A stretch of DNA of 64,000 nucleotides, from the NCBI RefSeq assembly GCF_008831285.2, contig NC_045151.1, positions 2,911,544 through 2,975,543 of the forward strand, read 5' to 3'. The position numbers and the translations under genes were made by a program. Shown here piece by piece: positions 1 through 64,000 of the stretch (positions are counted from its first letter, which is position 1; the number at the start of each line of letters is the position of its first letter). Below the pieces are notes generated by a model. It was given only the letters and a program-made list of their open reading frames with translations. It was not told the DNA's origin and made no database searches. Origin of the DNA: Nymphaea colorata. Its lineage: Eukaryota; Streptophyta; Magnoliopsida; Nymphaeales; Nymphaeaceae.

Positions 1-299
1 ATAAAGAATACATAGTACGTAGCCTTGCATGAACATGGAACACAATGTTTAAAATGACTTTGAACTACCACCTTTGGCATGATAGTTGTACTAAAAGTTA
101 TTCTAACCGATAAGAAATTGGACACTATATCAGACATTGGGCAGTAGATCAGACAGAAATTGAACGACCGATGGCTTCAAAAATGCCGGGATGTCTACTT
201 TCGCACTATCGTGCGGAGGCTATGGTGGCTGAGGAATAGTATCGCTCATGACGCTTTGCTTATTAAGCGAGTGTCGGCTGTGAAGGGCATGGTACGGAA
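1..299 (+). pseudogene. Coding-like relic, possibly the 3' part of a LINE RNase-H-type ORF, interrupted by Copia-1
   Basis: A short reading frame starts at 160 and is still open at 299, where the Copia-1 left LTR begins. Its Trp- and Arg-rich motif (LWWLRNSIAHD) resembles the linker seen near the end of plant LINE reverse-transcriptase proteins. If the LTR element and one target repeat are removed, the frame stays open for about 18 more codons on the far side (6198 onward). The insertion therefore probably broke one older ORF. The family call rests on a short motif and is weak. Nothing recognisable lies in 1-159. Confidence 0.35.
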
Positions 300-778
300 T
301 GTAAGATCATTTGGTGGGCCGACATATGTCTATGAGGAATTTCAGACATTATGGTTGTCTTAACGTAAATATCCGCTTAAGTGATTGCATTTTGGGATAT
401 TACGTCATTTTAGATGGTATGGGGTAATTTTGAAATGTATAGATACCAGTACGCAATTACGGACTCTTTGATGGGCGGAATTCGTAATTGTCCTCATTAT
501 AAAATGGTAGTGGTCCCTAGGGTCGTGCAATGGTTGCCTGAAACATTGGTTTCTAGGGTTTTCCTCTTCCCCATCTGAGAGAGACCTCAAGCGCGCCGCA
601 AAGACCCTGGAAGATCCTACCGCGATCTACCGTCCAGTTCTTCAGATGGATTCAGGTACGCTTCCTCTTTAAGTTTAAGGTTTTGTTTAATTTAATGATT
701 TAGCATGAGCATGATCCTGTTTTGTTTAGGGCATATACATTTGGTTTTGTGTATGCATGGGAAGGAGAAATCCCAACA
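300..778 (+). repeat. Copia-1 left LTR
   Basis: 479 bp, TG...CA ends, matched by 5720-6197 in the same orientation. It contains a TATA box (498-504) and, downstream of it, the short upstream reading frame and splice donor discussed under the leader intron. Confidence 0.93.
498..504 (+). promoter_or_regulatory. Copia-1 LTR TATA box
   Basis: TATAAAA lies in the left LTR and is repeated unchanged at the matching place of the right LTR. By analogy with other plant LTR promoters, transcription would start about 30 bp downstream, near 530, placing the ATG at 646 in the transcribed leader. Confidence 0.6.
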
Positions 779-780
779 AT

Positions 781-794
781 TGGTATCAGAGCCC
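781..794 (+). other. Copia-1 primer-binding site
   Basis: TGGTATCAGAGCCC, complementary to the 3' end of initiator tRNA-Met, begins two bases after the left LTR. This is the usual primer site of plant copia elements. Confidence 0.9.
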
Positions 795-939
795 ATGTTC
801 TTCATTAAATCGTTGAATTTTTTGATGATTTTTGGTGCGTTCTTCCCTTCCCATTTCGGTTTTCCCCTTTTCTTCGATTCTCTCCGATGTTCTACATCGA
901 AGGATGGAGAGGTTCATGCCTGCTTCCCTGCAACACAAA

Positions 940-1540
940 ATTTGGGGGCGTCGGCGAGTTACTGAAGCCATCGGGCTTCCATTGCAGCCCCAAAATCAAG
1001 CAGAGGAAAGAGGGGCGGTGGCCGGCAGAATAGTCGACGCCCACCGACCTTGACCGGAGGCCGTCGGGCTTCCGTGGAAGGCGTTGGACATTGCAGAAAG
1101 GGGAAACAGGGAGGTGCAAGAGGGGCGACGGTTTCCGGCCGTCTTGGCAGGCGACGGCCGAACACCGCCGCCCTTGCGCGACCCGCCGGCGGCTATCCAC
1201 GACGTTGGGTGGCCTGCCGGCGGCTTCTTCGTCGCTGTTTCAGCCGCCCGACCATCAAAAAAAAAAAAAAAGGGTAAATCTGAAAACGGGTCAAATACCA
1301 GTTGTTTCTGCTGGTTTCCGGCTGGCGTCGGCCCGCCATCGCGGCGGGCGACCGCCAACAGCTCTGGCAGCACCCGCCGGCGCCCACCCAAGGCCCCCGG
1401 AGGTCTGCCGGAGGTGAATCTGCCGTTCACTGCCGTTCGACGTCAGGAAGGCGAACGGCGGTTTCGGTCGAGTGGAGACGACGCTCGGGCGGTCGAGCTG
1501 GGTTGGACCGGGTCGGTCTTAACAGACCCGATCCGGATCC
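940..1540 (+). other. GC-rich leader segment of Copia-1
   Basis: About 600 bp of markedly GC-rich sequence in an otherwise AT-rich element, broken by a 13-base A-run near 1260. Several overlapping open frames on both strands are what high GC produces by chance; none shows a known domain. It sits inside the predicted leader intron. It may be captured host sequence, but I recognise nothing in it. Confidence 0.5.
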
Positions 1541-1557
1541 ATAAGTTTTTAAAAAAA

Positions 1558-2085
1558 AAAAACCTCGAACCGGTTCATTCGGTTTCAGATCGATTCAATC
1601 TGATTCAGAACCGATTCGGTCCGATTCAGACCGTTTCGGACCTTTTGGGGACCGATTCAGATCTTTTCTAGACCGGTTCAGTTGTTTTTGAGACCGGTTC
1701 GGACCTTTAAAACCCGATTCAGACCATTTTGGGACCGGTTCATTCAATTTTAGAACCGATTCAGATACTTTTCAGAACGGTTCAGTTGTTTTCAGACCGG
1801 TTCAGTTGATTTTCAGACCGATTCAGGGCATTTCAGACCGGTTCATTCAGTTTTGGAACCGATTTAAGTCATTTTCAAACCGGTTCAGTGGGATTCGAAA
1901 CCGATACAGTCTATTTTTGACCGGTTCGTCTAATTTTTAGACTGGTTCAGCCCTATTTAGGGGCATGTGGGTGTTCTAGTTGCGGTTTAAGAACGATAAG
2001 GGTCACTTTAAGGCCGATTCAGTGGTTCTTGACCCTCTTAAGCACTATTATGGTACCGGTTCATAATATTTTGGACTTTTTTGGG
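1558..2085 (+). repeat. Degenerate array of ACCGGTTCA / ACCGATTCA motifs in the Copia-1 leader
   Basis: About twenty copies of a motif close to GACCGGTTCAGT or GACCGATTCAGA, separated by T-rich spacers and repeating about every 22-30 bp. The copies have diverged, which shows an old tandem array. ACCGGT is palindromic, so the core reads alike on both strands. Confidence 0.8.
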
Positions 2086-2680
2086 CCTGTTTCATTAACC
2101 ATTTGTTTTTGGGTTTAATGTAGGGAAAGTTTTATATGTAATTTTAATTCATGTATCATGTTTTGCATGTTATTAATTTGTGGGTGTACTTAGATGAATG
2201 TTTGGAATATGAATTTGAACTTTGGCCATGTCTATTGTTTGAAATGAGTACGTTTGTACTTTATGTTGCCAAAGTGACCTTTGTTGTACGAATTTGCTTG
2301 TTTTGAATATTAGATGATAATATACTTGATCCATGCGGGTAATAATCAACCCAAAGGAGGATTATTGCTTGGTCAGGTTTAAGTATACAGGGCAATGAAT
2401 ATGTGATAATTTTTCAGGTTTCCATGTGAATAGCGAGTCAATCCAAAGATAGGCTTGTTGTTTGATAGTGTTAATTATCTATATTCATTGTTGACCAAGA
2501 ATACCACTTGCAGTTAGTATTTCAATCCAAAGATTGGATATTAACGTTGCACCGGTACCTTGTGATGGAATTTAAGCCATTGTATTTAAATTCATTTATA
2601 TTTGTTATTTCATTTTTGTACATGTTTTGATTGTGAGCATGTTTGGTATTTTTGTTTTTTGTACAGTGAGTTCTGCTTCC

Positions 2681-3679
2681 ATGATATCTGCAAATTTGAG
2701 TACTGTTCCTGAGTTAAATGGTTTGAATTTTAAGGACTGGAAAGAAACTGTTATGATTGTTCTGGGTTGTATGGATCTAGACCTTGCATTTAGGGAGTTG
2801 TGCCCACCTCATCCAACAGATCAAAGTTTTCATGAGGATAAGCGGTACTTTGAACGGTGGGAACGCTCAAACCGCATGTGTCTAATGATCATGAAGAGAT
2901 CAATCCCAGAAAATTTTCGGGACTCTATTACTGAAAAGGCTAGTGCCAAGGCGTTCCTTGAAGAGATTTAAAAATGTTTTGCTAAAAATGAAAAGGCTGA
3001 AACAAGCACTCTTTTGAGTAAACTTGTGACGCTGAGGTATAAAGGCAAGGGGAACATATGGGAGCACATTATGGAAATGTCTCATCTTGTTTCAAAATTA
3101 CAGTCACTAGGTCTGAGGTTACCTGAAGACTTTATAGTGCATAAGGTTCTTCTTTCTGTTCCACCACAGTTTGGATAATTTGAAGTTAGTTATAACTGTC
3201 AGAAGGAGAAATAGACTCTTAATGAGCTCATTTCGCACTGTGTGGAAGAAGAGGAGAGATTGAAGCATGATAGGATAGAAAGTGCTCACTTGGCTACTAC
3301 GCCTAAAAATAAGAAAAGGAAGGCTATTAAGGAAGTTGCAGTTGATCATGCATCCATGAAGAAACAAAAGAAGCATAAGGAAGGCAAATCAAGCTGCTTC
3401 TTTTGCAATGATGAAGGTCATATGAAGAAGGATTGTACTAAATATCACGCATGTCATTAAAAAAAAGGAACGATTCTTACTTTGGTTTGTCCTGAGGTTA
3501 ATTTAATTTCAGTACCAAGGCACTTATGGGTAGATTCGGTTGCTACTACTCACTTAAGTGTTTCTGTGCAGGGCTGTCTAAATTGTCGGACGCCAATTGA
3601 TGCTGAAAGATTCATCTATGAGGGCGATGACATGAAAGCGAAGATTGAAGTCATAGCAGATTTTTTGAGTTATTGTTAA
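2681..3679 (+). pseudogene. Copia-1 gag and protease region, broken
   Basis: One reading frame runs from the ATG at 2681 through gag, a CCHC zinc knuckle (CFFCNDEGHMKKDC, about 3397-3438) and the start of the protease (LWVDS..T, about 3524). It is interrupted by in-frame stops at 2969, about 3176, about 3211 and 3458. The N-terminal part (LNGLNFKDWKE) matches the copia gag pattern in which a Trp-containing motif opens the domain. The usual protease DSGA is changed to DSVA. Gag would form the particle and bind RNA, and protease would cut the polyprotein; neither can be made intact. Confidence 0.85.
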
Positions 3680-5325
3680 AGACTGGTTGTTATTTGAATT
3701 TGATAGAAACTTATGTAATACCGCCTTTTAGACGGAATTTGGTTGTTATTTCCTTACTGAACAAATTTGGTTATTATTGTTCATTTGGAAGAAATAAATT
3801 TAAGTTGTTTCTGTACTCAAATTTCATTGCCACCAGTTCTTTGTCTAGTAGCGATAACCTTTATTTGTTTGATACAGTTGCTTCATATAATGAAACCTTG
3901 CATGTTACATTTAGTGGTACTAAAAGAAAATTAGCCAAAGAGAATTCAGCTATGTTATGGCATTGGCGCTTAGGACATATCTTTGAAAAGAGAATATAAA
4001 GGCTTATGTCAAAAGGATTCTTAAGTCCCTTGATTTTGCAGACTTTAATGTTTGCATTGAATGCATAAAGGGAAAATGAGCAAACATTATGGGTTATAAG
4101 TTTTATAATCCATCCAGTAAGTCTTTCTTTGAAAAGGAAAATGCCCATTTCTTTGAGGATATTGAGTTTGAGGAGGTGATCAAGTTAGAAGCATTACCTT
4201 TGAAGAGGGACCTGAGTCCACTCTATTCAGAAGAAGGCAATGATGTCGATCTCTGTACTGAATAACAAACTCAACAACCTCAAGAAAATTAAGTAGAGGT
4301 GTCACTAAGGAAATCCATATATGGACTAAAGCAAGTTTTCCAGTCATTACAAACTTCATCAAGTTATAGTTTCATTTGGTTTCGAAACTAATATGGTTGA
4401 TGAATGAGTATACCAAAACTTTAGTGGGGCAAATTTATCTTTCTGGTTTTATATGTCGATGATATATTCTTGGCAAGTAATGATGTGAGCATATTGCATG
4501 AAACTAAGATTTTTTGTCAACAAAGTTTCACATGAAGGATCTTGGTTGTGCATCTTTTGTATTGGGGATCCAAATATTTCGAGATCGTTCTCGGGGTATT
4601 CTTGGATTATCATAAAAGGCCTACATTGATAAGGTGCTTCAGCGATATGACATGAATGATTGTAAACCATGAAAGACTCCAGTTGTTAAAGGAGACAAGT
4701 TTAGTCTCAAACAGTGCCCTAAAAGTAAAATTAAATCTAAAAAAATGAAAAGGATTCCCTATTTGTCTGTTGTGGGAAGCCTTATGTATGTTCAGGTTTT
4801 TACTCGTTTGGATATTGCATTTATCATTGAAATGTTAAGCAGATACTTAAGTGATCCTGGTATGGATCATTGGGAAGCAGCCAAAAGGGTATTGAGGTAC
4901 TTACAAAAAAGAAAAGGTTTTATGCTCACATACATGAAGTCAGACCAGTGGGAGATCATTGGGTATTCAGATTCTGACTTTGCTGGGTGCCAAGATAATG
5001 GCATTCAATCAGGTTTTGTGATTGCAGAATTTTGTCACGAGGCTGTGCATTATGTATGGTATAGAAAGACCACTAAGGTTGTTGTGTGACAATAATTCAG
5101 CAGTCATGTACTCTTATAACAGCCACAGTTTGTCAAAGTCGAAGCACATCGACATTAAGTTTTTGGGCTTTTAAAGAGGGGATACAGAATGGTGAGGTGT
5201 CTTTAGAGCATATTGGGACAAACTCTATGATTGCAGATCCGCTTACCAAGGTTTTAACACATAAGGTCTTTCACGAACATGCTGTTCATATGGGGGTGTT
5301 ATCCTTGGATGATGTGCTGGTTTAG
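3673..5325 (+). pseudogene. Copia-1 pol remnant: pre-integrase, RT tail and RNase H
   Basis: The gag-pre-integrase motif (LWHWRLGH, about 3955) is followed directly by scrambled sequence. The catalytic core of integrase and the front of reverse transcriptase are absent. The RT active-site motif YVDD survives near 4453. The frame from about 4619 to 5089 carries the RT tail and RNase H start (YLSVVGSLMY, then YSDSDFAG at about 4966). The end (IADPLTK, about 5231) lies in another frame up to 5325. Frameshifts and stops separate all pieces. An internal deletion near 4000-4440 best explains the missing part. Confidence 0.85.
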
Positions 5326-5710
5326 TGGGAGTTTGTATTTTGTTTGCTCTAATGTATGGACACATATTCAGTTTTCTAGAGAATAAAGTTTAAAGTTCTT
5401 TGGTTCCATTCTGTGTTTAGGTTTTGATCTCCATAAGGTTTTAAAGTTGGACCAGTTGAGAATAGACATGTTGTAATCACATTACATGTAATTTTCATGC
5501 TATACATTCATATCAGATCTATGTCATTGATTGTATTAACATTTGTGATCATTGAAGGTTTAGCTAATTTTATTACAGCGAAAGCCGTTTTGGTTCTGTG
5601 TTGATATGGTCATGGACGAGATTGGCGAAAATGACGTTTAATAAGATAACAATTATGAGCTCCTAAGGTTTTGTATAATGTCTGAATGTATAAAGACATA
5701 TTTGGCCCAA

Positions 5711-5719
5711 GTGGGAGAT
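5711..5719 (+). other. Copia-1 polypurine tract
   Basis: GTGGGAGAT directly precedes the right LTR. It is the usual copia-type primer for plus-strand DNA. Confidence 0.8.
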
Positions 5720-6197
5720 TGTAAGATCATTTGGTGGGCCGACATATGTCTATGAGGAATTTCACACATTATGGCTGTCTTAACGTAAATATCCGCTTAA
5801 GTAATTGCATTTTGGGATATTACGTCATTTTAGATGAATGAGGTAATTTTGAAATGTATAGATACCAGTACGCAATTACGGACTCTTTGATGGGCGGAAT
5901 TCGTAATTGTCCTCATTATAAAATGGTAGTGGTCCCTGGAGTCGTGCAATGGTTGCCTGAAACATTGGTTTCTAGGGTTTTCCTCTTCTTCATCTGAGAG
6001 AGACCTCAAGCACGCCGCAAAGACCCTGGAAGATCCTACCGCGATCTACCGTCCAGTTCTTCAGATGGATTCAGGTACGCTTCCGCTTTAAGTTTAAGGT
6101 TTTGTTTAATTCAATGGTTTAGCATGAGCATGATCCTATTTTGTTTAGGGCATATACATTTGGTTTTGTGTATGCATGGGAATGAAAAATCCTAACA
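5720..6197 (+). repeat. Copia-1 right LTR
   Basis: 478 bp, same orientation as 300-778 and about 96 percent identical by eye, including the TATA box and splice donor. Confidence 0.93.
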
Positions 6198-6540
6198 CGG
6201 AGTGCATGCGTCGAGGTTAAGTCTGAGGAAGATCGTAACTTGCTTTTTGTCTGCTAAGCTCAGGACTTGTGTACCGTGTTATTGATGCGATGGATAGGAA
6301 TGAAAATATTGCGCAGATTCTGAGGGTGGCCGATGAAGACGGTAGTTTTGTGGCTGCTGTCTCGATGGTGGATGGCAGCGATGTGCCACTGTTGGAGAGA
6401 GCTGAAGTTGGGGATAGAAGAGATGACGCTTCTTAACAGATTAGGATATACTGTGTTGTGTCGCATATCCTGTTCGTGATGCTGTTCATCCATATAGTTG
6501 TTGTTTTGGGGAATTCTGTTCCAGGTTTTTGATGCTCAGC
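6198..6540 (+). other. Continuation of the ORF relic broken by Copia-1; possible LINE 3' tail
   Basis: Starts with the right-hand target repeat CGGAG. The frame of the left relic would continue for about 18 codons. A second open stretch runs at about 6272-6435. The final part (T-rich, ending in ATGTAAATAAA) looks like a LINE 3' end. No domain is certain. Confidence 0.3.
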
Positions 6541-6849
6541 ATCCCGATTTTATGATGTAAATAAATGCCTTTGGAATGAAAAGGCGGGAGCTATCTCCCA
6601 GCAACCTTGATTGGAAATGAAAACAGAAAACATGCAAAATGAAAGAAAGGAACAAAATGCCCATATGATATAAAGCATTTAACTTACCAATTCTGATGGC
6701 AACTGCATATCACATATCATATTCTTCAAGTTATACAAGGGAGACCAACGAAGAGGGTTTCTGGTTTCCTTATAGGGGAAGAATGTTGAAACGCAGATAA
6801 CCGTAAACAGAAGCAGTTATCGCCCAAAATACGAGATTGCAAATGGACA

Positions 6850-7510
6850 GAAACGAGAACGAATTCAACGACCCTCGTGCAAGTATTTCCCTTACTCATC
6901 AGCAAACAGAGGATTCCCAGGGTTCGCCTTTGGCATTTCCTTATAATACTCTCCCATCCTACTTCGATCGGCTCCTCCACCACTGGACGATCCGCTTCCT
7001 TCGCCTCTTCCTCCATCTCCCCCGCCGGTCTCCCTTCCTTTCCCACTACCTCCACCACCATAGTCCAATTCTTCTGTCGATGCCCTCTCCGTCACCCCCT
7101 GAGAGAGGTTCCAGATTCGCCTCCCCATCATCAGCGCCGTCTCTATCCCTCTCGTCTAAAATCGTCACACTCTTCTCACAACCCTACCTGTGAGGCCTGC
7201 TAGGATCCACCTGCTTGAAGTCGCACTTGACACAAAAAAGGAAGCGACCACCGAGGGAGATAGACATCGGCTTCAGAACTGGTAATGTTTTGCTTGGATG
7301 GAGGGAAATGGAAAGAAAGGAAGGGGTGAAAATACCAGGACGGATCTCTTTCATGGCTGGAAAAATCTCTGACAGAGAGAGGAAAAGAAAAGCTCTACTT
7401 GGCGGTCTAGAGGGAGGGAGAGAGAACTCACCCACAAAAGAAATGTCCTTCAGAGAAGTCAGGGCCGAGAGAGAGATCGAGAGAGGACGCAAACTCCGCA
7501 TCATCATCAA
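6850..7510 (-). pseudogene. TPR-like gene fragment (copy A), broken
   Basis: On the minus strand, an acidic, Gly-rich stretch leads into EYYKEMPKANPGNPLFADE. This matches the start of the TPR region of a plant tetratricopeptide-like family whose pattern is a Gly-rich linker, then a Tyr-Tyr and ANPGN motif, then a Tyr-Gly-Lys segment. A TAA stop follows directly, and the expected continuation (GKYLHE) lies just behind it. The same stop is in copy B, so the gene was dead before the duplication. An upstream frame (7510-7184, start MMMMRSL) may be more of the N-terminus but is not recognised. TPR repeats normally mediate protein binding. Confidence 0.4.
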
Positions 7511-8073
7511 AAGTGATTTTTAGAAACCACATTTTCTGAAATCCTTCGATATAAGATCCGAAAATTTAAAATCAGCATGGGATGTTAGATCCGGTCCCCG
7601 GAGCTATCAAAGGAGGGAACCTTGGGGGTCCTCTTCCTAAGAGGCGTTTGACTGCCACGAAAAAAGTCCATTGAGGTCTTCCTTCCAGATTTTTCTGAAT
7701 TTTTCTCCACAAGTTTGAAACGCGGATAAAACTTTCCTGTCATTCAGTCGCGTTTGGGAAACAATCCCTGGAAAAGTCGGTCCTAGAGGGTTCGACTTTT
7801 CTCCGAGGATTTTTGTCGGCCACAAGCATCGTCTTCGTGGGTGTTGTTGCTGCTCGACGCTTCGCTTCGTCTGCATTCATCTTCTCCAGTAACTCTCTCT
7901 CTCTCTCTCTCTGGTGTTGTTTGACCATCGGCAGGCCGATGCAAACCACTTATGTCAGTTTCTTAATCTCTCTCTTTTTCTCTAGCTCCTCGGCTCCCCT
8001 GTCACTTTCTAGGTGCTCAAAAAAACGAAAACTCTACTTCTTCAAAAAAAATGAATTTGAGAACACCAACCGA
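7235..8073. other. Copy-A sequence missing from copy B
   Basis: This stretch is present in copy A only. In copy B its place is taken by Copia-2. It holds the upstream part of the TPR-like relic, low-complexity CT tracts and a sequence with GCGTTTG ends (about 7645-7760) that may be a small MITE. No gene was recognised. Confidence 0.6.
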
Positions 8074-8632
8074 GGGGCAGGTTTGATTGCTTTTCCTCAT
8101 TGAGCTTCTTGGAGTGATGATTCGATTCCATGCTTTTGCTTCTGTCATTCTGTGCGTTCCTTTCATTGCTTGGAGAAGTGCATGCGCAACATAGGTCTCA
8201 AGCTCAGAGGCTCTTGAAGCCCATAAGTTGAGCATCGTCAACGCCTCTGCGTCCCCTGTGCAAAGGCTACGTCTAAACCTCATCATCTCTGTGCAAAGAA
8301 GCCACCGGAGCCCTAGTTGCCCAAAAGGGGCTTCTGAACCCCCTTTGGCAGCGTGTGCCAAAGGGGATTCTGGCCATTCCTTTGATGATTCTTTTATCGT
8401 CGCCAAAGCATGCCTTCCGTTTTTTCTTGTGTGTCTTTGTCTTCTTCACATGTTGTTTATCAAGTGCTCTGGTTCGTTGTTGCTTCATGTGAACTCTACA
8501 TTTGTTTCTGCGTCATGCATAACGTGCTGCTCGTAGCCTCGTAATTTAGTTATTTTTCCTCATTAAGGCTTACATGATAGGTTTTTCTCACTTGACATGC
8601 TTGAATTCTCAAACATCAACGGAACGATTGCG
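8074..8632. other. Noncoding or unrecognised block, copy A
   Basis: Homologous to 44091-44527 in copy B. Open frames on both strands (for example 8406-8017 minus) do not keep their frame in copy B, so I do not call a gene. About 105 bp at the right end (8526-8632) were lost in copy B where hAT-2 inserted. Confidence 0.5.
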
Positions 8633-8639
8633 CAGCAAG

Positions 8640-9170
8640 TTCAACATGATAGTTGCTTGAAAACGATCACACTGCATAAACGCAGGGCCCTCTCTACAGC
8701 CATCTTCTGAACTTCCTGCGGTGGAGTTTCAATCACAGTGGCACCATATCTTTTGAACAAATTTGGACCGATCAAAGAAACTACCTTCTGCGTAAGGTAA
8801 ATCCTTTCTTTTTGGCCAAACATGTTTGACAGACTCAGATCCACTCATGAAAATCTAACTATCAATGTATGTGTTACGATCTTGCAGTCCAAAAGTTAGA
8901 TCATTCTCTTGTGGATTGAGGATGAGTCGTAGCATATGTTATTTTCCTTCTTTAACTGGCTTTGAGTGGTTGTCCAATGAGTGTCAGTACTTGAGGCTTA
9001 GCATCATTTGTTGATAGAACACAGAACTCGTGTTGTTCATCTGCTGGGAGTTTGAGCATTTCCTTTTGATGTTGGAAAAGGTCACAACACAGATCACCAT
9101 TTCCTGGTTTTGTCTTATCCTCTTCAGTATATGTGTTCAAATTAGACTTCTTCACCGAGTATTGAAGACC
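8640..9170 (-). pseudogene. Unrecognised exon-like ORFs, copy A
   Basis: Two minus-strand frames look protein-like. One is 9155-8952, a hydrophilic stretch with DLFQHQKEMLKLPADEQHEF. The other is 8844-8641, with LTQKVVSLIGPNLFKRYG. In copy B most of the first stretch survives, but its flanks and the second frame carry stops. I do not recognise the family. They could be exons of a decayed host gene; similarity between copies is no higher than in nearby noncoding DNA, so selection is not shown. Confidence 0.3.
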
Positions 9171-10819
9171 AAGAAAGGGAAATGTTGTGTCTTAAGCTCA
9201 TTACAGTTGACATTATATGTAAATCTGGTTCTTGCACTTCTAGGTGATCTAATCTTGTCGAAATTTTCTAGCTTCTTTATGTTGTAGCATATTCTGTTGT
9301 GAACTGTTATTAAAGCAGCTATTTGTGGTTGTTAAACATGAAGTAGCATGTCTGAATGCCCATTATTAGCTTTTATCAGTAACAGCTTATTTTCCAAATG
9401 TAGACCTTTCCACTGTTAATATATAACAGGATTTTGCAGTTATAACGATCACCACACATGACAAGATTCCTTCATGGTTGGAATTTCAAATTTGTGATGA
9501 CTTGTTTATAGTGATGATATAGAGTTGATTGACCATTGATTGTCATGGAAGAAACTAAAAGTTTAATTCTCCAATGATCTAATATCATTTTTATGTTATT
9601 CATTTTCTAATTGTAGGAATATGCGCTGAACCTGTTTCTGCAATGTGACAAATGTACATGGTAAGCATTGATAATTTGATAGAGTTCTGTTTCCTTCTTT
9701 TCCATGCTGCTACCTGTGGACCGCCGGTGGTTTGCCAAAACAAGCACTTAGGGACCAGTTCGGACCTGGATGGTTGTGGATGCAGCGCAATTAACTTTTC
9801 TTACTATGGAGGTCTTTGATTGATTAAAGCTATATAATAAGTTATATGGTTAATTTGGATATGTTAACCTAAGTCACGGATACGTGTGATCTGCCCAAGT
9901 ACTCATGTCATTTTTCTTTTTTTATTTCTCTTCCACCTAGATTCTATATTTTCCTCTCAATTTTCAGAATTTTTATGGTTATTATATATATAATTTATAT
10001 ATTTACATATAGAGTCTGCGATACCTGTGTACCCAGATTTTTTTAAAATTGTGGTACACGTACCTGTTTCATTGTACCGGTAGCCAAACCTATACCCATA
10101 CACATGTGACTTAAGTATTAATGTTACTTGACATAGGAATGAGTGGCAAAAAGTTCTACATTTTCTACGGTAAAGGATCCATGGAATTTTTGGGTGGGCA
10201 TCAAGCACCCTTGTAAGTCTGTATTATATCGGTTCTTGTTCTTATTTTTACAAGTTCTGATTTCTGTCAAGGGATCGTGACTTCATCGTTGGCGTTTGGG
10301 GTCCTCTTTCAAACTCTATCACTTTAGTTGTTCCCAAACCAAATATATCCACATCATGGATTTGGATCCAAATCACGAGTTTGGACCAAAACCATTTGGA
10401 TAATCTGGATCATCAATTGAATCCAAAAAATGGATCTAGTGCTATAATTTGGATCTAGGAAACTGATGAGATTTGGATTGAATACATACAAGATCTAGAT
10501 CTAGAACCAAACTATCCAAATATGAGAATCCAGATACAAATTTGGATTCAAAAGATGATCAAATATCCAATGATAATTCTATATGGATTAATTTCATGCT
10601 ACGGATAAAGCAAGATCTAGAGCCAGGCATAACGTGGGTATGATACAAAATCTTGTGTAGGTACATACATGAAATCATAACAAGGACGAGAGGGTTAATG
10701 AGACATTCAATGCTCAAACCCGAACCAACAATATTAGATTTGTGTTAGCTATGCACACACTCGATGGTGCCTGCCTTTTAAAAATTTAGAGAAAGCAAGA
10801 AAATGCGGGAGGGAGACGT

Positions 10820-10821
<2 letters not shown>

Positions 10822-10856
<35 letters not shown>
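10822..10856 (+). repeat. (GA)n microsatellite
   Basis: About 17 GA units. The copy-B counterpart near 49273 is interrupted and shorter. Confidence 0.9.
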
Positions 10857-10859
<3 letters not shown>

Positions 10860-12282
10860 TGACAATAATTCAACCTCTTTTCTACTAATGGCATATAATT
10901 CCAATGGATCATATTCATTACATAAATAATTAGGGTCAACACTAATGGTATACAATTGTTATTTTTCATCAAAAAGTTGAACGATTTGTTTGACCTGAAT
11001 CAGTAACCTTTAGTATTCTCATCATCTTTGAGTTATATATGACCTTAGACAATCCATGCCGTAACCAAATAATCAAATTCAAAGACAAACATAAATTGAA
11101 GGGAACTCTAGCACATAAAACCATAATTCTGACATATTAGATCCATATTAATTTAGATGATCCATGCAAAAACCAAATAATCAAATATTCGGTTTCATTG
11201 ATTAAGTACTTTACCTTAGGATTCTTGGTTTTTGAGGATCTCATATCAATACTTGTTCTTTCTTAGTTTTAAAGATGGTCATCACTTTGTCTCTTTATTT
11301 ATGTTGATCACATCAATACTCGTGGAATTCTTCTACCATGGTTTGAACTATTATTAGTAAGAGACTTTTCTATCAAAGATTTGGGACCTTAATTCGTTTG
11401 TCTTCGACATATTTTTACTGCCTCTCCGCGCCTTCTCATTCAAAAAAGGCATGCTGGAATAAGCCATTTTCCTGGGATCAACTTTTCTTAGAGTGCTTCC
11501 AGCTAAGTTGCGACACAATGTTCAACACCAAGGAAGAACATTGTGCCCTCTCTAATTCCAATACTCAACTGCTATTGTGCACTCTCTAATAACTCTCTCT
11601 ACCATTTCCCGCATCTTAAGTGTCAATATTGGTGCACCTTATTTGTCCAAAAAAAGGTTGGAGGTTCAGTATGTTTGTATCCTCAATTACAACAACCATG
11701 GTCGTTCTCATGATCTAGTGTGCTACTTTTTTGGACTATAAAAAGGTCCTGAAGTATGCTCCATGAACACTGCGGTGACGGGCATTTTTTCTTTTGGTTT
11801 TGGGTGGGGGCGGGAAGGAGAGAGAGAGAGAGGTATGGACTCTTTTCACGGCATGGAAAAATAATCACTCAACCTTAAAAAAAGAGTAACTGATAGTATG
11901 ACTAAGCATCTCACTATTGCATACTTTGTTCAATATCCAACTTTACCCATTGAGTTTGAAGTTGGTAGTTATGGAAAAGTACTAATGTTGGAATTTTGTT
12001 TTAAAGAATAATGAAAAAGATGAAGTGCAATTTATGGAAAAGATAAATATAGGCAAATAGAAAATCATTTTTTACCCATCCAAAATTAATCCAGATGTCT
12101 AGTATGGGAAATCCCAACCCACCCCTTAGTTGGCTTCACTTCATGCTCGAAATTATGCTAGAGACTAGGCTAGTAAGAAAGCAGGACACTTGATAGTAGG
12201 GAACCAACAATTATAAGCCCCTAAAACTTAATCAATATCATCAATACGTGTCTATTTGATTTTTGTTTTCTCAGGTACGATG

Positions 12283-12343
<61 letters not shown>
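12283..12343 (+). repeat. (AT)n(GT)n compound microsatellite
   Basis: An AT run interrupted by one ACAT, followed by about 13 GT units. Copy B has only an AT run at 50519-50541. Confidence 0.9.
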
Positions 12344-12346
<3 letters not shown>

Positions 12347-12807
12347 TTTGAGTTCTTGTATTTGAACCTCAAAAAGTGTTCACCTTAATTAGAATATCTT
12401 TTAGGAATATTAAACACCTTTAAAATGATGCAAAAGAAACCTACATTACTATAATGGACAGGTGCACTGGACTGGTAGGCGGTTAGATCATGTTGAATTC
12501 TGATAGCGTCAATTCTGTGTGTTGTGAAAAAAGGAACACTTGTATATGCAAGTTGAAGTTAACCTTGAGGGAAAGAGAGATGGTTCGACCTTCACTAGTG
12601 GTGAGATTTCCTCCCACTCACCCGAAACATGCATTGTTATCAAAACTACTCATAAATTTTGAGCACGAGCAAGAAAATAGCAAAGTTGAATACACAAGAA
12701 ACATAAAAAGGTTTAACTTCTAGGAAATATGTATATTCGATGTTGAAGCACATCTTGTTAACTTATACCATAGCCTATCGTATTGGACTTTGGATGCTTA
12801 GAGCCAT

Positions 12808-13859
12808 CTACATGTCTGTTAACGGAACAGGGATCGCTTTGAGAGGATTTGCCCTCTGTTGTACGAGCCTGAACTTGACCTTCATATCAAGATCCTGAGG
12901 AGCCATTTTGTTAGGAAGCACCCATGAAAATGAGTTGATCAGAGAAGCCAACACCAGAAGAACCATGCGGGAAGCCAGCGGAACGCCGGGGCAGATCCGC
13001 TTTCCGGCACCGAACGGGATGAACTGGAAATGCTTTCCTTTGAAATTTACATCCGATTTGAGGAATCTCTCTGGCAAGAAAGATGTCGGCTCATCCCACA
13101 GTGTAGGATCGTTGCTGATCAGCCATGCATTTACAAGCACCTGGGTGTGTTGAGGGATGGTGTACCCAGCTAACTTTGTAGCCGAGTCTGCCCTTCGGGG
13201 CACTAGAAGAGGAGCAGGTGAGTGCATCCTTAGCGTCTCCTTCATGACTGCCTCCAAGTAAGGGAGGTGCAAGATGTCCGACTCTTTCACAAAGTTGCCT
13301 TTGCCTACGGTCTGTTTTATCTCAGACCGGGCTGCAGCCATCTTGTCTGGATGGCGGAGCAGCTCAGTCATCGCCCATTCTAGGGTGGTGGCGCTAGTCT
13401 CGCTGCCGGCTATGAAGAGGTCCTGCAGTTTATTGTATAATATGCGAGCATGGTTAAATAGATAGTTTTAAAATGACAACATAAAGCTTAGAGTACACAC
13501 ACATACACATATACTTATGAAAATCATCTAAGCCGCTGATTGATCAAGATTGGTGAACATTTAGTTGTAAATATAAAAGACAACTTACTTTCTTCAGGAG
13601 TTTAAAATAGCCTTCAAAGGATGGTGAGAAAGAGGGAGGAGAGGGATGTTAATGAAGTTCTCTAAAAGAAAATTGCCTTTTATATTTTTGTTTAATCTGT
13701 ATCATTTGATCTGTTTAAAATTGATGAGGGCAAAGGCAAGTGTGGGCTATATATGGGCAACAACCTGCATAGTTCAAAAAAAGTTCTTATTTTTATATTA
13801 GTATTTTTGAGTAATTTTTTTTATAAATTTAAACTTTTGTACATAGTACCCTTTTTAGC

Positions 13860-13930
<71 letters not shown>

Positions 13931-14958
13931 AACAGAACCGTAAATGAGCTTACTAGTAATATATATATATATATATATATGTAACAGAACCGTAAATGAG
14001 CTTACTAGTAATATATATATATATATATGTGTGTAACATCGGTCTGATATGAGCTTACTAGTAACATGGGTCTGATGTTCTCTTTTGTGAATCCTGTGTT
14101 TGGATCCCTAGTGAGCTGGAGGAGCACGTCCACGAAATCCTCGTTCTTCTTGGGTTCCCCTTTTGCAGCCGCATCTTCATACGCCCTCACGTGTTTATCG
14201 ATCAATTCGTCGAAGAGCGCGTACACTCGAGTAAGAATGCGTCTGTTGCGTCGCCGGAGGCCCTGAGGATCGATCCACCTGAGTACCGGAAAATAGTCAC
14301 AGAGGTTCGGCCGCGAGTTTATTTCTAACATCTCGCACATGAAGCTCTTGAACTCTCCGGCCGACTCCGAGTCGAGATCTACCAGGTCTTGTGAGAAGAG
14401 GGTGGATGACACCAAGTTCAGGGTGGTGCCGAAGGCGTACTCGGAGATATCAATTGCGCGCCCATCGGCGCACGCCTCGCCGACGTGCTGGAGGAGGACT
14501 CGGACCTTCTCCTCCCGGAGTTCTTTCAGTGCATCCAGTCGTCTCGGCGTGAACAGCTCACTGTTGCTTATCCTTCTCAATGCTTGCCATCTTGGCCCGA
14601 CCTGACTGAACCCAAACGAGTGCAGGTCGTACTCCAAGGCGGTGGCCACGTCCGCGACGATTCGGCCGGAGAACACCTGGTTCTGCCGGTGCAGCACCTC
14701 CTCGGCCATCTCGGCGGAGGAGACCACCACGGTGGCTCTGGACCCCAGCCACACGGTCATTAGTGGGCCGTACTGCTTGGAAAGCCTAGCGAACGCCTCG
14801 TGTGGCATGCCGCTAAGTTGCAACAGAGAACCGACGACCGGCAAACCCACCGGCCCCGGCGGGAGGTTGCGGGTTTTACGGGTAATGAGATTGAGGAGAT
14901 ACGTGGACGACAACACAATGGAGAGCCAGAAAATGAGATCACCGATTAGTGAAGCCAT
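12808..14958 (-). CDS. Cytochrome P450, CYP76-like (P450-A), two exons, intact
   Basis: A membrane-bound haem mono-oxygenase of the plant A-type clade. Exon 1 is 14958-14059 (300 codons) and exon 2 is 13422-12808 (204 codons plus stop), with a phase-0 intron between. The protein is 504 aa, normal for the family. Visible features are an N-terminal membrane anchor (residues 5-25), the proline hinge LPPGP (32-36), the I-helix oxygen-binding AGSET (305-309), E362..R365 (ETLR), PERF (417-420) and the haem loop FGAGKRICPG with Cys444. Phrases such as PNLCDYFPVLRWIDPQG and FSGRIVADV place it near CYP76, whose known members oxidise monoterpenols and other terpenoids at the ER. The substrate here is unknown. 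It would need NADPH-P450 reductase. It is paired by segmental duplication with the broken P450-B. Confidence 0.9.
13423..14058 (-). other. P450-A intron with (AT)n tracts and repeated donor sequence
   Basis: 636 bp, CTA|GTAAGC at the donor (cut between 14059 and 14058) and CTGCAG|GAC at the acceptor (13423/13422). It starts next to two extra copies of its own donor region (GCTTAC on the plus strand at 14000-14005 and 13948-13953) set between (AT)n runs. Confidence 0.85.
13862..13926 (+). repeat. (AT)n microsatellite in the P450-A intron
   Basis: About 31 AT units. Two more AT runs (about 13959-13980 and 14011-14028) separate the duplicated splice-donor copies. The P450-B intron has a single shorter run (about 52400-52428). 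Confidence 0.9.
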
Positions 14959-14997
14959 TCTTCGCCTGCTCTTTCCTGCCTTGTTCGAGTGAACCGA

Positions 14998-15079
14998 TCT
15001 TTATAGATGAGCCTCTCCCTCTCTGGTCAAGTTTCTTGTCTTTATAGGTGAGCCTCTCCCTCTCTGGTCAAGTTTCTTA
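14998..15079 (-). promoter_or_regulatory. P450-A core promoter with a 41-bp tandem duplication
   Basis: Two 41-bp units, 14998-15038 and 15039-15079, each include a minus-strand TATA box (CTATAAAG) and the CT-rich GGTCAAGTTTCTT-containing segment. P450-B has one unit only (from 53391). The near TATA box lies about 45 bp from the ATG at 14958, implying a very short 5' leader from that start site. The farther TATA would give a leader about 41 bp longer. Use of either is not shown. Confidence 0.6.
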
Positions 15080-16329
15080 GGCTGCTAATTGGCTGTCAGA
15101 AAACCGGAACAGCATCGCGTTTCATTTGCCTATCTTGACTCTGAATCCTTTGTGCGTCTCCATCATAACTGAGCTTTTGATTATCCTGGGCTCTTAAGTC
15201 TTCTGCATGTGGTTGTGGAAACTTGAGTACTGAACACAGTGACGTCAATAAATCTCACTTTCATGGATCCGCCCGTTAGTTTTTGTTTGGAATTTTTTTG
15301 TGTTGTAAAGAACTAGGTAGGGATATACAAATTAAAACATAACAGGAACATGATCCCGAGACAACAAAAGCAGCACTTTAAAACATAACAGGAACATGAT
15401 CCCGAAACAACAGAAACACCACTATACCTTAAAGGATGAGGAAAAGAGAGAGGCTTCGTCCTTCGAATGGTAGGATTCGCCTTAAGTTAGCCCGAAATCT
15501 CATTCTCATGGGATATATGACTGAACTGTTTCAAAGTAATTGAGTAGCAAAGGAAGGACACTCGAATAGATTTAGATTCGGATTTAATGAAACATCTCAT
15601 AGAGTTCATGTTTAGTTTTAAATGAATATTATACTAGATTTTGATTTAAATTCTTAACATATTAAAATGCAGTTCAAATTCCAGTTTACATGTCGGCACA
15701 GATTCGGTTTTAAAAATCAGATTGGAATTGGATTGGGATTTGAATTTGGATTATGATTTGAAATACAGTGTAAGATTTTTCTCCATTCAAAAGCGACTTG
15801 AATCAAGATTTCTTTTATGTTAAAATATTATTTATAGATATTTTAATATGTTCATATTTTGTTTAAAATATATTTACAACCTGTTTGGATGGAGGAACAG
15901 GGAAGGAAAAATAGTCAATCCTTGGTTAATTAAGGATGGGAATGAAAAGAAAATAAAAAAAATATGTTTTCTTGCAAATGAAAGAAAATAAAAAAATTTA
16001 TTTTTTTCCTTTCCTCTTCTTTCCATCTCCCTTCCATTTCACTCTCTTTAATTCATTTTCACTTCTCACTTTCCTTCCCTTTCCCTCCATCCAAACAAAG
16101 CATCAACAAAAGTTTAAATAGTCTATTTTTATGCCCGACTTAAATGAGAGTTACTTTTAAAGGAGCCAAACATAATCTTTTATAAAATATAATAGTTATT
16201 TTTTCACTTCGAAAATCAGAAGGAGGCCATGGGCCCTAGGCCGGGCCTGGCTATACTTGTTCCTTTTGATCTGGTTATGTTCTGATGGTTGCAGATTTTT
16301 TTGGGTGGAGGAGAGTACTAATAGAAAAC
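15080..16329. other. P450-A upstream region and flank
   Basis: No gene. 15080-15290 is the P450 upstream region shared with copy B and, in weaker form, with the relic blocks at 17.1, 19.3, 22.7 and 57.5 kb. A ~40-bp sequence (AACATAACAGGAACATGATC) is repeated near 15340 and 15384. TAA at 15430-15432 is the empty target of the Harbinger-like element found in copy B. 15433-16250 is AT-rich and matches about 55373-56990 in copy B. Confidence 0.6.
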
Positions 16330-16623
16330 CACCTGATTTTGATTCTTTAAAAAGAACCTTAAGACCTTATAATATAATGCCCAAGTTAGGTGGGTCTGTG
16401 TGGGCAACTTGGCTTCTTCCTGCACACGCAGGCGCATTCGAATATGAATGTCGGCAAATATTGGCTGACCAGTTTTCAACGATTCAAAATGAACTTCCTT
16501 GGTGTTTGGGTGGCTATTTAAATTTCCTCGGCGTCAAAAGCAGTAGCATTGCTACATGGTGATTGGTGTGGACAGTTGCCCGCACCAGTTTCTTAAAAAT
16601 TTTTTATCTTTAAATAGAAATGT

Positions 16624-16627
<4 letters not shown>

Positions 16628-16678
<51 letters not shown>
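16628..16678 (+). repeat. (AT)n microsatellite
   Basis: About 25 AT units inside R1. Confidence 0.9.
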
Positions 16679-16682
<4 letters not shown>

Positions 16683-17303
16683 CCATTAGATTTGAGTATT
16701 TTTAAATAAGTGTCCTTAGAACGATTTTTTCTAACTCCACTGCTGGTCAAAAGCATATATGTAAAACTACGTACATTGTTGAACATTTCATTTTCAGGAA
16801 ATTAATCAAAAACTTGATACATTGCATCCAAATATTTCAAGAAATTATGTTTTTTCATTTGCAACCTTGTTGAGTTGTATGTTATAGTCGCAAGTGAAAC
16901 TGCATAACAAACAACCTGCTTCCCTAATTCTTTATTTCAACTCTAAAAAAAATGCTGTATTTAATTTTAAATGCATTATGAGGTTGGTCCACCTCCTCCT
17001 CTCTCTCTCTTTTTTAATGGAAGATGCCTTGATTTAATATTTAGTTTAGTAATCGATAAAAAAGAGTAACGATACAAACTTCTGGGAAACTGCATCCCTA
17101 GAGTCTTCTCCTCCTCGCTGGTCAGGTTTGTACGGCTGCTTTGATGCTTAGAAAAAAATGTTTGTTTTTGTCTTGACTACGACGCCTTTGTCTGCTTCCG
17201 TCGTAAGTCGTAACTATTCATATCTTACAGCTGCCTCTTCCATCACCCTGGAGTCTAAACCTACTCAAGACTTTTTCACAGGGCCTACCCCATCCACTCC
17301 ATC

Positions 17304-17346
<43 letters not shown>

Positions 17347-17868
17347 TAACTTAGAAAACTTAACATATTTAATATAAAAGTTTTAAAAAATATATTTAAA
17401 CCTCTTTTAAAATTTTAAATTTTAAAAATAATTTTAACTTTTATTTTTTAAAAAATGATTACTTTTGAAAGATGAACGACATAGCTGCTTGCGGACAACT
17501 ACAATTGACAAGAAGAGCCGGCAGGGTCGTGGGCCCGTAGTACTCGTTGGAATGTGCTCAAGCGTTCATCTCCACAAAAAATTTGAATCTATAATAAAAA
17601 AAAGCTCAGCTCTCCCTCTTACCCAAACTTACTTACTTCGGCTTTGAAAGTGTTTCTATGCTTACATGCATAATTGGGTCCCAAAGAATATTATTATCAG
17701 TTTCTCTCTCTCTTCTCCTCGGCCTATAGCCTATGCTGTCTGGTGACCATTGTCCGGCGGCTACAGCTTCCGGTGCAGACGTCCTTGACTCCTTGTGCAG
17801 TTCACAGAGATTTCTCCTCTCTTTGTCAGAATAAAACTCTTGGTGTCCAGCCACCATGGTTCACACGC

Positions 17869-17917
17869 CATCTCTCTCTCTCTCTCTCTCTCTTTATATA
17901 TATATATATATATATAA
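17869..17917 (+). repeat. (CT)n(AT)n microsatellite in R1
   Basis: The CT run followed by an AT run sits at the same landmark as 20304-20380 in R2, so the microsatellite predates the block duplication. Confidence 0.85.
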
Positions 17918-19477
17918 AAGGTTGAGCATAGGGCCGGCTCAAGACTCCACAAAGATAAATGAGGACTAATTGCTGAACCACTACCCACATTTTAGAAGAG
18001 GGAATGGTTTTGTAACCATCTAAACTTGTTCAAAGATAAGAACTCCAAGTGTTGAATTTGAAATTTCAACCTTAAAACAGATTTGGATCTTTCTCATCTT
18101 GGGTGGGTCCAAATCAAAATTCCAACAGTTATACACACTAAAACCTTGGGAATTCTCCATTTTGAGGTTCAAAATCTTTATATCTACTAGTTTTAGAAAA
18201 GTAAAACGAGCCTTTTGTTTCTGATTTCTTTGTAGATGCCATAGATTAATTAGCTGACAACCAATTAGGGGCAGAGATATGTGACATCTTTTTGGGGCAT
18301 ATGCCTTAGATAACCCAACTTCAAAACCTTTAATTTACACGTTGTACTTGGGTGGACCTCAGTCCAATTATATGGGGCAGCCATAGGAGACTTGGGTCAC
18401 TACTTCAAGGCCAATTAAAAATTTATTAATTGTATTATTTAGTGCCCCATGAAAAAAATTTCTATCTTTGCCCCTGCAACCAAATTCCACTAATTGATAC
18501 TAAAATACGGGCTTCCCGTACCAAATTTTTTATTTTGAAAATATAAAATTACATTTAATTTGCAAAAGAACAAAACTTGAGTTGCAAAAGAATAAAATCT
18601 CAGCTTCTCGTAAGAAAATTAATGTTGATTAATTGTTATTTTTCGGTGTATCTTGAATAGACAGTACTAAACAATGGAAACTGTCATTTGTCTGCATCAA
18701 TTCATTCATTTAAAAAATCAATGTTTTTTAAGATCAAATCGCTGCCAAAAAAACATTATGATACTCTTCTCATGATCATAAGTATGCACCTGATTTTGAC
18801 TCTTTATAATATAATGCACAAGTTACGTGGGTCTGTGTGGGCAACTTGGCTTCTTCTTAAACACGCAGGCACTGGCCCCCCTGAACGTTCCAAGTACCAT
18901 GTTGGAGGATGAATATCAGCAAACATTGGGTGACCAGTTTTCAACAGTTCAAAATTAACTTCATTGGTGTTTGGGCGGCTATTAAAATTTCCTGGGCGTC
19001 AAAAGCATATGTGCAAAACTACGTACATTGTTGAACATTTCATTTTTCAGGATATTAATCATCAACGCCATGCATGGAAAATTGATACATCGCATCCAAA
19101 TATTTCAAGGAATTATGTTTTTTCATTTGCAACCTTGGAGTATGTTGTCGTTGCAGGTTGGTCCACCTCCTCCTCTCTCTTCTCTTTTCATGGAAGATAC
19201 CTTGATTTTAATATTTAGTTTGATCATCGACAAAAAAAGAATAACGATACAAACTTTGAAAACGAAATGCGTAGAGTCTTCTCCTACTCACAGGTCAGGT
19301 TTGTACTGCTGCTGTGATGCTTAGAAAAAATTGTTTGTTTTTTTGTGAACGCTTGTCTTGACTACGATGCCATTGTCTGCTTCCATCATAACTATCCATA
19401 TGTTCAGCTGCCTCTTCCTTCACCCTGGCGTCTAAAGCTACTCAAGACTTTCTTCTCCCCTGTCCTTCACCGAGTCC

Positions 19478-19639
19478 AGGGGGCTGCAGGGGCCTTGCCC
19501 CACCCACCCCCTCAGAAAAAAATAAAATAAAATACACTTTTATATATAAATTTTAAAAAATTTCACTTGTTTTATATAAAAATTTAAAAAAATAATATTT
19601 TGAACCTTGTGAAAATTTTGAAACTTTAATTCCGCCTCC
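19478..19639 (+). repeat. Short AT-rich MITE-like repeat with GGGGC-type ends
   Basis: Member of a family with ends like AGGGGNCNGAG and CTCTGCCCCT and a core of AAATTTT..TTTATATAAAA words. Related copies occur at 19866-20003, 23757-23933, 38199-38362 and 57667-57915. Confidence 0.5.
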
Positions 19640-20301
19640 TTCATTTTTTTCTCTCTCTCTTGCTTGTTTTCTCTCTCTCTAATGTAAACCTAACGATGTT
19701 AAATTAGAATACGTATATGTTGTTGACGGAAAGAATTGTTTCAAAAAATTAATTTTAAAATTTGTTTTTCAAAAATTGATTACTTTTGAAAGATGAACGA
19801 CATAACTATAAGTGTTTGCGGATAACTACAATACTACAATTGACGGACGAGCGGCAGGGTCGTGGGCCCCACACACAAAAAATATTACATGTAAACTTTA
19901 CAAAATTTCATTTATTTTATATAAAAATTTAAACAATATATTTCAACCTTTATTAAAATTTTGAAACTACTAAAAAAAAAGCTCGATTCTGCCCCTCACC
20001 CTAACTTTCTTTGGCTTTGAAAGTGTTTTCATCTATACATTCATAACTGGGCCCCAAAGAATATTATTATCTCTCTCTCTCTCTCTGGTTCCACAGCCTA
20101 TAGTCTATGCTGACTGGTGACCACTGTCCGGAGGCTTCAGCTTCAGGTGCACGGCTACTGTGGCCGCCAAGGAAAATAAGTGATTTGCCTCCAACTACAG
20201 CCTTAGGTGCTTACATCGTTGAGTGCAGCATATGATTAATTGCCCTCTTTGTTATCATAAAACTCTTGGTGTCCAGACACCATAGTTCACAAGTGATTTC
20301 T

Positions 20302-20303
<2 letters not shown>

Positions 20304-20380
<77 letters not shown>
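20304..20380 (+). repeat. (CT)n(AT)n microsatellite in R2
   Basis: About 15 CT units and about 24 AT units. Confidence 0.9.
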
Positions 20381-20382
<2 letters not shown>

Positions 20383-21195
20383 CTTTTACTTTCTTAAAAT
20401 AAATATAAGGTTGAGCATAGGGCTGGCTGAGGACTCGACAAAGATAAAAATGGGGACTAATTTCTGAACCACTACCCACATTTTAGGGGAGGGAATGGTT
20501 TTGTAACCATTTAAACTTGATAAGAATTCGAAGTGTTGAATTTGAAACTTCAACCTTAAAACAGATCTGGATCTATATCATCTTGGGTGGTTCCAAATAT
20601 AAATTCCAACCAAATTCTACTAATTGATACTAAAATACTGGTCTCCGACTCTCCTGTACCAAATTTTTTATTTTGAAAATACGAAATTACTTTTAAGTTG
20701 CAAAAGAACAAAATTTCAGTTGCAAAAGAATAAAATCTCAGCTTCTCGTAAGAAAATTAATGCTCATTAATTATTACTTTTCGGAATAGACTGTTATTTT
20801 GGCATATGGAAACTGTCATTTGTCTGTATCAGTTCATTCATTTACAAAATTAATGTCTTTTAAGATCAAATCGCTGCACAAAAAAAATTATGATACTCTT
20901 CTCATTATCATAAATATGAGAGGAGCATCCATCATGATGAATAGATGACTCAAGCCAAGTTTGATATCCCTTACTATCTATTAGTTACTGTTCATGAACT
21001 CATATTGTTATTTTGACATACGTGCACCTCTAACTATGTGAAGGAGCATTTAAGGCATTCTTACAAGTTCGCCAACATTTTTTTATGATGGTTAATTGCT
21101 TTGCCTGATATGTGCTGAAAAAGTCTTGAGTTCCTGACACTGATCAGCACGCAGTTAAGAAAAATGGATGGATGGAGAAGGTGGGAAAAGGAGAA

Positions 21196-22410
21196 ACTAC
21201 GTGAAAGCTGATGTCAAGTAAACGAGTGATCTAAATGTCTGGAGTCAGAAATTTTTTGTTGTAAGAGTCAAACTATAGTTTCAAAATTTTAATAGAGGCT
21301 AAAATAGAAATTTTCAAAATTTTTATATATATTAAACTAAAAATTTTTCGATTTACATAAGCATACAAGGCCACCCTTGAACTGTTGACCTTCCATGTAG
21401 CACTGGAATAAAAATTCAAAAAATTGTTTAAAATATCATAACGAAAACAACATGAAAGTATAATGTTGGTTGTTTTGCAAAAGATGTAACATTTTAGTTA
21501 CCGCATTAAAGTTCCACCGAACGCCGGATATTTTTTTCTGGCTGTTGCATTTTTTTCAAACCTACTTGTGGAACTTTAACACCGGATAGAACTTCAACGC
21601 CAGCCATCTTTTTCTGCCCCTTGCACTTTTTTCAAGCTCACAGATGCTTTCTTCTCTCACAATCCATGACTTTAGTGATCAGCAGATGAAATTTTAGTTC
21701 CATGCAAATTCAAATATGTAATTATAATGCATGAAACAAAAGTTTTCAGATAATCACACACAAATATGTGGTATTTCAAACCTGAAACTCTTGTTTCACC
21801 CAACATTTTAATACGAAACATTTTAATATCAGACATTCAAATGTATAGTATAGTCGATGGAAAAGTGTTAGAAAGACCTTCAACTTAAAACCTGCAATTC
21901 CCATCTTCATATTGATCTTCAATGCCTGATTTTGGTGATCATATATTTGATGACTTGACTCATCTGTCACTTTGGATGTAAACATAAGGTCAGTTGCTTC
22001 ATGCTTGTCTGCTAGCTAGAAATCAACATAGCAGACTTTGTTTCCTTATCTTACGCCATCAAAAGAGAAAACGGCGAACTTTATTATTTATAATTTTTTT
22101 AAACTGCATGGCACAAAGCAATATATTTTCTCGGCTTTTCAAGAATCAGTGCAAGTTGAGTATTTATTGCAAGCTGAGAAAGCAGAGAGAAAGTTGTTAA
22201 TGCCATCCATAGTTTTTTTACTTTTTTTCATTTTTATTTTCGTGTTTACAAAAAGTTTATTTTTTTCAACGTAAACTAAGAGCATTAACAACTACCTGTG
22301 CCTGAAAATTGATGCATATAACCAGGTTCCGAGAAAACGGGCTTCCCCCTCACTACTTAAGGTTGGTTTTCAAGTTTCTACATTCTCCTTCAATAGATCG
22401 CATTTATTCA
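21196..22410. other. Intergenic region
   Basis: No credible gene. 21239-21390 looks like a diverged member of the GGGGC-type AT-rich repeat. 21480-21640 has two similar sentences around AACGCC(G/A)G and TTTTTTTCTG.CC..TTGCA, a weak local duplication. Confidence 0.5.
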
Positions 22411-22509
22411 ATGCATGGCTGCAAGTGGGACAATATTGTCTAGACCACTAAATCAGCAGATTGCTTGGACCGACAGTGCCCAAAGAGTTTATTCTACATC
22501 TCTTGTTTA

Positions 22510-22727
22510 CCACTCACCATTCTACATCTCTTGGATGTGTCTTGCTTTAATGAATTCCCTTTCAACTCTTCTCTCTATCTCTCTCTCTCTCCCTCCCTCT
22601 CTTCCTTTCTCTGGTCAAGCCCAAAGACTTTATTCTACATCTCTTGGATGTGTCTCGTTTTAGCGAATTCCCTTTCAACTCTTCTCTCTCTCTCTATATA
22701 TATATATCTTCCTTTCTCTGGTCAAGT
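22510..22727 (+). repeat. Tandem duplication of ~108 bp
   Basis: Two adjacent units share TTTATTCTACATCTCTTGGA, AATTCCCTTTCAACTCTTCT, a CT tract and CTTCCTTTCTCTGGTCAAG. The last words match the P450 core-promoter flank, and the second unit runs into TTTCTTAGGCTGCT as in the P450 promoters. Confidence 0.7.
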
Positions 22728-22850
22728 TTCTTAGGCTGCTTGGACGCTTGGTCGAAGCAACATCGCTTTTGCCAACAGCAACTCTCCTTGACAACAATGC
22801 CTTTGTCTGTATCCCTTATAATTGAATTGACCTACCTGACATTTGTGAGG
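22700..22850 (-). other. P450-upstream-like relic block without a gene
   Basis: CTCTGGTCAAGTTTCTTAGG, then GCATCGC-like and CTTTGTCTGT..CC.TATAATTGA words, follow the order seen upstream of P450-A and P450-B. No P450 coding sequence is found on the gene side. Probably the remains of a lost array member. Confidence 0.5.
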
Positions 22851-22859
22851 TTTAACAGC

Positions 22860-25542
22860 CTTTTCTTGACATTAACAAGTTGATACTATCCTATCAATGT
22901 GGTGTGGAACGGAGCAGGTTCACTAAATGCTACCATACAGTATTTTATGAATCTATTCTAATAATTTTTTGTGATAAATTCATCAAACAGAAGCAACTGT
23001 TGCATTTGCCAAAAAAATCCTTTAAAATAAGCGGTCTATACATATGGTCTGATGCATGAGCTTTGAGACCCTAGACAGTAGAGACGAGATAGCTAGTGAT
23101 TTTCAAAGCCTGAGAGAGGATGCCGGGGCGAGGGGCTTCCTCCGCCCTTTGTGGAATTGCGACGGGGTGAACGCCGCCCGTGTTGAATGACCAATTAAAT
23201 TTTCTAAGTGACTAGTCATATATGTCCAATCATGTTGTGTTACTTTTGGATTCTCCATTATGACGATCAATATCCGTTTATATATCTACACACTAAAGTG
23301 AAATTATATTTCCAAAATTTCGTGGTAGATGCAGTGATTTTTCTAACAACCACCAAATATACACCAAAATATGGCTTTTCTACAAAAAAAAAAAAGCGCT
23401 GCCCTCTTCAAAATAGAAGCTTCATAAAATTAATTATGCTGCTCCTTCAAGTTACCAAAAAGAAAAAAGCTCCCCCCTCATTAGAAAAATGAGGGATCAT
23501 TATTTTTTTGTGCATCCATGAGTGCTGCCAGGAACTTTTTATTAGAGGAGGTGAACAATAGTTACGAAATTTTAACAAGGCCAAAATAGAGTTTTACACA
23601 ACTTTTATTTCAGGGCTAAATCAAAATCTTTAAAAACTGAATGTATTTTTTTTTTTTGTTTTGAAATTTTGAGGGGCCACTGCATGCATCCAATAGACAT
23701 TGGACAATGGCTCTGTTACTGTTATGCAAACACTTGTCCAATAACCACCCGCAGCAAGGGCAGAGGCAAGGGAACCAAGGTGTCAGATATAAAAAAAATT
23801 CAAAATTTTCCTTGTAAATTTTAAAAAATTTAGTACAACCTGTATAAAAAATTTGAAAATGATGTTTCGGCCATTTTTAAAATTTTGAAACTACAATTCA
23901 ACCCCGCAACAAAAAATTCATAACTCTACCCCTGACCCTCATGGAGTATATATCTACCATAAGGATGAGAGGTGGCTCCTCCTTTCTCACTTTTTGAGAG
24001 ATTGTTTAGTTTAATCATCATAAAAAGTTGTCAGTGAGATGAGAAAGGTACCTTTGCCCCTAGGGTCAATGATTGCTTGGGAACCTATGTGACATTATGA
24101 TTGCAGTTCAAAAGGAATAATACTCATGAGAATCAAATTAAATATGTGTGTCGTCATCTACCAAACCAACTAGCTATGTTGGACAACCGAATCATCAAAA
24201 AAGAAAATGACCATAGTAAAAAGTGTGCGTCAAGAAACTATCATAACAATATCAACATTTTAGAACCCAAATAAAACATCACTAGACCGTCCTCTCAAAT
24301 ATCACAAGACATATATCTTCGTTATGCCATTGACATTATTAGCAACGTCGATTTCAATTTTCAAGTTTTAAAAGCATTGCATTTGATCGGATGGGCAGAC
24401 TCAGATGGTTCATTTGGCAACTTGTGTCAAGAGTGACTGATGCCAGAGACAAAGATATCTAAAGAACCAAAGCTTAGATATAAAAAAATTTAGTTTAATA
24501 TATATAATTTGAAAATTTCTATTTCAGCTTCTGTTAAAACGTTGAAAGTATAGCTTTTTTTTTTACATATATAATTTTGATAGCTTACTATCTCCTATGA
24601 TTCAAATACACTTCAATTTTCGAGCTTTGCTAATATCCGCTACATTCAAAAAGGTCTGAGGTTGAATCATCTTTGAGTTCCTTCAATGCTAGAGGCGAGG
24701 GGGTGAAGATACTTACAGTTGGCAAGTCCGTGTCCTGTACTCAGATCATGTGAAGACTGACTGGGCGATTGGTCCAGAGAGTTGATTTGGCTACTTGGCT
24801 GGTCATAAATTTTATAATGCACTTTTTCTATAAATAATTATAGTAGGTAAGCATGTCAGGATTTCATGCTTAATTGTTTCAACAATTGAAATTGAGTAAT
24901 ACGTAATGTGAGTGTTTGTGCATACTTACTAATGTATGTTTGTGATATTTCACTATTCAAAAAAAAAATAAAAACTTTAATTTTCAGCTACACAGTATAA
25001 AAAATAATGTGTAATCAGTTGATGATCCCAGTTGACTCAGCGAACCCTGACTGCAGACCCAGTAAATAGAAGTTATTTTCTGACTCAGGTGACTCGTGAT
25101 TTTATGCAATTATGGACTTTTAAAAAATTGAATAGATGCTTACTGTCGTAAAGAGTATAAATATATGTATGTATTTCTTTAGCCAACAAAATGCTCTGGC
25201 TCCTCACACACATAATTCAATATAATGCAATCGGTGGATGATTTCAGCATACACACACAAAGACCCTCGACTTATTTGCACCTGTGACTACACGAAAGGC
25301 AGTAGACACTAGTACAAGTAAATTAACTAATTATCTCGATTGCCAATTAATTCTGCCTATTACTCTTCTAATTAATACGTGAACAGTTAAATATACAAAA
25401 GCTTTTGGTCATGGGAAATGAGCTGCCCTTTGAGTACTATAAAAAAGCAAAATCAATTGCTTTGCTGAGAATTAAGTAAAAAGAAGGTTTAAAGAAATAT
25501 CAAAACAAAAACATGTTGAAAATATATAAGACAACGTCTTCC
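22860..25542. other. Intergenic region rich in small AT-rich repeats
   Basis: No gene recognised. It contains GGGGC-type repeat copies at about 23527-23690 and 23757-23933, plus a shorter fragment near 24470-24560. The rest is AT-rich and unassigned. Confidence 0.5.
23757..23933 (+). repeat. Short AT-rich MITE-like repeat with GGGGC-type ends
   Basis: Begins AAGGGCAGAGGCAAGG and ends CTCTACCCCT, an imperfect inverted pair. The core is AAATTTT-rich. Same family as 38199-38362. Confidence 0.55.
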
Positions 25543-26203
25543 TGTTGGATAGTGGCCAAGACCTCTACCCATTCTTTTATGCCCAGCCCCAACCCTACTC
25601 TGACTTAGGGTTTATCACTTGTATTCCTGATCAATAGAAGCAAACCCATCAGCACATCACTCACCTCTCCTTTTGTTTATCTCTTCTTCCTCTTCCTTTC
25701 TATTTGTTCACAGGTTCTTCTTCCTCTTTCTCTCTATTTGTTCATAGGTACTGCCTCTTTACGCTGAGAGGCTATGGTTGATACCATTGTCACAGAAAAC
25801 ATCGTTTTTTTAAAAAAACGCGTATTTAACACCAAAAACAGTTCTGCCGTATAATACCTGTACTATTCCCTTTTTAAAAAAAAAACATCAAAAAACAAAA
25901 AACACGTATAATACCCGTTTAATACCCGTATAATACCTGTATTATACGTTATTTTTCCATTTTTTGCTGTTTTTTTATTAATTATTACTTTTTATAATTT
26001 TTAAGATGTATTAAATATTTATTTTTTTAAAAAAATTTGCCGAACTTTTCCTGTTTTATTCCTGATATATAAAACTTTACCGTATTATATCCGTTTTTTT
26101 CCTCACCCTTTAATTACCGTTCCCATTTTTTGTGACAATGGTTGATACATCGTTGGTGCACACAAGAAACACCAAACGCCGTTCCTGTGCTTAAGATCCA
26201 CCA
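25543..26203 (+). repeat. LARD left LTR, interrupted by a MITE
   Basis: Matches the right LTR except for a 356-bp MITE at 25785-26140 and a ~120-bp deletion after ACCCATT that removes the CTTGTAACTGCAAGG segment present on the right. Confidence 0.85.
25785..26140 (+). mobile_element. 356-bp MITE with CATTGTCACA ends, inside an LTR
   Basis: The ends are perfect 10-bp inverted repeats (CATTGTCACA and TGTGACAATG). GTTGATAC is duplicated exactly on both sides (25777-25784 and 26141-26148). The right LTR shows the uninterrupted site. The inside is AT-rich with repeated GTATAATACC and TATTATACG words and has no ORF. An 8-bp duplication fits hAT; counting the preceding G on each side gives 9 bp, which would fit Mutator. 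Confidence 0.85.
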
Positions 26204-26204
26204 G

Positions 26205-26217
26205 TGGTATCAGAGAC
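26205..26217 (+). other. LARD primer-binding site
   Basis: TGGTATCAGAGAC, one base after the left LTR, complementary to initiator tRNA-Met. Confidence 0.8.
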
Positions 26218-27555
26218 ACTGTTCTTCAAATCCAAAGTAAGTCTGTTAAGGCTTCGCTGGTGCTTGATGTTTTAGTGATCACAACCTGCGCACGCATGAA
26301 TATCGTTAGCTTATCATGATATTTTTCGATCATGCCTCGTGAGTATGAAGCTTACTAGATAATATTGAAGCATGCTAGACAGATCAGTTGATTTTTTTTC
26401 TACTCCATTAGAGTTTTCATGTTGTGCTCTGTTTTCTGTGTCTAAGAAAGACTGAGAACAGAGTCGACCTTCTGTCGAATCTTCTAGTTGAACAAGATCG
26501 GTATCACCTCGAACAGGGGAAGAAATACCCTCGCCGAGGATTCTGTTGAAAAGTTTCGAAAGAAAGATCAAAATAAACAACAGAATTATGATCAATGGTC
26601 TAGTTTCATAGCACGCTCTGAGAGGGAGATTACCTCGGCTGGTTATTCTCTGTAATTGTTGACTGAGTGCAGGCTGTTGTGCATTTTTCGGTGAGCCATG
26701 TGCAGGTCGACGGAGTTAGAAGCTGCTCCCGGCCTCCTTTCTTTTTTCTTTTTACCCCTTCTGTTTGATGGTCGATTTTTTTTTCAGTACCATTTGGGTA
26801 CAGTAAACGATTAAAGGGGAGTTGTGTCCGCAGTGATTGGTTTCTTCCGCCACAAGGGAATGCCTTGACATTCTTCGAGGGGAGCGAAAAACTCTTGCAG
26901 AAATCATGTTCTCTTTGAGATTGTTTCATCTGCAAGAAACGGCAAGCTAAAGCGTTCGACTGTAAGAGGGTTTTTTGGCGTTTCTTGAAAACGCTTTGCG
27001 AGGGAATCAAAATTAAATGCACCGTACATGTCCCATGAACTGATGAACTGCTCTTTTTCCGGCTCATCAGCTGCCCATTCAAACTTTAGAGATCGCCGGC
27101 TATGTTTCTCACCGGCGGCAGGGACAACCGTCTCGGTTCTTCCCCTCGTTGAAGTTGTAGACCATCTTTCTCGGCTGTGGCTGTGGAGAGAGGTCGAGAA
27201 GAGGCGACGGGAGAAAACCAGGTGGTGGATGAAACCCCAGCGGAGAAAGTTCAAGAGAAGAGAGAGAAATAGTGCGGACGAAATGAAAAACAAAAACGGT
27301 CGGACTGAATTTATCCTCAAAAACTAAAAATGACGAAATCAGTACATCTTTTTCGTCAGTTTTCGAAAAAGTGTGTCATATTTACTGAGAATTAAAGCTG
27401 CAACTGAAAACTTTTGAAAAAAGAAACTTGCGAAAGTTAGTTTAAGCAAAAAACAGGAGCTTTATCCGAAATTTCATGATAATACCCTCAGATTTTTTTG
27501 AAAGAGGGTTCTAGGAAAACTTTTGCAATTTTTGCACAAAACTACGCACTGGTAC
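26218..27555 (+). other. LARD leader, noncoding
   Basis: No recognised protein. The longest open frames lie on the minus strand (27320-26904, 27082-26630) and overlap in different frames without any domain, so I treat them as chance. Confidence 0.55.
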
Positions 27556-27563
27556 CCTTAGGA

Positions 27564-27750
27564 TAGGGCTGCACAACGAGTCGAGGCAACTCGGGCTCGA
27601 CTCGAACTCGCTCGAAAAAGCTAGGCTCGAACTCGACTCATTTATAAACGAGTCGAGTTCGAGCTGAAAGTTAAACTCAAAACAATAAACGACTCAAGTT
27701 CAAGTTGCAAGAACTTGACTCGTTTAAACTCGACTCGACTGATTATATAA
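27564..27750 (+). repeat. hAT-1 left end with subterminal CTCGA repeats
   Basis: Terminal inverted repeat followed by about ten ACTCG or CTCGA words in both orientations, mirrored at 33170-33322. Confidence 0.85.
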
Positions 27751-28190
27751 ATTAAATTGGATAAACCAGTTCGCTAAACCAATTCACCGGTTTAGGGTAA
27801 AAACCTTTTTTCTCTTGGGCGTCTTCGCATTTACACTTCCGCCTTTTGCCTCTCTTTCTTCCCGTCTGCTCTCTCTCTTGCTGTCTTCCCTCTTTCGGCG
27901 ACCAGTACCACCCTCTTCCGGCGATCACGACCTTCGGCGTCTCGGCCTTCCGTCTTTCCAACTGCTATCACTCTCTCTTCCCTTGCTCTCTCTCTTTCTG
28001 TCTTCCCTCTTCCGTCGACTAGACGAGAAGACTGCAGGGCAGGCTGCCTTCACCAGAGGGAAGCCAAAACCGGTTCGTGGTCTTCAGCCAAGTGTTCGGC
28101 GACATTGTTCGATCCTTTTCAACTATCAGCTTCTCTCCGGCTAACTTCCTAGTCCAACAAGCTCCATTCCTCTCGTGAACCAAGTACGTT

Positions 28191-29716
28191 TTCTCTTCTA
28201 CCGCTTACCCTCTCTCTTCTTCCAAACCTTCCCCCTTGGCCCCTACCCTTTCTCCCTGTTCGGGTTTTGCTAATCAATAGTATTTTCTGGGCATATTCTC
28301 CCTTCTTCGGAGTCTCTTTCTCTTTATCTGATTGTTACCCTGTTTATTTATTGTTCATATGTTGGTTTCTGATAAATGAAGACAGTTGATCATATTTCTT
28401 GTTTTCTGTGTTACTTTGTGTTACTTCTTTTTCATGCATTTATTGAATGGCTTAAAGCATTCTCTTAGTGTGAAACTTTGCTCGATTTTTCAACATCAAA
28501 TTTTCCTGTCATGCTTCTTGTTAGGATCCGGAAGATTGTCAATATCTGCTTTTGTTGGTTTCTGAGTGAATTTCTGTATTAATGACTATGGTTAGCATCC
28601 ACATATCTATATTTCAGATACATATGTCTGGCAAATAATACAGTTTTAGTTTCTGAGGTTACACCCCGTCAATATTCTGAGATTTTTTGTACTGGGTGGA
28701 GTCTTACCCTCCCGCTAAGGATTTCAACTATTTCTTTGGGTCACTTTCTACAAGTTTATAGGATCTGAGTAGTTTTATCATTTAATAGATTCAACCATTT
28801 CTTTCTTCCTTCTTCTTGAGATATACAGTTGATATGTTTCAAACCCCTTTCATCTACACAATGTTTCGCGTTCTTGAAATATAGAGTTAGCTTTTTTTTT
28901 TCTGCCATCATAAACGTCATTATTTTGTCTGTTGTCTTCACTTAGCCCTTGTTTTTCTTTATTATGTATGATTTTTGCTGTTTGTGAACCATTATGCTCA
29001 TTTTGTGTACCTTCATGTTCCTAGACTCTCTATATTGTGCTATTTTTTTGTTAAGTGATAACAGCTCTACTTTCTAATGTGCAAGAAGAGGAGGAGGTGG
29101 AGGTGGAGTTGGAGATGGAAGTTCTATGGCAATGATGACTATTTTTTATCTTTAATTGCAGTAGGTATCATTTATGAACTTTTAGCTTGAATGTTTTGAC
29201 GAATGGATGCTTTATATGAGTTTACAAATTATTCGACTTGAACCTTGTAACTGCAATAGACCATCATTATATATGAACTTATAAACTATTTTGATTGAAA
29301 TTTTGGATGGTTGCAATGTGTTAATAATTAATATGAACTTATGTTGCAACTCTGACAACAAAATATTATGTGTTAATATGAAGTGCACCCGAAAGGGCCT
29401 AGTCAGGATGCATCCCTGTAAGGGAAAGAAGCAAAGCAGAATAGAAAGTTTGTCATTGATTGTGGCAAGAAAATTGCCTTTGAGGCATGGAGATTGTGTT
29501 TGAGGCCATGACAAAAGAGAGGCATTATCGTATTAAAAAAGCATTATATATTAAAAAAGTGTCTTCACCAAGAGAAAATACTACAAACAATTACTATGCA
29601 ATTCGGGAGCAGGTTCATGAGAACTATCTATTCTAGGAATCTCTACAGAACAGTATATAGCTGATGACCATTTAGATCCTACTTATTTAAAGTCAGTTGA
29701 AAGTGAGGATGTAAGT
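28191..29716 (+). other. hAT-1 5' noncoding region
   Basis: T-rich sequence between the CT-rich leader and the transposase remnant, consistent with a 5' intron of the transposase gene. No protein domain is seen. Confidence 0.45.
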
Positions 29717-31548
29717 ATGGATAAAGTTGAAGAACCAATGCCTAATAGTGGCACAAAAAGGCAAAGGGCAAGGACTTCTTCAGTTTGGAATGATTTTGAA
29801 GAAGTAACTGTGAGTGATATGAAAAAAGGTAAATGCAAGTATTGCAAAACAACATTTTCTATAAGTACAGAAAGAAGTACATCATTAATGAGAAGACATA
29901 AGTGTCTTATGCGTCCTGGTAATATGAGACAAAATACTTTGAACTTTGGCACTTGTGAAGTTTCAGGCCTTACAAAGGAAGCAATGAGTAAGGGTGCCAA
30001 ACTTGAACCCGAAAAATTAAGAGAAATAATAGCAAAGATGGTAGTTTGTCATGAGTATGCATTTAATACTGGGAAGAGATGTCACAAAATTATATGAGGT
30101 CGAAAAAAAGAAGTTGAAGGAATATTTTAAAGGTGTTCATTCCATGCTTTGACAATAGATATGTGGACATCTAATCAACAAATTGAGTACATTTTCATTG
30201 CAGCTCACTTCATAGATCATTCTTAAACACTTCAAAAGCGTATAATTGGTTTTAGCCAAGTCGAACCACCTCATATTGGGAAGAATCTAGCAAAATTGAT
30301 TGCTAAAAATATTCAAGAAAGGGAAATTAAAAAGAAGATCATCTCCATTACAGTTGACAATGCTTCTTCTAATGATGTTCTTGTAAGAACATTGAATGAA
30401 ATTTTAGAGAAAAGTGGTGTAAATCTATACCAAGGCGGTAAATTTTTTCATGTCCGTTGTTGTACACATATATTAAATCTAATGGTGCAAGATGGTTTGT
30501 TTGCTGTTAGAGATGAACTTGGTAAGATTAGAGAGGCAGTCAAATATGTAAAATGTTCTCCATCAATACTTCACAACTTTCAAGTTATAGTAGATGAATT
30601 TGAAATTCATGGTCAAAAGAAGTTGGTACTAGATGTTGCAACTTGATGGAATTCTACTTATTTGATGTTGAAGGTTGCACTTATATACAGACATGTTTTT
30701 GATAGATATGTTATGGAAGATGCTGGTTTACTTAGTTGCTGGATGCAGATGAATGGGAGAGAGTGCAAAAAATATGTACTTTTCTTGAAGCATTTTATAA
30801 TGTTTCTGCGCTTTTTTCAAGGTCCAAGTATCCTACAACAAACTTATTTTTCTTAGAAATTTGGAGGGTTCAAGAATTATTACAAGAAGAAGTTGTAAAT
30901 GGGGTTAGCTTTATGAAGAGAATGACATCCAAAATGAAAGAAAAGTATGATAAGTATTGGAGTTCTTGCAATATGTTGATGGCTATTGCTTCCATATTAG
31001 ATCCAAGAATAAAGTTTAGTTTAACAGACTTTGTCTTTTCAATGACTTTTAGTCAGATAGAAGAAAAGGAATATTAGATGACATTAGTAAGAAATACAAT
31101 GCAAGAACTTTATAACAGCTACGTTACAAAAATTGAAGGTTTAAATAAAAATGTTGAATGTGATGCTACTACTTCTATGAGAGGAACTGACTCATCATGT
31201 AGCAACTCCAATAGATCTAGTGTCAGATTTTTTTGCTTTTTAAGCAAAGCAGACAATGTTTCTTTCCAAGCTCCAAAGTCTGGGCCTGATATGTATTTAG
31301 AAGATGGATTGCTGAAATGTGATGCTACTACTCATGATTCGTTTGATGTATTGATTTAGTGGAAAGATAAAGAATTGAAATACCCCATTTGATCACATAC
31401 GGCACGAGATATATTATGCATTCATATTACCACAGTTGCATCTGAATATGCTTTTAGTATTGGAGGTCGAGTTATGGATGAATGTAGAAGTTCATTGAGT
31501 CCAAAGATAGTAGAAGAATTAGTTTGTGCAGGTGATTGGATAAAATAG
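29717..31548 (+). pseudogene. hAT-1 transposase, broken
   Basis: The order is that of plant hAT transposases. A BED zinc finger (VWNDFEEV, CKYC, then HKC; about 29785-29915) comes first. Next is TIDMWTSNQQ (about 30153), which carries the first catalytic Asp, then TVDNASSND (about 30351) with the second, and RCCTHILNL. The C-terminal dimerisation domain carries SEYAFSIGGRVMDECRSSL (about 31444-31500). Stops occur at 30096, about 30127, about 30223, about 30643, 31075 and 31357, and there is a frame change between about 30650 and 30736. It would have cut and pasted hAT ends; it no longer can. Confidence 0.92.
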
Positions 31549-33165
31549 TATGGTGACCCTATGAATCTTGTACCGGTGTTGCTAAAGGTACGTACTAAAC
31601 AATATATCAAAGTTTATCACGTTTATTTTGTACGTATATGTCATAGAAGTTGTTTATTGATCAATTATTGTTGGTTTTTTTGTAGGGTACTGCTGAAGAT
31701 GAGATAGCATGACATGATTCAACATCATTTCAAACATATTATGTAGTAACAACTAACAAAATACCAGATATTGTTTTATGTTCGGTGGTTGTTTTGTTCT
31801 TATATGCTTGACTTTACCTTGATGACAACATTATCAGCTGAATTTCTTTGGAACACAGTCAATATTGATTTCTTTTATGCTAACATTTTTATTTTGATAT
31901 GCAGATACTGTAAGTTTCAAGTGACAGAATATCAGTATATTGCAGAAAATTTTTTGTCTTAGGCTCAATGGCACGATGAGATATGCACTTGAAAACTTCC
32001 TCTCCTTGAGAACATTGTGATATGCATATACTGTATTATTCTCCTAGCTCTGTGGGTTGCCGTTTTCTGCAATATTCTCATATTTTGTCACTTTCTGGTT
32101 GCCTGCAATATGGTTTTGAATTTTTATTTACATTTAGGTCGGAGAATTGGGCTACGCAACTGAACTTGGCAATGATGTTCAATACAGTGGTGACCCAAAT
32201 GAAGAAGAGGTGTTGCAATATGCAAGAGTTGTTCTTGATGTAAAACCCTGGAGTAATGTTATTTTGAGAAACTGCCTTGTAAAAGTGCGGTTCATTGATA
32301 GACATGTAGATTCTTTTGTTTCCAATTATAATCTTTGAAATTATCTTTCATATTTAGTTAGATACTGTAAGCTGCTGGTCTTTTGTTGATCTAAAGTTTC
32401 CATTTGATGTTATTTTATTGTTATAGATGTTGACCTTAAACCTTTTTTTTAATGACATTCATAATGGATACTCGTAATCTTGCACAGCGGGCGTTTAGAT
32501 GATGTGTTGTAAGCCCTATCATTTCTGTGTATATTCTTCGCATAAGATTAAATGCTTGATATCCTTGTTATATTTCTGGAACAACTCCATTGAGATTATA
32601 ATATCCTTGTTATATATCTTGAACAACACAATTGTTTGAGTGTACTGCAGAATGAAGGTTTTTCACTGATTCATGGAAGGCCTTAAAAGTAACGACATGC
32701 CTCTGCCTAGTTTCTCAGACTCACAGACACACATGCCATTATGGTTGTCTTCTTGGAATTTTGGAAATAACTGGCATGTGAATGAACGTTTCATTAATCA
32801 TCATTGTTATTTTTCAGAATGAATTGGTCCAATTGAATGTGGGTGTGAGTCTAATCAATTATCATAGAGGTGTGAATGGATAGTGATGGTGGCTGGACTG
32901 TTAGATGTTAGTTATGATATCAGCTAAAGTACTGGTGCCCCTTCGAAGTCTAAAGATTTTGTTTTGTATCTCATACAAACTCATATTGCTACTTTTATTG
33001 AACTCGAAAATACATATGAATGGATCTGCCACTCAATTGTGGAATTTAATTTGTTCAAGGCAATTGGTGTTCACCAATATTTTCATTTATAAAATAAACA
33101 GTCATCAACTGTTCGCTATAGCAATTGATAACTCATAATTCTATGAAATGGAGTTCAAAGGACAG
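31549..33165 (+). other. hAT-1 3' region
   Basis: AT-rich, noncoding. TACTGTAAG recurs at about 31905 and 32364. No gene recognised. Confidence 0.5.
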
Positions 33166-33169
33166 TAAA

Positions 33170-33322
33170 CGAGTTAATTGAGTTAAGTGAGTCGAGCTCG
33201 AGCTCGACTTTGTATAATCAAGTCGAGCTTGAGCTCATGTTAGGCAGCTCGACTCGAGTCGAACTCGAGCTCGAGCTCGAGCTGGGCAAGCTCGAGCTCG
33301 ACTCGGCTCATGTGGAGCCCTA
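33170..33322 (+). repeat. hAT-1 right end with subterminal CTCGAG repeats
   Basis: Includes a nearly pure run of GAGCTC and CTCGAG words (33245-33305), then the terminal repeat ending in GGAGCCCTA. Confidence 0.88.
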
Positions 33323-33330
33323 CCTTAGGC

Positions 33331-35700
33331 TTATTAAATTGCCAAAAAAAAAGGGGTTTTGAAAATATATTTGAAAGGCAAAGGGAAATTGAGGTTCTAA
33401 GTTTAAGTTTAAATTTGAGATTTCTATGCATGCTTTAGAATATTATTGAAAATCTCCTCAAATGATATAATTTATGTTGTTCTCCTTTTATTATTCTTTA
33501 CTTGCCATGAGATTAATTTAGAAATAACTTTAAGGGTGGGAGCTTCAGAATTGGCGAAAGCTGAAAAATGGTTAGCAACGTGTATTTTGTGCATGCATGA
33601 CCCAATGGCAGTATAAACCTTGTGTTTCTACACTAACTAAAATCTCAATTGGATATGGACATTATGTTGAACCATGTTCATATTGTACTTTTGAATATGG
33701 TTCATTTTTCTTTGTTTAAGTACATATTGATTCTAGTGTTGATATCATTGTGTATGGGTCTACATCAGTATGATTTGAATCGAGATAATTATTTAGATTT
33801 TTGCTTTGGATCTAATTGTACTTAAGACCCATATTTGTGTTCAGTTGAGATCATGACATATTCAGATCTCAATTGGTTTGGATATTGGTTAAAAATTCAT
33901 ATCCTATTCATGTTTGTTCAAATATATGTTATTATACTTGCTGTACGAATATTCATTGTCATTTTAGGTTCATGCTGATACTAGATATGGCCAAAATTTT
34001 ATTTTATATATCCATTTGCCTGTTGAATTTGGATGTCACGATAAACGTTGCATGTTTTTGGAGCATGATCTGATTTGACTCGTTTACACCTTTTGTTCAA
34101 GATCAAGATCTTGTTTATATTAGATCTAAACGTATTACGATATGCATTGATCTTTAGATCTAATTGTTTTACGAGTTGTACATTTTCAATGTGAGTAGCA
34201 CTAGAGTGCTAAAAGATGAATTTATTTTGCTCCTAATGAAAGAATATTCTTGGGATAAAGGTTATATTACTATGTGTTTATCCTATTTAAAAAGAATGAT
34301 TATATTATTGGTTGTTGGTATGCTAAGAGGTGTAAATCAACACTCTTAGACGTAGTGAGATCCATATGGCATTGTGCTGGGTTCATGATAAATTTAGATC
34401 CAGACTAACTTAGTTGAATCATTGGCTCCAAATACCCATACTGACGTTGAATACAATATATCATTATGTTTGCCTTTTGTTAGGTAATACTCTTAAGCAT
34501 GATGAAAACCATATTAATGAAATATTTTAGTTGAAGATTTGTTGTACTATAAGTTCTAGTACATGAAATATTATTTTCCCTTATCAAAGATGGCTAACAG
34601 ATATGAATTCAAATAATTCTAAAGTGCTATTGAACAAAGAGTTATTTACTCCATTGCTGAGGTGAACTTGTTTTAAATGTATGTTCAAGAGGTGTAATGT
34701 AACACTCTTGAACTGAAACCCATCTGAAGTTTGAATGTCTTTATTTGGAGACTTGCTTTATTTGCTTTTAAGGGTGATGAATTAGTATGGATATAGATAT
34801 ACATCATCTCAATCTCAAGGTAAAGAAATTTTTCTTGTTTCACCTTGTTCAAGAATTGGGCTATTGTTTGGATCCAAACATGGTTGTTGAAATCATGTCG
34901 TACAATATTTCATATGGATCATTTGTATTTTTTATATTCATATTAGTTATATTGTGGATATTGCTGATTTGATCCGAATTTCTATATTTGAACTCATCCA
35001 CATTACATAAAGTCTAGCTTCAGATCTAAACTGACTTGTTTAGATATGTGGGAAAAGAAAATCATATCCTGTTTGCTTTGGTTCTAATATATGTTATCAT
35101 GTTTGCCTTTGGATATGATCATATTGTAGTATGTGTTACCATTCTATATTCAAAGGTTATTCTGGAGAATTATTGAATAAAGTTTCATTTGCTTCTCTTT
35201 CTTAGGAAAATGAATTTGTCTTTTAGTGCATGCTCAAGAGATGTAATGTAACACTCTTGGACCAAAATTTATATTGACAAGAATGTATTTCTTTGAAGCT
35301 TTATAACGCTAAAGTGCTAGTACATGATAACTTGTTTTAATTAAAAGAAAGATGGGTTAGCATTGATCCAAATATGGTTGTTGAATCGTGTTGTATAATA
35401 TTTCAATGAGGATACTGTGTTTTTAAATTTATATTAGTGGTATTGTTGATATTACTAGTTTGGATCTATGCTAATATAATTTGAATCTTTATATTCATGT
35501 GGATTTTGGAACTGGATCTATTTATTGCTTGAGATCCACCTTACAGAAAACTTTGATTCAGATTTGAATATACATATTTGGATATATGGTTAAACATCTA
35601 TATCCTGTTTATATTAGATCCAAGTATATTATGTTATTTGCTCATTTGTGAATCAAACTGCTAGCATGCTATTAAGCGAGTTCTTGTTTGAGAATGAATT
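33331..35700 (+). repeat. LARD internal region with a ~500-bp repeating module
   Basis: The words AGAGGTGTAA.....ACACTCTT recur near 34327, 34688 and 35229, with a weaker GAGGTGTAA near 35721. GATCCAAA.ATGGTTGTTGAA recurs near 34870 and 35368, and AATATATGTTAT...TTGC or similar near 33920, 35085 and 35625. The array is degenerate and has no lasting reading frame. Confidence 0.6.
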
Positions 35701-35758
35701 TGATTTCAATATTTGTCATGAGGTGTAAGATAAAGGCAGGGTATATGATGTTTTATGT

Positions 35759-36106
35759 ATGAAATTGAGGTGTTCAAATAGCAATACCAAACACAATGAT
35801 CCAGTGGGAGATCATATCGATCTACTAGAAGATCTGATTTATTTAGATGACGAGTCTGGTAATGAACTGACTGGGGATCAGTTTGGTAATGAACCAACTG
35901 AGCATGAATTGTCTGAGGAACAGTCTAGTAATGAACCAATTGGGGAACAATTTGGTAATGAACCAACTGAGCACGAATTGTTTGAGGAACAGTCTGTTAA
36001 TGAACCGAACTGTTTGGTAATGAACCAATTGAGCAAGACTCGTTTGAACATCAGTTTGGTAATGAACCGACTGGGTAAAGAGTTCATTGATCACCTTGTG
36101 GATTGA
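35759..36106 (+). CDS. Repeat-encoded acidic ORF in the LARD element, doubtful
   Basis: 115 codons of which the middle is a tandem repeat with units close to FGNEPTEHELSEEQ and SSNEPIGEQ. The DNA repeat GGTAATGAACCAACTG occurs about seven times in 35851-36075 and again, more diverged, at 36113-36332. A frame change near 36010 leaves the last units out of frame. I know no family for it. It may be a chance frame through a minisatellite, but the acidic repeat sense is kept for four units. Confidence 0.25.
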   Translation: MKLRCSNSNTKHNDPVGDHIDLLEDLIYLDDESGNELTGDQFGNEPTEHELSEEQSSNEPIGEQFGNEPTEHELFEEQSVNEPNCLVMNQLSKTRLNISLVMNRLGKEFIDHLVD

Positions 36107-37271
36107 TTTATGGATCGGTTAGGGAAATAACCAACTGAGTCCAAATTCTTCTATACTTCAGACATTGATAGTAGTCACGAAAGTCAAGAGCTCCATGGTT
36201 ATATTTGAATCATTGTTGCATGCACAAGAACCGACTATTCATTTGATGATCAAGTTTGATCGATAGAATATGCTAATAAGCGGTTAGGTAATGAACCGAC
36301 TAAGAATCGGTTTAGTAATAAACCGATTGAAGCTTATTAGTGATCTCAATGATCATCTTGTGGAATATTTGAATAGAAATATTTGAATTTTTGATGCATG
36401 CATTTGTTGGCGGAGCTATGTTAAATAGTCATAATAAAGATTAGGTGTTGCTAATCAAGTTGATAGCTATGTAAATATTTGATAAGTGAGAGCACACGTG
36501 AATATACCCTTTGCTATGTTGGAAGGCCAGTATGAGTTTTGTTATATGATTATGTATTGCATGAATACTTTGGAACTCCCATTGTTAAAGGAGTTAAGTA
36601 ATTGTGGAAAACAATAAAAAAAAAATATATCATTTGTTTTTGATGTATATTAGTTTGTGTGTTGGACTGATACAAGTTCTTAATTTGACTTGTCAATAGA
36701 AATTAAGAAAGTCCAGGTTGGCCTTGTTTTAAGGCAGTTAAATGTTTTTAGATATATGAATGAAACAAAGATATATTCATATAATTACTAGCATCTGTTA
36801 ACAAAAAAAATTCATAATGATTGTTTTTGCCAAGCATGTAGCCCGTATGGGGCTAAGAACATCTTGGTCTGCCTCCTTATGAGGTGGTTGAAAAGTATCC
36901 AGGTTGATTTCATTGTCGAACAAGAAGAGAATATGCATATACGTTTCAAATGCTTATATGATTGCTAGCATTTTGATCAAGAGAATTCTTGATGATTTTT
37001 ATGTAAAGCTTGTGGTCCACATGGGACTAAGTTTTTAACATGTTACAATGGAAATACATGTGCATGAAGAAAACCTTGTAACTAATGTGAAATATATTGA
37101 ATACTTAAAAGGCTGTGATGGAAAACCATTGAAATGAAAACCTCGCTACAATCCATGAATGAAAATTCAAGTTACAATGGACAAACCAATTATGGAAAAC
37201 CTCGTAACTAAAGACTGAGAGAATCCACAAACAGTGGAAGCAATCTGGCGGTGTCATGGCCAAGTGGAAGA
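36107..37271 (+). other. LARD 3' internal region
   Basis: Noncoding. A ~180-bp sentence with CTAGCAT....AAGCATGTAGCCC.TATGGGGCTAAG occurs near 36790-36855 and again, diverged, near 36965-37030. A purine tract ends at 37271. Confidence 0.5.
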
Positions 37272-37666
37272 TGTTGGATAGTGACCAATAGCCCTACCCA
37301 TTTTTCTTGTAACTGCAAGGCCCCCTTGCAGTTACGAGTATTGATTCACACCATCAATCTCTCCTCCCCATAACCGCCCATTGAGATACGGGAAAACCTA
37401 TGAGGTGATACTATTTATGCCCAGCAATACTCTGACTTAGGGTTTATCACTTGATATCCTTGGTTGGCACCTCATAAAAGCAAACCCATGTGCACATCAC
37501 CTCTGCTTCCGTTTATCTCTTCTTCCTCTTCTTCTCTATCTTCCTCTCTATTTGTTCACAGGTGCTGCCTCTTTACGCTGAGAGGCTATGGTCGACACAT
37601 TGTTGCTGCACAAAAGAGAGTAGATCAGTAGATGCCAAACACCATTCCACTGCTTAAGATCCAACA
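37272..37666 (+). repeat. LARD right LTR
   Basis: 395 bp, starting TGTTGGATAG and ending GATCCAACA. It shows the site of the left-LTR MITE uninterrupted, reading GCTATGGTCGACACATTG. Confidence 0.85.
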
Positions 37667-38512
37667 CTTTCGTGGGTAGAAGCAGAAAATTTTTGGAAGG
37701 TCAAATGTCCAGCCACATCTTTTGAAGTTTGGTGAATTGTTGAAGACGACTTGCCGAAGTTGTGGTGTTGGCTGGGGAAGGTTGTCGCATCAGTATTGCC
37801 TTTCTCACTCTCCCAGCTCAGATTCAATCCGTCCCTTTGAAGTGAACAAGCATGAAAAATTACAATACCCTAATTATACACATCGATTCAAACTGTTCTT
37901 TTTGCTTGAAGAAAATCTTTACTCTTTGTAAAATCTGCATTGCCTTCTTTATATTGCCCATTCAACGAGATTCATAAATCTGATCCGATCCCTTATTTAG
38001 CATCCTTGCATGCTGATCAGAGCCACCTTCCTGCCATCACATTCACAACTTCTTGCTTGCATGAACCAGAAATTTAATCTCCTCTTTCTCTCTCTCTCTT
38101 TCTCTCTTTTGGGTACTATCATATCAGCGTTAAAGCACCTAATCCCGTCAAAACTCCAAAATTAAGCATGCTTTTGTGAGAATAGTATTGAACTGGGTAG
38201 GGGACGGAGCCAGAATTTTTTCATGAGGGGGCTCGAATTAAAGTTTTTAAATTTTGACTAGGCCGATTGTTTTTCAAAATTTTTGTACAGAACAAGTGAA
38301 ATTTTCAAAAATTTAAATATAAATTTAAAAAAAAAACGGGCTCTACCTTGACTCTGCCCCCTGATAATGAGTGACCTTCTAAGATGTCCTCTGGTATTAC
38401 ATCCTAGTTGTAAGTAACAAATATAGCATGGTTTGCCAAATGTTGGAAGATATTTATACAAGCCACTAAAGAGCACCTCTAAGCATTGACCTTCACACCG
38501 ACCCATTTACAT
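37667..38512. other. Intergenic region before copy B
   Basis: No gene recognised. It carries the small inverted-repeat element at 38199-38362. Confidence 0.5.
38199..38362 (+). mobile_element. 164-bp MITE-like element
   Basis: Starts AGGGGACGGAGCCAG and ends CTTGACTCTGCCCCCT, an imperfect 15-bp inverted repeat. The core is AAATTT-rich with no ORF. No clear target duplication is left. Clearest member of the GGGGC-type family in the window. Confidence 0.6.
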
Positions 38513-38879
38513 CCCCGATTTTTTATGTAAACACATTTGTTTGGAATAAAAAGGCGGGAGCTATCTCCCAGCAACATTGATTGGAAATGAAAACAGAAAA
38601 CAAGCAAGAAGAAAGAAATGAACAAAATGCCCATATCACATAAAGCATTTAACTTACCAATTCTTGATGGTAGACACCCACAACTGCATACCACATATCA
38701 TATTCTTCAAGTTATACAAGGGAGATCAACGAAGAGGTTTTCTGGTTTCCTTTTAGGGGAAGAAGAATGAAGGCAATGAAACGCATATAACTATAAACAG
38801 AAGTAGTTATTGCCCAAAATACGAGATTGCAAATAAACAAAAATGAGAATGAATTCAACGACCCTCGTGCAAGCATTTC

Positions 38880-39145
38880 CCTTACTCATCAGCAAACAGA
38901 GGATTCCCAGGGTTCGCCTTCGGCATTTCCTTATAACACTCTCCGATCCTACTTCGGTCGGCTCCTCCACCACTGGACGACCCGCATCCTTCTCCTCTCG
39001 ATGCCCTCTCCGTCACCCACTCTGAGAGGTTCCAGATTCGCCTTCCCATCATTAGTGTGCCATCTCCATCCTTCTTGTCTAAAATCGTCACACTCTTCTC
39101 ACAACCCTCCCTGTGACGCTTGCTTGAAGTCGCACTTGACACAAA
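38880..39145 (-). pseudogene. TPR-like gene fragment (copy B), broken
   Basis: Minus-strand frame with CEKSVTILD, a shortened Gly-rich part and ECYKEMPKANPGNPLFADE, then the same TAA stop as copy A. It has lost the part upstream of about 39145 to Copia-2 and about 60 bp of the linker (near 38985-39000) relative to copy A. Confidence 0.4.
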
Positions 39146-39148
39146 AAT

Positions 39149-39455
39149 CTCCTCCTTGAAGAGAAATCATCAGCAGCTAACAGTTGATTATATCTTTGAA
39201 TAGAGGAGCAACAAAACTAGGATCTAGTCTTACCATTCTCATCGTACCTTTTTAATCTGTTGCCACTTTACTCTGTAACTCCCTTATTTTCAGGGATCTT
39301 AACCGTTGGGATATGTAAGGGAAGAAGGGCTGTAACATGTAATCCTTTATAAGAAGATCATTCCTACGATATCAGTATGAGAAAATAGGAGGAAAAAATA
39401 GAGCTTCCTCTGCCGGCATTTTATAACTGCCGCAGGTGCTGTTGCAGGAGTTAAC
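39149..39455 (+). repeat. Copia-2 left LTR, 5' truncated
   Basis: Starts TCTCCTCCTTGAAGAGAAAT, matching position 43842 of the right LTR. The 3' limit is tentative, placed at GAGTTAACA because it mirrors the TGTTAGCA start of the right LTR. Confidence 0.75.
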
Positions 39456-39687
39456 ACGCGCCAATCGGGGCATTCCAAGAGCGGTTTTCTCTGGGGCAAG
39501 GTGGTGTTGGACTCGAGCGCGTGTCTAGTATTTTTTTATCCAATTTTCAGATCTTTGCACAATCTTGTGAAGAGATACGAAATTTACAAGTGATGCAGGT
39601 TTCTGAAGTTCTTTGCAACCTCCTGCGACAGAGAGACTCGCTGGCGACCCAAACTATCTTCATCTGGGAATCTGCAGCACCAATATC

Positions 39688-40652
39688 ATGGCTGACGCTG
39701 CCAGCTCAAATCAAAGAGATGAAGCTTTCAAGGGAGCCAAGTCCACCGATCATAATACCTTGAAAATTACCTCCACCTCACTCAATGGTGCTAACTATTT
39801 GAGTTGGGCAAAAGCTGCTCGCTTGTTCCTTAGTGGAAGATCAAAGGCAGGATATATTAACAGGAAAATCAAAGCTCTAGCCACTATTGATCCCAACTAC
39901 GATGAATGGAAATTAGAGAATGACATGGTTATGGCGTGGCTGCTCAACTCTACCATAGCAAATTTGTTTACATATCAAGATACCGTGCACGGAATATGGG
40001 GGCTCAGAAAGAACTTTACAAAGAGCAAAATAATCTAGCTCTAGTATACCAGATACAATGTGAGATTGCCAATCTCACCCTCCATGACCAAGAGGTGCAG
40101 TGGTACATTGGGAGACTTAGGAGTCTATATGATGAGCTCCTCCAATATCGACCAGCGACCTTTGATCCAGTGATTTACAAACAGTGTTTTAAAGAAGATC
40201 AAATCTTCATGGTCCTTGCTGGATTGAGTGAGGACTATGAAGCCTTAAGGACTCAAATCCTGAATACTATGCTGCTGCCAAAATTTAATGTTGTTTGTCA
40301 AATGATTCAGAGAGAGGTGTCAAGGTGATGAGTCATGAGCGTCCCTCCTAAAATGGACTCCATAGAAGACAACCAAGAAAGAATGGCATGCCTTTCACAA
40401 TCGGGTATTAATCAAGGCATAGAAAGGTACCACTCAAACACACAGAAAAATTGCAGCAAACTTAAGTGTACTCACTGCAGGAAATTGGGTCACACACGTG
40501 ATCGCTGTTGGGAACTTGTGGGGCAACCAGGGAAGGAAAAGGGATCTTCTTCAATCCCAGACAAAGGCGTCAACCTTGCAAACTTTGTCACCAAAGATGA
40601 CTTGGAAAAATTCTTTCAAAAATCCTCTAAAGCAAATCTAGTATCTTCCTAA
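39688..40652 (+). pseudogene. Copia-2 gag, frameshifted
   Basis: Begins at the ATG at 39688. Gag motifs LNGANYLSWAKAARLFLSG and NDMVMAWLLNS fit the copia gag family. The frame shifts near 40010 and again near 40330. The CCHC knuckle (CTHCRKLGHTRDRC) is at about 40463-40504. Confidence 0.88.
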
Positions 40653-40655
40653 CCA

Positions 40656-41988
40656 GTGGCCGACGTCTTAGAAGGTAAGTTCTTTGCCTCATTGACTGCC
40701 ACTAAAAATAAATCCTGGACAGTTGATTCTGGTGCTACTGATCACATGACTAATGATTCCACAAGACTTGCCTATCTAAATACGGATCATCATCGTTCTG
40801 TTTTTTTTGCTGATGGGTTATCTATAGTTGTTCCCACTAAAAAAACAACATTTTTCGAGAAAAATATTAGTTTTGCTTTACTTGTTCATAAGCTTGCTGT
40901 CAACCTTATGTCTATTAACAAAATCACTCATGATTGTGATTGTCTTGTTGCTTTCTCCAAGAAGGATGTAACGTTTCAGGGCCTGAGCACGAATGTGATT
41001 GGTAAGGGCGCCATGGTGACCTCTACACTTTGGACACTGACAATTTGAGTTCTTTTACCAAATCAAAATCGACTCGAAGGACACCAACACATATGTGATC
41101 AGAACCACAGCTGTCTCATTCCTTCCCTCACCATTGATGATAATAAAGCATGTGATGCATGCGAATTCGCCAAATTCACACATCACCCCTCCTAGCGAAC
41201 TCATGAAAGGTCTGAAAAAGCTTTAGATCTCATTCACTCAGATGTTTGGGGACCTGCTCCAGAAGACTCTCATGTTCGTTTTAAGTTTTATGTCTCTTTC
41301 ATTGATGATATGACTCGTGTAACTTGGATTTATTTTCTCAAAAATAAGAGTGAAGTGCCAAAAAATTTTGGAGAATTCTATGCGCTCATTCTCACTCAAT
41401 ATAATGCTAAAATTAAAATGCTTTGCTCCGACAATAGTGGTGAATATGTGAATGATGCATTGGAAAATTTTATGAGGAAGCATGGAATACGTCCCCAATA
41501 TGCTTGTGATAGGACGCCTCAGCAAAACGGCATTGCAGAAAGAAAAAACTGACAACTTCTCAATATTGCTCAGACTCTTATAATGCACATGAATATACCT
41601 CAGATTTTTTGGAGCGAAGCCATTGGGATAGCAAGCTATATCTAATCGAGTTCCAAACTCTAGTATTGAAGGAAAAATTCCTCTTGAACTCCTTCTCAAT
41701 AAGTCGTTGTCACTTGAACACCTCAGGGTATTTGGGAGCAAACGTTTCGTACATGTGCAAGAAAGATTTAGAAATAAATTCCAACGACATGCGATTAAGT
41801 GTATATTCTTGAGATACTCAAGTAAAAAGAGAGGTTATCGTTGTTTTGACCCTCTCTCTAAACGTATGATTGTATCTTGGGATGTAAAGCTCTATGAAAA
41901 TGATCATTTCTCTAACAGCTGCATACAAGGAGAGGCAAATAACAGAATTTCTGCTGAAATTAGTGTTGAAGACATCCAATGCCACTAG
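40656..41988 (+). pseudogene. Copia-2 protease and integrase, frameshifted
   Basis: The protease active site reads SWTVDSGATDHMT (about 40715). Integrase then shows HSDVWGP (about 41235), CSDNSGEY (about 41425) and NGIAERKN (about 41529), which supply the D, D and E of the catalytic triad. The C-terminal part (FGSKRFVHVQ, about 41729) is in another frame. Several stops and frame changes break it. Confidence 0.88.
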
Positions 41989-42016
41989 CTGACATCTTCA
42001 CAAGTCAAACGCCTAC

Positions 42017-43761
42017 ATGCCAACCAGGCACTTTCCCAGTAACGACAACAGCCTTGAAAACACTGTTTTGGAGAAAGACAAACCACCTACCAACGTCGAA
42101 CCTCAACCAGGCGTAAGACGTTCCTCTACAGTGACTCGGCCTCCATCCAAGTTAAGTGATTACTCTACTTACTTATCCACTGGAAGTCTTCATTCAGTAG
42201 GCAATATTCTCTCTTTTGAAGCTCTCTCGCATAATTACAAGTCATACAACTTTGCTACTTATGGTCATCAAGGGCCAAGAAACATTAATGAAGCTAGTGC
42301 AGATTTACAATGGAGGGCAGCCATGGAAGAAGAAATCAAGACACTTGAAAAGAACCATACTTAGGATCTTGTTCCTCTACTAGATGGAAAGAAACTGGTA
42401 GGTTGTAAATGGATCTACAAAATAAAGTTTGAGAGCAATAGAGAAGTGGAGCGATATAGGGCTGGCCTCATTGCAAAGGGCTTCACTCAGACAGAAGAAA
42501 TCCATTACAATGAAACCTTTACCCCGGTAGCAAAAATGAACACGGCGAGAGCTCTTCTTGTAGTTGTATCAACAAAAAGGTGGAATCTTCTCCAACTTAC
42601 AAAAAGGTGGAATCTTCTCCAACTTGATGTAAGAATGCATTTCTCCATAGTGAATCGGAAGAAGAGGTCTACCTGGAAGTACCACAGGGAGTTAACTGCC
42701 GATCTGGACATGTCTGCAAATTAAGGAAAGCTCTTTACTGATTGAAGCAATCACCTCGTGCCTGGTTTGCTTGTCTAAAGACAACACTCATCAAGTACGA
42801 ATTTCAGCAAAGCCCTGCCGATTACACCATGTTCACATTCACCAGAAAATCTAAGGTAACTATCTTGTTTGTGTACATGGATGATATCATACTTACTAGA
42901 GACGACTCTGAGACCATGCAGGCTATAAAAAAAACATTTAAATAGCAAGTTTGAAATCAAAGATCTTGGAGTGTTGCGATACTTCCTTGGAATAGAAGTG
43001 GCTCACTCAGACAAAGGACTATTTATATGTCAACGCAAGTACATGATTGATCTCTTGAAAGATGGTGATATTGTCAAAAACAATAAAAGTTTCCAAAAAC
43101 TAGTTGGAAAACTTATATATTTGACAATTACGTGGCCTGACATTATGTATGCTGTTAGTGTCCTTAGTCAATTCATGGACCAGCCGTGATCCCATCATGT
43201 AGAAGCAGCACACCAGATTTTGAGGTACTTAAAGGGGACACCGGGAAAGGGAATCCTAATCAGACGCGACCAATCTCCTCATGTTACTTGCTATTGTGAT
43301 GCGGACCAAGCTGGGGACCCAAATGACAGACGGTCAACATTAGGTCACTGCACGTTTTTTGGAAGAAATTTGATCACTTGGTGAAGTAGAAAACAAGTCA
43401 TAGTAGTCGATCCAGCATAGAGGCTGAATACCGAGCCATGGCCATATGTATGTGTGAATTGATTTGGCTTAAGTCCCTCCTTAAGGATATGAAGGTCGAA
43501 ATTCACTCTCCAATGGAACTTAAGTGCGACAACATGGCTGCTATTCATATTGGCGCGAATGCTGTATTCCATGAACGAACAAAACATATCGAAGTCGACT
43601 GCCATTTCGTTCGAGAAAAAATTCAAGATGGCATCATTGTAACTTCTCATGTTAGAATCGAACACCAACTCGCCGACATCTTCACAAAAATTCTGGAGAA
43701 AGAAAGACATAAGACGATTGTGGACAAGTTGGGGCAAATTGATGTTTGTCTACCAACTTGA
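42017..43761 (+). pseudogene. Copia-2 reverse transcriptase and RNase H, broken
   Basis: RT starts after WRAAMEEEIKTLEKN (about 42310). It has FTPVAKM, a 27-bp in-frame tandem duplication (42572-42625, repeating TKRWNLLQL) and the active site YMDD (about 42880). RNase H and the tail follow: LRYFLGIEVAHSD, KCDNMAAIHI and HQLADIFTK (about 43663). Stops at 42362 and 42721 and frame shifts prevent a full product. The insert-like repeat breaks the conserved segment before the LDV motif. Confidence 0.88.
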
Positions 43762-43770
43762 GGGGGAGTT
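43760..43770 (+). other. Copia-2 polypurine tract
   Basis: GAGGGGGAGTT just before the right LTR start TGTTAGCA. Confidence 0.85.
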
Positions 43771-44090
43771 TGTTAGCACATTGGGAAGGAAGCTCTGTCA
43801 CCGTCTTATCCTTGGAAAGAAATCCTCATCAGCTACTGTTCTTCTCCTCCTTGGAAAGAAATCCTTGGCAGCTAACAGTTGATTATATCTTTGGATAGAG
43901 GAGCAACATAACGAAAATCTAGTCTTACCAATCTTGTCTTACCTCTTTAATTTGTTGCCATTTTACTCTGTAACTCCTTGATTTCCAGGGATCTTAAACC
44001 GTTGGGATATGTAAGGGAAGAAGGGACTGTAATATGTAATCCTTTATAAGGAGATCATTCCTACGATCTCAGTATGAGAAAATAAGAGGG
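43771..44090 (+). repeat. Copia-2 right LTR, 3' truncated
   Basis: Starts TGTTAGCACATTGGG. It holds a short internal repeat (CTTGGAAAGAAATCC twice, near 43810 and 43850) and ends at GAAAATAA, where copy-A-type sequence resumes. Confidence 0.85.
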
Positions 44091-44527
44091 GCAGGTTTGA
44101 TTGCTTTTCCTCATTAAGCTTCTTCAAGTGATGATTCGATTCCATGCTTCTGCTTATGTGCATTTCTTTCATTGCTTGAAGAAGTGCATGCACAACTTAG
44201 GTCTCAAGCTCAGAGGCTCTTGAAGCCAATAAGTTGAACAGTGTCAGCACCTCTACATCCCCTGTGCAAAGGCAACGTCTAAGCCTCATCATCTCTGTGC
44301 AAAGAAGCCACCAGAGCATTAGTTGCCAAAACGGCTTTTAACCCCCTTTGGCAGCGTTTGTGAAAGGGGATTCTGGCCATTCCTTTGGTGATGCTTTTAT
44401 CGTCGGCAAAGCATGCCTTGCCTTTTTTCTTGTGTGTCTTTGTCTTCTTCACATGTTGTTTATCAAGTGCTCTAGTTCGTTGTTGCTTCATGTGAACTCT
44501 AGATTTGTTTCTGCGTCATACATAATG

Positions 44528-44880
44528 TAGGGCTGCACATGAGCTGAGCCGAGCCCAAGCTTGGCCAGCTCAAGCTCGACTCGGCTACAAATACTTGAGC
44601 TCGAGCTCGGCTCGAACTCTAGCCGACCTTCTTATAACAAGCTCGAGCTCGACTCGTTTAGCTCAATTAACTCGTTAGTCATTAACTCATTTTACTAGTT
44701 AACTCATTTAGCTAGTTTTAATTCATTTAGCTCGTTTAGGCATTTAACTCGTTTAGCTCGTTTAGGCATTTAACTTGTTTAGCTCATTTAGGCATTTAAC
44801 TCGTTTAGCTCGTTTTAGCTCGTTTAGGAATTTAACTCGTTTAGCTTGTTTTTTGTTCACATTGCAAATTATAACTCGTT
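44528..44880 (-). repeat. hAT-2 terminal and subterminal repeats
   Basis: The terminal repeat is followed by GAGCTCGAGCTCG words and about seven TTTAGCTCGTTTAGGCATTT-like units, similar in make-up to hAT-1 ends. Confidence 0.8.
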
Positions 44881-44997
44881 TAGCTTGCTTTTTTGGTTCA
44901 CATTGCAAATTATCTGATGTTCAATTTGCAGTTTCTTTAGCCATATTACAGTGGGAAGCAAGGGTAAAATATTAGTTTGGAAATGGATTTAGACAGC

Positions 44998-46439
44998 TCA
45001 AATGCAGCATACTAAAAAATTTGCAGATTCATGCTTAGAAGGCACTGAATCTCCCTGCTCAGTGTTTGTATCATTGGCATTGTTTTCGTACTCAGAAGTT
45101 AGAACCATGAACTCATTGAGATGTCGCTGCACTTTTCTGCTTGATGCCATTGATGGAAGGATGTCTTCTCTCAGGAGTTTGGGCTTCTTCATTCCCTTCA
45201 TTCACAACAGCAAAAACATCAAAACAGGTGGTGGGTTGTAGTTCTAGAAAACTTGCTTCCTGTTGCATACATGTGCATGTCTGCACCTGCTCATGTGTGC
45301 CTATATGTGTCTGTGAGTACCTTGCCACGTGTGCACATGCATGAACATTTTTGACAGGAGACACATAAACAGAAATATCGGTGAATGACGTTTTACAAGC
45401 ACAAAAGGATCCCATGCAGGGTTTTGCAGTATAGAAGCAGCAAAATCAACCATGCTAGTGGGAGGACCAAGAAATTTCTCACATACTTCTCTAAAGCTTG
45501 ACTCATCTGCTTCCCTGTTCGAAAAAAAAAAAAAACATAAAAAAAAGAACTGTAGAACATTCCACAAACTTTTCCTCTTTTTGTTAGAAAAGCAATTCTT
45601 TTGTAACAAAATCAAGATGGAATGAATCTAAGTAAAAGTTCTATAAAACATAGGCACCTTTTGGCCTTTCACACACATCCACCTGTAATGTAAGATATCA
45701 AAAGATTAAGGTTAAAAAAGGAGGAAGGACATACAATGAAAACTAGTCTCTCCACTTAGGGAACTAATGGAAAACTTCTCATAGGCAGAATACATCTAAA
45801 AATAAAGCAAAGCATTGCACAAGAGAGGTCCAAGATATAGAAAACACAACTTGAATGATTGCACTGATAAAAAGCCTGCCATCCTTTTGCAAATACTAGC
45901 AAATCACTGCCAATGCAATAGAGGTATAACCATGATCGCACCTTCTCTTTGTAAGGTCACAACCCAAGCCAGAGTTTGCAGTAGGTAGAACTATCATTAA
46001 GAAAATATAAATAAACCAAGCCATGTGATATTCTTTCGTTACCATCTTGTGAGCAACAAATAATTATGCTCTGATCTTGAAAAATATAAGCACATCCCTT
46101 GAGAAGAACAATCATCCAACCACCAGATGATCTAATACAGGAAAAAAGGTTTAAAGGGAATGATTTATACAGAAATTTGAGAGTACTAATTTGGTAAGAG
46201 TGACTAGGAAAGGATAACAAGAACAACCACCAGATGAACTAATGCAGGAAAAAAGGTTTATCTTTACATGAAACGAAACATTCAAAATATAAAAATGAAT
46301 AACAAAGTAATAACCTGGCAAGAATCAGATATAGGAGAGGAGGCATTGGCGAAACTCATTAGGTGATTTCAAAGCTAAGGAAGATGCAAGGTGTGCTTCC
46401 AGATGTGCCTTGGTCTGCACACCATCATCGGTCAAAGTC
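44998..46439 (-). pseudogene. Captured HIRA-like C-terminal exons inside hAT-2
   Basis: Three exons in gene order on the minus strand. Exon a is 46439-46315 ([20 protein letters not shown], then [13 protein letters not shown]). Exon b is 45514-45397 ([20 protein letters not shown] ... NPAWDPFVL). Exon c is 45195-44998 ([28 protein letters not shown], then a stop). This is the C-terminal region of plant HIRA, a histone H3.3 chaperone subunit of the nucleus. Splice sites are kept (CAG acceptor and GT donor for a and b, AAG|GG for c), so the capture was at DNA level. Exon a has a TGA in place of an expected Arg codon and an apparent one-base loss at its end, so no HIRA product is made. Confidence 0.8.
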
Positions 46440-46704
46440 CTGTAACAATAATTTCATATCATATAGATATCAGAATCTGATGTTGTTAAGTAGGGAGCCT
46501 CTAAATTATCTATATTGTACACACATTGCTAACAAGATCACCATAGAAACAAAGTCATTAATCAATGACATCAACTAAATAGCAGGATACATTAATATAG
46601 CAGGAACATAAAAGACAATATTCTGGGCCTATAAACCCTTCCTCCTCCCAAATGCAGCTCATAAGAGAGCAAAAAGAGAAATCAAAGCACTCGATCTTAC
46701 CTCC

Positions 46705-46990
46705 AGAATGCTGGTGGCCTGTAGCCGGATGTGGGATGCCGGATGGTGGTGCTCCCTTGTTTGTGCAGGCCATGTGGCCGTAAGCAGGTGAAGAGCCTAG
46801 AAAGGTTGTCATGTGGTTGATGGAAGAGGAAGACGCCAGACGGGAAGGAAGATGGTAGACGGGAAGAGACTAGAGATGGAACACAGAAGACCAAAGGTGA
46901 AGGATTGTCGTCTCTCGTCTGGTCGTTGTGGTCGACGGAAGAGGGAAGACAGGAAGTCGAGAAGAGAAAGAGCAGACGTAAGAGAGAGAT
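46705..46990 (-). other. hAT-2 leader with splice donor upstream of the captured exons
   Basis: A CT-rich leader resembling that of hAT-1, with a short frame from 46812 (MTTFLGSSPAYGH) and a donor GGAG|GTAAGA at 46705/46704. Spliced to exon a it would hit a stop within three codons, so any chimeric RNA is unlikely to code. Confidence 0.45.
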
Positions 46991-47003
46991 TAGTTTGAAA
47001 GAA

Positions 47004-47590
47004 TGAGCAGCAAGTTCAACATGGTAGTTGCTTGAAAACGATAACACTGCATAGAAGCCTTTCTACTGCCATCTTCTGAACTTCCTGCAGTGGAGTTTCA
47101 ATCATAATGGCACCATATCTTTTGAAAAAATTTGGTTCGATCAAAGCAACTACCTTCTGTGTAAGGTAAAACCTTTATTTTTGGCCAAACATGTTTGACA
47201 GACTCAGATCCAATCATGAAAATCTAACTATCAATCGATGTGTTACGATCTTGCAATCCAAAAGTTAGATCATTCTCTTGTGGAGTGAGGATGAGTCCTA
47301 GCTTATGTTATTTTCCTTCTTTAACTGGCTTTGAGTGGTCGTCCAATGAGTGTCAGTACTTGAGGTTTAGCATCACTTATCGATAGAACACAGAACTCGT
47401 GTTGTTCATCTGCTGGGAGTTTGAGCATTTCCTTTTGATGTTGGAAAAGGTCACAGAATAGATCACTACTTCCTGGCTTTGTCTTATCCTCTTCAGTATA
47501 TATTGTTCATTAGATGTGTTCAAACTAGACATCTTCACCAAGTATTGAAGACCAAGAAAGGGAAATGTTGTGTCTTAAGCTCATTACATT
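47004..47590 (-). pseudogene. Unrecognised exon-like ORFs, copy B
   Basis: Counterpart of 8640-9170. The DLFQHQKEMLKLPADEQHEF stretch is kept, but both flanking frames carry stops. This argues against a working gene at least in copy B. Confidence 0.3.
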
Positions 47591-50500
47591 TGACATTATA
47601 TGAAAATCTGGTTCTTGCACTTCTAGGTGGTCTAATCTTGTCGAAATTTTCTAGCTTCTTTATGCTGTAGCATATTTGTTGTGAACTGTTATTAAAGCAG
47701 CTATTTGTGATTGTTAAACATGAACTAGCATGTCTGAATGCCCATTATTAGCTTTTATCAGGAACAGCTTATTTTCCAAATGTAGACCTTTCCACTGTTA
47801 ATATATAACAGGATTTTGCAGTTATAACGGTCACCACACATGACAAGATTCCTTCATGGTTGGAATTTCAAACTTGTGATGACTTGTTTATAGTGATGAT
47901 ATAGAGTTGATTGACCATTGATTGTCAAGGAAGAAACTAATAGTTTAATTCTCCAATGATCTAATATCATTTCTATGTTATTCATTTTCTATTTGTAGGA
48001 ATATGCGCTGAACCCGTTTCTGCAATGTGGCAAATGTAGATGGTAAGCATTGATAATTTGATAGAGTTCTGTTTCCTTCTTTTCCATGCTGCTACCTGTG
48101 GACCGGCGGTGGTTTGCCAAAACAAGCTCTTAGGACCAGTTCGGACCTGGATGGTTGTGGCTGCAGCGCAATCAACTTTTCTTACTATGGAGGTCTTTGA
48201 TTGATTAAAGCTATATAATAAGTTATATTGTTAATTTGGATATGTTAAACTAAGTGACGGATACGCGTGATCTGCCCAAGTACTCATGTCATTTTTCTTT
48301 TTTTATTTCTCTTCCACCTAGATTCTATATTTTCCTCTCAATTTTCTTTAATTTTCAGAATTTTTATGGATATTATATGTATAATTTATATATTTACATA
48401 TAGAATCTGCGATACCCGTGTACCCAGATTTTTTTAAAATTGTGGTACACGTGTTTCATTGTACCGGTAGCCAAACCTATACCCATACACATGCGACTTA
48501 AGTATTAACGTTACTTGAAATAGGAATGAGTGGCAAAAATTTCAGCATTTTCTATGGTAAAGGATCCATGGAATTTTTGTGTGGGCATCAAGCACCCTTG
48601 TGAGTCTGTATTATATCGGTTCTTTTTCTTATTTTTACAAGTTCTGATTGCTGTCGAAGCTTTGTGACTTCATCGTTGGCGTTGGGGTCCTGTTTCAAAC
48701 TCTATCACTTCAAGGATTCTGATTTCTTGTCTCCTTCTTTTAGAACTTGTTTTTCACTTTAGTTGTTCCCAAACCAAATATATCCACATCATGGCTTTGA
48801 ACCCAAATCATGAGCTTGGACCAAAACCATATGGATAATCTGGATCATCCATTGAATCCAAAAAATGGATCTAGTGCTATAATTTGGATCTAGGAAACTG
48901 ATGAGATTTGGATTGAATACACACAAGATCGAGATCGAGAACCAAACTATCCAAACATGATAATCCAGGTGCAAATTTGGATTCAAAAGATGATCAAATA
49001 TCCAATGTTAATTCTATATGGATTAATTTCATGCTACGGATAAAGCAGGATCTAGAGCCAGACATAACGTGGGTATGATACAAAATCATGTGTAGATATA
49101 TACATGAAATCATAACAAGGACAAGAGAGTTAATGAGACATTCAATGCTTAAACCCGAACCAACAATATCGTGGGTATGATACAAAATCATGTGTAGATA
49201 TGCACACACTCGATGGTGCCCGCCTTTTAAAAATTTAGAGAAAGCAAGAAAATATCGGAGGGAGACTGTGTAGAGAGAGAAAAGAGAGAGAGAGAGAAGA
49301 ATGAGGGAGAGAGAATTTGACAATAATCCAGCCTCTCTTCTACTAATGGCATACAATTCCAATTGATCTTGTTCATTACATAAATTGTTAGGGTGAACAT
49401 TAATGGCATACAATTGTTATTGTCCATCAAAAAGTTAAACGATTTATCTGACCTGAATTAGTAACCTTCGGTATTCTCATTGTCTTTGAGTTGTATATGA
49501 CCTTAAACAATCCATGCCGAAACCAAATAATCAAATTCAAAGAAAAGCATAAATTGAGGGGAACTATAGCACATAAAACCATAATTCTGACATATTAGAT
49601 GCATATTAATTGAGATTATCCATGCAAAAACCAAATAATCAAATAGTTGGTTTCATTGATTAAGTACTTTACCTTAGGATTCTTGGTTTTTGAGGACACT
49701 TAATATTCTTGTTCTTTCTTAGTTGTAAAGATGGTCATCACTTTCTCTTTATTTATGTTGATCACATCAATACTCGTGGAGATTCTTCTACCACGGTTTG
49801 AACTATTATTAGTAAGAGAGTGTGCCTATTGTGCCCTCTCTAATACCTCTCTCTACCATTTCCCGCATCTTAAGTGTCAATATTGGTGCAGCTTATTTGT
49901 CCAAAAAAAGGTTGGAGGTTCAGTATGTTTGTATCCTCAATTACAACAACTGTGGTCGTTGTCATGATCTAGTGTGCTACTTGTTTGGACTATAAAAAGG
50001 TCATGAAACACTGCAGTAATGGGCTCTTTTTCTTTTGGTTTTGGGTGGGGGCGGGAAGGAGAGAGAGAGAGTTATGGACACTTTTCACGGCATGAAAAAA
50101 TAACCACTCAACCTAAAAAAAGAAGTATAATGTTTGACTAAGCCTCTCACTATTGCATACTTTGTTCAATATCCAACTTTACCTATTGAGTTTGAAGTTG
50201 GCAGTCATGGGAAGTACTAATGTTGGAATTTTGTTTTGAAGAATAATGACAAAGATGAAGTGCAAGTTATTTTAAAGATAAATATAGGCAAATAGCAAAT
50301 CACTTTTGACCCTTCCAAAATTAATCCAGATGTCTAGTAAGGGAAATCCCAACCCACCCCTTAGTTGGATTCACTTCATGCTAGAAATTATTTTAGAGAC
50401 TAGGCTAGTAAGAAAGCCGGACACTTGATAGTAAGGAACCAACAATTATAAGCCCCTAAAACTTAATCAATGTCACCAATACGTGTCTATTTGAATTTTG

Positions 50501-50836
50501 TTTTCTCAGGTACGATGATATATATATATATATATATATATCTGTGAAAAATCTTGTGTTCTTGTGTTTGAACTTCAAAATGTATACACCTTAATTAGAA
50601 TATTTTTTGGGGATATTAAACACCCTTAAAATGATGCAAATGAAACATACATTACTATACTGGACCGCTGCACAGGGCTGGTAGGTGGTTAGATCTTGTT
50701 GAATTTTGGTAGAGTCAATTATCTGTGCTGTGAAAGAAGGAACACTTGCATATGCAAGTTGAAGTTAACCTTGAGGGAAAGCAGGAGGGAAAGCAAGATG
50801 TTTCGACCTTCACTAGTGGTGAGATTTCCTCCCACT
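47591..50836. other. Intergenic region downstream of P450-B
   Basis: Aligns with 9171-12620 of copy A. Differences include a ~45-bp insert near 48715, a local duplication of GTGGGTATGATACAAAATCA at about 49070 and 49172, and absence of the ~200-bp copy-A segment near 49810. No gene. Confidence 0.6.
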
Positions 50837-51047
50837 AAGGGGCAGAGGGAGGGGGGCCGCCTGGGTCATAGCTCGGGTGAGCGCAGAAAAATTATATAGA
50901 AAAAATCAAATTTTTTTAGTTTGGCCTGACCCGTTGTTCTTCTTGGCCCGATCTGTTGCTCCTCTTGGCCCGACCTATCGCTCTTCTTGGCCCGACCCGT
51001 AAACCGTTTGGCCCGCCTCTGACAAAAAAAATCATGGCTTCGCCCTT
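50837..51047 (+). mobile_element. 211-bp MITE, hAT-like
   Basis: CTCCCACT is duplicated exactly at 50829-50836 and 51048-51055; copy A has it once. The ends AAGGGGCAGAGG and (reverse) CAAGGGCGAAGCC are imperfect inverted repeats. The middle has about four units of a 27-bp repeat with TTGGCCCGACC. An 8-bp duplication fits hAT. No ORF. Confidence 0.8.
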
Positions 51048-51235
51048 GCTCCCACTCAACCGAAACAGGCATTGCTATTAGAACTACTCAAACACGAGCA
51101 AGCAAATAGCGAAGTTGAATTCTCAATAAACTTAAAAAGGCTTAACTTATAGGAAATACATATATTCGATGTTGAAGCACATCTTGTTAACTTATACATA
51201 GCTTATCGTATTGGACTTTGGATGCTTAGGGCCAT

Positions 51236-52396
51236 CTACATGTCTGTTAACGGAACAGGGATCACTTTGAGAGGATTTGCCCTCTGTTGTACAAGCCTGA
51301 ACTTGGCCTTCACATCAAGATCCTGAGGAGCCATTTTGTTAGGAAGCACCCATGAAAATGAGTTTATCAGAGAAGCCAACACCAGAAGAACCATGCGGGA
51401 AGCCAGCGGAATGCCAGGGCAGATCCGCTTTCCGGCACCGAATGGGATGAACTGGAAATGCTTTCCTTTGAAATTTACATCTGATTTCAGAAATCTCTCT
51501 GGCAAGAAAGATGTTGGCTCATCCCACAGTGTAGGGTCGTTGCTGATCTGCCATGCATTTACAAGCACCTGGGTGTGTTGAGGGATGGTGTACCCAGCTA
51601 ACTTTGTAGCCGAGTCTGCCCTTCGGGGCACTAGAAGAGGAGCAGGCGTGTGCATCCTTAGTGTCTCATTCATGATTGCCTCCAAGTAAGGGAGGTGCAA
51701 GATGTCCGACTCTTTCACAAAGTTGCCTTCGCCTATGGCCTGTTTTATCTCAGACCGGGCTGCAGCCATCTTGTCTGGATGGCGGAGCAGCTCAGTCTAG
51801 GGTGGTGGCGCTAGTCTCGCTGCCGGCAATGAAGAGGTCCTGCAGTTTATTGTACATTATACGAACATGGTTAATTACATGTTTCAAAATAACAACATAA
51901 AGCAGAGAGTAAAATCACACACACACACATATATATATATATATACTTGATGAAAATCATCTAAGCCACTAATTCATCCAAATTGGTTAACAATTGGTGG
52001 AGATTTAGTTGTAAATATAAAAGACAACTTATTTTTTTAATGAGGTTAAAATACCTTTCAAAGGATGGAGAGAGAGCGCGAGAGAGAGAGAGAGAGAGAG
52101 ATGTAAACGAGGTTCTCTAAATGAAATTCACTAAAATTTTTTGGGATATTTGAGATTTTTTAAAAATAATAGATTGCCTTTTATATTTTTGTTTAATCTC
52201 TATCATTTGATCTGTTTAAAACAACCAAAGTATGGTGTAAGGGGGTCTAACAGCATGGGCAAAGGCAAGTGTGGGCTATGGATGGTCAATTATCTGCATA
52301 AGTTCAAAAAAGCTTCTTATTTTTATTTTTATGTTGATATTTTTGAGTAATTTTTCTTATAAATTTAAAATTTTGTACATACTACCCTTTTTAGCC

Positions 52397-52430
<34 letters not shown>

Positions 52431-53352
52431 CAGAACGGTAAAGTGCGCTTACTAGTAACATGGGTCTGATGTTCTCTCTGGTGAATCCTGAGTTTGGATC
52501 CCTAGTGAGCTCGAGGAGCACGTCCAAGAAATCCTCGTTCTTCTTGGGTTCTCCTTTTGCTGCCGCATCTTCATACGCCCTCAAGTGTTTATCGATCAAT
52601 TCGTCAAAGAGCGCGTACACTCGAATAAGAATGCGTCTGTTGCGGCGCCGGAGGCCCTGGGGATCGATCCACCTGAGTACCGGAAAATAGTCACAGAGGT
52701 TTGGCCGCCAGTTTGTTTCTAACATCTCCCACATGAAGCTCTTGAACTCTCCGGCCGACTCCGAGTCGAGATCTACCAGGTCTTGTGAGAAGAGGGTGGA
52801 GGACATCAAGTTCAGGGTGGTGCCGAAGGCGTACTCGGAGATATCAATTGCGCGCCCATCGGCGCTTGCCTCGCGGACGTGCTGGAGGAGGACTCGGACC
52901 TTCTCCTCCCGGAGTTCTTTCAGTGCATCCAGTCGTCTCGGCGTGAACAGCTCACTGTTGCTCATCCTTCTCAACGCTTGCCATCTTGGCCCGACCTGAC
53001 TGAACGCTAACGAGTGCAGGTCGTAGTCCAAGGCGGTGGCCACGTCCGCGACGATTCGGCCGGAGAACACCTGGTTCTGCCGGTGCAGCACCTCCTCGGC
53101 CATCTCGGCGGAGGAGACCACCACGGTGGCTCTGGACCCCAGCCACACGGTCATTAATGGGCCGTACTGCTTGGAAAGCCTAGCGAACTCCTCGTGTGGC
53201 ATGCCGCTAAGTTGCAACAGAGAACCGACGACCGGCAAACCCACCGGCCCCGGCGGGAGGTTGCGGGTATTACGGGCAATGAGATTGAGGAGATACGTGG
53301 ACGACAACACAATGGAGAGCCAGAAAATGAGATCACCGATTAGTGAAGCCAT
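51236..53352 (-). pseudogene. Cytochrome P450, CYP76-like (P450-B), broken by an 11-bp deletion
   Basis: Duplicate of P450-A. Exon 1 is 53352-52453 (300 codons, open, about 92 percent identical in protein by eye). Exon 2 is 51839-51236. After DLFIAGSETSATTL the sequence lacks 11 bp that copy A has (break between plus-strand 51797 and 51798), which removes the Glu-Trp-Ala-Met stretch and gives a TGA two codons later. Downstream, ETLR, PERF and the haem loop FGAGKRICPG are unchanged in their own frame, so the loss is recent. Any protein would end near residue 315, without the haem ligand. Splice sites and promoter look normal. Confidence 0.9.
51840..52452 (-). other. P450-B intron
   Basis: Single donor CTA|GTAAGC (cut 52453/52452) and acceptor CTGCAG|GAC. 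It contains one (AT)n run (about 52400-52428) and a (GA)n run (about 52066-52101), without the donor repeats of copy A. Confidence 0.85.
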
Positions 53353-53384
53353 CCTTCTCCTGCTCTTTCCTGCTTTGTTCGAGG

Positions 53385-53440
53385 AACCGGTCTTTATAGA
53401 TGAGCCCCTCCCTCTCTGGTCAAGTTTCTTAGGCTGCTAA
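53385..53440 (-). promoter_or_regulatory. P450-B core promoter, single unit
   Basis: Minus-strand TATA box (CTATAAAG, near 53393-53400) about 45 bp from the ATG at 53352, followed by the same CT-rich GGTCAAGTTTCTT segment as P450-A but only once. Confidence 0.6.
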
Positions 53441-53674
53441 TTCGATGTCAGAAAACCGGAACAGCATCGTTGTTCGTATGCCTACCTTGACTCTGAATCC
53501 TTTGTGGGTCTCCATTATAACTGACCTTTGATTCTTCTCGGCTTCTAAGTCTATGCATGTGGATGTGGAAACTTGAGTACTAAACATACGTCAATAAATC
53601 CCACTTTCATGGAAGAAAAGATACTCATATACAAATTGAAAAGTAGCAAGAACATCACTCCTACAACACAATAA

Positions 53675-55369
53675 GGCTTCGTTTGATTGCAGGGGTAAAA
53701 GTTGAGGAGCCTTTGAAAATTGTAAGACGGTAAGAAATTTCAACCAATTTCAACGGTCTAAAGTGAGCACATCAAACGTTGAAAATTTTAACGTCAAAAA
53801 AGTGTACGAACGGGCTTCTCGTGGATTCTTTGGGGGTGTCGATAGTTTAGACGAGATCTTTCTACCATTGGTTTATCCCTCAAAAAAATCGACCTGTTGA
53901 GGTTGGATTTTTTCACGTAGATTTTTTTGAGACCCGTTAGCTCTCTCGTTTTTCGTCTTTACCCTGCGTCGATGCCCTTCTTCCCCTCTCCTCTCTCGCT
54001 GCCTCACCTCTCTCGCTTCTCATTCTTGCAATCCCATCTTTGCTGGTTTCGCTCGTTTGAAGCCTCCCATGGACGCCATCTTCCTCATGAGTCTTCCAAC
54101 CTCTCCCTTCTCGTTTCTCATGAGTCTTCCGACCACTCACCTCTCCCCTCTTTGCTGGTTTCCCCTCCCGTTTGGAGTTCATCTTCCCATCTTTGCTGGT
54201 TTTCCCTCCCGTGGACGTGGACGACATCTGCCCCTCTATTGCTGCTTACCCTCCCGTGGACACCATCTTCCCCTCTGATTGTGTACGTTTCGCCCGTTCG
54301 AAAGAGAAGTACAGCATTCGGTATCTCTCTCGCCGTGAATTTCTGCCTTTGCCAGTTTGCGTTTCTGTGAATCTCTGCCTTGTGAGTCTCTTGATATCCC
54401 TCTCGCTTCTCCTCCTTCGATTTTTTTCTTCCATTTGCTGATTGTTCTTTTGCTTTGCCTGTTTTGCTTTCGCCATCGTGGATGCCTGTTAACTGTGCCA
54501 TTGCCTGTTCACCCTCTCTCTCTCTTTTCTTCTTCTTTTTGATTTGGGCGTTTGATTTGCTCTTTTTTATTGCTGATTTGGTGATTTGCATTTTGGAGTT
54601 CTGATTTGGGGGTTTTGATTTCTCTTTCCTTTTCCTAACATAGGTTCTAAAATGTATCTGTTTTGCAGGTCATGATGGTGAATTACTGGAATCATCCGAT
54701 TTTGGTAAGTGTTTTTAGCACTAAAAGATGTTAACTATTGCCTTCGCTGTTAGCTCTTTCACCAAGTTTATGTTCATGTGCATTATGCTTTACATGAAAG
54801 TTTGCAAGGAATCTGTATCTTTTGTTCATTAAGTAATCTTGGGTTCAACTTTTGATGTTCTGTTGTTACCATTTTCAACCTTACCAACAAAAAATCACTA
54901 ACCTATCTACAGTTTTAGACAAAAGGTTGCAGAAATAAAAACTACCAAATTAACAGTAATCGTGGGCTCAACTTCTGAAAATCACTAACCTATCTGCTGT
55001 TAGGGACAGTTGATCAGTAATTGAAATTCTTCCTTTTTCTTCTGTTTGATTATGTCTCTTTAGCATGGGTTTTGCACAATTTAAGACACTATATTTGTAG
55101 ATAATGTCATCCAATGTTTATGACTAATGTCATTGCAAGATTAACATATCTTTTGTTTGATACCCTGTGCACCAAACACAGTTAAATTTACCCAGCAAAA
55201 AACTACTTTGTGCATCAAACACGGTTAATTTTACTTTACAAAAAACTTTCCTGCAATCAAACAGGGCCTCAAATCGGAAGAGGGTTAAATTTCATCTTGT
55301 TTTTTTTTTAGAAAAATTTACCGTGGTAAATTTTCCATGTTAAATTCTTCCTTGCAATCAAACTCAGCC
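53675..55369. mobile_element. 1.7-kb PIF/Harbinger-like element
   Basis: Ends GGCTTCGTTTGATTGC and, reverse complemented, GGCTGAGTTTGATTGC are inverted repeats. TAA is duplicated on both sides (53672-53674 and 55370-55372), while copy A has one TAA at 15430-15432. The 3-bp TAA target and GTTTGATTGC ends are typical of PIF/Harbinger. The inside has a CT-rich leader-like stretch (53930-54540) with imperfect repeats of TTTGCTGGTTT..CCTCCCGT and then AT-rich sequence. No transposase is recognised, so it is non-autonomous or carries unrelated sequence. A second GCAATCAAACAGGGCC-type end near 55250 suggests a nested or duplicated end. Confidence 0.8.
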
Positions 55370-55372
55370 TAA

Positions 55373-56027
55373 AGGATGAGAGAAGAGAGAGGCTTGGTCT
55401 CTTCGGATGGTAGGATTTGCCTTCCATTAGCTTGAAATCTCATTCTCATGGGATATGTGACGGAACTACTTCAAAGTAATTGGGTAGCAAAGGAAGGACA
55501 CTCGAATGGATTTAGATTCAGAGTTAATGAAACATCTCATACAGTTCATGTTTAGTTTTAAGCAAATATTATACTAGATTTTGATTTAAATTCTTAACAT
55601 ATATAATAAAGTTCAAATTCCAGTTTACATGTCGGATACAGATTCGGTTTTAAAAATCCGATTGGCATTGGATTCGGATTGAAATTTGGATTATGATTTG
55701 AAATACAGTATAAGATTTTTCTCCATTCAAATCCAAAATTCCAATTTTAATCCCAATATGTGAACATCCCAAAAAACAAATATGGTAAAGAGATTGGAGC
55801 CCGTGACATTCTTAACTAGATGCGTCTTTTTCTAGAGCATTTTGCAATTCGAACTGTTGACTGTTGAAATCAACCGCCATTTTCTGTAAGGAAAGGTAAT
55901 TCCTTAACATTATACATCTCTTACTGCTTTTCAAAGATGAACAACATTTATGAAAGTTCTTCTGTCAAAAAGCAAGAACCGCCACGAGCGAGATTGGTCT
56001 ATAGGCATGAATTTTTCTAAACTTGCG

Positions 56028-56089
<62 letters not shown>

Positions 56090-57000
56090 AAAGCACTAAC
56101 TCAGGGATAAAAACTAGACCTATCAAAATAGATTTTTAAACATTTGTTTGCACAATTCAACCATATTAATTTGGTCTAAAGAATTTGATGAGGAACATAT
56201 ATTAAGTTAATCTGTCTTTTTTAGTGGAATAACATTTTTATAGTAATATAAAAATCAATGGCTCTGATAAGATCAAAATTTTCTTAGTAGAGAATTAATA
56301 TTTTTTATAAAATAAACTTGAAATAGGATCTTTTAATGTTAAATTAGTATTTATATACATTTTATTATGTTCGTATTTTGTTTAAAATACACTCTAATAA
56401 AAAATTCAGTAATCTAGTATTTATCTATGACGTAAGTGATCTGGTATTGACATAAAAAATATATAGTAAAAAATTAATAATTTATATAAAAATGACTTGA
56501 ATTAAGATTTCTCTTATGCCAAATTAGTGTTTATAGATATTTTAAGGTGTTCATATTTTGTTTAAAATATATTTACGGCCCATTTAGGATGGAGGAAAAG
56601 GGAAGGGAAGGAAGGAAAAAGGTAGCCAATCATGTGTTTGGTTGGTTCATTAAGGAGGGGAATGAAAAGAAAATAATTGCTTGCAAATGAAAGAAAATGA
56701 AAAAAATGGCATGGAAAGGATAACTTAGTGCCAATCCAATCCCATCAATTTTGGAGGGATTGGGATAAAAAAGAAAGGGTTGTTCATTTTCTTTCCTTTC
56801 TATTCAAACGAACTTTATATTCTTCTTTCTCCTTTCCTCGTTTCCATGTTTGTTCCCTTTCACTCCCTTTAATTTCTTTTTACTTTTCACTTTCTTTCCC
56901 TTTCCCTCCATCCAAACAAAGAGTCAATAAAAATTTAAGTAGTTCCTCTGGGGTCTTTAGCTGCATCGGTATCAATAATAAAAGGGTGCACCCTTCAACT
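55373..57000. other. Noncoding flank, copy B
   Basis: Matches 15433-16330 of copy A with extra AT-rich sequence (about 55740-56520), including an (AT)n run. No gene. Confidence 0.55.
56031..56086 (+). repeat. (AT)n microsatellite
   Basis: About 27 AT units. Confidence 0.9.
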
Positions 57001-57666
57001 TAATCTTAAGACCTTACAATATAACGCACAAGTTACTTGGGTCTGTGTGGGTAACTTGGCTTCTTCCTACACACGTAGGCACAGCCCCCTAACGTTCCAA
57101 GTTTCATATTGGAAGATGAATATCAGCAAACATTGGGTGACCAGATTTCAACAGTTCAAAATGAACTTCATTGGTGTTTGGGTGGCTATTAAAGCATATA
57201 TGCAAAACTACGTACATTGTTGAACATTTCATTTTTCATGATATTAATCATCAGCGCCATGCATGGAAAATTGATACGTTGCATCAAAATATTTCAAGAA
57301 ATTATGTTTTTTTCATTTGCAAACTTGGTGAGAGGGTTGCCGTTGCAAGCGAAACTGCATAACAAACAACATGTTTCCCTAATTTTTTTACTTCCACTCT
57401 AAAAATGGAGTATTTAAACGCAATATGAGGCTGGTCCACCTCCTCCTCTCCCTGATTTAATGTTTAGTTTGACCGTCGACCAAAAATAAATAAATAAATA
57501 ACGATACGAACTTTTGGAAACTGCATGCCAAGTCTTCACTGGTCAGCTTTGTAGGGCTGCTTTGTGGTCAACTTCCGTCATAGCTGTCCGCTGCCTCTCC
57601 CATCACCCTCGACTCTAAAAAGCTACTCAAGAGCTACTCAAGGCTTTCTTCTCCCCACACCTTGGG

Positions 57667-57915
57667 CGGGGGCGGAGCCCAAGGGTGCCGCTGGGCCCAG
57701 CCTACGACCTTTCTTTGTTTTAATAAAAATTTATTTGTTTTATATAAAAATTTTAAAAAATATATTTTAAGTCGATAAGGTCGCGAGTTTTTTTAAAAAA
57801 AAAAGCTTAAAATTTTTAAAAAATATATTTATTTTATATAAAAATTTTAAAAATTTATATTTCAACCTCTATTAAAATTTGAAACTAATAATAAAAAAAA
57901 CTCTACTCTGCCCCT
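57667..57915 (+). repeat. AT-rich MITE-like repeat with GGGGC-type ends, enlarged
   Basis: Starts GGGGGCGGAGCCC and ends CTACTCTGCCCCTT. The core appears partly duplicated (TTTATATAAAAATTTTAAAA twice). Confidence 0.55.
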
Positions 57916-60002
57916 TACCCTAACTTACTTTGGCTTTGAAAGTATTTTCATGCATACATGATTTGACACACAAAAGAATATTATCATCACATTCCCTCTC
58001 TCTCTCTTCTTTTGTCTTTTCCCCCCCGGCCACTAGTGTCTAGCTGACTGGTGGACATTGTCCGGCGGCTACAGCTTTAGGTGCAGAGTGCAGACGTTGT
58101 GTAGTTTCTCTCTTTCTTTCTGTCTTTTTATATATATATATATATGTATAATATTTTATTTTATCTTTACAAAATACATATAAGGTTAAGGTTGAACATA
58201 AAGCCGACTCAAGACTTGACAAAGGTAAGAATGAGGACTAATTTCTAAACCACTACCCACATTTTAGGGGAGGGAATGGTTTTGTAACCATTTAAACTTG
58301 ATAAGAATTCGAAGTGTTGAATTTGAAACTTCAACCTTAAAACAGATCTGGATCTATATCATCTTGGGTGGTTTCAAATATAAATTCCAACAGTTACATA
58401 CACTAAAACCTTGGAAATTCTCCATTTTGAGGCTGAACATCTTTATATCTATTAGTCTAAAAGAGCCTGTTGTTTCTAATTTCTTTGTAGATGCCATCAA
58501 TTAATTAGCTGACAACCAATCAGTGGGCAGACATAGGTGAGATCTTTGTGGGGCGTACACAATGCATAACCCAACCCCAAAACCTTAAATTTAGATGTTA
58601 TTCGAGTGGATATGAATCCAATTATATGATGCAGCAGCATGAGACCCAGGTCCTTAGTTCAAGGCCAATTGAAAATTTGTTAATTGTATATTTATGAAAA
58701 AAAAAAAATCTGGCTTCATCCCTAGGGCTGGACATCGGGCCGGGTTGGCCCAGCCCATTAATAATTGGGCTGGGCCGAGCAGGACAGGCTTCTTTTAGAC
58801 GGGTCGGCCCGTCGGGCCAGGTTTGTTTGTGAAAAAATCGCTCATGGTTTCAAAAAATTGACCATGTCATTCATTCTTAAAGTGATAATTTAGAAAAATT
58901 TATCTCGTTGCCATCTGTCCCTTTACATAATGTACTAATTAAACAAAAAAAAAAAAAAGCACAACAAAAGCATGTGTTCCGTGCTTTTAGCCCATGCCTG
59001 CAAAGCATTTTTTGATCAATTATATATTACATGGTATTAGAATGTTTAAAAAGGAAAAAATCATAAAAGCACAAAAATATTATAACAATTGCAATTCCTC
59101 ACTTTCTCTGACATAACAGCCTCGTGTGATTCTTTGAGCTGACATTGTAAGCTATTAAAGGTTGTATTTTGGTGCACAACAAACTATTGAAATATCAGGC
59201 CAAGCTAGTCGTGCCAAATACAGAAATATACCAACTTAGTACGTAACAGTTAGTTTCGTAAAAGAAGATCGTCTATGGTGGTGCCTTGTTGAACGGAGGA
59301 ACTTAGGAGTCAGAGAACCAAATACGATATGGATACATGACACCTACAAATTAAAAAAAAATCGGCAAAATTAGGACATGTTGTTTTCAATTAAAAGATT
59401 TATTCCAGATATACCATTCATCGCGCCAAAGAAACACATCTCAATGCCATTGAACAAGCATCTTTCTTTGAAGCATGTAACAGCTTGATTGAAGGTGCAG
59501 CGCGATAAACATCAAAGAAAAAATCAATTCACACGCATAACTTTTTATGTACAAACAGAAAGGTGGAGTGAAATATCTGTGTTTTCTTCCCATTGAGCAA
59601 AGTATAATCAAGCTTTGTTATGCAACGTTCTTCTCCTTCAGTTGTGATTTCACTGTAACAACCACATCCATTTTAGTTGAATGAGAAAGCAAAGAGAAAA
59701 AGAGAGAGGGAGAGAGAGAGAGAGAGAGAGAAATCTGATATGGTGCAACATTATGTTCATAGCATAAAAAACCATTATCATTTCTAGAACAAACCAGCCT
59801 CTGTGTGCATGTGTGTCAAGTAGATTTTATAAAATGTCAAGGAATTGTTATAACATTTTACCACAATGAAATATGAATTATGCTAGTTCGTCACCAACTA
59901 CAAAAAACATATCACCACAAGCAAACTACAATGTTAGTATATCATGAAAAGCAAAGGGAATGATTAAAAGTTAACATTAAACAATGAACAGCTTACGTTT
60001 CG

Positions 60003-61232
60003 CAAGAGATATCTTGATCACGAATCCAACCCTGTGTGCAAACTAGTGTTTCAACAGTTTGAGGAGTAGTTGAACATCGATACTCATTGATGATTCTTCC
60101 AGTTGTACTGAATCCAGACTCAGATGCAACCGTAGATACAGGGATTGCCAATATATCTCAAGCCATTTTGGATAAAACTCTATATTTACTTTCATTTGCC
60201 TTCCACCAAGATAATATATTGAAGTCTTCATTAGGCCGAGATCCTCCTATTGAGTCAGTTAAATGTGCTTCCAGATCTGTGCGAGGTACTTAAGGAGATG
60301 CAGAACTCATGTAATATGTGAAAATGGCATCTCTCGAAAAACCTGAAGCTCTCTCTTCTTCAAATTCCACAATGGCATTGTTTGCATTTTCATTTTCTTC
60401 ATCATTTGTATCATACACATTTTTGTATTCAGCATACAATACATGAATACTGCTCTCTACTTTTTCATATTGTACCATTGTACAAACTTCATTTAAACTC
60501 TCAAGCACGTACTTCAAAATCCCAATTTGGACCTAGGATCTAAGACAAATGCAATTGGTAGAGGACATTGTAGTCATTTTTTCAATATTTGTCAAATTTT
60601 TCTTGCATTTTGTATGTTAATGTTAATCAAATGTTTGCTGTGAAGTCCACATATTAAATGTTAATGAAACTCGCTGTGTAGAATCATCTATAAATCCTTC
60701 AAATTGAGCTTTTTCAGTATTGTACATTGACATAATTTCTCTTTTCAACGTTCTTCTAAAATGGAACGAACCTTGGATTGCAAGATTGAAGAAGTTTGTT
60801 ATGATATTTACGTGCTATTACACACATTGACATCAACTTTCTTATAGACTCCATGTCAAATTTTTGCAAACATAGAGAAGCACCAGATTCACTAACTGCA
60901 AGTGATAAAGTTCTTTGTTTTCCATCACTGATTTGTCTCTTTAAACAAGATTTTATATGTCAACTTAAATGACTAGTTCCATTAACACTGCCTGTTTTTA
61001 GTTGTGCTCCACAATGTTTGCATTTGGCAAATTCTTTTCCCTTATATGTAACCAATGTAAAATCAATCCATACTTTTGAAGTCATTTTTCTCTTGGAGAC
61101 AACTTCTCTCTTGATCGATGAGTATGACTTGACTGATTCTATAACAAGAGTTGGACAATATTCTTTATCAGAGGAACTACAAAGAAAGAAAGAAAAATTG
61201 GGCACATAAAGGAAGAAAGTGCAATGTGTCAT
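60003..61232 (-). pseudogene. hAT-3 transposase, broken
   Basis: Minus-strand order: BED finger (VWIDFTLV, CKHC, then HLS; about 61075-60955) and LSLAVSESGASLCLQ. Next comes a degraded middle with KFDKY (about 60595), then an acidic spacer ENENANNAIVEFEEE (about 60400). The C-terminal dimerisation domain follows, with LAIPVSTVASESGFSTTGR and INEYRCSTTPQTVETLVC (about 60150-60035). The catalytic middle (the DMWTS and VDNASSN region of hAT-1) is not found, so most of the RNase-H-like core is deleted. Stops and frame changes occur throughout. Confidence 0.85.
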
Positions 61233-63124
61233 ATGTTATGCATTTTCTATTATTTTTTAACAGTTATTAATGCATTCTTTTAAAAATTTTCTATTGGTCA
61301 TTTTATTTAAGAAAAGTGCATAAAATAGTATTTTATGCCTATTGATAACAAAAAGATGAACCACTGAATCAGAAAATTGATTAAATCGGCTGCCTGGCAG
61401 ATTCAATTCAATTTCAGATTCTCGTATCAACCAAAACTTGGAAGTATTCAAACCACATATACCAAATAGGAGTAAATACAAAAAGTAATATGGAAATGAG
61501 AACTCAAAAGTCATTTCATATCCCCTGATATAGTTCCTTGGATCCAAGGGTAAGTCAGCATATGAGAAACATTTACGAAGCAATAGGAGAAAACATGTAA
61601 TGTAAGCAATAATAAACTGACATAAATAAATTCCAAATGTTGCCTATACAGAATGGATGCCCAAAGAAGAGAATAGTAAGACATACAATGACCTCACAAT
61701 CAATACTTTGAATGTAAATATAATCAGCATACGGAGAGGAGAATGCAAGACCTGTTATCTACAATAACAAGCAATTACAGTTAGAACCCACCAATTCAAA
61801 GATATTCATTCTTTAGATGACACGTTGTTAGAAACATACTTTAGATGATCTATGAAATATCAATTAAGAATAAGCACATAGAACTGCATAAGAGAGACTT
61901 GAAAATTTTAAACATAGAAATTTTTGTACCGTACACACTTAAAAAGGATCCATCAAAGGTGTTGATTAGAAAGAGAGACATAGATTAATGACTTTCAGCA
62001 AGAGACTAAGGTCCTAGTTTGGAAAAACAAAAGAAAATTCATAGTAAAAAAGTCAACCTTCAAGTAATCCAAAATAAAACAGTAACATTTCTCAGACCTC
62101 ACAGACCTCTTCGATCACCACAACAAACCATTATATGATTTCAAAGCCAATTGTAGACAACAGAAAAAAAATCCTTACTTTCTTTCATTAGAGCTTAGTT
62201 TTATATCTTTGTCAATAACTCCACGAGTCAAGCTTCTTGCTAACTTGAGTTGCTCGTGCTCAGAAGGATTTATTCTTCCAACTTCACGATCCTCATTTTT
62301 TGAAGAAACAGGAGATGGAGAAAAGATTTGATCATGTTTCCTGCATAGTCAAAAGAGAGAAGTTTAAGGCTTTTAACATATTTTTTTCCCATGCCAAATG
62401 AATACAGGAAGCTATAAAGATATATCAGCATTACCTAATATCCACAAAGGGAAAATAAAATAATCAGACATATTTTCAAAGAGAAATTTTAGAGTTTTAC
62501 TATACACAGATGAGAAGAAAGCTCAGAAGAAACACATGGTACAAATTCAACTGCGTTGAGACAACATCAAAATGTAAAATACATCGATGAACGAATATTA
62601 CAGTATTTTATGGAAAATTAGCATCTGACACAACGTAAAGAGAACAATGTGGCCACCACCATGAGTGTTCACTGAACAAATGAAAACACCAACTTCCGAA
62701 CAGCATGTTCAATGCTCATGTGTAAAGGAAAAGCACATGAAGATAGCTTTATCAGCCTACGCATTATCCTTTCTCAGATAGAAGTCAAAAGGGTAAAAGC
62801 TAAAAACATTTATTTGATAAGATGACAGTCGACAGAGACATCCATACTGTTCCTATATAATTTCTCTCTCTCTCTCTCGTGTCACCAACAAGAAACATCC
62901 ATCGGCGATGAGGCCTTTGGCAAGTAGAGCAGCTGTGCAGGCTGTGCAGCTACGCAGTTCAGAGGCAGGGCGGGGCAGCTACGCAGTAATGTAAAAGCAT
63001 GTTTTCGACTCAGTTTTTTGTGCCCCATGTTCGCCCTAGGGCTTCAAAAGATGACTGAGGGTATGGAAGAAAGGGTTTGGGTTGCATAAAATGTAGAAAG
63101 AACCAGAGAAAGAAAGAGTAACCT
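61233..63124 (-). other. hAT-3 5' region
   Basis: AT-rich, noncoding. No domain is seen. It lies upstream of the BED finger and may hold 5' introns. Confidence 0.45.
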
Positions 63125-63190
63125 CAGAGATGCGCGGTGCCTTCAAGCGGTGACAGTCAGAGATGCGCGGTGCCTTCAAGCGGTGACAGT
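63125..63190 (+). repeat. 33-bp exact tandem duplication in hAT-3
   Basis: Two identical units starting CAGAGATGCGCGGTGCC, at 63125-63157 and 63158-63190. Confidence 0.9.
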
Positions 63191-63656
63191 CACAGATGCA
63201 AAAATCGAAAATTTGAAACCAGGGAAAAGGTGGGAAACTGAAAACCCTAACTAACTCCCCAACTCCATAGCGTCCGGCTTCTCCCGCCCCCGACTAACGA
63301 ATTTTGAAGCCCGGGCCGGGCCAGGCCCGGTAAAACCAACCCGTTAATACTTATTTCAAGACCGGGTACCCGGCGACGGCCGGGCGCCTGGGTTTGAATC
63401 ACCCCTGCAACCAAATCCTACTAATTTATACTAAAATATGGGTCTTCATTTTGAAAATACAAAATTACTTTTAAGTTGCAAAAGAACAAAATTTCAATTG
63501 CAAAAGAATAAAATCTTAGCTTCTCATAAGAAAATTAATGCTGATTAATTATTACTTTTCTGAATAGACGGTTATTTTGGCATATGGAAACTGTCATTTG
63601 TCAGTATCATTAGTTCATTCATTTACAAGATTACGTCTTTTAAGATCAAATCTCTG

Positions 63657-63658
<2 letters not shown>

Positions 63659-63718
<60 letters not shown>
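63659..63718 (+). repeat. (AT)n microsatellite in R3
   Basis: About 29 TA units, at the place where R2 has only a short A-run (20879-20887), so the expansion is specific to R3. Confidence 0.9.
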
Positions 63719-63720
<2 letters not shown>

Positions 63721-64000
63721 GCTCTTCTCATGAGGAGCATCCATGATGATGAATCAGATGACTCAAGTTTGATATTTGCTGCTATCTATTAGTTAATGTT
63801 CATGAACCCTTACTGTTATTTTGACTTATGTGCACCTCTGACTATGGGAAGGAGCGTTTAAAACATTCGTCCAAGTTCACCAACATCTTTTATGATGGTT
63901 AATTACTTTGCCTGATACGTACTGAAAAGTCTTGAGTTCCTTACCACTGATCAGCACGCATTTAAGAAAAATAGATGGAGAAGGTGGGAAAAGTTATTAT

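Follow-up and report, generated by a model that had tools for sequence, protein, structure and literature searches.

It is an open question how an LTR element avoids having one RNA serve as both message and template. The question is posed in a specific form by a 64,000-nucleotide stretch of the Nymphaea colorata genome (NC_045151.1; hereafter, the window), the first 6.2 kb of which are a defective copia-type LTR element. The primer binding site of this element lies just behind the 5′ LTR, gag begins far downstream, and the long leader between them is bounded by sequences resembling splice sites, the upstream one inside the LTR. We consider it likely that positions 656-2666 are a leader intron of the spliceosomal kind, carried by an apparently Gag-only family of copia-type elements. 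A preliminary description of the locus had interpreted the leader in this way, and the interpretation is supported by the comparisons described below.

Structure of the element

The 5′ LTR (300-778, 479 bp) and the 3′ LTR (5720-6197) lie on the plus strand and have TG...CA ends, the former opening with TGTAAG and closing with CCAACA; the repeat between them was given as 97% in both families reported. Aligned over 478 letters, the two LTRs show 14 transitions and 3 transversions (K2P, 0.037), and they are flanked by a target-site duplication with one mismatch (CGGAA at 295-299 on the plus strand, CGGAG as the 3′ copy at 6198-6202). A TATA-like box, TATAAAA, is located at 498-504 on the plus strand, with a mismatch rate of 2.0% in 43 LTR alignments, and the RNA probably starts downstream of it, near position 530. 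The primer binding site TGGTATCAGAGC occupies 781-792 on the same strand, 2 nt past the end of the 5′ LTR, and is of a type that we take to be that of initiator tRNA-Met.

The first part of gag, which is the predicted second exon, extends on the plus strand from 2667 to 2968, with an internal Met at 2681 and, in the window copy, a TAA stop at 2969; a Pfam search with this piece gave no match. The remainder of gag (2972-3460, plus strand) lies in broken frames and matches the copia-type gag domain PF14223 (E = 1.8e-10) and the zinc knuckle PF00098 (E = 7.4e-6), both above the Pfam cut-offs, so that a copia-type gag with a zinc knuckle is present. The gag of the window copy is itself broken; among 30 loci, gag is open for 336 codons from 2669 in 6 and stops sooner in the others.

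Remnants of pol persist between the LTRs (3649-5322, plus strand). The only Pfam matches there were PF13976 and PF25597 (pre-integrase and SH3-like, respectively), both below the curated cut-offs, and neither an integrase core nor a reverse transcriptase was detected by Pfam in the seven stop-free pieces of the window element. The remnants presumably include RNase H, for which Pfam gave no match. The deletion in pol is common to all three copies examined, namely, the window copy and two relatives (L082 and L083), each of which is without an integrase core and a reverse transcriptase; in the two relatives, the 2.3 kb from approximately 3,400 to 5,719 align with the window throughout, at 93-94%. 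Judging from these three copies, the family is apparently Gag-only and non-autonomous, needing pol from elsewhere.

Thus, the locus shows the Ty1/copia features of LTRs with TG...CA ends and a 5-bp duplication, a primer site after the 5′ LTR, and a copia-type gag, and shows no working series of integrase, reverse transcriptase, and RNase H. Its gag, LTRs, and primer site mark it as a deletion derivative of copia, and no autonomous copia element is claimed. It may be likened to the TR-GAG elements, in which two LTRs flank a gag frame without a working pol (PMC9784723): the 6 loci with a long open gag and the shared pol deletion agree with this, but the gag of the window copy is broken and remnants of pol are kept. 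The predicted leader intron is a further difference, a feature that the accessible part of that account does not mention.

Predicted leader intron and known systems

The coding end of the predicted first exon, ATGGATTCAG, lies within the 5′ LTR at 646-655 on the plus strand and starts with an ATG (646-648). It is followed directly by the predicted 5′ splice site, GTACGC (656-661, plus strand). At the other end of the leader, a T-rich tract and the predicted 3′ splice site, TACAG, occupy 2637-2666 on the plus strand, which gives a predicted intron of 2,011 nt (656-2666, plus strand) with GT...AG ends and a polypyrimidine tract, as in U2-type introns. Joining 655 to 2667 yields MDSVSSASMISANLSTVPELNGLNFKDWK, in frame with gag, and the protein would start MDSVSSASM. 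The positions of the ATG, donor, T-rich tract, and TACAG, as well as the in-frame join, are borne out by the sequence as first described, except that the coding bases of the LTR, counted in that description as ten in addition to the ATG, are ten with the ATG included. The donor had also been called near ideal; it is good, with 6 of 8 matches to AG|GTAAGT, but not outstanding, since 7 GT sites in 301-2666, itself included, attain that score. Both LTRs keep ATGGATTCAG|GTACGC, as had been noticed for the donor, the copy in the 3′ LTR lying at 6065-6080 on the plus strand and matching 646-661. When 530-780 was shuffled 5,000 times by dinucleotides, 124 of the shuffled sequences had an in-phase open ATG with [CA]AGGT[AG] within 40 nt; against shuffles, the combination of ATG and donor is therefore weak evidence taken alone, and its weight comes from conservation.

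The composition of the leader is uneven. Its ends are T-rich (42% T in 656-900 and 2101-2666), which fits plant introns, and its hypervariable middle (901-1550, plus strand) has a GC content of 62.5%, which differs from typical plant introns. Imperfect repeats around GACCGGTTCA (repeat family D2) follow at 1560-2000 on the plus strand. The piece from 901 to 1250 finds patches of 73-89% or no match in relatives whose gag is 95-98% identical. The preliminary description held that gag of plant copia elements usually begins close to the primer site, which is only partly the case: the leaders of the grape Noble family measure 269-695 bp in the accessible part of the report on them (PMC2576258).

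The primer site would be lost with the intron, as had been proposed: because 781-792 falls inside the intron coordinates, a spliced RNA would be without it. There are 34 ATGs from 530 to 2681, of which 31 are intronic, and because of these, the unspliced RNA would serve poorly for making Gag if ribosomes simply scanned it. From the observed signals and their phase, together with their conservation, we infer that splicing occurs and what its role might be. Transcription would begin past the TATA-like box, still within the LTR, and splicing would fuse the LTR exon ATGGATTCAG to gag, so that the first long frame would be the one starting MDSVSSASM. The primer site would be missing from the spliced message, as would the variable leader and its 31 ATGs, and the unspliced RNA would retain the primer site and be the sole RNA that could be reverse transcribed from that site. 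A single promoter would in this manner supply two pools of RNA, one to be translated and one to be replicated. The argument for two RNAs is a logical one, from the loss of the primer site, and message and template may not be strictly separate.

An arrangement with some resemblance to this one exists in the foamy viruses and in HTLV/BLV, where the major splice donor is located in R and so precedes the primer site. Spliced messages of these viruses are therefore without that site, and gag is read from unspliced RNA. The donor of the N. colorata element likewise precedes the primer site and belongs to the LTR, its being in R depending on the RNA ends; the difference is that it is gag that would have to be spliced here, with its start codon in the LTR. 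Spliced pol and env messages and a major splice donor are treated in the accessible part of PMC7828637.

Splicing in plant LTR elements is known. In the accessible parts of the accounts of BARE1, EVD, Ogre, and Tyran/Varan, there is no description of an intron beginning inside the LTR, spanning the primer site, and providing gag with its start. For plant copia elements, no such leader intron was found in searches of the open-licence literature, including the accessible part of PMC9097378 and the text of PMC3059260, in which neither "intron" nor "splic" occurs. According to a 2025 review, as far as its accessible part goes, Ogre and EVD are notable exceptions to the intron-less plant LTR elements (PMC12786077).

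Two plant Copia elements are among the nearest parallels. Barley BARE1 divides the RNA for translation from the RNA for copying, the two pools differing by two promoters and a cap, and a 104-nt intron near the end of its gag gives a spliced RNA that encodes only Gag; however, in the accessible text, the primer site is outside this intron, and the LTR holds no start codon (PMC3735527). EVD/ATCOPIA93 of Arabidopsis (shGAG) possesses a spliced, better translated Gag message next to unspliced RNA (PMC8892269), but the splicing there is linked to early polyadenylation downstream of gag, and no leader intron is mentioned in the accessible parts of the two sources (PMC8892269, PMC12786077). Ogre, a Ty3/gypsy element, resembles the predicted case in being a partially spliced plant LTR element, whereas its intron sits between gag-protease and pol (PMC6317226, accessible part). 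In the sunflower elements Tyran and Varan, splicing within the element is described in the part of the source that is accessible (PMC7730604).

If the predicted splicing takes place, an intron taking the primer site out of the message would answer the question of message and template more simply than the two promoters and capping of BARE, as these are given in the accessible text of PMC3735527. It would also explain the length of such leaders and their freedom to vary, imply that gag annotations of such elements could miss the N-terminus, and show how a Gag-only family could go on making Gag.

Related copies, the acceptor side, and the reading without splicing

The comparative set was the assembly of the window itself (GCF_008831285.2, 407.8 Mb). 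Conservation among the copies is not independent evidence because they are related and come from one genome. In a gag-side DNA search, 40 of 259 candidates were scored, and the stretches from LTR to gag were fetched for the 20 best after the window; one of these (L075) had no LTR match in its stretch, so that LTR-side counts refer to 19 copies. The ATG and its phase are kept in all 19, the GT of the donor in 18 (L074 has AT), and the acceptor AG in all 20, although some fetched copies are near-duplicates (for example, L064-L066 on C10). Three copies (L064, L065, and L071) have a stop in gag soon after the join, and the phase is nonetheless kept. The predicted intron ranges from 1,434 to 2,258 nt in the 19 relatives. 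The preliminary description had called for relatives to be checked for donor, acceptor, and phase, and most of those examined in this genome keep all three.

Genome-wide, the motif CAGGTACG followed by the exact primer site after 95-125 nt occurs at 108 places, compared with none for the reversed-pattern control. The primer-site motif TGGTATCAGAGC alone occurs 6,035 times (control, 16), from which approximately 3 pairs are expected by chance (6,035 × 31/65,536). An in-phase ATG stands ahead of CAGGTACG at 101 of the 108 places, where approximately 2 are expected at random, the places being related copies. For pairing with gag, 113 of 150 gag matches were used, the other 37 belonging, save two short matches, to the group at 36-40% identity. 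Among the matches listed (100 of the 108 places), 43 are followed by a gag match no more than 4 kb downstream, in 44 pairings with gag amino acid identities of 59-100%; 42 pairings are at distances of 1.4-2.3 kb and two at more than 3 kb. The other 57 of these 100 places have no gag match within 4 kb. A looser pattern (ATGG..CAGGT..primer site) was found at 115 places (control, 0) and, among the matches listed (100 of 115), adds four pairs at gag identities of 69-96%. The gag copy at 59% (C6:23896770) has a donor with an in-phase ATG at C6:23899006-23899134. When 42 gag matches at 36-42% identity were compared with the 72 unpaired donor places among the matches listed, no two were as close as 6 kb. 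For one of these gag matches, C1:4846714, no exact primer site was among the matches listed (the first 100 of 6,035, covering C1 to 8.85 Mb) within 5 kb upstream on the same strand. A search of viral contigs for relatives gave 7 pattern matches, none of them confirmed. The junction pattern expected of a spliced retrocopy, with up to 3 mismatches, was absent from the genome; this result is neutral, being expected with a spliced RNA that cannot be primed and in the absence of splicing alike.

The acceptor side was aligned for 30 loci, of which two without an anchor were dropped; with the window added and counted twice, the alignment has 29 rows, 28 of them distinct. The AG is kept in 28 of the 29 rows and lost in one. 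The length of the stretch corresponding to 2637-2666 differs from that of the window in 18 rows, and that of 2667-2680 in none. By codon position in the spliced frame, minority letters amount to 1.69, 1.45, and 2.52%, third positions varying most, a weak sign of selection on the gag protein.

The same alignment contains evidence favorable to a reading without splicing, which we regard as unlikely. According to this reading, the unspliced RNA would itself be the gag message, with translation starting at the 2639 ATG or at the internal one at 2681 after shunting or internal entry had bypassed the long, ATG-rich leader, and the LTR motif would be kept for another role, such as promoter or packaging. 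The rival start codon (2639-2641, plus strand) lies upstream of the acceptor and is in the gag frame in the window copy, an in-frame ATG upstream of Met9 (between 2630 and 2680) is found in 25 of the 29 rows, Met9 is present in the rows of the alignment, and 14 of the 18 length changes at 2637-2666 are multiples of three, so that this stretch might be translated. Shunting in plant pararetroviruses is itself the topic of PMC5902531, going by its accessible part. However, translation from the unspliced RNA would have to contend with the 34 ATGs between 530 and 2681, and a promoter role does not predict that ATG and donor occur together in one phase at 101 of 108 places.

Two remote relatives in the same genome, L084 and L086, also weigh against translation without splicing, whereas an in-frame ATG in a third, L087, counts on the other side. 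In L084 (gag, 83%; LTR, 76%), which has retained 14 of the 15 bases of the exon-donor motif and lost the acceptor AG, the ATG at 2639 is replaced by ACG; L085 (gag, 73%; LTR, 81%) keeps all 15 bases and the AG. In L086 (gag, 52%), TTTTGTTTCTTGCGTAG|TTAATATTGAT stands ahead of gag in the same phase as in the window, there is no in-frame ATG from the preceding stop to gag, and Met9 is absent. Part of the L086 leader aligns to that of the window at 67%, and a primer site, an LTR, and a donor were all not found within its 2.5 kb. L087 (gag, 39%), from a family with an 807-codon frame, reads TTTTTTGTCGTCTGCAG|TGCCTGG ahead of gag, again in the phase of the window, with an in-frame ATG 34 bases ahead of the CAG end; the roughly 740 nt of upstream sequence contain no primer site. 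In both L086 and L087, the acceptor candidates, TAG or CAG, come after a T-rich tract. A candidate acceptor thus stands in one phase before gag in three families, those of L086 and L087 being represented by one copy each.

If splicing of the leader is accepted, a broader reading can be put forward tentatively, as a possibility that we would stop short of calling probable. The gag start codon of an entire copia lineage would be LTR-borne, with a lineage-wide arrangement in which gag is made only from spliced RNA without the primer site, and a single splicing step renders messenger and genome mutually exclusive. The layout would be old, as the acceptor phase shared at gag identities of 39-52% suggests, and each solo LTR would amount to a promoter, a start codon, and a donor, and could thus serve host genes as a ready-made first exon.

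The LTR side and the remaining alternatives

Conservation of the LTR was evaluated in 43 alignments of 5′ and 3′ LTRs, with six duplicate or own loci dropped and pieces shorter than 200 nt excluded. Mismatches to the window amount to 1.9% at 646-655 and 2.3% at 656-661, compared with 7.7% at 530-645, about 10% at 662-778, and 4.3% in U3. Over all 43 alignments, the 16-nt segment from 646 ranks 33rd of 464, other parts of the LTR being equally conserved. In the 16 more diverged LTRs, 646-661 is among the 4 lowest of 418 segments, three of which overlap one another at this site; for the two most diverged LTRs alone (L084 and L085), 19 of 418 segments are as low.

An improbable alternative is that the intron exists but is of minor importance or an accident. 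The donor in the LTR would then be used occasionally, also into downstream host genes, with the element independent of it. For a TRIM element of a tapeworm, splicing of transcripts from solo LTRs to host genes has been reported, and the authors allow for a chance donor (PMC4558846, accessible part); in N. colorata, GGTA is kept in 26 of 30 LTR loci, the two of the window counted, and is missing in 4. An accidental donor, however, needs neither an in-phase ATG nor a conserved acceptor directly ahead of gag. Moreover, ten LTR pairs (K2P, 0.032-0.064) were compared, and in every one of them the exact motif survives in one LTR or both. The three altered 5′ donors belong to the three oldest pairs, whose 3′ LTRs are intact, and one 3′ LTR (L027) reads GTATGC. 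This distribution is expected of, and the donor changes fit, decay after insertion.

Finally, it is very improbable that the signals arose once without function and were simply inherited: the frequency of in-phase ATG and donor among the shuffles and the origin of every row in one genome would agree with this, but 646-661 is more conserved than its neighbors, the motif is exact at an LTR identity of 81%, and the acceptor phase is the same at gag identities of 52% and 39%.

Deletion within pol and clustering of copies

The integrase core and reverse transcriptase are deleted in the window element (gag and pol remnants at 2972-5322) and likewise in L082 and L083, two of its copies elsewhere in the same genome assembly, G000 (three copies examined). 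The family of the window element is apparently Gag-only, with pol remnants retained. Four near-alike copies, L064-L067, lie within ~130 kb at G000:C10:3469500-3601520, a cluster that is perhaps partly the product of segmental duplication.

Donor and primer-site motifs in the assembly

Among the gag matches compared, none was found within 4 kb of 57 of the 100 listed places in G000 where the LTR donor motif precedes an exact primer site by 95-125 nt; these places perhaps represent shorter families or other ones. Among the matches listed, six primer-site motifs occur on one strand of G000:C1:2202381-2205177 at a spacing of exactly 557 bases, a series that looks like a small retroelement in tandem array.

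Leader repeats

Imperfect repeats around GACCGGTTCA are present in the leader at window positions 1560-2000, and the leader of L087, a relative with 39% gag identity, contains GACCGGTTC and GGGACC words that resemble them.
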